The position numbers were made by a program, and so were the translations under genes. Shown piece by piece: positions 1-64,000 of a stretch of 64,000 nucleotides of DNA. The stretch is from Fibrobacter sp. UWEL (lineage in GTDB: Bacteria; Fibrobacterota; Fibrobacteria; Fibrobacterales; Fibrobacteraceae): positions 1 through 64,000 of the forward strand of contig NZ_FRBE01000020.1 in assembly GCF_900142535.1 (NCBI RefSeq). Reading direction: 5' to 3'. Within the stretch, counting starts at the first letter, position 1, and each line of letters starts with the position of its first letter. The notes beneath the pieces were generated by a model that was given only the letters and a program-made list of their open reading frames with translations, did no database searches and had not been told where the DNA came from.

Positions 1-1861
1 GATGAATGGATGGAAGATAAAGCTTACTTAACCGAGAAGGAGATGGGAAAATCCGCTTTTTGCGCATGAATTTACAGAAAAGGACTTGCCTAATCTCTGC
101 ATGGTGTTCTTCTCCATCGTGAAGGATGACTGGTATGTGGTGACGATCGTGAACGAAAGTGAACTGTTCCGTAACGTTCAGTTGATTCTTTACCGCAATA
201 TCTTGATTTCCCTGATTCTTTTCGCCTTGCTTCTGTATTTCTGTACATCCAGCTATCGAAACCGAATCAAGGCCTTGTCGTCCAGTGATGCTAAGTCTCA
301 GTTCTTGGCAAACATGAGTCATGAAATCCGTACGCCTATTAACGGCATTCTGGGCATGAACGCCATGCTCTTGAAAAAGGTGACGGACGAGTCCATGAGA
401 GAATGTGCCCAGAATATTGACAGTGCTGGACACACCCTTCTTTCCATTGTGAACGATGTGCTGGATATTTCCAAGATCGAATCCGGCAAGATGGAAATTC
501 TGCCGGTGCGTTATGAAATGTTCTCGGTACTGAACGACTGCTACAACATGGTTCACGATAGAGCCAATGAGAAGGCTTTGGATTTGGAACTTCGCGTGAA
601 CCCCAACTTGCCGTCGGTTCTGTTTGGTGATGAAATTCGAATTCGTCAGATTGGAAACAACCTTCTCTCCAATGCGGTGAAGTATACCGCCAAGGGAAAG
701 GTCACCTTGATTGTGGATTTTGAGAAGTCTGGCGAATTGGCAGAAGGCTCTCAAGTGGTTCTGGTCATTCGTGTGGCCGATACGGGGCAGGGTATCCAGA
801 AGGAAAATCTGGATAAGTTGTTCGAAAAGTTCGAACGCGTGAATGAACGTAAAAACCGCGCCATTGAAGGTACCGGCCTGGGCTTGAATATTACCAAGCG
901 TCTGGTTGAAATGATGGGTGGCGAAATCATCGTTGAAAGTGAATACGGTAGGGGCTCTATCTTTACCGTGAGAATTCCCCAGACGGTGGAAAATGCAACT
1001 GCCATGGGCGACTTCGCCATTCGCCACAAGATGGCTTTCGCCAAGACTCAAAATGAGGTGGGAGGCTATACCGCTCCGAACGCTCGTGTCCTGGTGGTGG
1101 ACGATGTAAAGATGAATCTCCGTGTGGTCGAAGGCCTCCTGAAGGATACGCAAATCCAGCTGGATACGGCTACCAGTGGTAAGGAAGCTTTGACCAAGGT
1201 GACAAAGACCCGCTATGACATCATCCTGATGGATCACATGATGCCGGATATGGATGGCATTGAAACCTTTGCCGCCATGCAGCAGATGGATGACAGCCTC
1301 TGTAATGGAACTCCTGTCATCATGCTGTCCGCTAACGCCATTCTAGGGGCTAAGGAAGATTACCTGAAGCACGGCTTTACGGACTATCTTTCCAAGCCGG
1401 TTGGTGAAAAGGCTCTCCATGCCATGATCCTGAAATACCTGCCTCATCATATGGTTCGTAAGGCGGGGGCTGCTACTCCTGCGGTGGAAGATGTTCCTCA
1501 GAACTTTATGGAGGCCATGAAAAAAATCCCTGAACTGGATATAAAGCAGGGTCTTACCTACTGTGCCGAAAGTGAGGAATTCTACCAGGAAATGGTGGAG
1601 GAATACCAGAAGGGCGATCCCACTGCGGACCTGCAGAAATTCCTGGAAGCAGAAGACTGCAAGAATTATCGCATTGTGGTTCATGCCCTGAAGAGCAGCT
1701 CCAGAACCATCGGCGCAGAACAGCTTGCCAAAATGGCGGAAGCCCAGGAACATGCCGCTGCTGCCGATAAACTTGGCGAAGTGCAGGAAAATCACGATGC
1801 ACTGGTTCAGGCCTATAGAAACCTCATCGAAAAAATTGTATATTTCACCCGAAAACTTTAA
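1..1861 (+). CDS. Hybrid sensor histidine kinase (HisKA-HATPase-REC-HPt), 5' partial, apparent frameshift
   Basis: The protein is an inner-membrane phosphorelay kinase. Numbering from the TTG at 86, it shows the end of a sensor domain (KDDWYVV), one membrane segment (about 36-53), a HisKA box with His79 in MSHEIRTP, an HATPase domain (GTGLGLNI), a receiver domain with Asp383 in LMDHMMPDMDG and a C-terminal HPt domain with His533 in VHALKSSS. All phosphotransfer residues are present. The sensor N-terminus lies outside the window. Positions 1-66 are open in frame 1 and look coding (ending LTEKEM), but that frame stops at 67-69. The kinase frame is open only after a stop at 29-31. Removing one G from the GGG at 45-47 would join them, so this is a real frameshift or a sequence error. 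No partner response regulator lies nearby; ilvC follows 28 nt later. Confidence 0.88.
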
Positions 1862-1888
1862 TTACTACTCTAAAGAGGTTAAATAATC

Positions 1889-3373
1889 ATGGGTATCAAT
1901 TACTTCAATTCCATTCCTCTGCGTCGTCAGCTGGAAGAAATCGGCCACTGCCGTTTCATGGACTCTTCTGAATTTTCTCGCGGTGTAGAAGCCCTCAAGG
2001 GCAAGAAGATCGTGTTCGTCGGTTGCGGCGCTCAGGGTCTCCATCAGGGTCTCGACCTGCGTGATAGCGGTCTGGATGTTTCCTACACCCTCCGTCCGGA
2101 AGCAATCGCTGAAAAGCGTCAGTCCTGGAAGAACGCTACCGAAAACGGCTTTGCTGTCGGTACCTACGAAGAAATGATCCCCACTGCTGACCTGGTTTGC
2201 AACCTCACACCGGATAAGCAGCACCACAACGTGATCCCCGCTGTCATGAAGCTCATGAAGAAGGGCGCAGCTCTCTCCTACAGCCATGGCTTCAACATCG
2301 TTGAAGAAGGCCAGCAGATCCGTGAAGACATTACCGTTATCATGGTGGCTCCCAAGGGTCCGGGTTCCGAAGTCCGTTCTGAATACGTTCGCGGTTTCGG
2401 TATGCCCTGCTTGATCGCTGTCCACCCCGAAAACGACCCCGAAGGCAAGGGTTGGGACTATGCTAAGGCTTACGCCGCTGGTCTCCACGCTGACCGTCCG
2501 GGCGTTCTCGAAAGCTCTTTCGTTGCAGAAGTGAAGTCTGACCTTATGGGCGAACAGACCATCCTCTGCGGTATGCTCCAGACCGGCACCATCCTTTGCT
2601 ACGACAAGATGGTCAAGGAATTCGGCATGGAACCCGCTTATGTCACCAAGCTCCTCCAGTACGGTTGGGAAACCATTTCCGAAGCTCTGAAGCACGGTGG
2701 TATCACCAATATGATGGACCGTCTCTCCAACCCGGCTAAGATTCGTGCAAACGAACTGGCTGACAAGATGAAGGTCATCATGCGTTCTCTGTACCAGGAA
2801 CACCAGGACAACATCATCTCCGGTAAGTTCTCTTCTACCATGATGATCGACTGGGAAAACAAGGACCACGACCTCCTGACCTGGCGCGCAGAAACTGGCG
2901 AACTGGAATTCGAAAAGGTTGCAGCTACCGATAAGGCTATCTCCGAACAGGAATACTTCGACCGCGGCGTCCTCATGGTCGCTATGATCAAGGCCGGTGT
3001 GGAACTGGCATTCGAAACCATGTGCTCCGTCGGCATCAAGCCCATGAGCGCATACTACGAATCTCTCCACGAAACTCCGCTCATTGCAAACCTCATCGCT
3101 CGTAAGAAGCTGTTCGAAATGAACCGCGTTATCTCCGACACCGCAGAATACGGCTGCTACCTGTTCGCTAACAAGTGCGTGCCTCTGCTGAAGGACTTCA
3201 TGGCTAAGGAAGTCACTAAGGAAGATATCGGCGCTATCTTCGGCGAAGGCAAGTCCACCGCTGTTGATAACGAAGAACTCATCAAGGTCAATGCTAGCAT
3301 CCGTAAGCACCCGGTTGAAGAAATCGGTGCATGGCTCCGTGCCCGCATGTCCGGCATGACTCGCGTTGTCTAA
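1889..3373 (+). CDS. ilvC: Ketol-acid reductoisomerase (class II, long form)
   Basis: This NADPH-dependent enzyme converts acetolactate or acetohydroxybutyrate to dihydroxy acids in branched-chain amino acid synthesis in the cytosol. At 494 aa it matches the long class II enzyme of enteric bacteria. Visible features are the nucleotide-binding segment [12 protein letters not shown] (about residues 44-55), [14 protein letters not shown], and [12 protein letters not shown] with the metal-binding Asp and Glu. The start has an AAAGAGG ribosome site 10 nt upstream. Codon use is strongly biased (AAG, CTC, GAA), as expected of a highly expressed gene. No other ilv gene is adjacent and no leader peptide or T-box is seen upstream. 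A structured 3' region and a terminator follow. Confidence 0.97.
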
Positions 3374-3715
3374 TCTTCGATTAGCTTCGTTCTCGACCCA
3401 CTCGCCGTACTAGATGTACGGCTTCGGGGTCTGCGGCCTCGCTACTCTCGATTATCCAACGCGAGTAGAAAGGCAAAAGTTTGAAAGGGCATTTCCTCAA
3501 GGGGATGCCCTTTCTTTGTCTCGCTAGGTTCTACTTAGCGGTTCAATTCAAGAGGCGTCCTGAAAAGGGCGTCTTTTTTTATGTTGTGTGTAATTCTGGA
3601 AGGGTGTTCCAGATTGGAATAAGGAAAAGTGCGCTTTATTTGTGATTTTGCTTAAAAAGAGGGGGCTGGGTGTTTTTTCAGTATTGCATTTGTTGCGGAA
3701 TAGTATAGTTTAGAA
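3371..3715. other. Intergenic region after ilvC with nested hairpins
   Basis: About 340 bases carry no gene. Directly after the ilvC stop there is a small palindrome (3371-3383), a hairpin with arms 3404-3410 and 3416-3422 enclosed by gaccc/gggtc (3395-3399 and 3427-3431), and a weaker pairing between 3443-3450 and 3462-3469. A rho-independent terminator follows at 3483. The -10 box of the next gene is at 3704-3709. This arrangement of structured element, then terminator, resembles those after yebC, groEL and the methyltransferase gene. Confidence 0.55.
3483..3518 (+). terminator. Terminator of ilvC
   Basis: A ten-base-pair stem pairs GAAAGGGCAT (3483-3492) with ATGCCCTTTC (3505-3514) around a 12-nt loop, followed by TTTG. 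Confidence 0.85.
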
Positions 3716-5329
3716 ATGAATATAGATGGGTGTTTTATGGTAAATTTCCAGCAGATAGCAGAATCGTTTGAAGAAGCGCTAACAAATCGCGAGTTTTCGG
3801 TGTATTTGCAACCGCAGTACAACCACTCTACTGGAGCTCTGATTGGCGCGGAAGCTCTTGTCCGTTGGATTTCTCCCAAGCATGGCTTTATCTCGCCGGC
3901 GGATTTTATTCCGGCTCTCGAGGAGATGGGCGTGATCCCTACACTAGACTTGTACGTGTTTGAATGTGTCTGCGAGTTCCTCCGTGCCTGCATTGATTCC
4001 AACAAGTCCCTGGTGCGTATTTCCGTGAATATGTCCCGTAATGATATTCTGTGCGAGGATTATATTGACCGTCTGGAAATTCTTCGTCAGAAGTATGAGA
4101 TTCCCACCAAATTGATTCACGTTGAGCTTACCGAAACAGCCGCCGTGGCGGGTGCCCAGATTGTAATTGATTCCATCAAGAAACTTCATAGTCTGGGCTA
4201 CACTGTTGAAATGGATGACTTCGGCAGTGGCTATTCCTCCTTGAACGTGCTTAAGGATATTGAGTTCGATGTTCTTAAGTTAGATCTGAAGTTTATCGCA
4301 GGCACCATCGGAAACGACCGCGGTGGCACCATCTTGACTTCCGTGGTTCGCATGGCCAAGTGGCTTAAGCTTCCGGTGATTGCCGAAGGTGTCGAAACGA
4401 TTGAACAGGCTGATTTCTTAAGGAGTGTTGGATGCGATTACATTCAGGGCTACCTTTATTCCAAACCGCTTCCCGTTGAAGAATATGAAAAGCTTCTTTG
4501 CGAAAGTTCCGTTGGCACCATCGTTCCTCAGATGAATTTGGTGGATACCATGAGTTCCGGTAAATTCTGGAATCCTGAATCCATGGAAACCTTGATCTTC
4601 AGTAATTTCGTGGGGGCCGCCGCCATCTTTGAACTCCGTGGGGGCAAGACTGAAATCCTTCGCGTTAATCAGAAATTCCTTCGCGAGATGGGCATGAATA
4701 TGTCTGAATCCGCGATCTTGGATCTGGAACCTGAAAACACCATGGACGAAGAAAATCTGGGTATTTTTAGATCCGCTATGGCCAAGGCTGCAGAATCAAA
4801 GAGCGAAGTCGAATGTGAAATCTGGGCTAACGTTTGTTCCAGGACTTGCGGCAACGAGAAGGTTTGCATTCGCAATTCTATTCAGCTGATTGGCGAAAGC
4901 AAGGTGAGCCAGCTGTTCTATGTGATGGTCCGTAACATTACGCTTGAGAAACAGGCGTTATCGGGATTTGCGCGCCGCGAAGCTAATTTCAAGGCTGCCA
5001 TTGAACAGGCTAACATGTTCTTGTGGGAGTACTCCATTGCCACTAAGGAGATGCGCCCCTGCTTCCGCTGTCAGAAGGTTTTGGGCTTGCCGCCGGTCAT
5101 CTACAACTATCCGGAACCAGTTATTGAAAGTGGTCTTTTCCCCGCTGATATTGCAGATACGTATAGGGATTGGCATCGTCAGATTGCCGAGGGCGTTCCT
5201 TCCATTGAGGCTATTCTTCCCTTGACTGCGGATCACGTTCCGTTCCACGTTCGCTACACCACAGAGTTCGATGAAAACGGTCGTCCGGTCAAGGCTTATG
5301 GGTCTGCAACGTTAGTCGTTGACAAATAA
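3716..5329 (+). CDS. EAL-domain cyclic-di-GMP phosphodiesterase with C-terminal PAS-like region
   Basis: The protein probably hydrolyses cyclic-di-GMP. The EAL domain occupies about residues 15-265. The signature Glu is in GAEALVRW (E46), with further active-site segments HVELTET, EMDDFGSGYSSL and IAEGVETIEQ, and QGYLYSKPLP closes the domain. All look catalytically intact. Residues about 285-415 and 425-535 look like two PAS-like folds. There is no GGDEF domain and no membrane segment. Having EAL first and sensors last is less usual than the reverse. The ATG at 3716 has no Shine-Dalgarno, but a TATAGT box at 3704-3709 ends six bases before it, suggesting a leaderless transcript. An ATG at 3737 is an alternative start. 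Confidence 0.88.
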   Translation: MNIDGCFMVNFQQIAESFEEALTNREFSVYLQPQYNHSTGALIGAEALVRWISPKHGFISPADFIPALEEMGVIPTLDLYVFECVCEFLRACIDSNKSLVRISVNMSRNDILCEDYIDRLEILRQKYEIPTKLIHVELTETAAVAGAQIVIDSIKKLHSLGYTVEMDDFGSGYSSLNVLKDIEFDVLKLDLKFIAGTIGNDRGGTILTSVVRMAKWLKLPVIAEGVETIEQADFLRSVGCDYIQGYLYSKPLPVEEYEKLLCESSVGTIVPQMNLVDTMSSGKFWNPESMETLIFSNFVGAAAIFELRGGKTEILRVNQKFLREMGMNMSESAILDLEPENTMDEENLGIFRSAMAKAAESKSEVECEIWANVCSRTCGNEKVCIRNSIQLIGESKVSQLFYVMVRNITLEKQALSGFARREANFKAAIEQANMFLWEYSIATKEMRPCFRCQKVLGLPPVIYNYPEPVIESGLFPADIADTYRDWHRQIAEGVPSIEAILPLTADHVPFHVRYTTEFDENGRPVKAYGSATLVVDK

Positions 5330-5377
5330 TAAGTTAGCGTTTTAACGTGTTTTTCAGAACTTGTAAAACCAAATTTT

Positions 5378-5412
5378 AAAGGCTCATTCCTTTATGGAAA
5401 GAGCCTTTTTTT
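5378..5412 (+). terminator. Terminator of the EAL gene
   Basis: AAAGGCTCATTCC pairs with GGAAAGAGCCTTT with one internal mismatch and a five-base loop. A run of T's follows. Confidence 0.85.
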
Positions 5413-5490
5413 TCGTTTTTTGACCTAGGGGAATGGACTTCATTTTTTTATTTTTTGCCCGATAATTTTAAAACTACATAGGGCAAATGT

Positions 5491-6975
5491 ATGTTCAAAG
5501 TTGGATTTGATAACGACGCGTACTTGAGAACGCAGTCCGAGAAGATTGCCGAACGTATTGCAAAGTTCGGTGGAAAACTTTACCTTGAATTTGGCGGCAA
5601 GCTCTTTGATGACCACCACGCAAGCCGCGTACTGCCGGGCTTTGCTCCGGACTCCAAGATCCGCATGCTGGAAAAGCTGAAGGACAAGGCCGAAGTCATT
5701 ATCGCAGTTAACGCAAACGATATCGAAAAGAACAAGGTTCGTGGCGACCTGGGCATTACCTACGATCAGGATGTGCTTCGCTTGATTGACGCCTTCCGCG
5801 GTTACGGCCTGTACGTGAGCAGCGTGGTGCTGACCCGCTGGCAGGACCAGCCTAGCGCTCTGGCATACCAGAAGAAACTGGAAGGCCTGGGCCTGAAGGT
5901 TTACCGTCATTATCCTATTGCTGGTTACCCGAACAACATTCCTCTTGTTGTGAGCGACGATGGATATGGCAAGAATGAATTTGTTGAAACTACTCGTGAA
6001 CTGGTGGTGGTTACCGCTCCGGGTCCGGGAAGTGGAAAGATGGCTGTCTGCCTTTCCCAGATTTATCATGAAAACGTTCACGGCGTTAAGGCTGGTTACG
6101 CTAAGTTCGAAACGTTCCCCATCTGGAACATTCCTCTGAAACATCCGGTGAACCTGGCATACGAAGCTGCCACCGCCGACTTGAACGACGTGAACATGAT
6201 TGACCCGTTCCATCTGGAAGCTTACGGCAAGACCACCATCAACTACAACCGTGACGTTGAAGTGTTCCCCGTGCTGAACGCTTTGTTTACCCGCATCTTG
6301 GGCGAATCTCCGTACAAGAGCCCCACCGACATGGGCGTAAATATGGCTGGTAACTGCATCGTTGACGATGAAGCGGTGAGCGAAGCTGCCAAGCAGGAAA
6401 TCATCCGCCGCTACTTCAACACCCTCTGCGATGTCCGTAAGGGCAACGCAGACAAGGACCAGGTTTACAAGCAGCAGCTGGTGATGGAACAGGCTCACAT
6501 TAGCGTTGAAGACCGCCCGGTGGTTGCTGCCGCTGTAAAGCGCGCCGAAGAAACCAACGGCCCCGCAGTTGCTATCGAACTGCAGGATGGCGCCATCATC
6601 GCTGCAAAGACTTCTTCTTTGCTGGGCGCTTCCTCTGCAATGCTTTTGGATGCCCTCAAGCACTTGGCTGGCATTCCCGACGAAGTCCGCCTGCTTTCTC
6701 CCATGGTGATCGAACCCATTCAGAACTTGAAGACCAAGCAGCTGGGCCACACCAATCCTCGTCTCCACATGGACGAAGTGTTGGTGGCTCTCTCTGTTTG
6801 TGCCCTCACTGATTACAACGCAAAGATCGCCCTGGAAAAGTTGCCTGAACTGCGCCACTGCGACGTTCATGCCAGCGTAATCCTGTCTCAGGTTGATGTA
6901 GGTGTGTTCCGCCGTCTGGGTGTGAACTTGACCTCTGAACCGAATTATCAGACTTCCAAGTTGTACCACACTTAA
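5491..6975 (+). CDS. DUF1846 family protein
   Basis: This 494-aa protein matches the DUF1846 family in length and hallmark segments: YLEFGGKLFDDHHASRVLPG near the N-terminus (about residues 30-50), APGPGSGKMAVCLSQ (about 177-191), which resembles a phosphate-binding loop, and HPVNLAYEAATADLND. The family is widespread in anaerobes and has no established biochemical role, so I assign none. There is no signal peptide or membrane segment. The start has a weak AGGG site at -11. A TATTTTTTG box at 5449-5457 could be its promoter. The gene stands alone between two terminators. Confidence 0.85.
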   Translation: MFKVGFDNDAYLRTQSEKIAERIAKFGGKLYLEFGGKLFDDHHASRVLPGFAPDSKIRMLEKLKDKAEVIIAVNANDIEKNKVRGDLGITYDQDVLRLIDAFRGYGLYVSSVVLTRWQDQPSALAYQKKLEGLGLKVYRHYPIAGYPNNIPLVVSDDGYGKNEFVETTRELVVVTAPGPGSGKMAVCLSQIYHENVHGVKAGYAKFETFPIWNIPLKHPVNLAYEAATADLNDVNMIDPFHLEAYGKTTINYNRDVEVFPVLNALFTRILGESPYKSPTDMGVNMAGNCIVDDEAVSEAAKQEIIRRYFNTLCDVRKGNADKDQVYKQQLVMEQAHISVEDRPVVAAAVKRAEETNGPAVAIELQDGAIIAAKTSSLLGASSAMLLDALKHLAGIPDEVRLLSPMVIEPIQNLKTKQLGHTNPRLHMDEVLVALSVCALTDYNAKIALEKLPELRHCDVHASVILSQVDVGVFRRLGVNLTSEPNYQTSKLYHT

Positions 6976-7014
6976 GCACATCGGCTTGTTGTCGCTTTAC
7001 TAGCTTCAACTTTA

Positions 7015-7046
7015 AAAAGGACTCGCTTTACGGCGGGTCCTTCTTT
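7015..7046 (+). terminator. Terminator of the DUF1846 gene
   Basis: AAGGACTCGC (7017-7026) pairs with GCGGGTCCTT (7033-7042), including one G-T pair. A short T-rich tail follows. Confidence 0.75.
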
Positions 7047-7167
7047 ATAATCGCCTAATTTATTCAAAATGATTTGGTTGGATAGCTGAAGGGTAAAACT
7101 TGCTTTACAGGTATTCTGTTTTTGAGGGTAATTTCTAAATTTGGATACGATAGAGATAGGGGCTTTT

Positions 7168-8823
7168 ATGAAAAAGTTATTCTTGGCATATGCCGTCGTT
7201 TTTCTTGTAGTTTTCTCGGCTTGCGGAGATTCTTCATCAACCCCTTCCAGAGGAATCGATGAACATGGTTCTGATTCGCTCTCCGCGGATCTGGATTCAA
7301 TTGATTTGGATGACGAGGATTTTTCCGAAGTAGACAATAGTCGTGATTCCGTGAGTTCTGATTCTGTTCAGAACGACTCGGGATGTTCTATGGATGAGAT
7401 GGTCGGCCAGGAAACCGTTTCATGTGGAGATACAAGTCTCCCTGTCTATAAAGGTTTATGCGATTCTATCTCTTACGATCCCAAATTGCAGTTCTGCTAT
7501 GAAGGCCTCGTTATGGATTTCTGTGAAGGAGCTCCCTACAACCCTAGCAAGAATTTTTGCCATAACGATACTCTGTATGTACGTTGTGGTGAAAAGGGGT
7601 ATGATCCCAAAAATCAATTTTGCAATAAAGAAATAGTTTATTCTCTTTGCGGTGGCAAAACCTTTGATCCTAAAACACAATACTGTTTAAAAGGGGAGGT
7701 TCTGGATTACTGTGGTACTAAAGCATATGATCCCCAAAAGGAATTTTGCCAGGATCAAACAGTTGCTCCCTTTTGTAGTGGCGAAAAATACGATATTACC
7801 AAGGAATTCTGCTTTGGGAATATTACGGTAATGCCGCTCTGTAACGGAAACTCTTATAATGCACTTCGTACTTTCTGCTACAAAGATTCGCTATATGACA
7901 GGTGTGGTAACTCAATTTATGACCCGTCTATCGAATTTTGTTTCAAAGATTCCGTGTATTATTTATGTGCTGAAGCGGGCTCGTACGATCCGGAAAGTGG
8001 TGAAGAATGTCTTTCTAGCGATGAAGGTGTTACTTGGAAAGTGCATAAGCCCTGTGGGAATACTTATATTGAAAAAGAGAACGAGTTTTGTTTTATGTCC
8101 TCTGCTTATTCCCTTTGCAATGGGACAGCCTATGACCCTGGTAAACATTACTGCAAGGATCGCAAGACTTTGACTGAGTATGAATATTTGACTGATGCAA
8201 GAGACGGACAAAAGTATCGGGTTGTTGAAGTTGGTGGGCTGAAATGGATGGCTCAGAATTTGAATTATGACTATAATGAAGGTACAGCAGAAAGTTTTTG
8301 TTATGATGACGATCCCGAAAATTGTATCGCATATGGACGACTTTACAAATGGTCCGCTGTCATGGATTCTGCAGGGGTGTTTAGTGGCTATACGCAGGGG
8401 TGTGGTTATGAAACGACCTGTGTCGAAATGGAGGCAGCTTCGGTTGTAAGAGGGGTTTGCCCTGAAGGGTGGTTTGTGCCGTCAAAAGCTGAATGGGAAA
8501 ATTTGATAAATACTATTGGCGATGAGTATGCGGGACTTGCGTTGAAATCTCCGACAGATTGGAAACTGTTAGATGAATATGCTATTGGTGGAAGGGACTG
8601 GTATGGATTTTCTGCCCTTCCTGCTGGCAAAAGGTTGGCTGATGGAAGTTATAGCCGTATTAATCAGGCGACCGGTTTTTGGACAAGAGATGAAAGTAGC
8701 TCGCTTGTCGCAAACTATGTTATTTTAGCTTATTCAAACCAATTAGCGCCGATAAATGTGGTGGGTAAATATCAAGGACTCTCTGTTCGTTGTGTAGAAC
8801 ATCAAACGATTTATATTAAATAA
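7168..8823 (+). CDS. Lipoprotein with eleven 21-residue Cys repeats and a Fibrobacter major paralogous domain
   Basis: This is a secreted lipoprotein of unknown role. The ATG at 7168 is chosen over an upstream TTG because it has a purine-rich site (ATAGGGG) and opens a signal peptide ending in FSAC, with lipidated Cys19. An acidic Ser/Asp stretch follows (about 20-75). Residues about 98-329 hold about eleven imperfect 21-residue repeats of the form C-x4-YDP-x3-FC-x8. The repeat core YDPxxxFC is well conserved. From about residue 333 the domain shows DGQKYRVVEVGGLKWMAQNLNY, CPEGWFVPSKAEW and a final LSVRCVE, the TIGR02145-type module characteristic of Fibrobacter. The gene is more AT-rich than its neighbours. 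It is monocistronic and ends in a strong terminator. Confidence 0.85.
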   Translation: MKKLFLAYAVVFLVVFSACGDSSSTPSRGIDEHGSDSLSADLDSIDLDDEDFSEVDNSRDSVSSDSVQNDSGCSMDEMVGQETVSCGDTSLPVYKGLCDSISYDPKLQFCYEGLVMDFCEGAPYNPSKNFCHNDTLYVRCGEKGYDPKNQFCNKEIVYSLCGGKTFDPKTQYCLKGEVLDYCGTKAYDPQKEFCQDQTVAPFCSGEKYDITKEFCFGNITVMPLCNGNSYNALRTFCYKDSLYDRCGNSIYDPSIEFCFKDSVYYLCAEAGSYDPESGEECLSSDEGVTWKVHKPCGNTYIEKENEFCFMSSAYSLCNGTAYDPGKHYCKDRKTLTEYEYLTDARDGQKYRVVEVGGLKWMAQNLNYDYNEGTAESFCYDDDPENCIAYGRLYKWSAVMDSAGVFSGYTQGCGYETTCVEMEAASVVRGVCPEGWFVPSKAEWENLINTIGDEYAGLALKSPTDWKLLDEYAIGGRDWYGFSALPAGKRLADGSYSRINQATGFWTRDESSSLVANYVILAYSNQLAPINVVGKYQGLSVRCVEHQTIYIK

Positions 8824-8833
8824 ATAATTAAGT

Positions 8834-8870
8834 AAAACGGTTCCTCGCTTTTGCGAGGAACCGTTTTTTA
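8834..8870. terminator. Bidirectional terminator
   Basis: A perfect 15-bp stem (8834-8848 with 8853-8867) has a TTTT loop and flanking A and T runs. It sits between two convergent genes and can serve both. Confidence 0.9.
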
Positions 8871-8926
8871 AGCTTCATCTATTTTAGAAAGGTTCTAGTC
8901 ATGCAATCATGACTGCGACACTCGCC

Positions 8927-9670
8927 TTACTTGCTCTTTTTCGGGGGGTGGGCGGCAATCTTCTTGGTACCCTTAGCCTTGTCAGCTGCTTTGGCAGCCT
9001 TTTCAGCAGCTTCAGCTTCTTCTTCAGCCTTTTCGAATGCAGCCTGCATGTCTTCCAGAGCGCCAACCGGATCTTCTTCGATGATTTCGGAAGCTTCATC
9101 TACCAGTTCGGCGAATTCGTCGTACCAGTCTGCGAAGATTTCGACTTCGAGGTGGTCAACACCAGGAACGGTCAGACGGACGCCGCAGCTTTCGCCGATG
9201 CGGTCCATGAACTTCACCATTTCCGGCTTCAGGAGGGACAGGTCCAGACCATCCAGGTCTTCCGGTTCCAGCCATACGCCATCTTCTTCTTCTTCGACCT
9301 TCTTGGACTTCTTGGAAGCTTTCTTGTCGTCCTTGCAACCGCACTTGCAGTCATCGCCGCAGTTGCATTCGCCGCCACAGCAGCAACCGCAGTTGCAGCC
9401 GCAGCCGTTCATTTCCAGATATTCTTCATCATCGATGCCGCTGTCGTAGAAGAATTCGTCTTCTTCCAGGTACAGGGTTTCAACAAAGATGCTCTTTGCA
9501 TTGAGAGACTTTGCTGCAGCGATGAATTCCTTCAGGTCGCCACCGAAATAGCGGGTTGCTTCCACTTCTTCGTTCAGGGTCTGAACGGGGATGGGGAGGA
9601 GCTTCTGCTTGCTGATGTAAGCGCAGATTTCGTCGCTAATGGACTTCTGAACTTTAGTGTTCTTTGCCAT
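8927..9670 (-). CDS. Acidic protein with an 11-cysteine cluster, function unknown
   Basis: I do not recognise a family for this 247-aa protein. The ATG at 9670 has an AGGAG site eight bases upstream; a TTG six bases earlier is less likely. Around residues 89-112 lies a dense Cys/Gly cluster (GCGCNCGCCCGG followed by ECNCGDDCKCGC) with eleven cysteines in 23 residues, which resembles a metal-binding module. A Lys/Glu-rich hinge follows. Then comes a domain with VWLEPEDLDGLDLSLLKPEMV and a conserved-looking DRIGESCGVRLTVPG. The C-terminal 50 residues form an Ala/Glu/Lys helix. There is no signal peptide. The gene starts 14 nt after the dapA stop, so the two are probably co-transcribed. Confidence 0.75.
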   Translation of the reverse strand: MAKNTKVQKSISDEICAYISKQKLLPIPVQTLNEEVEATRYFGGDLKEFIAAAKSLNAKSIFVETLYLEEDEFFYDSGIDDEEYLEMNGCGCNCGCCCGGECNCGDDCKCGCKDDKKASKKSKKVEEEEDGVWLEPEDLDGLDLSLLKPEMVKFMDRIGESCGVRLTVPGVDHLEVEIFADWYDEFAELVDEASEIIEEDPVGALEDMQAAFEKAEEEAEAAEKAAKAADKAKGTKKIAAHPPKKSK

Positions 9671-9684
9671 GGTCAATCTCCTGA

Positions 9685-10641
9685 TTAGACGTGATACTTC
9701 TTGAGGCTTGTTGCCTTTTCGTTGATAAGCTTCATGATGCGAGCAACAGCTTCGTCACCGCGTGCGGTGTCCTTCACGCTGGTCATAGGCTGGAACAGCG
9801 GGCTGTTGAACATGGTTCCCAGAGGAATGGGGTTCTTGCGGCAGAAGGTTGCTTCTACGTAGTCGCGAGCTGCGTCCTGCAGGTCGTCGCACTTCTGGTA
9901 TTCGCCTGCCACATATGCCTTGTACAGGTCAGAGAAAATCTTTGCTGCTTCGGGGATGTTACCGGTTGCGGTAATGAGACCCTGGCCACCCATTTCCAGC
10001 ATGTCAATGAAGAAACCGTCTTCGCCAGAGAGAACGGCGAAATCGTTGTTCTTGGTTTCATTGATCACTCGCTTAGTATCCTCGTGGAACTTTTCGCCAA
10101 TGCGGAAGTCAACTGCCTGCTTCAGACCGATGATGTTCTTGTCCTGGGACAGGGAGATGAGGGTGTCGGGGTGAACGTAGCTAGCGGTACGGCCCGGAAC
10201 GTTATAGATGATGATCTTGGCGCCAGTTTCTTCGCTCAAGGTCTTGAAATGCTTTTCGATGCCTTCCTGGGACGGGTTGTTGTAGTAACCAGTCACGCAG
10301 AGCATGGGAACTTCAGCAATCTTCAGGATTTCCTGGATCATTTCAACAGATTCACGAGTGCAGTTGGAACCTGCGCCTGCGATAACAGGAACGCGGCCGC
10401 CTACGTAGTCCAGAGTGAACTTGATGATGTCGAGGTGCTGCTTGTGAGTGACGGTTGCGCTCTGGCCGGTTGTGCCAACGGGCAAAATGCCGGAAACACC
10501 AGAGGCGATGAGGTCGTCAATCATCTTTTCCATCTTCTTGTAGTCGATGGAGTTGTTGAGGTTCTTGGGATCATCGTTCATCAACGGAGTGAACAATGCG
10601 GGAAAAACACCAGTAAGTTGAGAAGCTTTTGTAATTTGCAT
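9685..10641 (-). CDS. dapA: 4-hydroxy-tetrahydrodipicolinate synthase (DapA family)
   Basis: The enzyme condenses pyruvate with aspartate semialdehyde in lysine and diaminopimelate synthesis. The 318-aa TIM barrel shows TTGQSATVT (substrate loop), YYNNPSQEG, the YNVPGRT tyrosine and the Schiff-base lysine in NIIGLKQA. Other members of the superfamily (N-acetylneuraminate lyase, aldolases) share this fold, but the TTGQSAT loop and the housekeeping context favour DapA. The ATG at 10641 has no Shine-Dalgarno; a TATTTT box (10648-10653) ends six bases upstream, so the mRNA may be leaderless. A Cys-cluster protein gene follows 14 nt downstream. Confidence 0.88.
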   Translation of the reverse strand: MQITKASQLTGVFPALFTPLMNDDPKNLNNSIDYKKMEKMIDDLIASGVSGILPVGTTGQSATVTHKQHLDIIKFTLDYVGGRVPVIAGAGSNCTRESVEMIQEILKIAEVPMLCVTGYYNNPSQEGIEKHFKTLSEETGAKIIIYNVPGRTASYVHPDTLISLSQDKNIIGLKQAVDFRIGEKFHEDTKRVINETKNNDFAVLSGEDGFFIDMLEMGGQGLITATGNIPEAAKIFSDLYKAYVAGEYQKCDDLQDAARDYVEATFCRKNPIPLGTMFNSPLFQPMTSVKDTARGDEAVARIMKLINEKATSLKKYHV

Positions 10642-10865
10642 GGCTATAAAATAGCTAAAAAATGCCATTCTGGGCTATGAAATTCCTTAAAAAATGGCGA
10701 ATAATACGCTTTTTGTTTTACATGTCAGATTTTGACGTTATGAATGTTTTGGGTACCTCGGGACTGGGTTTCTTGTACAAGTGAATTTTCGTCGAGAAGG
10801 CCATACGGGGAACCGTAAATTTTTTTAAATTGAACTCCGTAAAAAACTTCAAAATAGGAACCTAT

Positions 10866-12479
10866 ATGGAAAACATTACACAGATTTGGAAGAAGATCCA
10901 GTCCCCCGAATTTAACCCTGCTACTGACATGGCTCTGGTTGAACAGGTCAAGCAGGTGGCTCTCACCTCCCAGGAACCGGCTAAGGTTAGCTTCGGTACC
11001 TCTGGCTGGCGCGGTGAAATCGGTTCTGAATTCACTCTCCGTAATCTGCAGGTCGTTGGTGCTGCAATCGTTCGCCTCTACAAGGAAGCAGACGCAGCTA
11101 TGTTCGAAGCTCTGGGCGTGAAGGACTTCGCTGAACTCCAGAAGCGCGGCGTTGTGGTTGGCCACGACAACCGTCTCCTGGGTCATGAATTCTGCGAAGC
11201 TGTTGCTGACCAGTTCGCCAAGGCCGGTGTTAAGGTTTACTACGGCAATGAAATGCCCACTCCGGAATTCTCCGCTGCAATCGAAATGCTGGGCGCTGCT
11301 TGCTCCATCAACATGACTCCGTCTCACAACCCCAGCCACTACAACGGCATCAAGTTCAACCCGGCTGACGGCGGTCCTGCAGGTCCGGAAATCACCAACG
11401 TGATTACCAAGCTGTCTAATGAAATGATGGCTACCTGGAAGTTTGAACCGGTATCCAAGGTTGACTGGGAAATCATCGACTCCCTGAAGATCTACAAGGA
11501 ATTCCTCATCAAGCAGGGCACCATCAAGTTCTCTCGCATCAAGGAATTCATCAAGCAGGGTCGTCTGACTCTGGTTTGCGACCACGTTCACGGTTCTACC
11601 CGTCGTCGTCCGGCTGCACTTCTCGACAATCCGGAATGCCTCATCACTCTTCGTAACGAAGATGACAGCCTGTTCGGCGGCATCGCACCGGAACCGTCCT
11701 CCAAGAATCTTGAAAAGGTCCGTAAGGTCCTGGACGAAAGCAAGTCCTGGTTCCGCCTGGGCGCAATCTTTGACCCGGATGGTGACCGTATCCGTTTCTA
11801 CGACGGTACTCGCGAAATCGATATGAACCAGTTCGGTGCAATCGCTTTCCACTACATGGCTACCTGGCGTAAGGAACAGGGCGTTGTTGCTAAGTCCGTT
11901 GCAACTTCCAACTTCGTGAACATCATCGCCGAAAAGCTGGGCGTTCCCGTGATGGAAACTCCGGTGGGCTTCAAGAACTTCCGCCCCTGGCTGTCTCGCA
12001 CCGCTAAGGACAAGGCTCTGGTTGCCTTCGAAGAATCCGATGGTATCTCTGGTCTGAACAACACTCTCGAAAAGGATGCTCAGTTCGGTCTTCTCATGGC
12101 TCTGGAAATCATGGCCCAGACTGGCAAGAACCTGGGTGAATACCTGGATGCCCTGTACGAAGAATATGGCCGCTTCTACCCGAGCCGCGCTGGCTTCGAA
12201 GTGGACAAGTCCCTGGTGGGCGCTCCTCTCATTGCTAAGGTGAACGCTGTTGCCGAAGCTGCCCAGGTTGGCGCTAAGGTCATGGTGGGCTCCACCGAAA
12301 AGACTGTCAAGCAGCTCTTGACTCTCGATGGCGTGAAGATTATTTTCGAAGACGATTCCTGGATGCTGGTTCGCCCGTCCGGTACCGAACCCAAGGTTCG
12401 TATCTATACCGAATGCCGCAACCCGGACGAAAAGGATCCGATGTTCGAAGCTGCCAAGGCTCTGTTCTACAAGAACTAG
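10866..12479 (+). CDS. Phosphoglucomutase/phosphomannomutase family protein
   Basis: This alpha-D-phosphohexomutase interconverts hexose 1- and 6-phosphates in the cytosol. The four diagnostic loops are present: the phosphoserine loop TPSHNPS, the Mg-binding loop DPDGDRIRF, the sugar-specificity loop EESDGISG and the phosphate-binding loop RPSGTEPKVRIY near the C-terminus. At 537 aa it is of the long bacterial type. The ATG at 10866 is chosen because AGGAA lies seven bases upstream; an in-frame ATG at 10830 has no such site. Glucose or mannose specificity cannot be told from sequence. It is divergent from dapA. Confidence 0.9.
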   Translation: MENITQIWKKIQSPEFNPATDMALVEQVKQVALTSQEPAKVSFGTSGWRGEIGSEFTLRNLQVVGAAIVRLYKEADAAMFEALGVKDFAELQKRGVVVGHDNRLLGHEFCEAVADQFAKAGVKVYYGNEMPTPEFSAAIEMLGAACSINMTPSHNPSHYNGIKFNPADGGPAGPEITNVITKLSNEMMATWKFEPVSKVDWEIIDSLKIYKEFLIKQGTIKFSRIKEFIKQGRLTLVCDHVHGSTRRRPAALLDNPECLITLRNEDDSLFGGIAPEPSSKNLEKVRKVLDESKSWFRLGAIFDPDGDRIRFYDGTREIDMNQFGAIAFHYMATWRKEQGVVAKSVATSNFVNIIAEKLGVPVMETPVGFKNFRPWLSRTAKDKALVAFEESDGISGLNNTLEKDAQFGLLMALEIMAQTGKNLGEYLDALYEEYGRFYPSRAGFEVDKSLVGAPLIAKVNAVAEAAQVGAKVMVGSTEKTVKQLLTLDGVKIIFEDDSWMLVRPSGTEPKVRIYTECRNPDEKDPMFEAAKALFYKN

Positions 12480-12525
12480 CCTCGACTGCTTGTTGGAGTA
12501 AAGTTTGTTCAAAAGGAGTTATCCT

Positions 12526-13266
12526 ATGAAACGATTGATTGCTTTTCTCTTTTTAGCTTTTGCGGTTGTCTGCTCCGCTCAGAACCTGAAGCCTGAATTC
12601 CAGGCTTTCTCTGGTGGTTTGCTGAAGCTGACTCCCAAGGTTACTAAGGGTTTCCACAAGTTCCAGTTGACGGTGGACGTCGCTCCCTGGGCTTTCCAGG
12701 CAACAGGTGAAGTCCAGGCTCCCGGTGGAGATCCGGACGTTCTGTTGAACGCCCTCTTCGACGGTGATCTGTATGCAGTTCTTGCATACATTCCGTCTGC
12801 TGCTTCTGGTACCGATGGTGAAGAATACCAGGTGGGTTTCTTTGACATGATGCTCTATTATGAAGAAGAAGCTACCAAGATTCGTAACCTGCAGTTCAAA
12901 CTGCTGCCTCCTGCCAATGACGAATGGGCCATGGGTATCCTGAAGGATGCTCAGGAATCCGGTTCCCTGGTGGGTAACGTCTGGGGCGGTAAGTACGAAA
13001 GAGCAATCACTAAGGCTTCCGCAGATCCTATGGACAAGAAGAAACTCCAGGCAATGCAGGGCAAGAAGAAAAAGAAGCTTTCTGACGATGACGGCACTAT
13101 TTCTACAAAGAAGCGTCGCGTAGAAGCTGAACCTGCCCCGGCACCTTCTAAGAAGGCCGCTGCTCCTGCGTCCAAGAAAGAAAAGAAGGCAAAAAAAAAG
13201 CAAGATTGTGACGATCCGTCCCTGAGCGTCAAGGAAAGACGCCAGTGCAAGATGAAGCAGAAGTAA
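12526..13266 (+). CDS. Secreted protein with basic C-terminal tail, unknown function
   Basis: I do not recognise this 246-aa protein. The start at 12526 has AAAAGGAG seven bases upstream. A clear signal peptide (MKRLIAFLFLAFAVVCSAQ) predicts export to the periplasm. The middle (about 20-160) is mixed beta-like sequence without cysteines. From about residue 165 it becomes Lys/Ala/Pro-rich, ending with DCDDPSLSVKERRQCKMKQK, where two cysteines could pair. The basic tail could bind nucleic acid or acidic envelope polymers, but that is inference. It lies 46 nt after the phosphohexomutase gene with no terminator between, so the two may be co-transcribed. yebC follows with its own promoter. Confidence 0.75.
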   Translation: MKRLIAFLFLAFAVVCSAQNLKPEFQAFSGGLLKLTPKVTKGFHKFQLTVDVAPWAFQATGEVQAPGGDPDVLLNALFDGDLYAVLAYIPSAASGTDGEEYQVGFFDMMLYYEEEATKIRNLQFKLLPPANDEWAMGILKDAQESGSLVGNVWGGKYERAITKASADPMDKKKLQAMQGKKKKKLSDDDGTISTKKRRVEAEPAPAPSKKAAAPASKKEKKAKKKQDCDDPSLSVKERRQCKMKQK

Positions 13267-13271
13267 TCCGC

Positions 13272-13302
13272 TTTACATTGCCTCAAAAAAAAATTATTTT
13301 TG
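13272..13302 (+). promoter_or_regulatory. Promoter of yebC
   Basis: TTTACA (13272-13277), a 17-base spacer and TATTTT (13295-13300). The last box extends to TATTTTTG, the same extended -10 seen before several other genes here. Confidence 0.7.
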
Positions 13303-13336
13303 ACCCGAAAACTTTAAAACCTATAAGAGGTAATCT

Positions 13337-14080
13337 ATGTCCGGTCACTCCAAATGGGCCACCACCAAACGTAAGAAAGCTAAGACCGACGTCGCTCGCG
13401 CCAAGGCTTGGAATAAGCTGATTAAGGAAATTTCTATCGCTGCTAAGCTGGGCGGCGGCAACCCGGATGCAAACCCCCGCCTCCGTGCTGCAATCATCAA
13501 GTCTAAGTCTCAGAGCTTGCCCACCAAGAACATCGAAAGTGCTATTGCCAAGGGTACTGGCGCTAACGGTGGTGCCGACGTTACTGAACCGCTGTACGAA
13601 GGTCGCGGTCCTGCAGGCATCGCTATCATGGTGCAGTGCATGACTGATAACAAGGTCCGTACCGTTGCTGAAATCCGCAATATCTTCAACAAGAATGGTG
13701 GTGCAATGGGTGAATCCGGTTCTGTTACCTGGGCATTCACTTACAAGGGCATTATCGTTATCGACGCTGAAAAGTACACCGAAGATCAGGTCATGGATCT
13801 GGTTCTGGAAGCTGGCGCAGAAGACATGAGCACCGAAGACGGCGTTCACGAAATCTCCACCTCTCCGGAAGGCTTCGACGCTGTTACCCGCGCTCTCGAA
13901 GGTGCAAACATCGAAATGATGAGTGCTGAAATCACCTACGTTGCCAATGACCCCGTCAAGCTGGGCCACGACGACGCAGTGAAGCTCCTCAAGCTCATCG
14001 ACAAGTTCGAAGATCACGACGACGTTCAGGACGTTTACCACAACGCTGAAATCGACGAAGCTGACATGGACGCTGAGTAA
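13337..14080 (+). CDS. yebC: YebC/PmpR family (TACO1-like) protein
   Basis: Members of this family are described as transcriptional regulators and, more recently, as factors that relieve ribosome stalling. The 247-aa protein starts with the hallmark MSGHSKWATTKRKKAKTD and continues with GGGNPDANPRLRAAI, YEGRGPAGIAIMVQ and TDNKVRT. It keeps the full three-domain length. A GAGG site precedes the start. Codon bias is strong, suggesting high expression. ruvC, which often neighbours yebC elsewhere, is not here. A 53-nt palindromic element begins at its stop codon, followed by a terminator. Confidence 0.95.
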   Translation: MSGHSKWATTKRKKAKTDVARAKAWNKLIKEISIAAKLGGGNPDANPRLRAAIIKSKSQSLPTKNIESAIAKGTGANGGADVTEPLYEGRGPAGIAIMVQCMTDNKVRTVAEIRNIFNKNGGAMGESGSVTWAFTYKGIIVIDAEKYTEDQVMDLVLEAGAEDMSTEDGVHEISTSPEGFDAVTRALEGANIEMMSAEITYVANDPVKLGHDDAVKLLKLIDKFEDHDDVQDVYHNAEIDEADMDAE

Positions 14081-14133
14081 TGACCGCTCGCGCAGTACGT
14101 TAGGATAAGAACCTACGCGTTGCGCTCGCTCTC
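14081..14133 (+). repeat. Post-stop palindromic element, copy A
   Basis: Starts immediately after the yebC stop as TGACCG and ends CTCTC, with AAGAACCT near the centre and imperfect arms CGCAGTACGT / ACGCGTTGCG. It shares layout, length and blocks with the elements at 19615-19668, 19706-19759 and 24940-24993. A degenerate relative may follow at 14176-14222 (GAGACCG ... GAACTGCGCTCG). Confidence 0.6.
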
Positions 14134-14135
14134 AC

Positions 14136-14168
14136 AAAAAGCCACTGGTTAACAACCAGTGGCTTTTT
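14136..14168. terminator. Terminator of yebC
   Basis: A perfect 15-bp stem AAAAAGCCACTGGTT / AACCAGTGGCTTTTT with an AAC loop. Confidence 0.92.
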
Positions 14169-14331
14169 GCTCACGGAGACCGTTTGCGCAGATCTTTGCA
14201 CATGGAACTGCGCTCGATCTTTGGGCTTCCGTATTGTTAAATGAACAACGGAAATTTGCATAGAGCTGTCCTCTGGAATGATTTGCGAGTTTATATTAAA
14301 AGCGATGAGGGCTAGTCTTTAGGAGGTTTAT

Positions 14332-15105
14332 ATGAAAAAGATTCTTGCCGCTGTTTTCTGCTTGGCTGTAAGTTTGTTCGCAAAAGAATGGGAACAATCC
14401 TTTGTTGTTACTCTCTTTGAGGATTACAATTCATCATATTGGGCGTTTGGCGATGAGGGGCTGTTTGATCAGGACTGGGAAAAGTTGAATGAAGGTGCAT
14501 ATTGGGTTACCTATGAGACCTGTGTATGCGATTTCGCAAATGGGGATTGCCTTAGAAGTTTATACTTTCACAAACCAGACAAAATTGATGACCAGTTCTG
14601 GAGGGTGAAGTCTATGGATTCCCTAGTTGCGGGTAAAGTTCTAGATTTAGAAGATACAGCAGTCTTTGATCCAAGTTCCTATAGAGATGCTGATATATTT
14701 TTTGATACTTATTTCATGGAAAGCAAAGACTCTGTGAAAAATGACACGAATTATTTTGTCTATCGCAAGGACTCCAGCTACTATGCACTGTGTCAGTATA
14801 TCACCGTGTATGATACTTTAAAAGAACGTGGTGGCCATGAAAGGGGTATCCCGTCGTATTATGCTCACCAGTGTGTCTATCAGGATGATGGAACGCCTAC
14901 GTTCAGTGTAGTTCCTACCTATACGGATTCGTTACCTGCCGCAAGGCGTGTTGACTATTCCAGATGGAATATTGGGACTGACATTCCCATCAAAAAAGAA
15001 TCTTCTGGCGAAGTTCTGTATCAGATAAATGGAACTCGCAGTGCCGGGAATAAGCACAGTCGCGTAAATGCAGGAAAGGGGAAAGTGAGTCGTTCACTTC
15101 GATAA
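14332..15105 (+). CDS. Secreted protein, unknown function
   Basis: This 257-aa protein is not recognised. The start has a strong AGGAGG site six to seven bases upstream and opens a signal peptide (MKKILAAVFCLAVSLFA) cut before KEWEQSF. The mature part is acidic and rich in Tyr, Asp and Ser (DYNSSYWAFGDEGLF, FDTYFMESKDS), with five cysteines. This would suit an extracellular or periplasmic protein. Codon use is looser and more AT-rich than in the flanking yebC and amidase genes, suggesting low expression or later acquisition. It is convergent with the amidase gene (13 nt between stops). No terminator is seen in that gap. Confidence 0.7.
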   Translation: MKKILAAVFCLAVSLFAKEWEQSFVVTLFEDYNSSYWAFGDEGLFDQDWEKLNEGAYWVTYETCVCDFANGDCLRSLYFHKPDKIDDQFWRVKSMDSLVAGKVLDLEDTAVFDPSSYRDADIFFDTYFMESKDSVKNDTNYFVYRKDSSYYALCQYITVYDTLKERGGHERGIPSYYAHQCVYQDDGTPTFSVVPTYTDSLPAARRVDYSRWNIGTDIPIKKESSGEVLYQINGTRSAGNKHSRVNAGKGKVSRSLR

Positions 15106-15118
15106 AATTGTCGGGCGT

Positions 15119-16282
15119 TTATCGGCCCAGGGTTTCGCGGTAGTTATGGACTGCGGCCTTGTAGTTGGATACTGCCTTGGAGATACGTTCTGCGATGTCC
15201 TTCTGGCCGGCATCACTCATCATGTAGGCTTCGTCATCAAGGTTGCTGATGAAGCCGATTTCGTATAGAACGGCGGGCATTAATGCACCCACCAGAACCA
15301 TGAAGCCTGCACCGCCTACGCCGCCTGCTTGCTTGCGAATCTTGTAGCCTTCGTTTGCCTTGAGCATTTCCTCGGTGAACATGTAGCTGTTCTGCTTGTA
15401 CTTTTCCAGGCGGGCTTCCAGCTTGAACCATTCGATGGGGGAGAGTTCTTCCTTGGCGTTCTTTTCGCCGTAGAGGGTGGCCACCTTGTTTTCGCGACGG
15501 GCGATGGCTGCATCTTCTTCGCTTTCGGGAGCGCGAAGTACATAGACGTGGTAACCCTTGATTTGCTTCTTACGTTCGGGAGTGGCATCTACGGCGTTAC
15601 AGTGGAGGCTGATGAAGAGGTCGCCATCCCACTGGTTTGCCAGATTGGCTCGCTGGCCCAATTCGATGAACACGTCCTTGTCGCGGGTCATCTTGACCTT
15701 GAAGCCATCCTTTTCAAGTTCTTTTTTTAGCAGCTTGCCCACGGTGAGGACGATGTCCTTTTCCTGAGCCTTGGCGCCTAATGCGCCGGAGTCCTTACCG
15801 CCATGACCTGGGTCGATGACGATGGTCTTGACTTCGCGGGTGCCTGCGGTTTCGTTCTTGGGAGCGGCGACCGCTACGGAGACGACGCTGCTGGAACTGA
15901 CCTTAAGAGTTGCGCTGCTGGAGCTGCTGGCAGGTTTTACGGCACTGGAACTGCTTACGGTCTTGGGTGCGCTTGAACTGCTAGCTGTTTTTGTAAATAC
16001 AAACTTCGCCGTGTCTGCGGCGTCCATCCAAATCTTATTGTCCTTGAGGACGGGCGGCGTCTTGAGTTCGATGGACTTGCCGTTATGGAAGGCGAAGGGG
16101 AGGCTGATGGCCATCTTGATGGTGTCGGAGGCACCAACAAGAGAAACCGTTTTCTGTACGGGATACCAATGGAAAGAGGCTTGTTTATTCTTGGCGAAGG
16201 TTTCCACGTCCACTTGAACTGCCCAGAGGGTAGCTGCCATCAGGCATAAGACTGCGAGGACTTTCCCGAGAATACGATTCAT
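15119..16282 (-). CDS. N-acetylmuramoyl-L-alanine amidase (Amidase_3, AmiC-like)
   Basis: This exported zinc amidase cleaves the glycan-peptide bond of peptidoglycan, typically at division. A signal peptide ends near TLWA. Residues about 25-95 form an N-terminal domain without a clear family. Residues about 98-140 are a Ser-rich linker (several SSSS blocks), typical of Fibrobacter secreted proteins. The catalytic domain shows VIDPGHGGKDSGA (zinc His), SLHCNA (zinc His) and YEIGFISN (catalytic Glu). Its ATG overlaps the smpB stop by one base (TAATG), so translation is probably coupled, at the end of the argC-obgE-smpB run. Confidence 0.92.
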   Translation of the reverse strand: MNRILGKVLAVLCLMAATLWAVQVDVETFAKNKQASFHWYPVQKTVSLVGASDTIKMAISLPFAFHNGKSIELKTPPVLKDNKIWMDAADTAKFVFTKTASSSSAPKTVSSSSAVKPASSSSSATLKVSSSSVVSVAVAAPKNETAGTREVKTIVIDPGHGGKDSGALGAKAQEKDIVLTVGKLLKKELEKDGFKVKMTRDKDVFIELGQRANLANQWDGDLFISLHCNAVDATPERKKQIKGYHVYVLRAPESEEDAAIARRENKVATLYGEKNAKEELSPIEWFKLEARLEKYKQNSYMFTEEMLKANEGYKIRKQAGGVGGAGFMVLVGALMPAVLYEIGFISNLDDEAYMMSDAGQKDIAERISKAVSNYKAAVHNYRETLGR

Positions 16283-16752
16283 TACTTGTGTGCCTTAGCT
16301 GCTCTTGCCATTTCCATCTTGGCGTCACGTTCCAGAAGGGACTGGCGCTTATCGTGCTGATCCTTACCGCGACAGATTCCCATTTCCAGCTTGGCGCGGC
16401 GATTCTTGAAGTAAATTTTCAAGGGGATGAGGGTGCATCCCTTCTGCTCCTTGGCCTTGCGCATCTTCTGGATTTCATGAACATGGGCCAGAAGCTTACG
16501 ACGTCTTGCGGGGAAATGGTTGAATCGGTTTGCGAAAAGGTATTCGTCAATGTGGGCGCCTACCAGCCAGATTTCGTCCTTCTCTTCGTCCAGGTCAATC
16601 CAGGCTTCGCCAATGGTACACTTGCCATCGCGAATGGACTTGACTTCGGAACCGATGAGCATGATGCCCACCTCGAAGGTCTCATCCACAAAGTAAAGGT
16701 GGTTTGCCTTTCTATTCTGGATGACTGGAGTTGCTTGTTCTTTTTTTGCCAT
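16282..16752 (-). CDS. smpB: SsrA-binding protein SmpB
   Basis: SmpB delivers tmRNA to stalled ribosomes for trans-translation. The 156-aa protein shows the family order: NRKANHLYFVDETFEVGIMLIGSEVKSIR, the WLVGAHI segment, LLAHVHEI, KIYFKNRRAKLEMGICRGK, and a basic tail HDKRQSLLERDAKMEMARA. Length is normal. The start has a GAAGG site rather far upstream (12 nt). It lies 38 nt after obgE and overlaps the amidase start by one base. The tmRNA gene itself is not in this window. Confidence 0.96.
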   Translation of the reverse strand: MAKKEQATPVIQNRKANHLYFVDETFEVGIMLIGSEVKSIRDGKCTIGEAWIDLDEEKDEIWLVGAHIDEYLFANRFNHFPARRRKLLAHVHEIQKMRKAKEQKGCTLIPLKIYFKNRRAKLEMGICRGKDQHDKRQSLLERDAKMEMARAAKAHK

Positions 16753-16790
16753 TGACTAATAAACCTTCATGAGTTGCGGATCGCGGGGCT

Positions 16791-17918
16791 CTACTTCTTC
16801 TTGGCAGGAGCCTTCTTTGCAGTGGTCTTGGCGGCAGACTTGGCGGGCTTTGCAGCTTCCTTACGGGCTGCCTTTGCCTTGGTCTTATCAGCTGCCTTCA
16901 TGGTCTTTGCTTCCACAACCTTCTTGGATTCCCAACCCACCTTCTTTTTCTGAACGTGGGGGACGGCTGCGTCCAGCGCCTGCTGCAATTCCTTGCAACC
17001 TTCACCGGTGACAGCAGAGGTCACGATGACGTGCTCCTTATAGCCAGCAAATTCCTTAATAGCATTATCGATGCCAAGGTCGCTTTTGTTAAGTGCAATG
17101 ACGTAGGGCTTCTTTGCGAGCTTCGGATGGAATGCTGCCAGCTCGCCCTTCAAAACACTGAACTGTTCGTATGCGTTATCGGCGTAACCGTCAATTACAA
17201 ACAAAAGTGTATGGGTGCGTTCGATGTGCTTCAGGAACTGGTGACCCAGGCCCTTGCCTTCGCTGGCGCCTTCCAGAAGACCCGGAATATCTGCCACCAC
17301 AAAGCTGTGGCCGTTCATCTGCACGATGCCAAGTACGGGTTCCAAAGTGGTAAAGGGGTAGTCACCTACCTTCGGACGTCCGCTGGAAATTTTGTTCACA
17401 AGACTAGACTTGCCTGCGTTGGGGAAACCTACCAGGCCCACGTCAGCCATGAGCTTCAGTTCCAGGAAGAGTTCGCGCTTTTCGCCAGCTTCGCCGGGAG
17501 TGCACTTACGGGGAGCCTGGTTTGCAGGAGTTGCAAAGTGCTGGTTGCCCATACCGCCCTTGCCGCCACGAGCGGCAATCCAGCGCTGGCCGTCTTCGGT
17601 CAGGTCTGCCAGAATGCGGCCTTCTGCATCCTTGACGATAGTTCCCTTGGGGACATCCACGATCAGGTCTTCTGCGGACTTTCCGGTGCAACGCTTGGCG
17701 CCGCCTGCCTGACCAGGACGAGCCTTGTACAGACGAGCGTTACCCATATCCAGCAGGGTAGAATACTGTTCGTTGACTTGGAGGATTACGTGACCGCCAC
17801 GGCCGCCGTCACCGCCATCGGGGCCGCCCAGGGGAACAAACTTTTCGCGGTGGAAACTGCAGATGCCGTCGCCGCCTTTGCCGGAGCGCACTTCGATTGA
17901 TTTTTCGTCTAAAAACAT
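16791..17918 (-). CDS. obgE: Obg family GTPase with Lys/Ala-rich tail
   Basis: Obg is an essential GTPase in late 50S assembly and stress signalling. The 375-aa protein has the glycine-rich Obg fold (residues 1-157: SGKGGDGICSFHRE, GGDGGRGGHV, ARGGKGGMGN), then the G domain with GFPNAGKSSLVNK (P-loop), DIPGLLEGA (switch II) and NKSD. The C-terminal OCT domain is absent; instead residues about 325-375 form a Lys/Ala-rich tail. That tail is common in short Obg proteins and may contact rRNA. The start has GGGAG seven bases upstream. It is 29 nt after argC. Confidence 0.95.
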   Translation of the reverse strand: MFLDEKSIEVRSGKGGDGICSFHREKFVPLGGPDGGDGGRGGHVILQVNEQYSTLLDMGNARLYKARPGQAGGAKRCTGKSAEDLIVDVPKGTIVKDAEGRILADLTEDGQRWIAARGGKGGMGNQHFATPANQAPRKCTPGEAGEKRELFLELKLMADVGLVGFPNAGKSSLVNKISSGRPKVGDYPFTTLEPVLGIVQMNGHSFVVADIPGLLEGASEGKGLGHQFLKHIERTHTLLFVIDGYADNAYEQFSVLKGELAAFHPKLAKKPYVIALNKSDLGIDNAIKEFAGYKEHVIVTSAVTGEGCKELQQALDAAVPHVQKKKVGWESKKVVEAKTMKAADKTKAKAARKEAAKPAKSAAKTTAKKAPAKKK

Positions 17919-17947
17919 AATTCTCCCGTGGGGTGGGTGAGGTTTAC

Positions 17948-18922
17948 TTACAGGCCCAGGGTTTCGTCGAGACCCAGTGCGATGTTCATGTTCTGGATTG
18001 CGGCACCGCTGGCGCCCTTACCCAGGTTGTCGATAATGGTGGTCACCTGCATGATGGTTTCGTTGCCGAAGACCTGGATACAAGCGTTGTTGGTGTTGTT
18101 GCAGATGGTGGGATTCAGACGGCCGTTAATGAGGGCCGGAGTTTCCGTGGGGGTGGCTTCGTAAGGCATAACGGTTACGAAGTTGGAACCTGCATAGTGC
18201 TGCTTCAGAACTTCGGTCAGTTCTGCCGGACCGACCTTCTTAGTCAGCTGGTTTGCGAAAATTGCAACGGTCACAGCCATGCCCTTGTAGTAGGGGCCAA
18301 GCACCGGATTGAAGAAGGGCGTGTTTTCCAGTTCGCAGTACTTCTTCATTTCGGGAATGTGCTTGTGGGAAAGTGCCAGGGCGTAGGGAGCCGGGGCCAT
18401 AATAGCGAGAGATTCGCCTGCCTTGTGGCCCAGGGCTTCTTCTTCTTCGTATTCGGCGATGAGCTTCTTGCCGCCGCCAGAATAACCCGTAATGCTGTAA
18501 GCTGCAACATTTGCAGACTTGGGCAGCAGGCCGCTTGCTACCAGCGGGTGAACACCCAGAATAAAACCGGTAGCATGGCAACCAGGATTGGCAATGCGCT
18601 TGGCCTTGCTGATGGCTTCACGCTGTGCTGCGGAAAGTTCCGGCATACCGTAAGTCCAGTCCGGATTTACACGATGAGCTGTAGAAGCATCGATAATGCA
18701 TGTATCCGGGTTGGTGCAGAGGGCGGCACTTTCCATGGCGGCTGCATCGGGCAGACACAGGAAGGTTACGTCGGATTCATTGATCAGACGCTGGCGTTCG
18801 GCTGTGTCCTTACGCAGTTCCTGGGAAATGCGGAGAACTTCGATGTCGTTACGCTTTGCAAGACGATCATAAATCTGAAGACCAGTAGTACCGGCTTCGC
18901 CATCAACGAAAACTTTGAACAT
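17948..18922 (-). CDS. argC: N-acetyl-gamma-glutamyl-phosphate reductase, type 2
   Basis: This enzyme reduces N-acetylglutamyl phosphate to the semialdehyde in arginine synthesis. At 324 aa, and opening with FVDGEAGTTGLQIYDRLA, it is the shorter type 2 form. The catalytic cysteine is in NPGCHATGF, with AYSITGYSGGGKK and HKHIPEM (catalytic His region) downstream. Two consecutive in-frame stops close the gene. An AAGGA site precedes the start. No other arg gene is in the window; it is 41 nt after the ychJ-like gene and 29 nt before obgE, probably one transcript. Confidence 0.94.
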   Translation of the reverse strand: MFKVFVDGEAGTTGLQIYDRLAKRNDIEVLRISQELRKDTAERQRLINESDVTFLCLPDAAAMESAALCTNPDTCIIDASTAHRVNPDWTYGMPELSAAQREAISKAKRIANPGCHATGFILGVHPLVASGLLPKSANVAAYSITGYSGGGKKLIAEYEEEEALGHKAGESLAIMAPAPYALALSHKHIPEMKKYCELENTPFFNPVLGPYYKGMAVTVAIFANQLTKKVGPAELTEVLKQHYAGSNFVTVMPYEATPTETPALINGRLNPTICNNTNNACIQVFGNETIMQVTTIIDNLGKGASGAAIQNMNIALGLDETLGL

Positions 18923-18963
18923 TGCTAATCCTTTGAAATAGGTGCGAGCTTGTTTGCTCTAGA

Positions 18964-19461
18964 TTACTTGCCAGCGCCGCAGCACTTCTTGTACTTCTTG
19001 CCGGAACCGCAGGGGCACGGATCGTTACGGCCAACATCTGGACCGGTCTTGCGAACGGTTTCCTGCTTCACTGCACGACCGTCATAGAAGAACCATGCAC
19101 CGCCCACCTTGTGGAATTCACCCAGTTCGTGGTGGTCGCGAGTGATGTTGCCCTGCTTGAACTTTGCAACGAATTCAACCCAACCGATGTTCTTTTCTTC
19201 TTCGGTCTTGGTCTGCTTGATTTCAATGCCCAGCCATTCAGATTCGCGGCTCCATGCTTCAACGCTTGCTTCGTCGAAGTCAGAACGCTGAGTAGCTTCC
19301 AGAGATTCCTTCAACCATGCAATTTCGTGCTTGGCATAGGCGGTGTAGCGAGAACGCATCAAAGCTTCGGGAGATGCAGCAAGTGCAGTTTGCTTGATGA
19401 TAGGTTCGCAGCATTCGCAATATTCTTTACCGGAACCACAGGGGCATAAATCTTGAGCCAT
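18964..19461 (-). CDS. YchJ/UPF0225 family SEC-C protein
   Basis: A small 165-aa protein with a SEC-C zinc motif at each end: [13 protein letters not shown] (residues 5-17) and [15 protein letters not shown] near the C-terminus. Between them is the YchJ core ([46 protein letters not shown]), an NTF2-like fold. Family members are uncharacterised; the SEC-C motif binds zinc and, in SecA, SecB. The ATG at 19461 has AAAGAGG upstream and begins the first SEC-C motif; a longer reading frame has no homology-like sequence. It likely heads the argC-obgE-smpB-amidase transcript. Confidence 0.9.
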
Positions 19462-19584
19462 AATAACCTCTTTATAGTTTGAAAAATTTACAAGAAAAAG
19501 ATAGAAAAAACGTGGGGAGTGTTGTGTTCTAGGGGCTAGGGGATAGGGTTTAGGGGCTTGTGCTGCGGGATGCATGCTATGTGA

Positions 19585-19614
19585 AAAAAGTCCTGGTTTT
19601 ACCCAGGACTTTTT
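19585..19614 (-). terminator. Second terminator of the methyltransferase gene
   Basis: AGTCCTGGGT pairs with ACCAGGACTTTTTT on the minus strand. An identical hairpin lies at 19676-19705, so the gene has two in series. Confidence 0.88.
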
Positions 19615-19675
19615 GAGAGTGAACGCAATGCGTAGGTTCTTTACCCTACGTACTGCGTGAACGGTCTTCTTGTGA

Positions 19676-19705
19676 AAAAAGTCCTGGTTTTACCCAGGAC
19701 TTTTT
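19676..19705 (-). terminator. First terminator of the methyltransferase gene
   Basis: This is the same hairpin as at 19585-19614, in the copy of the tandem repeat nearest the gene. Confidence 0.88.
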
Positions 19706-19759
19706 GAGAGTGAACGCAATGCGTAGGTTCTTTACCCTACGTACTGCGTGAACGGTCTC

Positions 19760-20380
19760 TTACAAACATTTTTTGAGAAGCCAGAATTCTTCCTTGCCTT
19801 CACGACCCGGCAGGCTGTTTACAGCAGGAATGCGGTCCACGATATCGAACACGCCGTCCAGACGAGCCATCAGTTCGCCTTCGCTGGTGCAGTGGGGAGG
19901 ACCCTGCAGGGTATTGCCGCTGGTCAGGGGGTACATGAGGGAAATCAGCAAGCCGTCGTCCTTCATCATCTTGTAGCAGACTTCGAAGAATTCGTCGCGG
20001 CGACCCGGATGAATAGCGGAGAAGGTGCAGTAGTCGTAAACGATGTCAAACTGCTGGCCACCGCGCTTCTGATCCTTGGGAGAAAGGGTGAACAGGTCCA
20101 AGTCCAGAGAACGCAGGTTCTTGTGCTTGCGGCTCAGATGGTCCAGTTCGTCCACGGCGGTGGGGGCAAAATCGACTGCCAGCACGTCGTGACCGCGCAA
20201 AGCCCAAGCTTCGGCATCGTAGCCAAAGCCGGCGCCCGGAACCAGAACAGATCCGGTGGCAGGGCATGCAGGATTCTTGAAGAATTCCAGAAGGGCTGGA
20301 GTTGCCTTCTTGATATTCCAATAGTCCTTTCCATCGGCGTAGAGGTTATCCCAGAATTCCGGGAGGTTTTGCGTTAACAT
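19760..20380 (-). CDS. TPMT-family SAM-dependent methyltransferase
   Basis: The 206-aa protein is a class I methyltransferase of the thiopurine S-methyltransferase type. It opens with FWDNLYADGKDYWNIKKATPAL, as TPMT-like proteins do, then motif I VLVPGAGFGYDAEAWALRGHDVLAVDFA, the YDYCTFSAIHPG segment and a final EEFWLLKKCL. Natural substrates of bacterial members include sulfur, selenium or tellurium compounds and small thiols. The start has AAGGACGG upstream. It lies 74 nt after rlmN and is followed by two tandem terminators. Confidence 0.85.
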   Translation of the reverse strand: MLTQNLPEFWDNLYADGKDYWNIKKATPALLEFFKNPACPATGSVLVPGAGFGYDAEAWALRGHDVLAVDFAPTAVDELDHLSRKHKNLRSLDLDLFTLSPKDQKRGGQQFDIVYDYCTFSAIHPGRRDEFFEVCYKMMKDDGLLISLMYPLTSGNTLQGPPHCTSEGELMARLDGVFDIVDRIPAVNSLPGREGKEEFWLLKKCL

Positions 20381-20454
20381 AATTACCGTCCTTTCTATTT
20401 CTCTTTCTATTTACTATTTCAAAAAACTCTAGTTCGACCTGCCCCCGCAAATCT

Positions 20455-21576
20455 CTAGCTCTGTCGAGGCGTGGCGTCGGGGAGGCTTGACCCTCTTTCG
20501 AAAACGCCCTGGTCGTTCTTCTTCTTGTGTGCGAGCTGTCCACAGGCGGCGAGGATATCTCTGCCGCGAGCCGTACGAATCGTGATCTGAATCTGGGCTG
20601 CACGAACCGCGGCGAGGAAGGTATCCACTTCGTCGGGTGTGGGTGCATGTAAGTTGGGATCGTCTCCATCGTTTAGGATGATGGCGTTTACCTTGACACG
20701 ACGGGGAGCGCAAATGCGAATCAGTTCCTTGGCGGCCTTGGGTGTGCAGGTGATTCCCTGAATCAGCACGAATTCAAACGTGACGTAATTGTCGGTGCGG
20801 CGAATGTATTCGTCTACACCTTCCAAAAGCTTTTCGATGGGCCAGATGTTGTTTACGGGCATCACGGAGGAACGGTACTCGTTATTGGTGCTGTTCAAGC
20901 TGATTGCTAGGCAGCAGGGAGTATTGCGGTCCACCAGTTCCTTGATGCGAGGGACCACACCGCTGGTGCTAACGGTCATGCGCTTGGAACCCATATTGAA
21001 CAACTTCTGGTTGTGCAGTGTGCAGCAAACGCGATGTACGTTTTCCAGATTGTTCAGGGGCTCGCCCATGCCCATGAAGATGATGTTGGTCACCTGGGCG
21101 ATCTGACCTTCTTCATTGAAGATGTTGTTTTCCTTCAGGTACCAGTTCACGTTGATGATTTCTTCCAGGATTTCACCTGCTTCCAGGTTGCGGAAGAAGC
21201 CCATCTTTGCGGTGCGGCAGAATGCGCAGTTCATGGCGCAGCCCACCTGGGTCGAAACACATACGGAAAAACGGCCGTTGGCAGGAATCATCACGGTTTC
21301 GATGTGATGTCCGTCCCAAGTCTCGAAAAGCCACTTGACGGTGCCATCGACGGAAACCATGTGCTGGTCTTCCTTCAGGGAGCGGAGCTCAAACTGCTTT
21401 GCCAATTTTTCGCGGAGAGCGGGGGAAATGTTCAACATCTCGTCGAAGGATTTCACCTGCTGGCAGAAAAGCCATTTCTGGATTTGTTCAGCGCGGAAAG
21501 GTTTTTCGTCCACCTCGCGGAGCCAAGCCTTAATCTCGTCTTCCGTTAATGTTTTGATATTGCGCTGCCATTCCAT
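20455..21576 (-). CDS. rlmN: 23S rRNA (adenine2503-C2)-methyltransferase RlmN
   Basis: This radical-SAM enzyme methylates C2 of A2503 in 23S rRNA and A37 of some tRNAs. The 373-aa protein has the cluster motif CAMNCAFC, a GEPLNN segment, SLNSTNNEYR, ILNDGDDPNLHAPTPDEV and the C-terminal methyl-carrier cysteine in AACGQL. Both catalytic cysteines are present. The ATG at 21576 (MEWQRN) is preferred over an upstream frame. It has no Shine-Dalgarno, but TTAACA-17-TATCTTTG ends nine bases from it. Its -35 overlaps the stop of the XRE gene, so it has its own promoter. Confidence 0.95.
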   Translation of the reverse strand: MEWQRNIKTLTEDEIKAWLREVDEKPFRAEQIQKWLFCQQVKSFDEMLNISPALREKLAKQFELRSLKEDQHMVSVDGTVKWLFETWDGHHIETVMIPANGRFSVCVSTQVGCAMNCAFCRTAKMGFFRNLEAGEILEEIINVNWYLKENNIFNEEGQIAQVTNIIFMGMGEPLNNLENVHRVCCTLHNQKLFNMGSKRMTVSTSGVVPRIKELVDRNTPCCLAISLNSTNNEYRSSVMPVNNIWPIEKLLEGVDEYIRRTDNYVTFEFVLIQGITCTPKAAKELIRICAPRRVKVNAIILNDGDDPNLHAPTPDEVDTFLAAVRAAQIQITIRTARGRDILAACGQLAHKKKNDQGVFERGSSLPDATPRQS

Positions 21577-21585
21577 AGTGGCGCA

Positions 21586-21614
21586 AAGATAGTAAATTTT
21601 AAGTTTTTTGTTAA
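21586..21614 (-). promoter_or_regulatory. rlmN promoter, near-leaderless
   Basis: Minus strand: TTAACA (21614-21609), 17-base spacer, TATCTT (21591-21586) extended to TATCTTTG. Nine bases separate the -10 from the ATG, leaving a leader of only a few nucleotides. Confidence 0.7.
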
Positions 21615-21886
21615 GGGTGGTTTTCGGGGCCCGGACCCTCGTCAAATTGACTATACAGGGTGTCTATTTCTAGAAAAAGTTCTGAAATGGAAAGCCCGTA
21701 AGCAGTTGCCAAATTGCAGAGTGTCTGTACGGATGGCTGACGTTTTCCGCTTTCCACCTGTGATATAAACTGTCTTGTAATGTTTGAAATTTCGGAAAGC
21801 CCGTTTTGTGTCAATCCCTTGTCCTGGCGCCTAGAAAGGAAGATGTGTCGCATCACCTTTTTCAGGACGTGTTCCTTGTAAACCAT
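21611..21886 (-). CDS. XRE-family helix-turn-helix regulator
   Basis: This is a 91-aa DNA-binding protein. Residues about 13-70 form the Cro/CI helix-turn-helix: LSRRQDKGLTQNGLSEISNITRQFISQVESGKRQPSVQTLCNLA, with the usual Q and G positions, then YGLSISELF. A short acidic tail ends it; no sensor domain is present. The start has AAGGA upstream. It precedes rlmN by 34 nt. Its target cannot be told from sequence. Confidence 0.88.
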   Translation of the reverse strand: MVYKEHVLKKVMRHIFLSRRQDKGLTQNGLSEISNITRQFISQVESGKRQPSVQTLCNLATAYGLSISELFLEIDTLYSQFDEGPGPENHP

Positions 21887-22182
21887 TATTTATCCTTGAT
21901 GATCCTTGAATTAGTTTCACCAAAACACCTTCTCACCACCCCTACATGAACACAATACAAAACTATAAAAAATAGCGGATGGTAGGTGCAAACTATGGTT
22001 TGCAAAATGTGTTAAATTGTGGAAACTTATGAAGTTGGAAATGCGCTGGATGCCCGTGTTTACGGGCTTCGCTGCAAGTATTGAGTAAGATTTGTGTAAG
22101 TTGTTTCCGCTTCGTTTCGGGATTGTCTAGCGTGTAATTTATGGACAAAAAAAGAGACTTAACTTTCGTTAAGTCTCTTTCG
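21887..22182. other. Intergenic region upstream of the XRE gene with two hairpins
   Basis: No gene is seen. There are two perfect hairpins: TGCAAAC-TATG-GTTTGCA (21987-22004) and GCCCGT-GTTT-ACGGGC (22052-22067). Neither has a T run. The tRNA-Arg terminator closes the region on the right. Confidence 0.5.
22151..22180 (-). terminator. Terminator of tRNA-Arg(ACG)
   Basis: A perfect 13-bp stem AAAGAGACTTAAC (22151-22163) with GTTAAGTCTCTTT (22168-22180) lies three bases beyond the tRNA 3' end and is followed by a T run on the minus strand. Confidence 0.92.
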
Positions 22183-22256
<74 letters not shown>

Positions 22257-22295
22257 ATTTTGTTTTGTTGTCCGCTCTCGCTTTCAACGTGCCCA

Positions 22296-22323
22296 AATAT
22301 AGATAAGCACAAAGATTTGTCAA
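22296..22323 (-). promoter_or_regulatory. Promoter of tRNA-Arg(ACG)
   Basis: Minus strand: TTGACA (22323-22318), 16-base spacer, TATATT (22301-22296), followed by TGGGC. The TATATTTGGGC block is identical to that of the RNase P RNA promoter. Confidence 0.8.
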
Positions 22324-22450
22324 GGGTTCTTGTTTAAAAAACTTGATTTTTTTTTATGAGGCCCAAAATAGGGCTTCTAGAATCCGACGAAACAAGGATG
22401 TCCTATTTAAATAGCTATTTTTGGACCAACTTTTTTTCCATGATGGAATC

Positions 22451-24751
22451 ATGAATAAGATTAAACCAATTCTGTTGAAAGTCCTGAATACCCTGAAGGT
22501 TACTCTTAAGGGATGGTTCACCGACAAGAAAGTCATCAAGTGGCTTATCATTTTTGAAATTCCGGTGATTGCAGTCATCATTGGTGCTGTTGCAGTGTAC
22601 AACCACTACGCTCCGGAACTTCCGTCCTTGACTCAGCTGGAACAGATCAACCCCAAGCTGGTGACCAAGATCTACGATATGAACGGCGAAGTGGCTCACG
22701 AATACTTCGTGGAACGTCGTGAATGGACTCCCTTCGATTCCATTCCCAAGAACGCCATTCATGCGGTGATGGCTACAGAAGACCGAGTCTTCTACGATCA
22801 CTGGGGCATGAACGTGTGGGCGATTCCTTCCGCTATCCTTGAAAAGGTGGCCAAGGGTGGTAAGCTCCGCGGTGCGTCTACCTTGACCCAGCAGTTGACC
22901 AAGCTCCTGTTCTTGACACCGGAACGTTCCTTGGCTCGTAAGATTAAGGAAATGATGACGGCCATCCGTATTGAACAGACTTATACCAAGGAAGAAATTC
23001 TTGAATTCTATATGAATGAAGTTTACCTGTCTGGCGGTAACTACGGTTTCCAGGCGGCTGGTAAGTTCTATTTCGGAAAGCCCCTGGACAGCCTTTCCAT
23101 TCCGGAATACGCTGTTCTTGCCGGTATGCTCCAGCGTCCTGAAGCTTATCGTCCGGACCGTCATCCCAAGGCTTCCCTGGAACGTCGCAATACCGTGCTT
23201 TACGCCATGCGCGATGCTGGCTACATCACTAACGATGAATATCACGAGTATATCAAGACTCCCATCACTCTCGCTCCCAAGCAGATTGAAACCGGTGCAG
23301 GCCTTTACTTCTACGAAGAAATTCGTAAGTACATGGAAAAGAAGTATGGTGAAAATTCCCTCTATGCAGATGGCGTCTCCATCAACAGTACCATCGATCC
23401 GGAAATCCAGGCCTTTGCCGATAGTGCGGCTCTCGCTCAGGTAACCAAGGTTCGCCGTCGCATCAAGTATCGTTTCACTCGCAAGTTCGGCATGGCCAAG
23501 AAGTTCGATATGCCGGAAGATAGCGTGGTGGCTCATTTCGATAGCCTGTTCGCCATCGTCAAGAAGAACTACGAAGAAAAGCGCGGCCGTATGCCGGATA
23601 GCCTTGTCTATCACGATGCTGAAATCGCTGCCATCCTGGTGGAAAATGAAACGGGTGCAATTCGCGCCATGGTGGGTGGTTCTGACTGGAACAAGTCTCG
23701 CTGGAACCGCGCCGTCCAGTCTCTCCGTCAGACCGGTTCTTCCTTCAAGCCTATCGTTTACTCTACCGCCATTTCTAGCGGTGCAAGCCCTTGTGACTCT
23801 GTGAACGACGCTCCCATTACCATTCAGGACCAGGACAAGATCGTGAACGGCAAGGCTGAAAAGCAGATCTGGCGTCCGGCTAACTTCGAACATGACTTCG
23901 AAGGCATGATGACTCTCCGTCGCGCTCTTTACAAGTCTAAGAACCTGCCCGCCATTTTGACCGCACAGAAGTATGGTCTTGCAAACGTGGTGAACTACGC
24001 CCGTAAGTTCGGTATCCAGAAGGCTCCTCTGACTGCAGTTCCCAGTATGGCTCTGGGTTCCATCGGTGCGACCCTCATGGAAATGACTTGCGCCTACACG
24101 GTATTCCCCAACGGCGGTAACCGTCTGGAACCGTACATGATTGAATCCATCGTGGATAAGCACGGTGAAGTGATTGAAAAGAGCTCCAAGGTGGAACACG
24201 AAGTTTTGAATCCTGCGGCTGCTTACATCATGATTGATATGCTGAAGGATGTGAACATTCGCGGTACTGCGGCTCGTGTGTACAACGGCGGATTCCATCA
24301 TCCTAGCGGTGGTAAGACCGGTACTTCCAATGATTACACGGACGCATGGTACATCGGCTTTACCAAGCGCTACACCATGGGTGTTTGGGTCGGTATCGAC
24401 AATCCCCAGTCCATGGGCCCGGGCCACACTGGTACCGAAGATGCCCTGCCTGTCTGGATTGCTGTCATGAAGGAACTCCACAAGGATCTGCCTAAGGAAA
24501 ACTTCAAGACCCCCGCAGGTGTGATCGGCAAGGGTATTTGTAATGCTACAGGCAAGGCTGCTGGCGAATTCTGCTCCGAAAAGACTTACTGCCTGTACCT
24601 CTCTGGAGCTCCCACTGAAAAGTGCGACGGTAACCATTACGAAGTCCGCACCAAGTCTTCTGACGACGCAACCCTCTTCAGTAACAGGAACGCTACCACC
24701 ACGGCTCCCAAGGCTGCTGGTGGCAAGAAGTCTGCAAGAAAGATGTTCTAA
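22451..24751 (+). CDS. Class A penicillin-binding protein (PBP1a-like)
   Basis: This bifunctional peptidoglycan synthase polymerises glycan strands and cross-links peptides in the periplasm. It is 766 aa from the ATG at 22451 (MNKIKPILL). A membrane anchor spans about residues 29-50. The GT51 domain shows ATEDRVFYDHWG, RGASTLTQQLTKLL and EEILEFYMNEVYLSGGNYG. The transpeptidase domain has SSFKP (active Ser), SKN and KTGTSND. The C-terminal Cys-containing stretch (about 700-740) is followed by a Lys/Ala-rich tail. A TATTTTTG box lies at 22416-22423. No Shine-Dalgarno is evident, so the exact start is less sure than the function. Confidence 0.93.
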   Translation: MNKIKPILLKVLNTLKVTLKGWFTDKKVIKWLIIFEIPVIAVIIGAVAVYNHYAPELPSLTQLEQINPKLVTKIYDMNGEVAHEYFVERREWTPFDSIPKNAIHAVMATEDRVFYDHWGMNVWAIPSAILEKVAKGGKLRGASTLTQQLTKLLFLTPERSLARKIKEMMTAIRIEQTYTKEEILEFYMNEVYLSGGNYGFQAAGKFYFGKPLDSLSIPEYAVLAGMLQRPEAYRPDRHPKASLERRNTVLYAMRDAGYITNDEYHEYIKTPITLAPKQIETGAGLYFYEEIRKYMEKKYGENSLYADGVSINSTIDPEIQAFADSAALAQVTKVRRRIKYRFTRKFGMAKKFDMPEDSVVAHFDSLFAIVKKNYEEKRGRMPDSLVYHDAEIAAILVENETGAIRAMVGGSDWNKSRWNRAVQSLRQTGSSFKPIVYSTAISSGASPCDSVNDAPITIQDQDKIVNGKAEKQIWRPANFEHDFEGMMTLRRALYKSKNLPAILTAQKYGLANVVNYARKFGIQKAPLTAVPSMALGSIGATLMEMTCAYTVFPNGGNRLEPYMIESIVDKHGEVIEKSSKVEHEVLNPAAAYIMIDMLKDVNIRGTAARVYNGGFHHPSGGKTGTSNDYTDAWYIGFTKRYTMGVWVGIDNPQSMGPGHTGTEDALPVWIAVMKELHKDLPKENFKTPAGVIGKGICNATGKAAGEFCSEKTYCLYLSGAPTEKCDGNHYEVRTKSSDDATLFSNRNATTTAPKAAGGKKSARKMF

Positions 24752-24769
24752 GCAACAAAGATTTGCATC

Positions 24770-24804
24770 AGGGCGGCTGTTCAACAACAGTCGCCCTTTT
24801 TTTG
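24770..24804 (+). terminator. Terminator of the PBP gene
   Basis: AGGGCGGCTGTT (24770-24781) pairs with AACAGTCGCCCT (24786-24797), followed by seven T's. Confidence 0.9.
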
Positions 24805-24819
24805 TACTCGCTTGAATAA

Positions 24820-24851
24820 AAAAACATCCCGGTTCTTTCGAACCAGGATGT
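24820..24851 (-). terminator. Terminator of groES-groEL
   Basis: Minus strand: ACATCCTGGTTC-GAAA-GAACCGGGATGT followed by a run of seven T's; one U-G pair in the stem. Confidence 0.88.
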
Positions 24852-24872
24852 TCCATTAGGAGAAAGTCTAGG

Positions 24873-24993
24873 TCGCGGGCGTGAACCCGCGAGAAGTTCT
24901 GTGAGCATCAAGCGGCTCATCTTAATGAGCCGTGGATGCGAGAGATTGGCTCAGTCGCAGGTTCTTAAATTGCGCTTAGAGCCAATCGGTCTC
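24873..24993 (-). repeat. Array of three hairpins after groEL, including post-stop element copy B
   Basis: Between the groEL stop and its terminator lie a 54-nt element at 24940-24993 (minus strand GAGACCG ... AAGAACCT ... CTCTC, with perfect arms GATTGGCTC/GAGCCAATC), a hairpin at 24905-24939 (GCGGCTCAT/ATGAGCCGT plus outer GCATC/GATGC), and TCGCGGG/CCCGCGA at 24873-24892. The element begins seven bases after the groEL stop. Confidence 0.65.
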
Positions 24994-25000
24994 TTGTTCT

Positions 25001-26650
<1,650 letters not shown>

Positions 26651-26688
26651 TTAAATTCTTTTGAATCCGCTTTGATTGCTTCGCTGGA

Positions 26689-26970
26689 TTACAGGGTTGC
26701 GAAGATGTCGGATTCCTTAACGATCAGGTAGTTTTCGCCATCAACGGAGATTTCAGTACCGCTGTACTTGCCGTAGAGAACCACGTCGCCAACCTTGACT
26801 TCCATAGCGATGGTTTCGCCCTTGTCGGTCTTGCGGCCCGGGCCCACTGCCACGACCTTACCCTGCATCGGCTTTTCCTTTGCGTTATCCGGGATGAAGA
26901 GACCGGAGGAGGTCTTCTGTTCGGCTTCGGCCGGCTTTACAACGATTCGATCTGCTAAAGGCTTGATCAT
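26689..26970 (-). CDS. groS: Co-chaperonin GroES
   Basis: The 93-aa heptameric lid of GroEL. It shows [14 protein letters not shown], the mobile loop [25 protein letters not shown], and [15 protein letters not shown]. An AAGGA site precedes the start. It heads the operon with groEL 56 nt downstream. Confidence 0.98.
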
Positions 26971-27063
26971 TTTTCTTTTCCTTTTTTGCGGCGACCCGAG
27001 GGTGCCTTTTGTTTAATTCTTTGACCCGTATTGGATCTTTCTTTGTTTCGCCCTTCTAAAAGC

Positions 27064-27092
27064 AATATCTATGCCAAAAGTTTTTTTGTCAA
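27064..27092 (-). promoter_or_regulatory. Promoter of groES-groEL
   Basis: Minus strand: TTGACA (27092-27087), exactly 17 bases, GATATT (27069-27064). No CIRCE inverted repeat (TTAGCACTC/GAGTGCTAA) is seen, so HrcA control of the usual type is not supported here. Confidence 0.7.
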
Positions 27093-27210
27093 CTTAAACG
27101 TAAAAATTGCCAAAATTTCTAAAAAATCCAAGCTTTTACGGGTGTGCGGGGTTCCATATATATGGAGTGTTTCTCTTTGAAACAAAAAGAGGTGTTTAAA
27201 AATGAAACAA

Positions 27211-27238
27211 AAAAGAGCCGGCGTAAACCGGACTCTTT
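27211..27238 (-). terminator. Terminator of the porin-like gene
   Basis: Minus strand AAAGAG-(bulged T)-CCGG-loop-CCGG-CTCTTT followed by TTTTG. Confidence 0.8.
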
Positions 27239-27252
27239 AAAACTGGATTCCC

Positions 27253-27294
27253 TTCGGCGAGCTCAGGAAACTTAAGGTTGGTGAGCTTGTCGAA
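27253..27294. repeat. REP-like palindrome after the porin-like gene
   Basis: TTCGGCGAGCTCA pairs with TGAGCTTGTCGAA across a 16-base loop, with two mismatches read as DNA. It starts four bases beyond the gene's stop. Sequences of the type GTTCGACAAGCTCA/TGAGCTTGTCGAA are common extragenic palindromes in many bacterial genomes. Confidence 0.6.
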
Positions 27295-27298
27295 CCAA

Positions 27299-28333
27299 TT
27301 ACTTGATGGTGGTGGTCAGGCGGAATGCCATGCCCACATCGCTCAGAGTTTCTTCGCTGTAGACGCTGAACTGGAGCTTGGACTTACCAACGGTCTTTAC
27401 GAGAGCCACGGTCCATGCCAATTCGTCGGCATTCGGCTTCTTGGCGTCAACCTGGTCGCGGTCCTTGATGTATTCCAATTCTGCCATGAGGTTGGTGAGG
27501 ATGCCGAAGGTGGGCAGTTCGAGGCCGACATAGAACGGGTTGAACATCTTGCCAGCCTTGTTCATGTAGCCCAGTTCCTGAGCCTTGTAGTTGTCAACAG
27601 AAGTGCTGATGTCTTCGTCAACGGTGTAGATGCAGGCGTATTCACCATAGAGACGGAGGTTGGGCATAAAGGTGTAGCTTGCGTATGCAGCCATGCGGTG
27701 GGTGAGGTAGGAGGTGTTCTGCACAACGTCAATCAGGTTGCTGCGGTATGCTACCTTCAGTTCCAGGGGGAAGGTGAACTTCATGTCGTCTTCTACGCGG
27801 ACGTAACCGGTGTTAGCCTTGTTGTCCTTTGCGGCAACCATGGCGTTCAGCTGGTTCAGACCGTGCTTCCAGCCCAGTTCCACTGCGTTGTGGCTGTAAT
27901 CGCGCATCCAGAGACCGCGAGCGGCCAGGGACTTGTCGATGTAGGTACCGAAGTTGGTGGACTGAGACCAGTCAGTCTTCCAGCGACCAATCTTCAAGTT
28001 CAGATTGTCATTGGCACCCAGGTTCCACTTGTAGTTTACCCAGTAGAGGTCTGCAAGAATCTTGTCGTAGTTCTTTCCTTCGATAACGTTACCGAATTCG
28101 GGGCCGAACATACGGATCATAATCAAAGCGTCCAGGCTTTCGCTCTTGTACTGGCCGCCGATGTTGGCGCGGATCCAGCCGGAGCTGAAGTTGTTGTCGT
28201 CATCTGCCAGGGACTTGGTCACCTGAGTCTGGACATTGCCCTTGAGGGTCATGTTGTCTGCGACGTCAGCTGCGAATGCTGCAGTGGCGAGACCGAAACC
28301 GAGAACGGCTGCTGCGATTTTCTTGAAGTTCAT
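27299..28333 (-). CDS. Outer-membrane beta-barrel (porin-like) protein
   Basis: A 344-aa exported protein with signal peptide MNFKKIAAAVLGFGLATAAFA, cut before ADVADN. The mature chain alternates hydrophobic and polar residues in short strands (LYWVNYKWNLG, RLYGEYACIYTV, FYVGLELPTF) and ends in a strand MAFRLTTTIK, consistent with a beta barrel of about 16 strands. No specific porin family is recognised and no substrate can be named. AAGGAG precedes the start. It is divergent from the ompA-like gene, sharing a 127-bp promoter region. Confidence 0.75.
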   Translation of the reverse strand: MNFKKIAAAVLGFGLATAAFAADVADNMTLKGNVQTQVTKSLADDDNNFSSGWIRANIGGQYKSESLDALIMIRMFGPEFGNVIEGKNYDKILADLYWVNYKWNLGANDNLNLKIGRWKTDWSQSTNFGTYIDKSLAARGLWMRDYSHNAVELGWKHGLNQLNAMVAAKDNKANTGYVRVEDDMKFTFPLELKVAYRSNLIDVVQNTSYLTHRMAAYASYTFMPNLRLYGEYACIYTVDEDISTSVDNYKAQELGYMNKAGKMFNPFYVGLELPTFGILTNLMAELEYIKDRDQVDAKKPNADELAWTVALVKTVGKSKLQFSVYSEETLSDVGMAFRLTTTIK

Positions 28334-28427
28334 TGTTGCTCCTTGAGTGAATAACCTTTTTAAAATTTTCTTAACGAAATTTAGAATAACCAGCGATTAT
28401 TTGGAAGACGGAATCATAGTAAAAAAC

Positions 28428-28435
28428 TATTTTTG
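28428..28435 (+). promoter_or_regulatory. -10 box of the OmpA-family gene
   Basis: TATTTTTG followed by GACC. The block CTATTTTTGGACCAA is repeated at 22415-22429 upstream of the PBP gene (CTATTTTTGGACCAA). No good -35 is seen at 17 bases. Confidence 0.5.
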
Positions 28436-28460
28436 GACCAAAAATTTTAGGGAGTATTTT

Positions 28461-29150
28461 ATGAAAAAGTTTCTGATCTGCTCTGTTGCCGCTCTGGCGG
28501 CCTTTGTTGCCCAGCCCATGGCCAAGGACCTGGCTCCCAACAAGACTCATGCTGTATTGAACATCACTTACACCAACTATGACGACGTTCCTCAGGCTCA
28601 CAAGAAGCTGACCTTCGTGGGACAGAACAAGGGTAAGCAGATTTCCGTCACTACCGACCAGTATGGTGAAGTGGGTTTCCTTATTCCTCGCGAAGATACT
28701 TACACCATCCTCTGCGAAAGCTTGACCGGTCCTTTTGAATGTGGTACCACTCCTTTTGTTTCCAAGACTGCAAGCTCCGGCGGTATTACCGTGGTGTTCG
28801 ATGACACTCGCGCAGAACTGACCGGCGTTACCTTCAAGGCTGGCAGTGCAGAACTGGTCCCCAGCTCCTTAAACACCTTGGATCAGGCTATCAAGGGGCT
28901 GAAGATGAATCCCAAGGCCAAGGTGGAAGTTCAGGGCCACACCAGTTCCGACGGAAGCGATGAACTGAACCAGCGCCTTTCTGAAGATCGTGCAAATTCC
29001 GTACGTGATTACATGATCAGCAAGGGCATCAAGGCCGAACGCCTGACCGCTGTGGGTTACGGTCCCAGCCAGCCTAAGGCAGACAACTCCACGGAAGCGG
29101 GCCGCAAGGCCAACCGCCGCATTGAGCTGGTGGTTATTTCTGAAGAGTAA
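28461..29150 (+). CDS. OmpA-family outer-membrane/peptidoglycan-binding protein
   Basis: A 229-aa exported protein. The ATG at 28461 has AGGGAG upstream and opens the signal peptide MKKFLICSVAALAAFVAQPMA. There is no lipobox. Residues about 30-120 look like an Ig-like or carboxypeptidase-regulatory-like beta domain rather than a barrel. Residues about 125-225 are the OmpA C-terminal domain: VTFKAGSAELVPSS, VEVQGHTSSDGSDELNQRLSEDRANSVRDYM, GYGPSQPKADNSTEAGRKANRRIEL. The diaminopimelate-binding Asp and Arg (DELNQRLSEDRA) are present. It probably tethers the envelope to peptidoglycan. Confidence 0.9.
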   Translation: MKKFLICSVAALAAFVAQPMAKDLAPNKTHAVLNITYTNYDDVPQAHKKLTFVGQNKGKQISVTTDQYGEVGFLIPREDTYTILCESLTGPFECGTTPFVSKTASSGGITVVFDDTRAELTGVTFKAGSAELVPSSLNTLDQAIKGLKMNPKAKVEVQGHTSSDGSDELNQRLSEDRANSVRDYMISKGIKAERLTAVGYGPSQPKADNSTEAGRKANRRIELVVISEE

Positions 29151-29174
29151 TATTCAAAATATTTTGAATAAAAG

Positions 29175-29200
29175 AAGTCGCACATTAGCGCGACTTTTTC
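29175..29200 (+). terminator. Terminator of the OmpA-family gene
   Basis: AAGTCGC (29175-29181) pairs with GCGACTT (29190-29196), followed by TTTC. Confidence 0.75.
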
Positions 29201-29202
29201 TG

Positions 29203-30063
29203 TTAGTGCGCTTCTAGCTTTGAAACGTCCGTAGAGAACATGGTCCAGAGTCGTTTTGCAAATGGCTCGGACCATTCTTTTTCGGGGGCTACGCGAGTGG
29301 TGGTTGCGGCGGTAAAGCCCGAGTAGGTGAGGAACACCAACTCGCCGTATCGTGCGTCCCACAGCGTCCAGAGAATCTTGTAGGTGAATCCGCCGGCCTT
29401 GCCTAAGTCCGTATCCATCTTTACGTCCAGCCTGATGGGGATGGACATGTAACGCAGGCCATAGCGGCTGGCGATGTCATTCAGCAGGTTCTTGAAATCC
29501 TTGGGGACGTCGCGGGTAAAGGGCTGCTCGATGCCTTCTCGCTCAATCCAGGGGGTAAAATCTTCCAGCTTCTTGCCGTCCGCAAATTTGGACGTGAGGA
29601 TCTTTACTGCCAAAGTATCGAAGTAGCTGGAGTCTGCATCGGGCAATCTCATGCCGGGAAGCATGAGCTCGCGTTGCATCTTGGGGAACGCCTTCACGAA
29701 GAGGGAATCTTCCACTCGGGCCAAGTCAAAGTCCAATGCATCCGCACTATAACTATGGCAGAACTTGCAAGTCTCGGGGCGTTCGGCAGTCACCTTCAAT
29801 GCCGGGAAGACGCCAACCACGGCGGAGGAATCCATACGGCTGTAAGCGGACTGATTCCATTCCCTGTAGTAGATTTCATCGGTGATTTTTAGCTCGATGT
29901 CTCCACGCTTTCCGCATTCTTCGCAGGGCGTATCCATCATTCCGGAATCTCCGCCAGCACCGCCTGCGGAACCACCCCTCATGTCGTTCACGCCGGCGCA
30001 AGACGAGAAAATCAGCGCCATAAAAAACGTGGAAACGAATGCAATAAAATTCTTTCTTGTCAT
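29203..30063 (-). CDS. Lipoprotein with CxxC and CxxCH motifs, unknown function
   Basis: This 286-aa protein is not recognised. The ATG at 30063 sits one base after the dtd stop (TAAcATG), so translation is probably coupled to dtd. A signal peptide ends at FSSC, with lipidated Cys22, followed by a Gly-rich stretch. Two cysteine pairs follow: PCEECG (about residues 46-51) and TCKFCHS (about 97-103). The latter fits the CxxCH heme-attachment pattern but is single and could instead bind zinc. The rest (WTLWDARYGELVFLTYSGF) looks like a soluble periplasmic or surface domain. The function is open. Confidence 0.75.
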   Translation of the reverse strand: MTRKNFIAFVSTFFMALIFSSCAGVNDMRGGSAGGAGGDSGMMDTPCEECGKRGDIELKITDEIYYREWNQSAYSRMDSSAVVGVFPALKVTAERPETCKFCHSYSADALDFDLARVEDSLFVKAFPKMQRELMLPGMRLPDADSSYFDTLAVKILTSKFADGKKLEDFTPWIEREGIEQPFTRDVPKDFKNLLNDIASRYGLRYMSIPIRLDVKMDTDLGKAGGFTYKILWTLWDARYGELVFLTYSGFTAATTTRVAPEKEWSEPFAKRLWTMFSTDVSKLEAH

Positions 30064-30064
30064 G

Positions 30065-30499
30065 TTATTCCAGCATAATGGTAAAAGGACCATCGTTAGT
30101 GAGGCTCACCTGCATGTCGGCACCGAAACGTCCTGTTTCAACGACTGTAACTTCCTTACGGCATTCCCCAATGATGTATTCGTAGAGATCGTTTGCCAAG
30201 GTTGGATTGCCCGCCCCGTTAAAAGTAGGACGGTTTCCCTTATTGCAGTTGGCGTAGAGAGTAAACTGGGATACCAGCAGAAGCTCTCCGTTTACGTCCT
30301 TGATGGATAGGTTGGTCTTTCCGTTTTCATCGGCGAAAATACGGAGGTTCATCATCTTGCGGATGAGACGGTCTGCCACTTCCTTGGAGTCTTCTTCTCC
30401 CACGCCAATGAGGACCATATAGCCTTTCTTAATGGAACCGACGGTTTCTCCCTCAATGTCCACTTGGGCTTTCGTTACTCGCTGAATCAAAAATTTCAT
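30065..30499 (-). CDS. dtd: D-aminoacyl-tRNA deacylase
   Basis: This enzyme removes D-amino acids (and glycine from tRNA-Ala) wrongly attached to tRNA. The 144-aa protein has the family length, the cross-subunit motif SQFTLYA with the active Thr, and TNDGPFT, which corresponds to the Gly-cisPro motif region (N-x-GP). The ATG has no Shine-Dalgarno; TATATT (30506-30511) ends six bases before it, right after the terminator of the upstream gene. The transcript is therefore probably leaderless. A lipoprotein gene follows with one base between. Confidence 0.95.
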   Translation of the reverse strand: MKFLIQRVTKAQVDIEGETVGSIKKGYMVLIGVGEEDSKEVADRLIRKMMNLRIFADENGKTNLSIKDVNGELLLVSQFTLYANCNKGNRPTFNGAGNPTLANDLYEYIIGECRKEVTVVETGRFGADMQVSLTNDGPFTIMLE

Positions 30500-30514
30500 G
30501 ACTTAAATATAGAC

Positions 30515-30543
30515 AAAAGCCCGGTCTTTAAACCGGGCTTTTG
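30515..30543 (-). terminator. Terminator between the YtfJ-like gene and dtd
   Basis: AAAAGCCCGGT (30515-30525) pairs with ACCGGGCTTTT (30532-30542). It ends four bases before the dtd -10 box on the minus strand. Confidence 0.88.
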
Positions 30544-30564
30544 AGACTTGTCCAAAGAAGATAC

Positions 30565-30897
30565 TTAGTCTTCCTTCTTCTTGCTGAACTTATTCACCAC
30601 GTCGGGAATAATATCCATAACCTTGGATGCCAGAGAACTATCCTTGGTAATGGGCATAATGCGAACGTCTTCGCCGTTGATGACCAGGAAGGCTACCGGT
30701 TCTACGGATGCGCCACCACCGGAGGCGGAAGTGTCGCCCTTGCTCTGGTGACCGCCAAAGCCGAAGCCCACGGATACGCGGCTTACGGGAATGATGGTTG
30801 CTTCACCAGCCTGGATGGGGTTGCCAATAACCGTTTCTGCCTTGGTGATGAAACGGAGTTTTTCCAAAAGAGTTTCTGCGAGTTTTTCAATAGCCAT
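30565..30897 (-). CDS. GerW/YtfJ family protein
   Basis: A 110-aa protein of the GerW (YtfJ) family, named for a Bacillus spore protein but also found in non-sporulating bacteria, where the role is unknown. It shows the family order: an N-terminal helix EKLAETLLEKLRFI, ETVIGNPIQAGEATIIPVSRVSVGFGFGG, a Gly/Ser-rich loop GDTSASGGGASVEPVAFLVI and a final VPDVV-like helix IIPDVVNKF. The ATG at 30897 is chosen because homology starts there. It has no Shine-Dalgarno, but TATATT (30904-30909) ends six bases upstream. The longer upstream frame overlaps the neighbouring lipoprotein gene. Confidence 0.88.
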   Translation of the reverse strand: MAIEKLAETLLEKLRFITKAETVIGNPIQAGEATIIPVSRVSVGFGFGGHQSKGDTSASGGGASVEPVAFLVINGEDVRIMPITKDSSLASKVMDIIPDVVNKFSKKKED

Positions 30898-30910
30898 AAT
30901 TTTAATATAG

Positions 30911-31732
30911 TTAAAAACGTGCTTCGTAGATGCGGTCGCTTGCAGTAAAGAACTTTCTTTCCATGTCGAACCAGTCCAGATAGCCCCAGATGACCACGAT
31001 GCGGCCGCCTGCCAGCCTGGATGCCATTCCCCTGGTTTCTGCGCTGGGGGCAAAATAGATGCAGTCGTTCTGCTTGTAGATGCCCTGCGGGTCTACAAGC
31101 GTCAGGTTGCTTGCCCATTTGTCGAAGTCTTCCTGTTCCACCACATCCCAGCTTCGAGCCACGTTCCACTGGAGTCCATCGGCCTGATATCCCTGAACCA
31201 GAACGGGGAAGGTGGAGGGTACGCCCAGGAAATATCGAGTCTGGATGGAAACCTTACCGGTGACGCGCTTGTCAAAGGGCAGGCTCAGGAACTCCTGGGG
31301 GAATCCGCCGCGATATTCCGGGAAGGAACGGACGTAGGCTTCCAGGTCGCTACGTTCGTAACGGCGGAAACTGTCGTGGTTGAAAATGAAAATCTTGGAA
31401 TCGGCGCGGATGGTCTGTTCGATGTAATCTCCGCGAAGAATGGGGGCGCTTCCCTGGAATCGACCGCTGTTCAAGTAATAATCCAGGGCGTATACATCCC
31501 CCTCGAATTCAAGAATCTGCACGCTCAAGGTGTCGCCTACCAGCACAGGGTACTTGTAGTTGATTTCCTTCTTCACATGGGCGATCTTGTTTTCGGAGGA
31601 GTCCACCAGAGCAACAACAGGACGGATGCCCTTATAGGAAATATCATTGTAGTTGATGGGGACAATCTGCTCTTCCTTACAACTGCAGAGTAACAGTGCA
31701 AAAATGGCGAGGATGGGAAGCAGATTTTTCAT
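30911..31732 (-). CDS. Lipoprotein, unknown function
   Basis: This 273-aa protein has a signal peptide MKNLLPILAIFALLLCSC with a lipobox (LCSC, Cys18). The mature part is not recognised: it has mixed beta-like segments (VPINYNDISYKGIRPVVALVDSS, VSIQTRYFLGVPSTFPVLVQGYQ) and ends with RKFFTASDRIYEARF. One further cysteine (NDCIYFAP) is present. It probably faces the periplasm. The start lacks a Shine-Dalgarno; TAAATT (31742-31747) ends nine bases upstream. The YtfJ-like gene starts 13 nt after its stop. Confidence 0.7.
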   Translation of the reverse strand: MKNLLPILAIFALLLCSCKEEQIVPINYNDISYKGIRPVVALVDSSENKIAHVKKEINYKYPVLVGDTLSVQILEFEGDVYALDYYLNSGRFQGSAPILRGDYIEQTIRADSKIFIFNHDSFRRYERSDLEAYVRSFPEYRGGFPQEFLSLPFDKRVTGKVSIQTRYFLGVPSTFPVLVQGYQADGLQWNVARSWDVVEQEDFDKWASNLTLVDPQGIYKQNDCIYFAPSAETRGMASRLAGGRIVVIWGYLDWFDMERKFFTASDRIYEARF

Positions 31733-31769
31733 ACGGGGAAGAATTTAGCTTTTTTAGAACGATTCGTTT

Positions 31770-32603
31770 TTATTTCTGGATGGCGTACTTGCAATATTCG
31801 TAGAGAGGACACTTGGAACAGACCTTGTAATGATCTCTACAGATAAATTCCTTGGTGCCGCTTTCCAAAAAGAATTGGAGTCCGTGGGCGGCTACGTTCG
31901 GAGTTTTAGAAGACAGTTCGTGAAAAACGTCCTGGGCCATCTTGTTCTTTTCGTCGGGGGTGAGTTCGGAAAATTTCTCGTACTTGCCGGGACCGAGAAT
32001 GGAAAGGTAACGTCTTACGCCCATAGACAGCGGGATAGGCGGCATCTTGGGTGAATTCTGGATGGTCAGTCCAAGTCCCAAAGGCGCGGGGGAGATTAGC
32101 CTATAGATGGTGGCTGCCGCTTTCGGGCGGGGTTTGCCTTTACCCATAAAGTAGACTTCGCCTAAGTCGCGCCATATTTCCTCGGCGGTTCGTTCTGTGG
32201 CCCATTGGGGCAAGTCCCGCCCATCCTTCTGGTGGTGCCGAACGAAACTGCCTACGCTCCAGAATATGCCGGGAAGATGTTCCCGAAGGCTCCAGGACGT
32301 GCCTTGCAGTATCTGGTCTGCAACCGCAAGAATATCCTCTTCCTTCGGGACGGGTAAGGTCCATAATTTCTCTTCCGGGAAGGCGTTGTAGAGGGCGCCC
32401 ATTAGCTTCATGACATCTGTATAGCTGATGCCTTGAAAGAGGGTGCTACCTAAAATAGTCCAGGCGATTTTGGCCTGGACAGATTTTGCCTTTCCGGATA
32501 TGAAAATGATGGGATCCGTCACTTCTGCAAAAGACTGGACGAAGTCCTGGGTGGCCTTGAAAAGGGCTGCCTCGCTCTGGGCGAATCTTTTGACAGAAAT
32601 CAT
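31770..32603 (-). CDS. Putative Fe-S protein with endonuclease-III-type cluster motif
   Basis: A 277-aa cytosolic protein. The C-terminus has C-x6-C-x2-C-x5-C (CRDHYKVCSKCPLYEYC), exactly the spacing of the [4Fe-4S] loop in endonuclease III and MutY. The N-terminal two thirds are helical (AKIAWTILGSTLFQGISYTDVMKLMGALYNAFPE), which would suit an HhH-GPD fold. The usual catalytic Lys/Asp pair (LPGVGRKTA-type hairpin) is not obvious, so a base-excision function is inference. It starts 31 nt after psd and probably shares its transcript; no Shine-Dalgarno is seen. Confidence 0.7.
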   Translation of the reverse strand: MISVKRFAQSEAALFKATQDFVQSFAEVTDPIIFISGKAKSVQAKIAWTILGSTLFQGISYTDVMKLMGALYNAFPEEKLWTLPVPKEEDILAVADQILQGTSWSLREHLPGIFWSVGSFVRHHQKDGRDLPQWATERTAEEIWRDLGEVYFMGKGKPRPKAAATIYRLISPAPLGLGLTIQNSPKMPPIPLSMGVRRYLSILGPGKYEKFSELTPDEKNKMAQDVFHELSSKTPNVAAHGLQFFLESGTKEFICRDHYKVCSKCPLYEYCKYAIQK

Positions 32604-32634
32604 GAAACGGTTTTTTGGATACTAGACGAAAGGA

Positions 32635-33486
32635 TTAGAGGGCTTCGCCCACCTTGACGGCCTGGCCCACGCGGTTCTTGAACAGTTCCGGATTGCGTTC
32701 GCGGATCTTCTTGTCCACAACGAGAATCACGGTGCTGCCCATTTCGAAGCGTCCCAGTTCACCACCCTTCTCGATTTCAATCTTCTTCTTGGGAGTCCAG
32801 TCGTGACGCTTCTTGTTGCGGGGGAGCTTGCCGGCGTTGACCAGCAGGTTCTTGGAGTATGAAACGCCAATGCGACCCACGTTGGTGGCGCCCACCTTTA
32901 CGACTAGCATTTCGGAACCGTCTTCCAGGCGCAGGTGGCTGGTGAGGCGTTCGTTAATGCTGAAGAGACCTTCCACACGTTCCACACTGCCTACGTTTAC
33001 CGGCCAAAGGGTTCCGGGGCAGTAGCTGGCGCCAATGACTTCGGCCTTGGCGGGGCAGTGGATGCGGTGGTAGTTGAACGGCGCAAGATAGATGGTTGCA
33101 AAAGCGCCACCTTCAAACTTCTTGGCAAGTTCAGCATCGCGGAGCAGGGACTTCAGGGTGTAGGTCTTGCCCTTGGCCTGGATCAGAGTAGGCTTGTCGT
33201 CAAAAACTGCAGTCTGGGACAGTACGCCATCTACGGGGCTTACAATTTCCGTGTCTGCAATGGGACGTGCGCCCGGCTTCAGATGGCGGATGAAAAGTTC
33301 ACCGATGTTGGCGTAATGTTCCAGCGGGTATTCCGCTTCGTCCATATTCAGCTTGTAGTAGCTGCAGAAAAGGTCGCGGGCCTTTGCACTGATGAAAGGA
33401 ATGCGAAGGCGGGTAAGTGCGCCAAATGCGCGGCTAGCTGCGTTCTTGGGCAGCAACTTCATAAAGACGTAAAAAGCGGTATTCAT
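32635..33486 (-). CDS. psd: Phosphatidylserine decarboxylase
   Basis: This membrane-associated pyruvoyl enzyme converts phosphatidylserine to phosphatidylethanolamine. The 283-aa proenzyme shows SPVDGVLS (catalytic Asp), NYHRIHCPAKAEV (catalytic His) and the self-cleavage site FEMGSTVIL, where Gly-Ser is cut and Ser becomes the pyruvoyl group. The residue before GST is Met instead of the common Leu. No Shine-Dalgarno is present; TAACTT (33494-33499) ends seven bases before the ATG. Phosphatidylserine synthase is not in the window. Confidence 0.94.
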   Translation of the reverse strand: MNTAFYVFMKLLPKNAASRAFGALTRLRIPFISAKARDLFCSYYKLNMDEAEYPLEHYANIGELFIRHLKPGARPIADTEIVSPVDGVLSQTAVFDDKPTLIQAKGKTYTLKSLLRDAELAKKFEGGAFATIYLAPFNYHRIHCPAKAEVIGASYCPGTLWPVNVGSVERVEGLFSINERLTSHLRLEDGSEMLVVKVGATNVGRIGVSYSKNLLVNAGKLPRNKKRHDWTPKKKIEIEKGGELGRFEMGSTVILVVDKKIRERNPELFKNRVGQAVKVGEAL

Positions 33487-33504
33487 ATTGCTAAAGTTAG
33501 AAAA

Positions 33505-34311
33505 CTAGAAACGGAGATTCATCTTACGCAGCATTCGCTGTGCCGCGCTGGTTGCCTTTTTCATACCGAAAAGAACACAGTCGTCGGAGGATTCCACATA
33601 CTGGAGGAACATTCCGCTATCTGCGATCCTTTCGTTATCAATGTTTTCGGTTGTGCAGGTCTTTTCGGATACCTGCTCAATGTGAATTTTCGTTTTGCAG
33701 GTGATATCACGAACGGAAATGGTGATTCCCAAATTCGGGAAAGTGGGGTCGGTCTTGAAGGTCATATCGACGCCGTTAGCGCTGAGTACCATCTTGTTGC
33801 ACTGCTGGGACTTGATGGTTACGCCCGCTTCTTGCATGTCGGTGTCTTCGAGCATTGCGTTGGCGTATAGCTTAGCCAGGCAGACGTTTTCGGAGTTGAT
33901 ATAGATGTCGAACTTGTTCTTGTCGATATCTAGGTACATCTTGTAGCCCGCTTCGGCAAAGTCAATGCCGCTTTCATCATCGCCAAGCATATCTGCAGTA
34001 TCCATGTTCCAGACACCGATGATAGAAGGATTGTTTCCTGTAGCCTGGAAGTCGGAATCGTCGTCAATCATCAGCTTTCCGTTGCTGATTGTGTAGGGTG
34101 TAGGACCGGATGCCGTTGTGGTAAGGACCGCCTTTCCTAGGTTCTTGGCGCAAAGGGGTAATGCCATGTCGATAGTCTGGTTGGCTTCGTCGATGGTGAC
34201 GTTCCTTGCGCTCATGAACTTGTTGCCCAGGTTAGAGGAAGTTGCGCTGGTTGTATCTTCGCAAGCGGAAAAAATAAGTGCTGCGCCTGCAAGTGCGATT
34301 AGCTTTTTCAT
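33505..34311 (-). CDS. Lipoprotein, unknown function
   Basis: A 268-aa protein with signal peptide MKKLIALAGAALIFSAC (lipidated Cys17), followed by a short Thr/Ser linker. The mature part is not recognised: it has repeated Asp-rich beta-like stretches (TIDMALPLCAKNLGKAVLTTTAS, VTIDEANQ, MYLDIDKNKFDIYIN) and about eight cysteines, which could form disulfides. AGGAGG precedes the start at an ideal distance. psd begins 18 nt after its stop. Confidence 0.72.
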   Translation of the reverse strand: MKKLIALAGAALIFSACEDTTSATSSNLGNKFMSARNVTIDEANQTIDMALPLCAKNLGKAVLTTTASGPTPYTISNGKLMIDDDSDFQATGNNPSIIGVWNMDTADMLGDDESGIDFAEAGYKMYLDIDKNKFDIYINSENVCLAKLYANAMLEDTDMQEAGVTIKSQQCNKMVLSANGVDMTFKTDPTFPNLGITISVRDITCKTKIHIEQVSEKTCTTENIDNERIADSGMFLQYVESSDDCVLFGMKKATSAAQRMLRKMNLRF

Positions 34312-34359
34312 GTGGATGACCTCCTAATAATGAATCCATTTTTCTTGGGAATAATAATA

Positions 34360-34390
34360 AAATCCCGATGCCGTAGCACCGGGATTTTTA
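34360..34390 (-). terminator. Terminator of serC
   Basis: Minus strand AAATCCCG-G-TGC-TACG-GCAT-CGGGATTT followed by TATT. A second hairpin, TTGGACTT/AAGTCCAA (34425-34432 with 34444-34451), lies between it and the serC stop. Confidence 0.75.
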
Positions 34391-34459
34391 AATGCTAGGA
34401 GCGCCGCGGATTAACCTTCAGATATTGGACTTTCGCTTCGCTCAAGTCCAAATTTTGGT

Positions 34460-35578
34460 TTAACCCAAAATTTTCTTTTCGTAGTCGCCCATGCAGTCAA
34501 CGAGAGCCTGGACGCCTTCGATCGGCATTGCGTTGTAGATGGAAGCGCGGAAGCCGCCAACAGAACGGTGACCCTTGATCTGGACCAGACCCTTGGACTT
34601 TGCGAATTCGATGAAGTCCTTAGCCAGTTCTGCATCCTTTTCTTCGGAAACAACTTCGCGGTTGAAGACGAACGGAACGTTCATGAGAGAACGGTCTTCC
34701 TTAGCAGCGGTACCGACGAACACCTTGGAGTTGTCGATGGCGCTGTACAGGAGAGCTGCCTTTTCGCGGTTGATCTTTTCGATAGCGTCAACACCGCCGA
34801 TCTGCTTGAGCCAGTTGAGGGTGCGGTTCATGGTGTAGACTGCGAATACAGGAGGAGTGTTGAACATGGAGTTCACGCCGGTCTTTTCGTCCAGGTGAGT
34901 CTTGAAGTTCAGCATGGTGGGGATCTGACGATCAACCTTGCCCAGCAAGTCCTTACGGATGATGGAGACGGTAACGCCTGCGCAGGAGATGTTCTTCTGA
35001 GCGCCGCCGTAGATCACGCCGAAGTCTTCAACGTTAACCTTGCGAGCCAGGAAGTCAGAGCTCATGTCTGCCATGAGGAAGCCGGACTTGGGCTTGGGGA
35101 AGTTGTGCCATTCGGTACCGTAAATGGTGTTGTTTGCGGTAACGTGGAGGTATGCAGCGTTGTCGCTGAGGTTCAAATTCTTGTCGATGTGGTTGTAAAC
35201 GTCGGCCTTGGTAGAGCAAGCAACGTTAACGTTACCGAACTGCTTTGCTTCCTTGAGAGCCTTGTTTGCCCATACGCCAGTGTCGGTGTAGTCGGCAACG
35301 CCGTCAGCCGGGAGGAAGTTCATCGGCATCATGCAGAACAGCAGGGAGCAGCCACCGCCGAGGAAAATGATGTCGTAGTTAGCAGGAATGCCCATGAGGT
35401 CACGGAGCAACTGTTCGGTTTCCAGGAACATGTTTTCGATGGGCTTTGAACGGTGACTCATGGAGAGAATACTGATGCCAGAGTTTGCATAGTCGATGCA
35501 TGCTTCAGAAGCTTCCTTGAGTGCTTGTTCGGGCAGGACAGAGGGGCCTGCGCTAAAGTTATAGACCTTATTAGCCAT
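34460..35578 (-). CDS. serC: Phosphoserine aminotransferase
   Basis: This PLP enzyme makes phosphoserine from 3-phosphohydroxypyruvate in serine synthesis, and also acts in pyridoxal phosphate synthesis. The 372-aa protein opens with VYNFSAGPSVLPEQAL, then ISILSMSHRSKP, FLGGGCSLLFCM, and the PLP lysine in YGGAQKNISCAGV. The C-terminal GHRSVGGFRASIYNAM is typical. AAGGAA precedes the start. No serA is adjacent. A TAAATTTA box about 60 nt upstream may be its -10. Confidence 0.96.
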   Translation of the reverse strand: MANKVYNFSAGPSVLPEQALKEASEACIDYANSGISILSMSHRSKPIENMFLETEQLLRDLMGIPANYDIIFLGGGCSLLFCMMPMNFLPADGVADYTDTGVWANKALKEAKQFGNVNVACSTKADVYNHIDKNLNLSDNAAYLHVTANNTIYGTEWHNFPKPKSGFLMADMSSDFLARKVNVEDFGVIYGGAQKNISCAGVTVSIIRKDLLGKVDRQIPTMLNFKTHLDEKTGVNSMFNTPPVFAVYTMNRTLNWLKQIGGVDAIEKINREKAALLYSAIDNSKVFVGTAAKEDRSLMNVPFVFNREVVSEEKDAELAKDFIEFAKSKGLVQIKGHRSVGGFRASIYNAMPIEGVQALVDCMGDYEKKILG

Positions 35579-35710
35579 GATTATGTTCCTTATTTGGGGG
35601 TTAAAACCTAATGGTTTTTTGACGGGGGTAAATTTAGCAAAAGCTGGAGTTTTGGAAAGCTATTTTTACATGTTTTATGAAAAATCTTTCCCATAGTTTT
35701 AGTCAATAAA

Positions 35711-35736
35711 AAAAAGCCCCGCCTAAGCGGGACCTT
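35711..35736 (-). terminator. Terminator of the degenerate HD gene
   Basis: Minus strand CCCGC-TTAG-GCGGG followed by CTTTTTTTTT. Confidence 0.78.
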
Positions 35737-35741
35737 AAACT

Positions 35742-36266
35742 TTATACGCCAAGGGCTTCAATTGCAGCCTTGTACTTTTTCAGTCTAAACTGCGTTTTAA
35801 GCTCGCGACGTTCCTGTCTACGGATGTACTTTTCTTCAAGTAAAACGTTGAGGATTGCGGACTTAGCCTTCGCTGCCACAGGATTTTCCTTGAGAGTTTC
35901 CACAAAACGGACGAAGTCCTTTTCGCGAGATTCGTAGGTGGCTTCTTCGGCGGGAACGCCCTGTGCCATCAGCTTGCAGCTATATTCGTCGATCCAGCTC
36001 TGGTTCTTGTGGTAGGTCATCTTTTCGATGAGGTCTACCGTTTCTGCCGGAACGCCCAAGGCCACAATTTCGTCTGCGGTCTTCTTGGTTGCGCCTGTGG
36101 TCAGGTCCTGCAGGATTGCAAGAGTCTGTACTTCTTCGGTTTCGCCCTTGTTCTTAAGATAATCAGCAACATTCTGGAGAAAATCGATATACGGTTCGCC
36201 AGCCTTGTCCTGTTGACCATTGTGAACGTTGGCGGCAATCTTGTAAGCGTCTGCGAAAGAGAGCAT
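35742..36266 (-). CDS. Degenerate HD-domain protein (RelA/SpoT hydrolase-like fold)
   Basis: A 174-aa protein whose first 100 residues follow the RelA/SpoT HD domain: AYKIAANVHNGQQDKAGEPYIDFLQNVADYL, then ILQDLTTGATKKTADEIVALGVPAETVDLIEKMTY. In active hydrolases these positions read H-x-GQ-x-DKAG-x-PYI-x-H and LLHD-x-x-E. Here the second His is replaced (DFL) and the LHD motif reads LQD, so metal binding and ppGpp hydrolysis are probably lost. The C-terminal half is basic and helical. AAGGA precedes the start. It is probably a regulatory or scaffold paralogue, which is inference. Confidence 0.75.
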   Translation of the reverse strand: MLSFADAYKIAANVHNGQQDKAGEPYIDFLQNVADYLKNKGETEEVQTLAILQDLTTGATKKTADEIVALGVPAETVDLIEKMTYHKNQSWIDEYSCKLMAQGVPAEEATYESREKDFVRFVETLKENPVAAKAKSAILNVLLEEKYIRRQERRELKTQFRLKKYKAAIEALGV

Positions 36267-36382
36267 TTTATAATCCTTAGGTTAAAACTTGGGTGCCCCT
36301 GGCACTTGACTCCAATATATATAAAACGAAGGAGATGGGGTATTGTATTTTAACCAAATAAGTCCAAATTGGATGAAATGGG

Positions 36383-37273
36383 CTATGCTATGAAATTTTT
36401 ACCTAAAATGGCGGAAACGTTACGCATAATCCCTTCAGCAACATCGGGTTTATTCATGGAATAGACGTGGACGTTGGTAATGCCGTTGGCGTAAAGGTCA
36501 ATAATCTGATCGCTGGCGTAGATGATACCGGCCTGCTTCATTGCCTCGGGATCGCTACCGAACTTGTCCACCAGGGACTTGAAACGCTGGGGCATAAAGG
36601 ATCCGGAAAGCTTGATGGCGCGTTCCACCTGGTTAGCGTTGGTAATGGGCATGATACCGGGGAGCACTGGACAGGTGACGCCAGCTTCGCGGAGCTTGTA
36701 CAGGAAGTTGAAGAACAGGTTGTTGTCGAAGACCATCTGGGTGGTGAGGAAGTCTGCACCGGCTTCCACCTTTTCCTTCAGGTGCTGGATGTCTTCTCGC
36801 TGGTTGGGGCTTTCTGGGTGCTTCTCGGGGTAGCAGGCGGCGCCAATGCAGAAGTCTGCACCGCTGGCCTTCAGGTCGTGGATCAGTTCCACGGCGTGGT
36901 GATAGTCGCAGTCCGAACGGCCGTTGGCAATCAGCTCGGGGGTCAGGTCGCCGCGAAGTGCCATCACGTTGGTAATGCCTGCGTCCTTCATGTCCTGGAT
37001 GCGAGCCTGGACGGTTTCCTTGCTACTGGAGACGCAGGTCAGATGTGCCAGCATGGGAACGCCGAACTTCTTCTTGATATTCTTTGCAATCTGCAAGGTA
37101 TACTGGCTTACACCGCCACCGGCGCCATAAGTAACGCTCATGAATGCGGGACCAAGGGCTGCAATGGATTCGGTTGCGGCCTGCACGCTGTCGAAGCTGG
37201 TTTCTTTTTTCGGGGGGAACACCTCGAAGGAGAGGCTCATCTTATCTTGCTTGAGAATATCAATAATTTTCAT
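36383..37273 (-). CDS. metF: Methylenetetrahydrofolate reductase
   Basis: This FAD enzyme makes 5-methyltetrahydrofolate for methionine synthesis. The 296-aa TIM barrel shows LSFEVFPPKK near the start, SVTYGAGGG, HLTCVSSSKE, LRGD (folate-binding Asp), YPEKHPESPN and DFLTTQMVFDN. Length matches the bacterial single-domain enzyme. There is no Shine-Dalgarno; TATTTT (37281-37286) ends seven bases before the ATG. No SAM or cobalamin riboswitch is seen upstream. The gene is alone, upstream of the degenerate HD gene. Confidence 0.95.
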   Translation of the reverse strand: MKIIDILKQDKMSLSFEVFPPKKETSFDSVQAATESIAALGPAFMSVTYGAGGGVSQYTLQIAKNIKKKFGVPMLAHLTCVSSSKETVQARIQDMKDAGITNVMALRGDLTPELIANGRSDCDYHHAVELIHDLKASGADFCIGAACYPEKHPESPNQREDIQHLKEKVEAGADFLTTQMVFDNNLFFNFLYKLREAGVTCPVLPGIMPITNANQVERAIKLSGSFMPQRFKSLVDKFGSDPEAMKQAGIIYASDQIIDLYANGITNVHVYSMNKPDVAEGIMRNVSAILGKNFIA

Positions 37274-37364
37274 GGTGCGTAAAATAGGAAAAATTTATAG
37301 GAAATAGAATAGATTATTTTCATATGACTAGAGATAGGCAAAATCTATAACTAATATGGGGATT

Positions 37365-37437
37365 TCGAGGCGGGATTCTGCTACGCTTCGCGTAGCAGCT
37401 TTTGCTTTCGCTCGGTCATGGGCAAGCGAGCTTGCCC
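37365..37437. repeat. tRNA-Arg 3' fragment plus two perfect hairpins
   Basis: TCGAGGCGGGATTC at 37365-37378 is an exact 14-nt copy of the 3' part of the neighbouring tRNA-Arg gene (37530-37543), same orientation, 165 bp away. It runs into CTGCTACGC-TTC-GCGTAGCAG (37378-37398) and then GGGCAAG-CGAG-CTTGCCC (37420-37437). No integrase gene is near. The rest of 37274-37496 holds no gene. Confidence 0.65.
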
Positions 37438-37498
37438 GCGACTCTCGCTCTGGCAAAAGTCGAACCGGCGGCTTCTTTCGTGCCATGAGTATGAAAAA

Positions 37499-37523
37499 AG
37501 ACCACCCTGATGGGTGGTCCTTT
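37499..37523 (-). terminator. Terminator of tRNA-Arg(UCU)
   Basis: GACCACCC (37500-37507) pairs with GGGTGGTC (37512-37519); six T's follow on the minus strand. Confidence 0.9.
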
Positions 37524-37526
37524 TCA

Positions 37527-37600
37527 TACTCGAGGCGGGATTCGAACCCACGACCCTCTGCTTAGAAGGCAGATGCTCTATCCAACTGAGCTACTCGAGC
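37527..37600 (-). tRNA. tRNA-Arg, anticodon TCT
   Basis: A 74-nt cloverleaf: acceptor GCTCGAG/CTCGAGT (first pair G-T), D arm GCTC-AGTTGGATA-GAGC, anticodon arm TCTGC-CTTCTAA-GCAGA giving TCT for AGA/AGG codons, T arm GTGGG-TTCGAAT-CCCGC. CCA is not encoded. Promoter at 37626-37654, terminator at 37499-37523. Confidence 0.95.
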
Positions 37601-37625
37601 ATTTACCCCTTCAAGGGGTGAGGCA

Positions 37626-37654
37626 TATATAGCAATTTATTTGGATTTTTTCAA
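37626..37654 (-). promoter_or_regulatory. Promoter of tRNA-Arg(UCU)
   Basis: Minus strand: TTGAAA (37654-37649), 17 bases, TATATA (37631-37626). A GACCCCTT-type palindrome (ACCCCTTCAAGGGGT, 37605-37619) lies just downstream. Confidence 0.65.
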
Positions 37655-37661
37655 CCGAGGG

Positions 37662-37859
37662 CTACAGAAGGAAGTTCTTCATGGCGCTGGCTATGATGAA
37701 CAGGGGGAAGGAGAAGGCTAGAGCCAGGAGGGGGAGCAGCACGAGAAAGCGTACGTATTGATTCTGTTCAATGCGTTTCTGTTCTCGATCGATCCTGGCG
37801 ATCATCAGCTTGGTGATGCGGATCTGTCTTGAGATAATCCTTCTCTTTCGTTCATCCAT
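37662..37859 (-). CDS. Small membrane protein, unknown
   Basis: A 65-aa protein with a basic N-terminal half (MDERKRRIISRQIRITKL) predicted to be helical and cytosolic, and one membrane segment at about residues 38-60 (FLVLLPLLALAFSFPLFIIA). It starts 18 nt after the TlpA-like gene and may be co-transcribed. No family is recognised and the ribosome site is weak (AGGT), so it is probable rather than certain. Confidence 0.5.
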   Translation of the reverse strand: MDERKRRIISRQIRITKLMIARIDREQKRIEQNQYVRFLVLLPLLALAFSFPLFIIASAMKNFLL

Positions 37860-37877
37860 GAGGGTACTACCTGCGGA

Positions 37878-38435
37878 TTATTTTCTAAGCATCTTGTTGA
37901 GGGTTGCGCGCATGTGGTTCATGTTGGCTTCGTTTACCGTTTCGTAACGGTAGAAGGTGCCGTCCTTGTTCACCAGGTATACAACGGGGATGTAGCCGGT
38001 GCCATATACAGGTGCGAACTTGTAGTCTGCATCCTGGAATACGGGAATGACCACTTTGTACGTGTCGATGAAAGATCTGATATCGTTCTTCTTGATGCCG
38101 CCGCCGAGGCCGATGGCGATACCTGTCAGGCCGTCCTTTTCGTATTCCTTCATCAGGTCCTGAATTTCAGGCATATGGCGCTGGCAGTGGGGGCACTTGG
38201 GGCTGAAGTAATAGATCAGCAGGGGTCTGTTGGAAAAATGGCTGAACAGAATGCCCGGATCGCTAATGCCTGTGAGGGGCTTGGAAAAGTCCATCTTCAT
38301 AGGCTGGTTGGTGGTGGAATCCTGCATAAGGTTCACGTTGGCCATTGGCGGTTCGGGAGAAAGCTGTGCGTTTGAGACGCCTGCTGCAAGTGCAAAAAAT
38401 GCGGTAAAAGTAAACAATTTCGTAAAAATACGCAT
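37878..38435 (-). CDS. TlpA-like periplasmic thioredoxin
   Basis: A 185-aa exported thioredoxin-fold protein. The ATG at 38435 opens a signal peptide (MRIFTKLFTFTAFFALAAGVSNA); an AAGGA lies 12 nt upstream. After a 35-residue linker comes the fold: LLIYYFSPKCPHCQRHMPE with a CPHC redox pair, GIAIGLGGGIKK, and the cis-Pro loop TGYIPVVYLVNKDG. The pair CPHC is that of DsbA, while the overall layout is TlpA/ResA-like, so a thiol-disulfide reductase role in the periplasm is likely; the partner is unknown. Confidence 0.85.
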   Translation of the reverse strand: MRIFTKLFTFTAFFALAAGVSNAQLSPEPPMANVNLMQDSTTNQPMKMDFSKPLTGISDPGILFSHFSNRPLLIYYFSPKCPHCQRHMPEIQDLMKEYEKDGLTGIAIGLGGGIKKNDIRSFIDTYKVVIPVFQDADYKFAPVYGTGYIPVVYLVNKDGTFYRYETVNEANMNHMRATLNKMLRK

Positions 38436-38606
38436 GGTATCAAATTTTCCTTGGTAAGACCCATATCTCTTATTTTTCACATAAAATATGAAAAATTGGG
38501 GAAAATGTTGCACCAGAAACCTCGTTTTGTAAAAAAAAGATTGGTAAAGGGGGTGAAATGTTCTACAAATCACACTTTCGGGGCGATATAATAGTTTGGA
38601 GGCCGT

Positions 38607-39890
38607 ATGGCAAAAAGAGCTTGTGATGTGATTTCGTTTGGAGGGCTAGGGAACCTGCGTAGAAAGGTTTCTCTGCGACTGGATTGTCTTGAGCCGAAGT
38701 CCAAGCCCTCTGTGAAGAAACTTTTCGGATTTATGGATCTCATGAAACGTTTTTCTCTGGATGACTTGCGTTCCGTCTGGGGTGGTTTCCTGAAGGGGGA
38801 GGAACTTCTGCTTCCTTGTAATCAACTGACGGTTCGTACATACGGAAGCGTGGTTCCCGATAGGGCGGCGGCGGATCGACTGGCAAAGAGTATCACCTCC
38901 GAGGGAAACCCCTATTTGAAATTGTCCGACAAACTGGATAACGCCATCAAGATCGAGCGTTCCTTTGTGGAGGATTCGGTCCGGGTTTCGTACTTCAGGA
39001 TGGATAAGGAGGATCATCTGGATCGGGCTAGAGTCCTGATGAAGGTTGATTTTGCCGTGAAGGTGAAATTGAAGGAACCCATCAGGGCTGTGGGCGAAGA
39101 ATTGCTGAGGTATCCACGCAGTGTAGAAAACGCCGCCTATTTTTACCCGATGGTGAAGGCGTGCTTTGAAAATCCTTCGGCGGTAACCTACGATAGGGAC
39201 CATGGCTATTTTGCGGCTCCGTGCGCAACGGATGAGGCTGGCAATTGGCGCTTCGCCCTGGACTTGAAATTGGGACCGTCCTCATTGAAGGTATTGAAGG
39301 CGATTCGTCATGACTTGTATACCTTTGGTTCCCTTTGGAAGGAGCTAGAAAGTGATGGAAAGGAGCATGGCTTCTTTAAAACAGTGAATGTTCTCGGTAC
39401 GGGGATGGCTCCCTTTGCTGACTTTAGGCGTAGTTCCCTGAACAAGCCTGTGGTGGCGGAGGACTTGCGAGAAGCCGTTGAATTCTTGAAAATTTTTCCG
39501 GAAAAGGTGGGTAGCGGAATCGATGACAAATACTCCATAAATTATCTGGTTCATGGAGGATTGCAGATTTATTTTCATGGCCGTAATGAGGAAATCCGGA
39601 AATATGTGAGGGAACTTTCTGCTGGGACGTTGGAACAGGTGCAAAGTTTGCTTGCCTTGCATGAGTCTGCAGTGAGTTACGACAGAAATCGCAGGGAATG
39701 GGATGAACTGACGGACAACTTGTCTCTGGAGGAATGCCTCGGTGCTGAATTCTCCCCTTATGACAAGTATCTGGCTGCTTATTGGATTGAAAAAATCAAA
39801 AACGATCCGCTTGTATTCACGGATCATTCTTGCAAATGCATTAGGAACTATGCCCAGTGCCTGGTTTCTGGAGTTCCTTACGGAAGTTAG
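38607..39890 (+). CDS. Cytosolic protein, unknown function
   Basis: A 427-aa protein that I do not recognise. The start has GGAGG seven bases upstream. There is no signal peptide or membrane segment. The sequence is charged and mixed alpha/beta (KKLFGFMDLMKRFSLDDLRSVWGGFLKGEELLLP; DDKYSINYLVHGGLQIYFHGRNEEIRKYVREL), and ends with a short Cys group (HSCKCIRNYAQC). It is monocistronic between divergent and convergent neighbours. Codon use is less biased than in housekeeping genes. Confidence 0.72.
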   Translation: MAKRACDVISFGGLGNLRRKVSLRLDCLEPKSKPSVKKLFGFMDLMKRFSLDDLRSVWGGFLKGEELLLPCNQLTVRTYGSVVPDRAAADRLAKSITSEGNPYLKLSDKLDNAIKIERSFVEDSVRVSYFRMDKEDHLDRARVLMKVDFAVKVKLKEPIRAVGEELLRYPRSVENAAYFYPMVKACFENPSAVTYDRDHGYFAAPCATDEAGNWRFALDLKLGPSSLKVLKAIRHDLYTFGSLWKELESDGKEHGFFKTVNVLGTGMAPFADFRRSSLNKPVVAEDLREAVEFLKIFPEKVGSGIDDKYSINYLVHGGLQIYFHGRNEEIRKYVRELSAGTLEQVQSLLALHESAVSYDRNRREWDELTDNLSLEECLGAEFSPYDKYLAAYWIEKIKNDPLVFTDHSCKCIRNYAQCLVSGVPYGS

Positions 39891-39913
39891 AGCGTATAGA
39901 GAGTGCTCGTCTG

Positions 39914-41668
39914 CTATAGAGAGAGAGCTGTGGTAATGGAGTAATGGATGTCGCCCTTACGAGCCCCATTCAGCGGGACGCTTACGTCCACCCGGTTGAT
40001 TAGTCGGCTGATGGACTTGGTCTGTGCAAAACGAGCGCCAATACCGAGAACGTAAATCAGATCCTTGCGGTTGATGTCATCAAAGTCCCAGGCGGTTTCG
40101 CCAACACTGGCAAAGGCTGCAAACACTGGCATGAAGGTTGCCAGTTCAAAGTTGGGGAACCAGCGCTGTTCCAGGGAACCGTAGACACGAGCCTGTCCCG
40201 TATAGTAGCTTATGGGGAAGCCGGTAAATCCATCGGCGCCGCCCAAAGAAAGTTGCACACCATATGGGGTGTTCTCGTAGAAGTCAACGACTCCCATGAG
40301 AACGGTGGAAAGTGCGTTGGTGGGATGGAAAATGTACTCGCCGTTCAACTTGCCGTAAAAGTCGTGCTGGTTGCCGTGATCCAGATAGAAGCGAGCATTG
40401 GATTGCAAGGTTAAGTGATGCATGCCTGTTCCCAGATACATGTCTCCCCAGAGGTCCATACGGATATCATTGTTGTTGGCGGCCAGCTGTTCGTAGTTTT
40501 TGGAAAGCTGGAACTTTAGGCTGTAGCCTTTCTGGATGTCTTCCGTCCATTTTACGTTATGGAAGTTCTTGATTTTTTCGTAACGGTAGTTGTTGATCAT
40601 CAGGTAGAAACCGAGGCGGGAATCCTTGACGTCGGGAAGCCATTCATTCCAGGCTGTTGCGGAGTCTAGAGCGTAAGTTTGGTCCGCATCCCTAAAGATA
40701 TAGCGGAACATCTTGCCGTCTACAGCTGTGGAACGCTTGTAGTCGTAAGTGGCGCCCAGATAAAGCTTGCGGTGTACGCCCCCGAAGGAGCGTGCTAGAC
40801 GGAAACTAAGGGAGTCGTTTCTAAAGTCCTCCACCTTCATCAACTCGACGGTTTTCTTGCCGTTATAACGGGGCAGACTCTTTAGGTACAAATTTCGTAC
40901 AGAATCGGATGACGCTGTAATGGGGTAAGGAGTTGCTCCTTCAGGCATATCCCCACTCCCATAGACGTGGTAGAAACTCTGGCTCTTGAGTCCTGCAATT
41001 GTATATGCCCATTGATTCTTGCTTCGACTAAGGAAGGGCATGTTCATGACGCCGCTAATGAGGTAACCGTCTGTATTGTAGCTACCTAGCAGGTCAAGCT
41101 GGTTATAACGGAACAGAAAGTGAGGAGCCCCATATTCCAGTTGGTACATGTCTCGCAGTTCTTCGTGACCGTAGTAGAATCCAAGCTTATGCCCTAGACC
41201 GAGAAAATTGCTTTCCTGAACGCCTATGCCATAAGTCCATTCGTCTCCAGGATGGCCTAGGCCTACGAGGGGGGATAAGGTCCAGTTGTCGCTGGTCTTG
41301 ACTTTCGCAATGTTTTTTCCATTTTCATTCGAAATGGTAATGCTTGCGTCGGAAAGATACTTCTGGGTACGAAGGAATCGTTCCGCTTCAATAATCTTCA
41401 AACTGTCGACAGTATCGCCCGGATCGAAGAGCAAAAGCTTTCGTACGGTGGATTCCGTAGTTTGAATATGGAGTATGTTCAGGATGTCGTAAACCCACTT
41501 GTCATACTTGGTATGATATTTGGAATCGTCGAAGGCGTCGCCAATATCAAACTGAATTTCGTCAATCTGAACACCACTGGTGCTCTTTTCTGCTACAGAA
41601 GAGGAATCTCCCTGGGCAAGGGAGAAAGCCGCGAAAGTCAAAAGTATTGCAAGTGGTAAAATGCGCAT
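39914..41668 (-). CDS. Omp85-like outer-membrane protein with one POTRA-like domain
   Basis: A 584-aa exported protein with signal peptide MRILPLAILLTFAAFSLA. Residues about 75-130 look like one POTRA domain (TVRKLLLFDPGDTVDSLKIIEAERFLRTQKYLSDASITI). The rest is a predicted beta barrel (YGIGVQESNFLGLGHKLGFYYG), with an LGGADGFTGFP segment resembling the L6 region of Omp85 barrels and a final strand IHYSITTALSL. It is too short for BamA, which has five POTRAs; a lipid or protein exporter of the superfamily is more likely. AGGA precedes the start, with TATATT about 25 nt further up. Confidence 0.78.
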   Translation of the reverse strand: MRILPLAILLTFAAFSLAQGDSSSVAEKSTSGVQIDEIQFDIGDAFDDSKYHTKYDKWVYDILNILHIQTTESTVRKLLLFDPGDTVDSLKIIEAERFLRTQKYLSDASITISNENGKNIAKVKTSDNWTLSPLVGLGHPGDEWTYGIGVQESNFLGLGHKLGFYYGHEELRDMYQLEYGAPHFLFRYNQLDLLGSYNTDGYLISGVMNMPFLSRSKNQWAYTIAGLKSQSFYHVYGSGDMPEGATPYPITASSDSVRNLYLKSLPRYNGKKTVELMKVEDFRNDSLSFRLARSFGGVHRKLYLGATYDYKRSTAVDGKMFRYIFRDADQTYALDSATAWNEWLPDVKDSRLGFYLMINNYRYEKIKNFHNVKWTEDIQKGYSLKFQLSKNYEQLAANNNDIRMDLWGDMYLGTGMHHLTLQSNARFYLDHGNQHDFYGKLNGEYIFHPTNALSTVLMGVVDFYENTPYGVQLSLGGADGFTGFPISYYTGQARVYGSLEQRWFPNFELATFMPVFAAFASVGETAWDFDDINRKDLIYVLGIGARFAQTKSISRLINRVDVSVPLNGARKGDIHYSITTALSL

Positions 41669-41718
41669 AGAAAATCCTAACTCGTCCCCGCAATATAAAA
41701 AATTAAGGGTTCCTAGAA

Positions 41719-41748
41719 TTGCAACGAAAGGCGGTTCTTTCTATATTT
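41719..41748 (+). promoter_or_regulatory. Promoter of RNase P RNA
   Basis: TTGCAA (41719-41724), 17 bases, TATATT (41742-41747), continuing TGGGC. The RNA's first G falls about six bases after the box. Confidence 0.8.
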
Positions 41749-41753
41749 GGGCT

Positions 41754-42118
41754 GGGCAGCGGATGGCCGCCGGCGAGAAGCAATTCAGACTGGAGGAAAG
41801 TCCGGGCACCACAGAGCAGGATACTGGATAACGTCCAGGCGCGGAAACGCGACAGAAAGTGCAACAGAAATTATACCGCCTGCGCAAGCAGGTAAGGGTG
41901 AAATGGCGAGGTAAGAGCTCACCGCATTCCTGGTGACAGGGGTGGCAATGTAAACCTTATCCGGTGCAAGACCAAGCAGGAGTTCGTCCGTAAGGACCTG
42001 ATGCGGCTCGTGTCAGCTGAACATCCGGGTAGGTCGCTTGAGGCGGCTGGTAACAGTTCGTCCAGAGAGATGGTCATCACTCCGCAAGGGGTACAGAACC
42101 CGGCTTATAACTGCCCGT
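41754..42118 (+). ncRNA. rnpB: RNase P RNA
   Basis: This is the catalytic RNA that trims tRNA 5' ends. The conserved landmarks are in order: P1 GGGCAG (41755-41759 region) pairing with CTGCCC (42111-42116); GAGGAAAGTCCGGGC (41793-41807 region), ACAGAAA, GGTAAGGGTGAAA, the GTAAACC block, and the 3' consensus ACAGAACCCGGCTTATAA. The length of about 365 nt and the layout are those of the ancestral (type A) class. A terminator follows. Confidence 0.95.
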
Positions 42119-42125
42119 AGAATTT

Positions 42126-42158
42126 AAAGGCCTCCGACATTATTAGTCGGAGGCTTTT
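42126..42158. terminator. Bidirectional terminator after rnpB
   Basis: GCCTCCGAC (42130-42138) pairs with GTCGGAGGC (42146-42154), flanked by AAAG and TTTT. It can also end the FadL-like gene on the minus strand. Confidence 0.88.
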
Positions 42159-42187
42159 AAAATTACGTGCTCTGGATTCCTGCGGGG

Positions 42188-43612
42188 TTAGAAGTCCAGG
42201 TCTACGCCGATACCGAAGCCGCGGCTAGTGCGTTCGTAGGTGTTAAGACCGTATTCTTCCTTGTCGGTATCCTTGTTGTATCGGGTGTGGTAGTAGCCGA
42301 GGTCAAGTCTCACATGGTCGTTCACGCGGTAGGCAAGGCCAAGACCTAAGGTAGTGGTGTTCAGGAGCTGGCTCATGTCGCTGACGTAGTCGTCGGTACG
42401 GTCGCAGCGGTAGATAATAAGGCCAGTACTGATGGTCCAGCGTTTGAAGAAGTCAATTTCGACACCATACATGAATTCGTGGCTGTTTCCCAGGTAATCT
42501 TCTGTATCGCCGGTGAGGTCGATGTCTTCGTCAAACCACAGGTTGTAACCCAGGGAAATTCGTGCGTTGTCCAGGACGGAGTAGGTCAGGCCCACAGCCA
42601 ACATGGCGGGAACGTCGGCGTGATCCTTCTTGCCGTCGTCAAAGTCGCTCAAGCCCACTTCGTTCACCTTGGTGTCGTTTTCCATTTCGATTTCAGTCTT
42701 CATTTCATACTTGACGCCAACGGTCAGGCGCTTGTACTTGAAGGATGCGCCAAAGATGGGAGCGAAGCCGAAGCCTTCCTGTTCAACGTCCAGTTTCTTG
42801 TCGCTGACTGCGTAGGCGTAACCTGCCATGGCTTCTGCCTTGGCGGCAAGTTCAGCGGCCTGACCTTCATAGCCAGCGGCCTTTGCCTGCTTTGCGGTGT
42901 TTTCTAGGTAAGAAGAAATCTGGTTGAACGTTTCTGCTGCTTCCACCATCTTTCCATCAAGACCGAACTGTTCCATGGTGGGGTTGATCTTCACGTTGGA
43001 GAGACTTGCTTCGTAATGGTTGTAGGAGTAAGTCAGGCGGCCACCGACGTAGACGCTGAACATGTCTGCGAACTGGTAGGCTGCACCCAGGGCAAAACCA
43101 ATCTGGTAGGAGGATGCTTCCAAGGAGATGTCTGCCTCGTAAGACGTAGTGGGGAGGCCTGCCTGGGACAGCATCATGGGAAGTGCTGCCAACTGGGTGT
43201 CAAAGGAGGGGATTCCATCCTTGAAGTTCAGGGAGCCACCGCCGCCAATGACGCCGATGGTGGTGGAAATTGCCAGGTTGCCGTAGTGCCATGTGCCGTG
43301 TACACCGGGCATGGAGGGGGCAAAGGTGTCGCCCTTGTATTCCTTCTTGCCTCCTTCAAACAGGGGAGACTCGGTAGTAATGGTGCGGCCCTGCCAGAAA
43401 GTCTGGTTAGAAAGAGACAGGTGGAAGCCGTCCTTCATGAAGGCGGTACCTGCGGGGTTGTAGTAAGGGGCGTCGTTATCTGTGGTAGCGTTACGGGCTA
43501 CGCTACGGAGAAATGCTGCGGAGTGGTTGTTATTGGTGGTAGCACCGCCTGCAAACAGGCTCGTTGCGGTTAGGCCGATTACGGCTGCTGATTTCACCCA
43601 ATCGTTAAACAT
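42188..43612 (-). CDS. FadL/OMPP1-type outer-membrane transport protein
   Basis: A 474-aa beta-barrel protein of the FadL/TodX family, which takes up long-chain fatty acids or other hydrophobic compounds. The ATG at 43612 has AAGGAG upstream and opens a signal peptide ending near SLFAGG. The family N-terminus follows: NNHSAAFLRSVARNATTDNDAPYYNPAGTAFMKDGFHLSLSNQ, with the plug/hatch NPAG motif. An acidic/Ala-rich insert lies at about residues 225-275. The chain ends in RGFGIGVDLDF, a typical C-terminal beta signal with final Phe. A fadD-type ligase lies 13 kb away in the same window. Confidence 0.9.
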   Translation of the reverse strand: MFNDWVKSAAVIGLTATSLFAGGATTNNNHSAAFLRSVARNATTDNDAPYYNPAGTAFMKDGFHLSLSNQTFWQGRTITTESPLFEGGKKEYKGDTFAPSMPGVHGTWHYGNLAISTTIGVIGGGGSLNFKDGIPSFDTQLAALPMMLSQAGLPTTSYEADISLEASSYQIGFALGAAYQFADMFSVYVGGRLTYSYNHYEASLSNVKINPTMEQFGLDGKMVEAAETFNQISSYLENTAKQAKAAGYEGQAAELAAKAEAMAGYAYAVSDKKLDVEQEGFGFAPIFGASFKYKRLTVGVKYEMKTEIEMENDTKVNEVGLSDFDDGKKDHADVPAMLAVGLTYSVLDNARISLGYNLWFDEDIDLTGDTEDYLGNSHEFMYGVEIDFFKRWTISTGLIIYRCDRTDDYVSDMSQLLNTTTLGLGLAYRVNDHVRLDLGYYHTRYNKDTDKEEYGLNTYERTSRGFGIGVDLDF

Positions 43613-43773
43613 AAGTACTCCTTTTGTAAGCATTTTTTAACAAGATAAATCTTTATTCAAGGAAAAATCTTTCAAAATACTTACATTTTTATTACAACTT
43701 GGAAAAGGGGTAATTTTGACCTTCCTTTTTTTTGTATGCATGCTTGTTCATCCTGAATTTCTAAATTCGTTCT

Positions 43774-44079
43774 ATGATCGCAAAAAAAGAATGGAAGAAC
43801 ATCATCCTCCGAATAGAAATCATCATTGGCGTTATTGCTATGCTGATGGGGCTTGGTGTGACTATTTGGGTCTGGAGCGAAGGTTATTTCGTTGGCACCT
43901 TGATGATGGTGGTTACGGGGCTCATTAGCGTTTTCCTGGGGATCAAGGAACTGGTGGCCCCTATGGACAATATGCTTCAATGGCTGCCTTTGTTCTACAT
44001 TATTGTTAGGCGTACATTCTTCTTCCTGAACCTTGTGCTGTGTGCCTTGGTTCTAGGAACCGTAACTCAATTGCTTTAG
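43774..44079 (+). CDS. Small polytopic membrane protein, unknown
   Basis: A 101-aa protein with three or four predicted membrane segments (about residues 10-33, 38-58, 64-80 and 80-100). No family is recognised. There is no Shine-Dalgarno; TAAATT (43762-43767) ends six bases before the ATG, as in other genes here. A terminator follows, and recG converges from the other side. The reading frame is preferred over the overlapping ones because of its uniform hydrophobic segments. Confidence 0.62.
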   Translation: MIAKKEWKNIILRIEIIIGVIAMLMGLGVTIWVWSEGYFVGTLMMVVTGLISVFLGIKELVAPMDNMLQWLPLFYIIVRRTFFFLNLVLCALVLGTVTQLL

Positions 44080-44082
44080 AAT

Positions 44083-44112
44083 GAAAGGGGCGAGCTAATG
44101 CTCGCCTTTCTT
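44083..44112. terminator. Terminator between convergent genes
   Basis: GGCGAGC (44089-44095) pairs with GCTCGCC (44100-44106), extended by GAAAG/CTTTC around a two-base bulge. Confidence 0.72.
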
Positions 44113-46171
44113 AATGGATTCCGTCTTCGTTGGCGGAGGGCTTTTCCTGATACCAGAGCTGGATTTTTTCCCGGGCATCTTCGTTGAAGGCGTCTCCATC
44201 CTTCAGGATATGGTCCGCAATTTCCAATGTCTGGGAAATCAGTTCCTGGTCGTGAATCCAGTCAAACCAGCGGAATACCCAACTTCCGCTTTGTTCGTTA
44301 CCTTCCAGGTTGCCAGCCCCGCGGGCGGCAAGGTCCAGTTCTGCAATTTCAAATCCGTCTTCCGTGTGGCTGAACTGGGTCAGGCGTTCTATGGAATTCT
44401 CGGCGGCATCCCCCTCGGGCATCATCAGGAAGCACCAGGCCTGAACGTCTCCGCGGCCCACACGACCTCGAAGCTGATGGAGCTGGGCAAGCCCGAAACG
44501 GTCCGGGGAATCGATGGCCATCACGTTTGCCTGGGGAACATTGACGCCCACTTCGATGACGGTGGTGGCTACTAGAATATGGACTTGTCCTGCGGCGAAA
44601 CGCTTTAAGGTTTCGTCACGGACGGCTTCATCCATCTGGCCGTGAATGCCTTCTACTACGAGAGTCGAATCAAATGCCCGAAGTTCTCGGACCACGTCAT
44701 CGACGCTTCGTGCGGGGACCCCTTCAGAATCTTTATCCGTGCTGTTGACCTTGCTGACAATCCAGTAACAGAGGTTTCCATTCTTCGCTTCATTGGCGAT
44801 GAACCGCTTCATGTCGTTACGCTTGTCTGCAGGAACCAGGCGTGTCTTGATGGGCTTTCGTCCTGCGGGTTTTTCCTTGATGGAAATGACCTTCAGGTCG
44901 CCATACATGGTCATTGCCAAACTTCTGGGAATGGGCGTTGCACTCATGACCAACATGTCGGGATATTCACCCTTTGCCAGCAACGCTTCGCGTTGGCCCA
45001 CGCCAAAACGGTGCTGTTCGTCAATAATCACAAAACCCAGCTTTGCAAATTCCACATCCTTGGAGAACAGGGCGTGGGTGCCGATGACGGCCTGGCAAAG
45101 ACCCATCTGGAGTTCTCCCAGAATAGCCTTACGTTCTGCAGCGGGTGTGGCGCCTACCAACAGTTCCACTCGCATACCTGCCGCTTCAAATACGGGCTTC
45201 ATTTGTTTGTAGTGCTGCCTTGCCAGGATGTCTGTGGGGACCATCAGGGCGCTTTGTTCCCCAGATCCGCAGACGGCAAGCATTGATAGCATGGCCACCA
45301 CGGTCTTGCCACAGCCTACATCACCTTGTAGCAATGCGTGGAACTGCTTCTTTCCGTTGAGACCGGATACGATTTCGTTCAGTGCTTTTTCCTGTCCGTC
45401 CGTGAGGCTGAAGGGCAGTTCCGATTTAGCCTTCATTACAAGACCTAGGTCCACCTGACGCTCGTGACCTCGCAACATCTGACTCTCGCGGCGCTTGACC
45501 ATGCGGAGGCAGAAGGGGAGAAGTTCCAGAATCTTAAGCTGCTGTTTTGCCTTGCGGATTTCGTTGAAGTCTACTGGTAGATGCAGTGCCTTCAAGTTTG
45601 CAAGAACTGGATTGAAGTGGAGATAATCCGTCAGTGCCTTGGGGCAAAGTCCAGGAAGGGTCAAGGAAGGAAAGTTAAATACAACCTTATACCAGTTCCT
45701 CAAGGATTTCTGGGTAATACGACTCTTGACCATGGCTTCCGTCATGGGATACACCGGGAGAATTTGGCCGGAGAACTGTTCGTCTTCGTCAAATCGTTGC
45801 ATGTCCGGATGGGTCATCTGGAAGCCGCGGTATTCACCGACTGTGCCAGTTACAAGCCAGTGGGAGCCGGGCTGGATTCGCTTGCTATGGTAGCTGTAGC
45901 CCTGGAAAAATGTCAGGTTGATTTCGCCTGTTCCATCGGCAAGGGTGGCGACAAACCTGCTAGACCTACCGCGGATAATTCCTGCTCGAATGATCTTTCC
46001 TATGAGGACCACGCGCTCCCCGGCATGAAGGTTTCCAATCTGGGAAACCTTAGTCTGGTCTAGATAAGTACGGGGAATATTATAGAGAAAATCCGAAAGG
46101 GAAACGATGCCCGCAGCCTTGAGGGCGTCCAAACTTTTTGGTCCCATTTTAGGGAGATTGGAAAGATCCAT
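44111..46171 (-). CDS. recG: ATP-dependent DNA helicase RecG
   Basis: RecG remodels stalled replication forks and branched DNA. The 686-aa protein has an N-terminal wedge domain (OB fold at about 60-150), then the helicase core: GDVGCGKTVVAML (Walker A), IIDEQHRFGVGQR (DEQH box), SATPIPRSLAMTMYGD, ATTVIEVGVNVPQA and QLHQLRGRVGRG (motif VI). The ATG at 46171 has GAAGG eight bases upstream and is preferred over a TTG at 46189. It starts 18 nt after the Mce gene, so both are probably in one transcript. Confidence 0.96.
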   Translation of the reverse strand: MDLSNLPKMGPKSLDALKAAGIVSLSDFLYNIPRTYLDQTKVSQIGNLHAGERVVLIGKIIRAGIIRGRSSRFVATLADGTGEINLTFFQGYSYHSKRIQPGSHWLVTGTVGEYRGFQMTHPDMQRFDEDEQFSGQILPVYPMTEAMVKSRITQKSLRNWYKVVFNFPSLTLPGLCPKALTDYLHFNPVLANLKALHLPVDFNEIRKAKQQLKILELLPFCLRMVKRRESQMLRGHERQVDLGLVMKAKSELPFSLTDGQEKALNEIVSGLNGKKQFHALLQGDVGCGKTVVAMLSMLAVCGSGEQSALMVPTDILARQHYKQMKPVFEAAGMRVELLVGATPAAERKAILGELQMGLCQAVIGTHALFSKDVEFAKLGFVIIDEQHRFGVGQREALLAKGEYPDMLVMSATPIPRSLAMTMYGDLKVISIKEKPAGRKPIKTRLVPADKRNDMKRFIANEAKNGNLCYWIVSKVNSTDKDSEGVPARSVDDVVRELRAFDSTLVVEGIHGQMDEAVRDETLKRFAAGQVHILVATTVIEVGVNVPQANVMAIDSPDRFGLAQLHQLRGRVGRGDVQAWCFLMMPEGDAAENSIERLTQFSHTEDGFEIAELDLAARGAGNLEGNEQSGSWVFRWFDWIHDQELISQTLEIADHILKDGDAFNEDAREKIQLWYQEKPSANEDGIH

Positions 46172-46189
46172 GAGGAAACCTTCTTCCAA

Positions 46190-47188
46190 TTACTTGTCTA
46201 AGCTTTCGCCCTTTTCTGCGCGCTTCTTTGCTTTTTCGCGGGCAGTTTCTCCAATCAGGTTAATGCCCTTCCAAGTGAGGAGCGTAACGGGATTGCCGTT
46301 TTCGTCTCTAACTGAAATGTTCTTGGAGTCAATGGAAGCGATAAGGTCCTTGGTCTTGGAAACCATTTCGGCAAGACGATCCATGGTTTCCTTGCTCTTG
46401 AAAAGCTTGCTGAAAGTAGTATCCGATTCAATATCGATTACCAGCTGATTGATGTTTTGGGCGCCTTCGGAAATGGTCTTGATGGCTTCCTCTGCAACCT
46501 GAATCTTCGAGTTGACGGCCTTGGTAGCAACCTGCACGGCGGTATCCGCCTGGTTGGCAACTTCGATCAGCTCGCTGCTTGCGGTATTGACCTGTTTAAA
46601 CAGATGGTTGATGGTGGGTTGCATGGTGGTAATCAGCTTGTCTGCACTTTCCAGGGTGCCATCCACGGTGGCCATTACGTTTTCAAAAGCGGCTTGGGCA
46701 GAAGGGTGGGTAGAGTCTCCGTCTACCACCAGGTGTACCATTTCGCGAACCGCAGAGAGCTGCTGATTTACGTCTTCGATGTAACGGAGAACTTCGGCGA
46801 TGCCGGGTTCAAAAGTTCCGGTATAAATGTAATCATCGGGATAGCGTTTGCCTTCCTTGGAGGGAAAAATTTCCACGCGGCGCTGACCCATGATGGCGTA
46901 GTTCACGTTGACAATTCGAGTGCCTTCGCGAAGGATAATGGGCTCATCAAAATTGATCTGGATTCTGGCACGGTCACCCAGCCATTCCACTTTGCCTACG
47001 GTTCCTACGGTAAATCCGCGGACAACCACCAGATCTTCGGGCTGGAGAGATCCCAACTCGTCAAAATCCACTTGAATAGTGGTAGTGGATTTCTGGTGTG
47101 CTTCTAGCATTTCCAGCGCAACAAAGGCAAAAATGAAAATCAATGCCACGAGCGACAGATAGCCTAATGTCCTATCGGAAATTTTCAT
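46190..47188 (-). CDS. MlaD/Mce-family lipid transport protein
   Basis: A 332-aa inner-membrane-anchored periplasmic protein of the Mce family, which shuttles phospholipids between membranes. A single membrane segment (about residues 11-28) is followed by the MCE domain (IQVDFDELGSLQPEDLVVVRGFTVGTVGKVEW ... YAIMGQRRVEIFPS, about 38-120) and a long helical region (about 130-300) that may form a tube. The permease and ATPase partners are not in the window. No Shine-Dalgarno is seen; TATATT (47196-47201) ends seven bases before the ATG. Confidence 0.88.
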   Translation of the reverse strand: MKISDRTLGYLSLVALIFIFAFVALEMLEAHQKSTTTIQVDFDELGSLQPEDLVVVRGFTVGTVGKVEWLGDRARIQINFDEPIILREGTRIVNVNYAIMGQRRVEIFPSKEGKRYPDDYIYTGTFEPGIAEVLRYIEDVNQQLSAVREMVHLVVDGDSTHPSAQAAFENVMATVDGTLESADKLITTMQPTINHLFKQVNTASSELIEVANQADTAVQVATKAVNSKIQVAEEAIKTISEGAQNINQLVIDIESDTTFSKLFKSKETMDRLAEMVSKTKDLIASIDSKNISVRDENGNPVTLLTWKGINLIGETAREKAKKRAEKGESLDK

Positions 47189-47244
47189 ACCGAGCAATAT
47201 AGAAAAGGTTTAAAAAAAGTTTTCTGGATAGGGGTGCTAGTAAT

Positions 47245-48483
47245 CTAAACAGAGCCTATTATGCGCTCAATTTCCTGCTGGTCCGTTAAACCTTGGGCTA
47301 TGGCCCTGTTTGCACTGTCCCTCAGGTTGCCGTCTACTAGTGTCCCGTCCCCACGGATGATTTCCGTCAGGGCTAAACGTCCCGAATATTTGCCGGAAAT
47401 TTCAGTTGTTTTCCGTACGAGGCGCTGGGCCATGACTCCCAGTAGAGAATCCTGAATGTAGGAGGTTTCTACTCCCAGGTCCTGAAGTCTGGAAAAAGCA
47501 GCTTCGGCATTGTTTGTGTGGAGGGTGGACAACACAAGATGTCCTGTCTGGGCGGCTCGTATAGCAATCTGGGCGGTTTCTGCATCTCTGATTTCTCCTA
47601 CAAGGATTACATCCGGGTCTTGCCTCAGGATGGAGCGTAAGGCTACAGGGAAGGTGAATCCGCATCTTTCATTCACTTGCACCTGGTTGGCTCCTTCCAG
47701 TACGTATTCCACCGGGTCTTCGATGGTGGTGACGTTGATTTGCTGGTGGATAATCTCTCGAAGGCCTGCGTGTAGGGTGGTGGTCTTCCCGCTGCCCGTA
47801 GGCCCTGTAATCAGGAATAAACCCTGAGGGCTGCGGAATACTTTCCGGAGAAAGTCCAGCTGGACCTGGCTTGAAATAAGATCTTCCAGCAGGAATTCTC
47901 TGGAGGCGTCTTGACGGGGCAGTAATCTCAGGACGCATTTCTCACCGCCTTGAGTCGGAAGGGTACTTAGTCTGATATTGATGGCCCCGCTGGAGCTGTT
48001 AAAGGTAAAGCTGCCATCGTGAGGAATACGCCTGTCGGTAATGTCGACTTCGGCAAGAATCTTCAAGCGGATCAGGATGGGCTCCGCAAGCCATAAAGGC
48101 AACGTCTTGAAATCCTTTAACATTCCATCCTGTCTCAGACGGATTCTGAGTGCGTTTTCCTGTGGCTCAATGTGGATGTCGGATGCACCTGCGTCCAGTG
48201 CGTTCTCCAGCAGGTTATCTACCAGGTTGATAATGGGAGCCGATTCCCAGGAAGAATCTTTTTTTCCTGGTTCCAATTGTCTGATGATTTCCTGGTCATT
48301 TTCCTTGTTTCGGGCTCGATTCAAACGGCTAATCTCTGCTTTACTTGCTTTAACGGGAATCACCCTCTGATTGTATTCGTGTCGGATTTTTTCCAGAAGA
48401 AATTCGTCAAATTCGTTTTCCAGAAAAACCTTGCAGAATCCATTTTCCTGCTGTATAAAAATGTTGTTGCATAATTTGTCCAT
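47245..48483 (-). CDS. GspE/PilB-type secretion ATPase, without zinc motif
   Basis: A 412-aa hexameric ATPase of type II secretion or type IV pilus systems. It shows VDNLLENALDAGASDIHIEP, GPTGSGKTTTLHAGL (Walker A), TIEDPVEY (Asp box), ILRQDPDVILVGEIRDAETAQIA (Walker B) and HLVLSTLHTNNA (His box). The tetracysteine zinc module that normally follows RLVR is missing (the sequence goes RLVRKTTEISGKYSGRLALTEI), and the N-terminal N1 domain is short. No other secretion gene is adjacent. The ATG at 48483 has no Shine-Dalgarno; TAGCTTTG ends eight bases upstream. Confidence 0.9.
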   Translation of the reverse strand: MDKLCNNIFIQQENGFCKVFLENEFDEFLLEKIRHEYNQRVIPVKASKAEISRLNRARNKENDQEIIRQLEPGKKDSSWESAPIINLVDNLLENALDAGASDIHIEPQENALRIRLRQDGMLKDFKTLPLWLAEPILIRLKILAEVDITDRRIPHDGSFTFNSSSGAINIRLSTLPTQGGEKCVLRLLPRQDASREFLLEDLISSQVQLDFLRKVFRSPQGLFLITGPTGSGKTTTLHAGLREIIHQQINVTTIEDPVEYVLEGANQVQVNERCGFTFPVALRSILRQDPDVILVGEIRDAETAQIAIRAAQTGHLVLSTLHTNNAEAAFSRLQDLGVETSYIQDSLLGVMAQRLVRKTTEISGKYSGRLALTEIIRGDGTLVDGNLRDSANRAIAQGLTDQQEIERIIGSV

Positions 48484-48491
48484 AGTGCGCA

Positions 48492-48524
48492 AAGCTAGTA
48501 AGGAAGATTTTCCTTGCGTGTCAA
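48492..48524 (-). promoter_or_regulatory. Promoter of the GspE-like gene, near-leaderless
   Basis: Minus strand: TTGACA (48524-48519), 21 bases, TAGCTT (48497-48492) extended to TAGCTTTG, then GCGCACTATGGA. This start context is nearly identical to that of rlmN (TTTGCGCCACTATGGA). Confidence 0.55.
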
Positions 48525-48529
48525 AAGTT

Positions 48530-48637
48530 GTTTGCAAAATGCAACAGCCTACGCCTCGGCTATAACATGCAAAGACTTTTGCATGCTGCAGCGCTCGGCT
48601 TCGGGCTGTTTGCAAAATGCAACAGCCTACGCCTCGG
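48530..48637. repeat. 30-bp direct repeat pair flanking a hairpin
   Basis: A 30-base sequence beginning GTTTGCAAAATGC and ending ACGCCTCGG occurs identically at 48530-48559 and 48608-48637. Each has an inner palindrome TTGCA-AAA-TGCAA. Between them is CATGCAAA-GACT-TTTGCATG (48566-48585). The pair lies between the RND operon terminator and the GspE-like gene's promoter. Confidence 0.85.
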
Positions 48638-48649
48638 AAACAAAAAAAA

Positions 48650-48669
48650 CCGCAGGATTTCTCCTGCGG
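48650..48669 (-). terminator. Terminator of the tolC-adaptor-RND operon
   Basis: CCGCAGGA (48650-48657) pairs with TCCTGCGG (48662-48669); eight T's follow on the minus strand. Confidence 0.9.
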
Positions 48670-48702
48670 GCTTATCTCTCTCTAATGTACTAAAGCTTTA
48701 GG

Positions 48703-51700
48703 TTACTTGCTGCGCTTTACCTTGTTTGCCACTTTCTTGACACCCTTCTTAGCCTTGCTAAAGAGAGCATTGGGAAGCCAGAAGAAGGTGGGGATCAAGT
48801 ACATGGTAAGGATTGCGGACACAATCAAACCACCCACAGAAGCAATACCCATAGGCTGAGTCATTGCGGCCACATCACCACCCATTGCAAATGCCAGCGG
48901 GAGCTGAGCCACAACGGAAGCAAGTGTTGCAAGAACGATTGCCTGGAACTTGGACTTTGCTGCCGTCATCACTGCGGAACGTCGTCCCATAGCGCCACTT
49001 CGGAGTAGACGGTTTGCTTCGTCAAGCAATAGAATAGCGTTGTTCACCACCACACCGATAAGCATCACGATAGCCATCAATGCGATCATGGACAGAGCCT
49101 TGCCTGTGAAGATGAGGCCCAGGAACACGCCGATTGCACCCATAGGAATGGTGGTCATGATGATGAAGGGCTGAGCGAAGCTTTCCAGTAGGGCGACCAG
49201 CAAGATGTAGGTCATGAGGATAGCCATGATGATTGCTGCAATGAATTCTTCCACCATGTCATTCTGCATGTCTGCGTTACCGCCGAAGCCTGTGGTAACT
49301 CCTTCAGGAAGCTGGTCCTTCATTTCGGCAGCGAGAGCGCCGACCTTACCCATGATTTCACCAGTAGTATGACCCGGGAGCAAGTTCATAGAAACGTCAA
49401 TTCGAGTGCGCTTACGCTTACGTTCGATCTTGGTAGGACCTGCACCATCTTCGATGAAGAAGAGTTCCTTTGCGGAAACGTAACCCTTAGGAGTGAGCAT
49501 GGGGAGGTCTTCGATGTCGGCGTGGGATGCTCGGTCCTTTTCCTGCATACGGAAGTAGACGTCGTATTCTTCACCGTTTTCGGTATAGGTGCCTGCTTCG
49601 TAACCGCTTACTGCGATGTAGTTGTAGGTTGCCATCTGCTGGACGGTTGTACCGTAGTCTGCCATGGCCTGGCGATTCGGAATCATGCGGATTTCGGGTT
49701 TACCGGCTTCGTAGCTGGACTTGATTTCCACAACGCCTTCGATCTTGTCTGCAACTGCAGCCTTCAGAAGGTCGGCGGCCTTAATCACGGAGTCTGCGTA
49801 AAGACCGCTAACTTCAAGCACCACGTCACCTGCGGAGTTGTTGCTCATTTCAGATGCGGAGGTGCTCTTGACGGAAATGTAGGCGTCAGGAATGTCTGCC
49901 AGGTAGGGGCGGATGGAGTCCACGATTTCATCGGTACTACGGGTACGGCCTTCCCAGCGCTTGATCATCTTGTAACGCATCTTGGCCTGGTTTACGGAGG
50001 TAAAGCCGCTTTCGCCACCCACCGTCACACTGTACTGGCTGATTTCGGGAATGCCCTTCAGACGCTGTTCGATAATCTTGGTCACACTGTCGGTGGTTTC
50101 GATATTGGTACCCACAGGCATTTCGAGGGTCACTGCCATCATACCCTGGTCCTGACGGGGAGAAAGTTCCACGGTCATATGGTTTTTAACCATATAGCCC
50201 ACGAACATCACCATGGCCACAAGGGCGCCCACCTGGAAAATCACACCGAAGATAGACAGGGCAAAACTAAGGGTCTTGAGATAGACAAAGCGGACTCCGT
50301 TCATGAATGCCGGGAAGATTCCCATAATGGCTCCGAAGATTCTGCCGATAATGCCGGGCTTCTCTTCGATGATGTTGCCGTTCTCGTCACGCTTCTTGCC
50401 CTTGAACAGGTAGGCTGCCATAAGCGGGGTAAGAGTGAAGGTAATGAGTAGGGACACAACCGTTGCGAACACCATGGTCATACCGTAGGTCTTGAAGAAG
50501 ATGCCCACGATGGACTTCATGAAGGCGATAGGCACGAACACGCAGACGTTGGTGAGGGTAGATGCCATGATGGCCACCATAATTTCGGATGTTCCCTTAT
50601 AGGCGGCTTCCTTGGGATCAAGGCCTTCTTGCAACTTTGCGTTAATATTTTCAAGCACCACAATGGAGTTGGTCACCAACAGACCCACGGCAGAAGAAAG
50701 TGCCATCAAGCTCATCATGTTGATACCGAAGCCGGCGAAATACATGAGAGTGAAGGAACCCACCACGGAAATCGGCATGGTCAATGCTGCGATAAGCATG
50801 GTAGAAATCTTACCGAGGAACAGGAGCAAAAGAATAGAAGTCAATAGAATTGCAACGATAATGTTCTGAATCACGTTATCGATAGATTCGCTCACTGCTT
50901 CAGACTTGTCGTAGACCAGATGGAGTTCGAAACCAGGAGGCAGAGTCTTGTTGACTTCATTCAGACGCTTGATCACGCCCTGAGCCACTTCCACCACGTT
51001 TGCGTCGGAACGCTTCTTAATATCCAGAGAAACAGAGTTGATGCCGTTGAAACGAGAAGCTGAAGTAATGGTCTTGACGGTGTCCTTGACCTTGGCCACT
51101 TCGCCCAGCTTGATAATGCCGGTAGCAGTGGGGAGGTCCAGGTTACGGATTTCATCAAGGCTACGGAACTTACCTGCAGTACGTACAGAAGTATTCTTGT
51201 GCTTGCCAATCACTTCGCCCACAGGGTTGTTCAGGTTGGCTGCACCATACATACCCATCATGGTGGCAATGTCTACGCCACGATTCTTGAGCATGTCCTT
51301 GTCCAGTTCCACAGAAATCTGGCGGGTCGTACCACCGAAGATATCAACGCTAGCCACGCCGGGAACAGAAGTGAAGAGGGGCTGAATGTCGTCTTCCACC
51401 TTCTGACGAAGTTCGGTAGAGTTTGCCGGACCGGTGAAGGAAATGGACATAATTGCAGAAGCGTTAATGTCCACCTTGGAAATGATCGGAGCTTCTGCTG
51501 CGTCGGGGAAGTCGGCTGCGGCCTGTTCCACCTTGGCGCGGACGTCGTTTGCGGCAACGTCAACATTGATGCCCATGTTGAACATGGCCACGATAATGCC
51601 GTAGTTTTCCATACAGATGGACTGCACGTAGTCGATTCCGTCCACCAGTTCCACCTGTTCTTCCGCAGGTTTAATAATTGTAGATTCGATTTCTTCCGGG

Positions 51701-51858
51701 TTTGCACCAGGGTAGACAACCACTGCAGTTACAACGGGAATATCGAATTTCGGCATCAGGTCCACCACCATCATACGGTAGGTGTAGATACCGAACACCA
51801 CCACGGTCAAGATGACCATGAGCATGGTGATTGGTTTGTAAATACTTGCCTTAATCAT
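48703..51858 (-). CDS. RND efflux transporter (AcrB/HAE family), proton-relay residues absent
   Basis: A 1051-aa inner-membrane pump with the usual twelve-helix, two-large-loop plan (TM1 about 10-28; periplasmic loops about 30-330 and 560-850). Hallmarks are PGANPEEIESTI, GVASVDIFGG and ISVVGSFTLMYFAGFGINMMSLMALSSAVGLL. In AcrB, TM4 carries Asp407-Asp408 and TM10 Lys940. Here TM4 reads VTNSIVVLENI (Thr396-Asn397) and TM10 reads VVNNAILLLDE (Asn939), so the canonical relay is missing. A basic C-terminal tail ends it. It is the last gene of an operon with an adaptor and TolC-like channel. Substrate is unknown. Confidence 0.92.
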   Translation of the reverse strand: MIKASIYKPITMLMVILTVVVFGIYTYRMMVVDLMPKFDIPVVTAVVVYPGANPEEIESTIIKPAEEQVELVDGIDYVQSICMENYGIIVAMFNMGINVDVAANDVRAKVEQAAADFPDAAEAPIISKVDINASAIMSISFTGPANSTELRQKVEDDIQPLFTSVPGVASVDIFGGTTRQISVELDKDMLKNRGVDIATMMGMYGAANLNNPVGEVIGKHKNTSVRTAGKFRSLDEIRNLDLPTATGIIKLGEVAKVKDTVKTITSASRFNGINSVSLDIKKRSDANVVEVAQGVIKRLNEVNKTLPPGFELHLVYDKSEAVSESIDNVIQNIIVAILLTSILLLLFLGKISTMLIAALTMPISVVGSFTLMYFAGFGINMMSLMALSSAVGLLVTNSIVVLENINAKLQEGLDPKEAAYKGTSEIMVAIMASTLTNVCVFVPIAFMKSIVGIFFKTYGMTMVFATVVSLLITFTLTPLMAAYLFKGKKRDENGNIIEEKPGIIGRIFGAIMGIFPAFMNGVRFVYLKTLSFALSIFGVIFQVGALVAMVMFVGYMVKNHMTVELSPRQDQGMMAVTLEMPVGTNIETTDSVTKIIEQRLKGIPEISQYSVTVGGESGFTSVNQAKMRYKMIKRWEGRTRSTDEIVDSIRPYLADIPDAYISVKSTSASEMSNNSAGDVVLEVSGLYADSVIKAADLLKAAVADKIEGVVEIKSSYEAGKPEIRMIPNRQAMADYGTTVQQMATYNYIAVSGYEAGTYTENGEEYDVYFRMQEKDRASHADIEDLPMLTPKGYVSAKELFFIEDGAGPTKIERKRKRTRIDVSMNLLPGHTTGEIMGKVGALAAEMKDQLPEGVTTGFGGNADMQNDMVEEFIAAIIMAILMTYILLVALLESFAQPFIIMTTIPMGAIGVFLGLIFTGKALSMIALMAIVMLIGVVVNNAILLLDEANRLLRSGAMGRRSAVMTAAKSKFQAIVLATLASVVAQLPLAFAMGGDVAAMTQPMGIASVGGLIVSAILTMYLIPTFFWLPNALFSKAKKGVKKVANKVKRSK

Positions 51859-51876
51859 TCAGAAATTCTCCCGGGA

Positions 51877-52926
51877 TTATTCTACGATGAGAACCTTGTC
51901 GCCGTCGTTCATCTTGGACTGGCCCTCGACCATCACGACGTCGCCATCGCTGAGTCCGTCCACAATCTGGACATCGCCGTTAGCCTGGACGCCTACCTGC
52001 ACGATCTTACGCTTGGCCTTACCTTCGCCATCAACAGTCCATACGGTGTTGAGGCCGTTGCGGTAAACGATTGCTTCGGCAGGGACGACCACGCCGTTCA
52101 CCTGCTGCATATCCATGTCTGCGGTAACGTACATACCGGGGAGAAGCTTCTTACCCTTGTTGTTGAAAGTGACTTCCACCGGGAAGAAACGGGTCTGGGG
52201 ATTTGCTGCCAGAGGAATGGTGGTAACCTTACCCTTCAGCTTTTCGCCGTTGACAACGATTGTTGCCTGAGCTCCCTTCTTGAAAAGACCGATGTCCTGG
52301 CTGGTGATGTTCAGCTTCAGAATGACCTGATCCAGTTTTGCGATGGTGCAGAACGGACCCTGGCCCGGAACCTGACCCACTTGGAACTTCAATTCGGTAA
52401 CGACACCGGAAGAAGGTGCCAAAATCTTGTTTGCACGTTCCAGAGTTTCCAGGTTCATCTTGGCAATCTTCAGCTGCAGTTCCTGGGAGTCCATATCCTG
52501 CTGGCTGATACCACCCTTCTGGTAAACTTCGCGCATACGTTCAGTTGCCTTTTCCAGAAGTGCAATCTGTTCCTTGGTCTGTTCCAGCTGGGTATTGTCT
52601 GCGGAACGTACATATTCTGCAAGAACTTGGTCCTTCTTGACGTTGCTACCAACCTTTACGTTGATAGCTGCAAGAGGATCATTCATCTTGGAAATGGCAT
52701 AAGTCTGCTGCATGCCTTCGATGGTTCCGCTAAACTTGCGGACATCGGTAAGCTTGGCCTGAGCTGCCTTTACGACGCGAGCGGGCTTGCCGTTCTGCTT
52801 CTGGATTTCTTCGATGGTGGTTACGCTCTTTTCTTCCTGAGCTTTTTCGTCCTTCTTAAGGTCGCAACCAGCGAGAAGGAGTGCTGCTGTTGCAATGGTA
52901 AGGAGTTTTGTTACGTTCTTATTCAT
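51877..52926 (-). CDS. RND periplasmic adaptor (membrane fusion) lipoprotein
   Basis: A 349-aa adaptor bridging the RND pump and the outer-membrane channel. The ATG at 52926 has AGGAAG upstream and opens a signal peptide with lipobox LLAGC (Cys20). It shows VSGTIEG-like KFSGTIEGMQQTYAISKMNDPLAAINVKVGSNVKKDQVLAEY (lipoyl half), a coiled coil (about 95-150), ILAPSSGVVTELKFQVGQVPGQG (second lipoyl half), and the beta-barrel and MP domains ending NDGDKVLIVE. It lies 16 nt after the TolC-like gene and 18 nt before the pump gene. Confidence 0.93.
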   Translation of the reverse strand: MNKNVTKLLTIATAALLLAGCDLKKDEKAQEEKSVTTIEEIQKQNGKPARVVKAAQAKLTDVRKFSGTIEGMQQTYAISKMNDPLAAINVKVGSNVKKDQVLAEYVRSADNTQLEQTKEQIALLEKATERMREVYQKGGISQQDMDSQELQLKIAKMNLETLERANKILAPSSGVVTELKFQVGQVPGQGPFCTIAKLDQVILKLNITSQDIGLFKKGAQATIVVNGEKLKGKVTTIPLAANPQTRFFPVEVTFNNKGKKLLPGMYVTADMDMQQVNGVVVPAEAIVYRNGLNTVWTVDGEGKAKRKIVQVGVQANGDVQIVDGLSDGDVVMVEGQSKMNDGDKVLIVE

Positions 52927-52942
52927 TTTCTTCCTCTTTCTC

Positions 52943-54373
52943 TTAATATTCACCGGTGGCCTGGAGCAGTGCGTTGTATGCAGTATTCCATTCCTTAATT
53001 GCTTGTGTGTAGGCCAGCTTTGCCTGACGGAGGCTGTTGTTTGCGGTCAGGTAGTTGATCTGGGTTTCGCGCCCTACCTTGTATGCAGCTTCGGTCAGAT
53101 CGTAGTTCTTCTGGGAAAGTTCCAGGGAACGCTTCTTCATTTCAATCTGCTGGGTTGCGTTTTCCAGGGCGCTTACGCAGGATTCGATCTGCAGGCGGAA
53201 TCCGCGTTCTGCGGTTTCACGCTTCAGCTGGATAGTGCGGAGGTCAGACTTGGCCTGTGCTACGCCAGACTTGGTCTTGTTTCCGTTGAAGAGGTTCATG
53301 GTGACGCTGAGGGCGATGTACTTATTGATGTTTTCGTCCCAGTCCGGTGCATCCCAGTCTAAAAATTCGTTCTTGTTGTTAGAGTACTTGAGACCTGCGA
53401 CCAGAGCCACAGTGGGCTTGTAGTCGCCTTCTTCGATTTCTACCAATTTGGAATTGATTTCTTCGGCAGCCTTCAACTGGGCAATTTCCTTACGGCGCTT
53501 CAGGACGTTTGCCATGGCGGTATCCGGCATGGTTGCGTTTTCCGGATTGCGGAAATCACCAATAAACTTGACTTCTGCGTCAAAAGGCAGGCCCATGGTA
53601 TTCAGAATGGCGTTACGTGCAAGAACCTGCTTCTTTTTCAGGTCTTCCAGGGTGGACTTCAGGTTATCCAGTTCCAGCTGGGCGCGGACCACATCCAGTT
53701 CCTTGCCCAACCCGCTTTGGAAGGATTGGGTAGCAAGATCAACTGCTGTCTGGAGAAGAGCGATGCTTTCTTCGGTAATGACAACGGAACTGTCGAGGAT
53801 GATTACGTTGTCAAAAGCTTCTTCCACATCGTAACGAACCTTGTTCTTGGTGTTTTCCAAGGCAATTTCGCTGGTGAGCTTGGCGGTCTTTGCAATTTCG
53901 ATACCTGTACCCACCTTACCACCGGCATAGAGAACCTGTGTTGCGGTAAGGCCGATGCTAGACTGCCAGCGATAACCCTGAGACTTCATACCGTAAATCA
54001 AACCATCCAGGGCGGGACCAATCACCTGCTGGTCGTAGGCGTTTGCCATGGGGTGACCGTCTGCGTCCTGGCCCATAGCCATTTGCTGGGCTGCTTTGGT
54101 CAAGTCGGAGGACTTTTTCACGTCCTTGAGTCCGAAAATACGGGTGACAGTTGCACTCAAGTCGATGCTGGGGTATGCATTGCCGTAACCTTCGTCCACC
54201 TGGGCGTTGGTCTTGGTTAAGGCTTCCTCTGCGGATTTGACGTCGGAAGAATTTTCGAGAGCCACCTTAATGGCCTCTTCACGGGTGTATGTCTGACCCG
54301 CAAACGTCTGGGTGGCCATTCCGAGGGCCAATGTTGCGGCCAATGCGGCCGAAAGGGCTTTTTGCCTGAACAT
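52943..54373 (-). CDS. TolC-family outer-membrane channel
   Basis: A 476-aa outer-membrane efflux protein with a signal peptide ending near QTFAGQ. Two homologous halves each show a long amphipathic helix pair; the first repeat has YTREEAIKVALENSSDVKSAEEAL, the second RRKEIAQLKAAEEINSKLVEIEEGDYKPTVALVAGLKYS. It ends LRQAKLAYTQAIKEWNTAYNALLQATGEY, typical of TolC/OprM. It is the first gene of the efflux operon. AGGAG precedes the start and a TAAATTTG box (54399-54406) lies upstream. Confidence 0.93.
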   Translation of the reverse strand: MFRQKALSAALAATLALGMATQTFAGQTYTREEAIKVALENSSDVKSAEEALTKTNAQVDEGYGNAYPSIDLSATVTRIFGLKDVKKSSDLTKAAQQMAMGQDADGHPMANAYDQQVIGPALDGLIYGMKSQGYRWQSSIGLTATQVLYAGGKVGTGIEIAKTAKLTSEIALENTKNKVRYDVEEAFDNVIILDSSVVITEESIALLQTAVDLATQSFQSGLGKELDVVRAQLELDNLKSTLEDLKKKQVLARNAILNTMGLPFDAEVKFIGDFRNPENATMPDTAMANVLKRRKEIAQLKAAEEINSKLVEIEEGDYKPTVALVAGLKYSNNKNEFLDWDAPDWDENINKYIALSVTMNLFNGNKTKSGVAQAKSDLRTIQLKRETAERGFRLQIESCVSALENATQQIEMKKRSLELSQKNYDLTEAAYKVGRETQINYLTANNSLRQAKLAYTQAIKEWNTAYNALLQATGEY

Positions 54374-54398
54374 AATACTCCTAATTAATTTTACGGCC

Positions 54399-54406
54399 CA
54401 AATTTA
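54399..54406 (-). promoter_or_regulatory. -10 box of the efflux operon
   Basis: Minus strand TAAATTTG followed by GGCC, about 25 nt before the tolC-like ATG. It matches the TAnnTTTG pattern of other promoters here. The -35 is weak. Confidence 0.5.
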
Positions 54407-54486
54407 GAAAAAATGGCATATTCCTAAAAGGGTTTTTGATGGGTTATTGGACGAACCCTCATTTTTGTTGGATGAAATGAAAAAAA

Positions 54487-54504
54487 GACGCCCCATGGGG
54501 CGTC
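54487..54504 (-). terminator. Terminator of ybaB
   Basis: A perfect palindrome GACGCCCC/GGGGCGTC with an AT loop; eight T's follow on the minus strand. Confidence 0.88.
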
Positions 54505-54562
54505 CTCAAAAATTTAAACAGACCTGGAATGGCCGTTTTTTTTCAAAAAATGAAGAATTTGA

Positions 54563-54871
54563 TTACATCAGACCGGGGATTTTCATGCCGCCAGTGATGT
54601 CGGAAATGCTGGACTGGGTTGCTTCGTCCTTCTTCTTCACCGCGGAGTTGATGGCGGCCATAATCAGGTCTTCCAGAGCTTCCACGTCGTCCTTGTCCAC
54701 TGCGTCCGGGTTAATCTTGATCATGGTGACCACGCCCTTACCGTTCATGGCGACCTTGACCATGCCACCACCGGCCTCGGCTTCGAAACTCTGGGCCTTC
54801 AGGTCGCTCTGGGCCTTCATCATCTTGCTCTGCATCTTCTGAAGGTCCTTCAACATTTTGCTCATATCCAT
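54563..54871 (-). CDS. ybaB: YbaB/EbfC nucleoid-associated protein
   Basis: A 102-aa small DNA-binding dimer. It shows the family pattern: MLKDLQKMQSKMMKAQSDL (helix), EAEAGGGMVKVAMNGKGVVTMIKINPD (strand region) and DVEALEDLIMAAINSAVKKKDEAT. AGAGGA precedes the start. It lies 38 nt after dnaX, the usual bacterial pairing (dnaX-ybaB-recR), although recR does not follow here; a terminator ends the unit. Confidence 0.95.
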   Translation of the reverse strand: MDMSKMLKDLQKMQSKMMKAQSDLKAQSFEAEAGGGMVKVAMNGKGVVTMIKINPDAVDKDDVEALEDLIMAAINSAVKKKDEATQSSISDITGGMKIPGLM

Positions 54872-54909
54872 AGTATTATCCTCTGTTTTTAAACGTAATT
54901 TAGAAAAAT

Positions 54910-56667
54910 CTAGTCGTTAATTTCCGTGTCGGGGTCTGATTCCTGAATCTGCTCCACTTTCTTCTTGGGCTTGATGGAGAAAATCAACTCGCTGTCGAAT
55001 GTCTGCATGAATTTCTGGAAGCCAGGTTCTTTTTGCAGGTCCAGTTCCAGCGGGGAAAGTGTCGCCTGGTATTTTTGCTGTCTTTCTTCCTCGTTGTAGG
55101 AACGGGTCTTGATGGAGATTGCCACCGGAGTCTGGAGTTTTTCCTCGAGAATCTGCTTAACGCGGTCCAGATAGTCGGGGTTTTCCGTCATCTGCTTGTA
55201 GTTCCAGGATTCCTGAACGTTGTCGCCAATGTAGGTGATGGCGATGGGGAAGGGCGTTTCCTGGAGGTTTCCTGCTTCCAGAACGGTGTCGTTCAATGCG
55301 GCGGAGAACATAAAGTCGTCGTCTGCGATGCGGGTGCGAATAGCACCCCAGGCGGAAACGATGTCGTATCTGGAATAGGTGGCTCCATTTCCAGAAAATA
55401 CGTTCTGGAGGGCGTCAAAGGGACTTTCTTCCTGAGGTCTTGCGGTTGCGGGACCCTCGGAAGAGTCCAGCATTTGGCTAACTTCCGCTACTTTTTTTTT
55501 TAACGCCTCGTCAGAGGTGCTACCAGTTGCTTTAGAGGGGTCGTTGATGGCCGCCAAAGCTCTACGAAGGTCAGCCAGATGATCCAGCCAGGCCATTCGG
55601 GCGAAAGTGGTTTCTACCAGAAGTCTAGGGTTGGTGCTGTAGCGCAAGGAACCCTGCAGGTCCGTGAGCATCTTGGAAATTCGCAGGATGTCGCCGTTCT
55701 TCAGGCTGGGGGTTGCACTCTTGTACTTGGTGTAGAGTTCGTCCGTCAGGTTCAAAGCATCCGGGGTGAACGCTTCCAGACGGGTATAAAGCAGATTGCG
55801 CAGGAACTTGCCGAAACCATCCAGCAGGGGCATGAATTCAATGCCGCGCTTGCAGGCTTCGTCCACCATCTTGAAGCAGGACTTCAAATCGTGGCTTTCG
55901 ATGGCGTTGATCAGGGTAAAGAACAGTTCAACAGGAGGAATTCCCAATACGTTGCGTACGGAATCCGGATCCATGTTGTTGCCGGTAAATGCGTAAGCCT
56001 GGTCGAAGAAGGTAAGGCCGTCGCGCATGGAACCGTCTGCCTTTTCGGCGAAGATATCCAGGGTTTCGTCGGTGGCGTTGATGCCTTCCTGTTCGCAAAT
56101 GTAGCGAAGGCGGCTGCGGACCTGTTCTACGGACAGACGCTTGAAGTCAAACCTCTGCACGCGGCTAAGGATGGTGGGGAGCACCTTGTTGACTTCGGTA
56201 GTAGCAAAGATGAAGATTACATGTTCAGGGGGTTCTTCCAGAGTCTTCAGCAATGCGTTGAAGGCTGCGGTAGAGAGCATGTGGACTTCGTCGATGATGA
56301 AAATCTTGTACTTGCCAAGAACGGGAGGGTACTGAACCTTTTCGATCACTTCGCGGATGTTGTCCACGCCAGTATTGGAGGCTGCGTCTATTTCGAAAAC
56401 GTCCATGGAGCTTCCGGAAAGGATGCTCTTGCAGCTTTCGCATTCGCCACAGGGATGCAGCGGGTCGCCGCCGGTACAGTTCAGGGTTCTTGCAAGGATA
56501 CGGGCACTGGTAGTCTTACCCACGCCGCGGGTTCCCGTGAAGAGGAATGCGTGGTGGAGACGGCCTCCTTCAATTGCATTCTGGAGGGTTTTTGCGATGT
56601 GTTCCTGTCCGACCATGTCGGAGAAAGACTGAGGACGCCACTTTCGGGCCATTGCTACGTATGCCAT
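54910..56667 (-). CDS. dnaX: DNA polymerase III subunit tau/gamma
   Basis: This clamp-loader ATPase is 585 aa. It opens with YVAMARKWRPQSFSDMVGQEHI, then GTRGVGKTTSARILA (Walker A), the zinc-binding cysteines (LHPCGECESC), IIDEVHML (Walker B) and ILSRVQRFDF (SRC). Domains I-III end by about residue 370. At residues 389-392 (LKKK) the coding strand has ten consecutive A's (55492-55501). Gaining one A gives a stop after four codons and losing one gives a stop at once, so a 392-396-aa gamma form is likely. TATACT ends seven bases before the ATG. ybaB follows. Confidence 0.95.
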   Translation of the reverse strand: MAYVAMARKWRPQSFSDMVGQEHIAKTLQNAIEGGRLHHAFLFTGTRGVGKTTSARILARTLNCTGGDPLHPCGECESCKSILSGSSMDVFEIDAASNTGVDNIREVIEKVQYPPVLGKYKIFIIDEVHMLSTAAFNALLKTLEEPPEHVIFIFATTEVNKVLPTILSRVQRFDFKRLSVEQVRSRLRYICEQEGINATDETLDIFAEKADGSMRDGLTFFDQAYAFTGNNMDPDSVRNVLGIPPVELFFTLINAIESHDLKSCFKMVDEACKRGIEFMPLLDGFGKFLRNLLYTRLEAFTPDALNLTDELYTKYKSATPSLKNGDILRISKMLTDLQGSLRYSTNPRLLVETTFARMAWLDHLADLRRALAAINDPSKATGSTSDEALKKKVAEVSQMLDSSEGPATARPQEESPFDALQNVFSGNGATYSRYDIVSAWGAIRTRIADDDFMFSAALNDTVLEAGNLQETPFPIAITYIGDNVQESWNYKQMTENPDYLDRVKQILEEKLQTPVAISIKTRSYNEEERQQKYQATLSPLELDLQKEPGFQKFMQTFDSELIFSIKPKKKVEQIQESDPDTEIND

Positions 56668-56709
56668 GACCTCAAGTATAGCAAAAAAGAAAAATAAATG
56701 AGGGGCAGA

Positions 56710-58482
56710 CTACTTGTACATGTCCTCAATCTGGAGGGCGTACTTCTCTTCCGTTGCCTTTCGACGGATTTTCAGGGTTGGGGTGAGCAAACCGGATTCT
56801 ACGGTCAGTTCGTCCGTGAGGAGGGTCCACTTGCGGATCTGTTCCCAGTGGTTCAGCTTCTTGTTGATGCGGTTGATCTGGCGCGATATGGCGGTCTGGA
56901 GTCGGACGGATTCGGTTGCTTTCTCCATGTCGAAGTCGGCGGAATGTTCGTTCAGCAGTCGCTTGCAGTTGACGGGATTGAGGAAAATGAGGGCGGAGGC
57001 GAACTTGCGGTCGTTGGCGATGACTAGGGCCTGTTCGATCACGGGATGCCTGCTCAGTTCCAATTCGATGGGGGCGGGGCTGACGTACTTGCCGGTGCTG
57101 GTCTTCAGAAGTTCCTTGATTCGCCCCGTCAGGTAGAGGAATCCGTTGGAGTCGATGGAACCCTGGTCTCCTGTGTGGAAGAAACCGTCCTCGGTGAATA
57201 TTTCCTTGTTGAGGTCGGGCCTGTTGTGGTATCCGCTGAAGACGCTGTCGCCTTTGACCAGAACTTCGCTGTTCTCTCCGATTTTAACATCCAGGAAGGG
57301 TAGGGGAATGCCCACGCTGCCGGGTTTTACCCAATTGGACTTGTTGGCGCTGACTACGGGGGCGCATTCTGTAAGGCCGTATCCTTCGCAGATGGTGATT
57401 CCCACGTTTAACAGGAACTTGCAGATAGACTTGTTCAGGGCGCCGCCGCCGGAAACGATAATGCGAAGTCTTCCGCCGATGGCGTCTCTCATCTTGCTGT
57501 ATACAAGCTTGTCGAAAAGTTTCTTCTTTAAGCCGGGCTTTTTATCGGGGTCGGCGTTTTTTGCTAGACGGATGGCTTGATTGACGATGAACCGCTTGAA
57601 CCCGCTGTAGCTTGCTCCTGCGGCGGTCATACTTTCGTACACGCGTTCCAGAATGCGGGGTACCACTGTCATGAATGTGGGACGTACTTCTTTGATTAGA
57701 GCGGCCGCGTTTTTGGGGTTGTCTGCAAAATACACGGTGGTTCCGCTGACAATATAGAAGTAGACCGCCATTCTCTCGAAAACGTGTGCTACAGGAAGGA
57801 CCACGAGGCAAATATCCGTCTTCTTGTAAAGTCGGATGTAGTCCTTTCGTAAAATGCGGACTTGGCACAGAACGTTTCTGTGGGTCAGTTCAGCGCCCTT
57901 GGGACGTCCCGTGGAACCGCTGGTGTAAATGATGGAAAAGATGTCGTCGGGACGGATGTTCAGAAGCTGGTCTTCCAGCCATTTAGAAGATTCCGGAAGC
58001 TTGGCCTGCTCGATGCCGTCCTTCAGCAGTTTGTCCAGATAGATGCCGTTAGGAGCAAGCTTGGATTTGGGATCGATACTGATGACCGCCTTAAATCTGC
58101 CGAGACATTCCTGGATGCCTGGGTCCAACTCTTCCAGGTCGTTAACCACCAGAATCTGGATGTCTGAATCGTCACACTGGAAGTTGAAATTTTCCGTGGA
58201 AATGTTAGGGAAAAGAGGAACTGTGATGGCGTGGTTCAGCTGGGCGGCTACGTCTACCATCATCCATTCGGGACTGCTATTGGCGACGATGCCGACGCTC
58301 TGTTTTGGACGAATTCCGATATCACGGAACGCAAGAGCCAGCTGCAAAGTCTTTAATCTTAGGTCTTGTCTGGTAAAGTGAACCCATTTTTCCCCTTTTC
58401 GGTGGTACCAACCGCCGAAATCCTCTCTTTCGCAGTTTGCGAAAAACATCTGGGCGAGGGAGAAATACTGTAGCGGTTCCAT
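56710..58482 (-). CDS. Long-chain fatty acid-CoA ligase (AMP-binding family)
   Basis: A 590-aa adenylating enzyme that activates fatty acids with ATP and CoA. It shows YTSGSTGRPKGAELTHRN (P-loop-like A3), GYGLTECAPVVSAN (A5), TGDQGSIDSNGFLYLTGRIKELLKTSTGKYVSP (A7-A10 with the Asp, Arg and final Lys region LKIRRK). This FadD15-type layout is found in bacteria that recycle or import lipids. The ATG at 58482 has AGGAC upstream. A palindrome GGTATC-N5-GATACC lies 40-56 nt upstream. The FadL-like protein at 42 kb could supply its substrates. Confidence 0.92.
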   Translation of the reverse strand: MEPLQYFSLAQMFFANCEREDFGGWYHRKGEKWVHFTRQDLRLKTLQLALAFRDIGIRPKQSVGIVANSSPEWMMVDVAAQLNHAITVPLFPNISTENFNFQCDDSDIQILVVNDLEELDPGIQECLGRFKAVISIDPKSKLAPNGIYLDKLLKDGIEQAKLPESSKWLEDQLLNIRPDDIFSIIYTSGSTGRPKGAELTHRNVLCQVRILRKDYIRLYKKTDICLVVLPVAHVFERMAVYFYIVSGTTVYFADNPKNAAALIKEVRPTFMTVVPRILERVYESMTAAGASYSGFKRFIVNQAIRLAKNADPDKKPGLKKKLFDKLVYSKMRDAIGGRLRIIVSGGGALNKSICKFLLNVGITICEGYGLTECAPVVSANKSNWVKPGSVGIPLPFLDVKIGENSEVLVKGDSVFSGYHNRPDLNKEIFTEDGFFHTGDQGSIDSNGFLYLTGRIKELLKTSTGKYVSPAPIELELSRHPVIEQALVIANDRKFASALIFLNPVNCKRLLNEHSADFDMEKATESVRLQTAISRQINRINKKLNHWEQIRKWTLLTDELTVESGLLTPTLKIRRKATEEKYALQIEDMYK

Positions 58483-58521
58483 TTTGAGTCCTGATTTCGA
58501 GAAAAATCTCAAGGAGAGTGG

Positions 58522-58538
58522 GGTATCATTAAGATACC
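58522..58538. promoter_or_regulatory. Palindrome upstream of the acyl-CoA ligase gene, possible operator
   Basis: GGTATC (58522-58527) and GATACC (58533-58538) with a five-base centre form a perfect inverted repeat 40 bases before the ligase ATG. There is no T run, so it is not a terminator. The remaining bases to 58690 hold no other clear feature. Confidence 0.35.
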
Positions 58539-58695
58539 ATTATCCAGGGGAAAATGGCCGATTTTTTTGAATAAATCGGGGAAAAAAGCCTGTTTTTGGA
58601 TATTCTGCGGGTTTTCTAATCAGGTATTTTAATAAAATGAGAACAATAAAATCTTCAAAATCTTTGATTTTATGAAAAATTCTTTAAAATTTCTA

Positions 58696-58726
58696 TTGCT
58701 TTTTAGAAAAAGTTGAATTATATTTG
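58696..58726 (+). promoter_or_regulatory. Promoter of the pectate lyase gene
   Basis: TTGCTT (58696-58701), 17 bases, TATATT (58719-58724), continuing TG (TATATTTG). Confidence 0.72.
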
Positions 58727-58761
58727 AGAACATAAATAAGAACAAACAATGGGATGTGTGT

Positions 58762-61188
58762 ATGAACTTCAAAACTCTTTCTCTCTCTGCTGCAGTGCTG
58801 GGCCTTGCCACTTCCGCGTCTGCATTGACCATTAACAAGGCTGAAGGATGGCTGGAATCCGCCTATGCGGAATGGGCTATGGTTTCCGGTGCTAGCAGCT
58901 ACAATGTTTACGTGGATGGTGTCAAGATTGACAATCCCCTGATTCGTAGCTATGGTTCCTATATGCGCGCTGATGCAGTCGGCCTGAAGGCCGGCTCCCA
59001 CACCATCAAGGTGGAAGCAAGCAATGGCGAAACCGCCTCCAAGACCGTTACCGTCAAGGCTCATGATCGATCTGGTTTTGCCTTCAGCAATAACCGTGTT
59101 CCTGGTGCCTACAATACCGATGGTACTCTCAAGAGTGGTGCCGTGGTGGTGTACGTGACTGAAAAGACCAAGAATTCCGTTACTGCAGACGTGACCGTGG
59201 ATTCCAAGGGAACCAAGAAGTCCTGCCTGAGCTTCCAGGGCATTTTGAACTGCATGAAGAAGGGCTATGAAACTCGCCCCTTCGATTTCCGCTTTATTGG
59301 CAACGTGACGGACTCCGACTCTCTGGTTGCAGGTGACATGGTCATTGACCATAACAAGACTGAAAAGTCTTACGTGACCGTTGAAGGTATCGGTTCTGAC
59401 GCCACTGCAAATGGCTGGGGTATTCGTCTGAAGGGTGCTCAGAACGTTGAAGTTCGCAACATGGGCATCATGAACGTGAATAGCTCCGAAGGTGATAACA
59501 TAGGTCTTCAGCAGGACAACCAGTATGTCTGGATTCACAACAACGATATGTTCTATGGCGATGCGGGTTCCGACGCTGACCAGGTGAAGGGCGATGGCGC
59601 TCTGGACTGCAAGAAGTCCACTTACGTGACGTTCAGCTACAACCACTTCTGGGATAATGGCAAGTCCAACCTGCTGGGCCTTTCCGAAGGTACTACTGAG
59701 GGCTACTACATTACCTATCATCACAACTGGTACGACCATTCCGATAGCCGTCATCCCCGCGTCCGCTACTATAGCGCTCACGTTTACAACAACTACTATG
59801 ATGGCAACGCCAAGTACGGTGCAGGTTCTACTCTGGGATCCTCCGTGTTCATGGAAAGCAACTACTTCCGTAATTGCAAGTTCCCTATGCTCACATCTAT
59901 GCAGGGTTCTGACCTTTATGCCGGTACCACCACCAGCACTACCGATAACGCTACTTTTAGCAAGGAAGCCGGCGGAACTATCAAGGCTTACAACAACAAG
60001 ATTGCCGAAGGCGGCACCTTCATTGCCTACGGTGCTACCACTTACCGCCTGAAGGGTAAGGATGGTGAATCCGTTGGTTCCATCGATACTAAGACCGACT
60101 TTGACGCTTACGTGGTAAGTTCCCGTAACGAACAGGTTCCTGCAACTGTGGTTTCCAAGTCCGGCGGTAACAAGTACAATAACTTCGACGTGAATTCCTC
60201 CATCATGTATTCCTATGCTGCTGACGAACCGGATGTTGCAAAGACTAACGTGACGACTTATGCAGGCCGCGTTAACGGTGGCGACTTCAAGTGGGAATTT
60301 ACCAGCGCCGACGATGAACTTTACGCTGTAAATCAGCCGTTGAAGAATGCTCTGGTGGCCTATAAGGGCGATTTGAAGTCTATCCAGGGTGAAGGCGCTC
60401 TGGTGGTGATTGAAACACCGGTGGTTTCTTCTAGCTCTGTTGTTCCTGCAAGTTCTTCCTCCAGTGTAAAGCCTGCGGAATCCTCCTCCAGCGTGAAGCC
60501 CGCAGAATCCTCCTCCAGTGTTGTTCCTGCATCCTCTAGCTCCGTGATCGATCAGCCCGTGGTTTCTGGCGATGCTAGCCTGACAAAGCATGGTTCCGGC
60601 AGTGCAACTCAGACGGTGGCTGCAGGAGTTGCAATTGCTGAATTCTACTACACTGTGGCTGGCGCAACCGGCGCAACCGTGACGGGACTTCCGGAAGGTT
60701 TGACCGGTACCATGAAGGGTTCTGACTTCTATATCTCTGGCACTGTTTCTGCAACCGCTGCTTCTGGCGCCTACAACTTTACGGTAACGACTACGGGTGC
60801 GTCCTCCAACGTTTCCAAGACCGGGACCATTACTGTTACCGGCGGTGCTGAACAGCCGGAAAGTTCCTCTAGCGAACCTCCTGTAAGTTCCTCCAGCGAA
60901 GAAAATCCCGGTGAAGGTTCTGAAGATGATGGGAAGGATGCCTTGGCTGAAGTTGCTGTGACGGGTTCTGCATTCCACTTCGATGTGGCTTCCGCTCAGC
61001 TGGTGATTTCCGCAAATAGCGTTCGCCGCCTGGATGTAGTCCGTATGGATGGCCGAAAGGCTGTGGCTTCCATGGCCGGCTTTACCGCGGGAAATGTGGT
61101 GGATCTTTCCGCCCTTCGTCCGGGTGTGTATCTGGTCCGCGCCATTGCCGATGGCAAGTCTTTCCAGCAGAAGATTCTCAAGAAGTAA
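58762..61188 (+). CDS. Secreted pectate lyase (PL1) with Ser-rich linkers and C-terminal sorting-type domain
   Basis: This 808-aa extracellular enzyme cleaves pectate by beta-elimination. The ATG at 58762 opens a signal peptide (MNFKTLSLSAAVLGLATSASA). Residues about 23-100 look like a fibronectin-type module. The PL1 beta-helix (about 105-480) shows GWGIRLKGAQNVEVRNM, SDADQVKGDGALD (Ca-binding Asp) and HHNWYDHSDSRHPRVR with the catalytic Arg. A Ser/Pro-rich linker (about 555-595) leads to an Ig-like domain, a second linker, and a C-terminal domain ending GVYLVRAIADGKSFQQKILKK-like, resembling type IX secretion sorting domains. A promoter is at 58696 and a terminator at 61239. Confidence 0.92.
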   Translation: MNFKTLSLSAAVLGLATSASALTINKAEGWLESAYAEWAMVSGASSYNVYVDGVKIDNPLIRSYGSYMRADAVGLKAGSHTIKVEASNGETASKTVTVKAHDRSGFAFSNNRVPGAYNTDGTLKSGAVVVYVTEKTKNSVTADVTVDSKGTKKSCLSFQGILNCMKKGYETRPFDFRFIGNVTDSDSLVAGDMVIDHNKTEKSYVTVEGIGSDATANGWGIRLKGAQNVEVRNMGIMNVNSSEGDNIGLQQDNQYVWIHNNDMFYGDAGSDADQVKGDGALDCKKSTYVTFSYNHFWDNGKSNLLGLSEGTTEGYYITYHHNWYDHSDSRHPRVRYYSAHVYNNYYDGNAKYGAGSTLGSSVFMESNYFRNCKFPMLTSMQGSDLYAGTTTSTTDNATFSKEAGGTIKAYNNKIAEGGTFIAYGATTYRLKGKDGESVGSIDTKTDFDAYVVSSRNEQVPATVVSKSGGNKYNNFDVNSSIMYSYAADEPDVAKTNVTTYAGRVNGGDFKWEFTSADDELYAVNQPLKNALVAYKGDLKSIQGEGALVVIETPVVSSSSVVPASSSSSVKPAESSSSVKPAESSSSVVPASSSSVIDQPVVSGDASLTKHGSGSATQTVAAGVAIAEFYYTVAGATGATVTGLPEGLTGTMKGSDFYISGTVSATAASGAYNFTVTTTGASSNVSKTGTITVTGGAEQPESSSSEPPVSSSSEENPGEGSEDDGKDALAEVAVTGSAFHFDVASAQLVISANSVRRLDVVRMDGRKAVASMAGFTAGNVVDLSALRPGVYLVRAIADGKSFQQKILKK

Positions 61189-61238
61189 AGAGCTTGGGAT
61201 GTGTGTAGATGGCCCCTAGGGATGTGGGGCTCCTCAAG

Positions 61239-61267
61239 ATGGCTCCGGGTTTCCCGGAGCCATTTTC
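61239..61267 (+). terminator. Terminator of the pectate lyase gene
   Basis: ATGGCTCCGGG (61239-61249) pairs with CCCGGAGCCAT (61253-61263), followed by TTTT. Confidence 0.9.
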
Positions 61268-61365
61268 CGTATGTTCATTTCAATACTTAACTATGTAAAA
61301 ATTCGTTATCAAAATTCGCTTTTTTGACGAAATTTACCGTCTTTCTAAATAATTACATCCAACTT

Positions 61366-61371
61366 TATAAT
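61366..61371 (+). promoter_or_regulatory. -10 box of the GH5 gene
   Basis: A perfect TATAAT in TTTATAATGGGATAC, leaving a leader of about 70 nt. No good -35 is seen at 16-18 bases. Confidence 0.55.
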
Positions 61372-61449
61372 GGGATACTATCTTTACCCTCGGTATTTTG
61401 GGTAGTGGAAATTGGGATTGGGTAAAACTCCAATTTAATGAGGATGTCA

Positions 61450-64000
61450 ATGAAGAAAGTCGTCGCCGCCGCTCTTCTCGCCGCTGCAACATCTGCAATG
61501 GCAGTAAGCGCAAGCCGTGTAGGCCCTGTCAGCACCTATGGTGAACTGAAGGCCGCAAAAATCAGTAACAAGGGCCAGCTGGTGGGTTCCTGCCCGTCTT
61601 ATGCAACCACTCCCGTGCAGGTGAAGGGTATGAGCCTTTTCTGGAGCTCCGCTGCAGATAGCTCCACCGTGTTCTACTCCGAAAAGGCTGTGAACCGCAT
61701 GGTCAGCGAAATGAACATCGAAGTGATTCGTTTCGCCATGGGTGTTACCAAGGAAAAGTTCGATGATAAGGGCCGTGGCTACCTGAGTAGCGAAACTGGT
61801 AAGACTCTCCAGTTGGGTTACCTGAAGAATGTGGTGAACGCTGCTGTCGAAAACGACATTTACGTCATCATTGACTGGCACATTGAAAGTGCTACCGGTA
61901 ACACTGCCGAAGCAAAGGAATTCTTCGAATACGCTGCTAAGGAATATGGTGCTTACAACAACGTGATTTTCGAAGTATGGAATGAACCTAACGGCGCTTC
62001 CATGTCCACTGTGGCATCTCATGCAAACGCTATCATCCCGGTTATCCGTAAGTATTCCGATAACCTGGTGCTGGTGGGTAGCCCTGGTTGGTCTAGTGCT
62101 CCCGATGAATGCGCTACTTCCGGCATTAACGATGACAATTACGCTTGTACTCTCCACTTCTACGCTGCAACTCACTGTGTAGGCGGTGGCTACGATGGTA
62201 AGGCTGAAACGGCAATGAGCAAGGGTGTGCCCGTGTTCGCTTCTGAATGGGGTACCGTTTCTGCCGATGGTAACGGTGGCGCCAACCAGTCTGCAAGCCA
62301 GGCTTGGATCAACTGGATGAACACCAACAAGGTGTCTTGGGCCAACTGGTCTGCTTCTGCCATTAACGAAGGTTCCGCTGCATTTACAAACTTGGCTATC
62401 GACCAGGGCCTGACTTACTCTACTTCCGGTAACATGGTTAAGGGCTGGATGAATGGCAAGACAGGCTATAAGGATTGCGGTCTTACCAATGGTAATGCTT
62501 CCAGCAATTCCGGCTTCTCTACTGGTGTTGCAAACGGAACTTCTACCGACATCATCGATGACTTGGAAGATGGCGACCGTTATTCCTATACTGGTGGCTG
62601 GTGGTCTGCATTTGCTGATTCCGACGACGATGAAGATGGTAAGGGAAACACCTCCATTTCCAACAAGAAGTGGACTGACGGCAAGGGCAAGGAAGTTTAC
62701 GATGTCCTGATGGCTGCTCCGGGTGGCGACAAGAATACTTCCAAGTACGTTGCTGGTATTACCGATATCAAGCTTTCTCAGGGCGGCTATAAGTACGCTC
62801 CCTATGTAACTATCGGTCTGAACCTGAACGCCGATCCTAAGAAGTCTTATGATTTGAGCGCATGTAAGGCAATTAGCTACAAGTTCAAGGGTGCTAGCCA
62901 CAACTTCCGTGTTGAAACTTCTAAGGTGACCAACTGGAACTTCCACTATGTGACGAAGGATGGCTCTGATGACTGGAAGGAAGTTGAACTTTCCTGGGAT
63001 CAGTTCATTCAGGAAGACTGGGGTGATAACGATAAGCACTTCAGCCTGGACAAGGGCATGGGTGCCGTGACTGCCTTCGGTTGGCAGGTGAAGGGTGCTC
63101 TGGATGTTCCGGATAGCAAGCAGAAGACCACTCATCCTTACCTCTACGTGGACGATGTTCGTTGCGACGGCGTTGCAATTAAGGCTATTGCCAATGCAGG
63201 TGATGCTCCTGTTACTGGTGACAAGTCTAGCTCCTCTACTGCTGTGATTGGCGGCAAGTCCAGTTCCTCTACCGCTGTGATTGGCGGCAAGTCTAGTTCT
63301 TCTACTGCAGTCATCGGTGGCAAGTCCAGCTCTTCTACCGCTGTGGTTCCGGTTTCTTCTTCCTCTGTGAACAAGACTCCCAATACTGTTCTCGTGATTC
63401 TTGACGACCTCGAAGATGGTAACGAAGTGGCTAACTCTACCGGTACCTGGTATGCCTATACCGATAAGGAACCGGGTGGCTTGTCCTCCATTACTAACGT
63501 TTACGATGCAAACCTGCCGGGCTACGTTGTTGTGTTCCCGGGTACTAAGGATCCTACCAATGGTACTGCAGGCTTCGTTGGTCTCACCGGCATCAAGTGG
63601 GAACAGGGTGAATATACTGAAGCCCCCTTCGTTGCTCTCGGTCTGAACCTGGTTGCAGATACTTCTAAGGGCTTTGACCTGCACATTTGCGAAGCAATCG
63701 GTTACCGCTATAAGGGCGTTCATCATAAGTTCAAGGTTCAGGATGGCCAGGTGAATGACTATGCCTATCATGAATACAAGCTCAATGATGCTACCGAATG
63801 GACTTCTGTTGTGATTACCTGGGACAAGCTGACTCAGCCGACCTGGACTGATAGCCTTAAGACCTTGAATACTTCCAATATCAAGAAGATGTCCTGGGAA
63901 GCAATTGGTTACAAGGGCTTCGGTGATGAAGACCAGCCGGAAATTCGCGAACTCTACGTGGATGACCTGACCTGCATGGTCTACGATCCGAACAACACTT
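61450..64000 (+). CDS. GH5 endoglucanase with CBM11-like modules (3' partial)
   Basis: A secreted cellulase; the frame runs open to the window end (850 codons). The ATG has GAGGAT seven bases upstream and opens a signal peptide (MKKVVAAALLAAATSAMA). The GH5 domain (about 50-330) shows VIRFAMG, YVIIDWHIES, FEVWNEPNG with the acid/base Glu and FASEWGTVS with the nucleophile Glu, in the style of subfamily 2. Residues about 370-575 hold a carbohydrate-binding module resembling CBM11 (LEDGDRYSYTGG ... YLYVDDVRCDG). A GKSSSSTAVIG linker repeat follows, then a second similar module (LDDLEDGNEVAN ... LYVDDLTCMV) up to the window edge. Confidence 0.93.
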   Translation, partial: MKKVVAAALLAAATSAMAVSASRVGPVSTYGELKAAKISNKGQLVGSCPSYATTPVQVKGMSLFWSSAADSSTVFYSEKAVNRMVSEMNIEVIRFAMGVTKEKFDDKGRGYLSSETGKTLQLGYLKNVVNAAVENDIYVIIDWHIESATGNTAEAKEFFEYAAKEYGAYNNVIFEVWNEPNGASMSTVASHANAIIPVIRKYSDNLVLVGSPGWSSAPDECATSGINDDNYACTLHFYAATHCVGGGYDGKAETAMSKGVPVFASEWGTVSADGNGGANQSASQAWINWMNTNKVSWANWSASAINEGSAAFTNLAIDQGLTYSTSGNMVKGWMNGKTGYKDCGLTNGNASSNSGFSTGVANGTSTDIIDDLEDGDRYSYTGGWWSAFADSDDDEDGKGNTSISNKKWTDGKGKEVYDVLMAAPGGDKNTSKYVAGITDIKLSQGGYKYAPYVTIGLNLNADPKKSYDLSACKAISYKFKGASHNFRVETSKVTNWNFHYVTKDGSDDWKEVELSWDQFIQEDWGDNDKHFSLDKGMGAVTAFGWQVKGALDVPDSKQKTTHPYLYVDDVRCDGVAIKAIANAGDAPVTGDKSSSSTAVIGGKSSSSTAVIGGKSSSSTAVIGGKSSSSTAVVPVSSSSVNKTPNTVLVILDDLEDGNEVANSTGTWYAYTDKEPGGLSSITNVYDANLPGYVVVFPGTKDPTNGTAGFVGLTGIKWEQGEYTEAPFVALGLNLVADTSKGFDLHICEAIGYRYKGVHHKFKVQDGQVNDYAYHEYKLNDATEWTSVVITWDKLTQPTWTDSLKTLNTSNIKKMSWEAIGYKGFGDEDQPEIRELYVDDLTCMVYDPNNT
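63222..63353 (+). repeat. 33-bp tandem repeat encoding the GH5 linker
   Basis: Four 33-bp units starting at 63222, 63255, 63288 and 63321 each encode KSSSSTAVIGG or a variant (the last ends VVPV). Units differ mainly at silent third positions. Confidence 0.9.

Follow-up and report, generated by a model that had tools for sequence, protein, structure and literature searches.

The dnaX locus of Fibrobacter sp. UWEL

The window, a stretch of 64,000 nucleotides from Fibrobacter sp. UWEL (contig NZ_FRBE01000020.1), carries a dnaX gene on its minus strand, with ybaB as the next gene after it. The identification as DnaX is supported by a TIGR02397 match of 435 bits against a cut-off of 250, and the best matches of this dnaX are Fibrobacter records. 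The features of the locus are listed below.

54910-56667, minus strand: dnaX, encoding the 585-residue clamp-loader subunit tau in the templated frame (ORF with TIGR02397 and Pfam matches)
55561-56667, minus strand: segment common to the predicted short and long products (AAA+, lid and domain III, residues 1-369)
55502-55521, minus strand: imperfect hairpin adjoining the run (GCACCTC-TGAC-GAGGCGTT region), perfect in many relatives
55492-55501, minus strand: putative A10 slippery run, from the third base of codon 389 to codon 392
55488-55490, minus strand: TAG closing the predicted product with one A lost (LKKK-stop, 392 residues)
55478-55480, minus strand: TAG closing the predicted product with one A gained (LKKKSSGS-stop, 396 residues)
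54910-55491, minus strand: tau tail, in the window species read solely in the templated frame
54563-54871: ybaB

The minus-strand letters around the run read GAG GCG TTA AAA AAA AAA GTA GCG GAA GTT AGC. Pfam places the end of DnaX domain III at residue 369, and the predicted products of 392 and 396 residues retain the AAA+ region and domain III and lack the tau tail. The initial annotation had reported the A10 run at 55492-55501 and nearby stops in both shifted frames. Its statement of the sequence was exact, with both TAGs lying precisely where it had put them, and its claim that either shift yields a product of 392-396 residues without the tau tail was borne out by the shifted-frame translations and the Pfam domain limits.

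Runs of at least ten A or T residues occur at seven sites in the 3.53 Mb genome, and the dnaX run is the sole one of the seven that lies deep inside a gene; five of the others lie outside gene-like ORFs, and one is close to the start, possibly miscalled, of a 344-residue ORF. Among the A9 sites checked in this genome, 14 of 29 fell within gene-like ORFs, compared with 90% of the bases in the same loci, a scarcity that would be expected if the polymerase slips on such runs. Within the window, the number of A9 matches was unremarkable (5 against 2.2 expected), and the dnaX run draws its significance from conservation.

Conservation of the run in Fibrobacter and across Fibrobacterota

The genomes compared included 79 others of the genus Fibrobacter. 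A full match was obtained in 76 genomes of the genus, of which 75 carried A10 in the same phase and one carried A11; six further GTDB contigs, some of them redundant, agreed with the genus-wide A10. The initial annotation had named synonymous changes that break up the run in close relatives as grounds for rejecting its reading, and we found no such change within the genus. In all 75 distinct coding sequences, the lysine codons 390-392 were AAA, whereas other conserved lysines were AAA in 1-35% and the lysine codons of dnaX away from the run were mostly AAG. Codon 389 encoded L, V, T or I, yet always ended in A (TTA, CTA, GTA, ACA, ATA), even where this required the rare leucine codons TTA (2.8% of leucines) or CTA (4%). 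Codon 388 was GCG in every sequence (17% elsewhere), V393 was GTA in 75 of 75 (21% elsewhere), and codons 387-395 showed the lowest synonymous variability of the whole of dnaX across the 75 coding sequences. These fixed codons and the low variability around them indicate selection on nucleotides. The KKKV peptide is itself invariant in the genus, as would be expected if no recoding took place and the run were kept only because the protein needs Leu-Lys-Lys-Lys-Val. However, the exclusive use of AAA, the A-ending codon 389 across four amino acids and the fixed GTA all argue against this explanation, as do the off-frame stops, which are maintained through different codons, and we regard it as highly improbable. 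As judged by genomic comparison, the A count, the flanking codons and both off-frame stops are shown to be under selection.

Across the phylum, 145 of the 149 Fibrobacterota genomes examined had A8-A12 at codon ~375-428 of dnaX. In the 151 loci counted, which take in the six GTDB contigs, the run was A10 in 121, A9 in 15, A11 in 10, A12 in 4 and A8 in 1. For 28 of 35 genus labels, each of the two frames other than that of tau met a stop within 6 codons; other positions of these genes would predict 2.6 such labels. One genus, g5, is counted under two labels. The clearest exceptions to this closure were g2 and g4, in which the tail itself is short.

Variation in run length raises the alternative that the run is a DNA contingency locus, at which replication slippage alters the number of A residues and turns tau on or off between cells or strains. 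The A11 runs in one of the 76 Fibrobacter genomes (L167) and in one g6 genome (L180) would fit such a locus, as would the variable length in other families. Against it stand the exact A10 of 75 of the 76 Fibrobacter genomes, the expected essentiality of tau, which means that switching it off should be harmful, and the tight placement of the off-frame stops, needless for a simple on/off switch; we consider a contingency locus very unlikely. In L167 only the A count differs from that of its relatives, and the A11, although present in the assembled sequence, could be an assembly error.

The A run was absent from four of the 149 genomes, two in f5 g16 (L206, L207) and two in f8 g30 (L231, L233). 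DnaX of L206 and L207 has a short tail, with ~440 residues in all, and the slippage site has apparently been lost in this pair. In L231 and L233, domain III is followed by a 21-bp minisatellite, with 11 copies in L231 and at least 5.5 in L233; this repeat may itself be prone to slippage.

The moving tau frame and the proposed slip

The frame that encodes the tau tail differed between relatives. Over the 151 loci, tau lay in the templated frame in 127, in the frame reached by removing one A in 15, and in that reached by adding one A in 9. One A must be lost for tau in, for example, L167 (A11), L218 (A10) and L222 (A8), and one gained in L180 (A11) and in L210 and L202 (both A10). In g2 and g4 (11 species, A9), a by-eye comparison placed a tail resembling the tau C-terminus, PFEKDLKENPHFADFVKYMGLKL, in the frame with one A fewer. 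This tau-like tail is much shortened (~80-110 residues) and occurs in that frame only (L184 and L186-L194 in g4, L185 in g2); the templated frame of these genes has a low-complexity end that often finishes F-R-L-x-I. As read from the frames, a slip is required for tau in lineages of the g2/g4 type and for gamma in the window. In L180 the closed frames have rotated together with the tail. A frame that rotates while the run stays in place points to a mechanism that supplies all three frames, and so speaks for slippage in transcription rather than for a ribosomal shift in one direction. The movement of the tau frame amounts to a natural experiment for telling transcriptional slipping from ribosomal slipping.

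We consider it likely that the A10 run is a programmed slippage site, at which slipping by RNA polymerase would yield tau and a gamma-like protein from one gene. RNA polymerase would lose register on the A:T hybrid and produce transcripts with 9, 10, 11 or more A residues. Those with 10 or 10+3n would encode full-length tau, and the remainder would run into a stop a few codons later, the product being gamma-like and ~392-396 residues long, with the ATPase and domain III and no tau tail. A hairpin would assist this process in many Fibrobacteraceae, the hairpin of the window species being weak. Both the attribution of the slip to the polymerase rather than the ribosome and the production of both proteins are what we infer from these comparisons.

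In E. coli, gamma and tau are made from one dnaX gene by a -1 programmed ribosomal frameshift. The Fibrobacter gene would resemble it in outcome, with gamma-like and tau products predicted here. However, it differs from E. coli dnaX in having stops in both shifted frames and a longer run, and in lacking both an in-frame A_AAA_AAG and a conserved downstream stem-loop. The A_AAA_AAG motif is absent in frame from the window dnaX, which reads TTA AAA AAA AAA GTA. In the genus sequences, no conserved stem-loop was detected 0-45 nucleotides downstream (median p 0.62 against synonymous shuffles), RNAalifold gave no downstream consensus structure, and an Rfam scan of 55300-55700 returned no match. The downstream stretch reached p 0.05 on synonymous shuffling in 16 of 62 genus sequences, and in the window the 60 nucleotides downstream of the run (55432-55491, minus strand) form a fairly stable fold, somewhat better than that of shuffled sequence (-19.3 kcal/mol, z -1.9). 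Many relatives have a GACGCC...GGCGTC hairpin ~23-50 nucleotides downstream, though it is not genus-wide. The downstream region was thus folded in several species but not conserved, and we rejected it as a general, E. coli-like stimulatory element.

These observations bear on the alternative that the slip is ribosomal, by -1 (or +1) on A_AAA_AAA, with termination at a nearby stop giving gamma and with an upstream GAGG acting as a Shine-Dalgarno-like stimulator, an element that in the E. coli-type shift lies ~10 nucleotides upstream. A_AAA_AAA is a shift-prone heptamer and lies in frame, GAGG ends 4 nucleotides before the run in 57 of 75 coding sequences, where it also forms one arm of the hairpin, and individual species do have some downstream structure. 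However, the run exceeds the seven nucleotides that such a shift requires and is uninterrupted throughout, both off-frames are closed, opposite shifts would be required for tau in different relatives, and GAGG has been lost in the g5, g7, L154 and L043 groups while the run has been retained. Together with the non-conserved downstream stem-loop, this makes a ribosomal shift an unlikely explanation of the site, and some ribosomal shifting may occur alongside polymerase slippage. The initial annotation had invoked both the E. coli and the Thermus precedents. Of the two, the Thermus-type transcriptional slip is the better fit, given the A8-A12 runs across the phylum, the closed off-frames, the rotating tau frame and the failure to find a conserved downstream stem-loop.

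Slippage in dnaX is of a kind already known, from the A9 run of Thermus and from two-ORF dnaX genes with A10. According to PMC1088944 and PMC5009743, the hybrid of RNA polymerase is 9-10 bp, the enzyme slips on runs of about that length, and the A9 run in Thermus dnaX makes about half of the product gamma. Fibrobacter dnaX resembles that of Thermus thermophilus in its sense-strand A run, its templated tau, the nearby stops in both other frames and its predicted short gamma product. It differs in having A10 instead of A9, in the position of the run (about two-thirds through the gene, compared with seven-eighths in Thermus) and in the putative hairpin that adjoins the run in many relatives. PMC3711429 describes two-ORF dnaX genes in the GeneTack set, nine with A10, for which transcriptional realignment was predicted, and takes frame transitions in different directions as a criterion for inferring such realignment. 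Fibrobacterota with tau outside the templated frame resemble these genes. The tau ORF of the window is continuous and would therefore escape a split-ORF search of the type described there; the single passage of PMC3711429 found to name the Fibrobacter group is a count table. In the literature searched, PMC3711429 was the sole paper on frame transitions among those that mention Fibrobacter together with dnaX. Within that literature, what appears to be new is the lineage, the scale of the comparison, the rotation of the tau frame within one phylum and the candidate hairpin. The comparative evidence from 149 genomes would extend dnaX slippage to Fibrobacterota. The moving tau frame also carries a warning for annotation, as gene callers will record some of these genes as truncated.

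A candidate hairpin 5' of the run and the layout outside the phylum

Sequences directly 5' of the run can form a hairpin in many of these genes. Perfect stems were found in L006 (AGCGCCTC-CGAC-GAGGCGTT-A10), g5 (CGCTTC-TAAT-GAAGTG-TT-A10), g6 (GACCCTG-CTTCC-CAGGGTT-C-A10), g14 (GACCTC-TCC-GAGGTC-A10) and g4 (TCCTCT-AAA-AGAGGA-AAACC-A9). Of 12 Fibrobacteraceae genus labels, 8.5 had a perfect stem of at least 5 bp adjoining the run, where 0.7 would be expected; over the whole phylum, 13.5 of 35 labels had an adjoining stem of at least 5 bp, where 2.5 would be expected. The genus mean folding energy 5' of the run was -8.5 kcal/mol, compared with -4.0 for synonymous shuffles, and 76% of cells paired in the fixed register, compared with 38-53% when it was slid. 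Double changes were seen in the stem, from C-G to T-A at (-15,-6) and from T-A to G-C at (-14,-7). The RNAalifold covariation term was small, and covariation support for the hairpin is therefore modest. The stem is kept without GAGG in g5, g7 and L154, which suggests that a hairpin explains the sequence better than a Shine-Dalgarno role does.

No perfect adjoining stem of at least 5 bp was found in the window species or in most of f7. The hairpin of the window species (-6.8 kcal/mol, z -0.14 against dinucleotide shuffles) is no better than shuffled sequence, and we do not claim it as established there. In the L043 group, which holds F. succinogenes records, the hairpin is weak. The imperfect or weak stem in these cases suggests that the hairpin is an accessory in part of the lineage and not a universal element. 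Just behind the hybrid, it probably aids slippage in many Fibrobacteraceae. A precedent is an insertion sequence of Roseiflexus, in which a stem-loop mediates transcriptional slippage at a U5C5 motif with deletion of one base (Penno 2015, as cited in PMC5009743). In many Fibrobacteraceae a GC-rich RNA hairpin is likewise predicted immediately 5' of the slippery motif; they differ from it in that the motif is an A8-A12 run and in that some members of the lineage, the window species among them, have an imperfect hairpin or none. We tentatively propose a broader reading, in which the Fibrobacteraceae and g14 (f4) would use hairpin-assisted slippage in an essential gene, and slippage throughout the phylum would be independent of the templated frame, the tau tail being free to drift among the three frames since each of them is always provided by slippage. 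If real, the hairpin would offer a testable route for tuning slippage efficiency.

We also inspected 74 dnaX loci of other groups, chosen by similarity to the query and so not a fair sample. The layout, taken here as an A9-A11 run followed by a stop within 10 codons in each off-frame, was absent from the sampled Bacteroides, Prevotella, Desulfuromonas, Geobacter and Lachnospiraceae, and an adjoining stem of 5 bp was seen in only 1 of 20 non-Fibrobacterota runs checked. The same layout was present in Rikenellaceae (Alistipes 12 of 12, and Tidjanibacter), Saprospiraceae, Aureispira, Chitinophaga, one Balneolaceae, two of four Marinimicrobia and two other Bacteroidetes (L096, L115), and in L075 the run is A10 and tau is reached by adding one A. 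That Rikenellaceae, Saprospiraceae and some Marinimicrobia share the layout suggests a mechanism that is old or has evolved more than once, and not a set of scattered cases. All 13 Rikenellaceae copies (L059, L070, L074, L077, L078, L081, L085, L087, L089, L091, L098, L107 and L119) have A10-A11 at codon ~361, with both other frames stopped within 10 codons.
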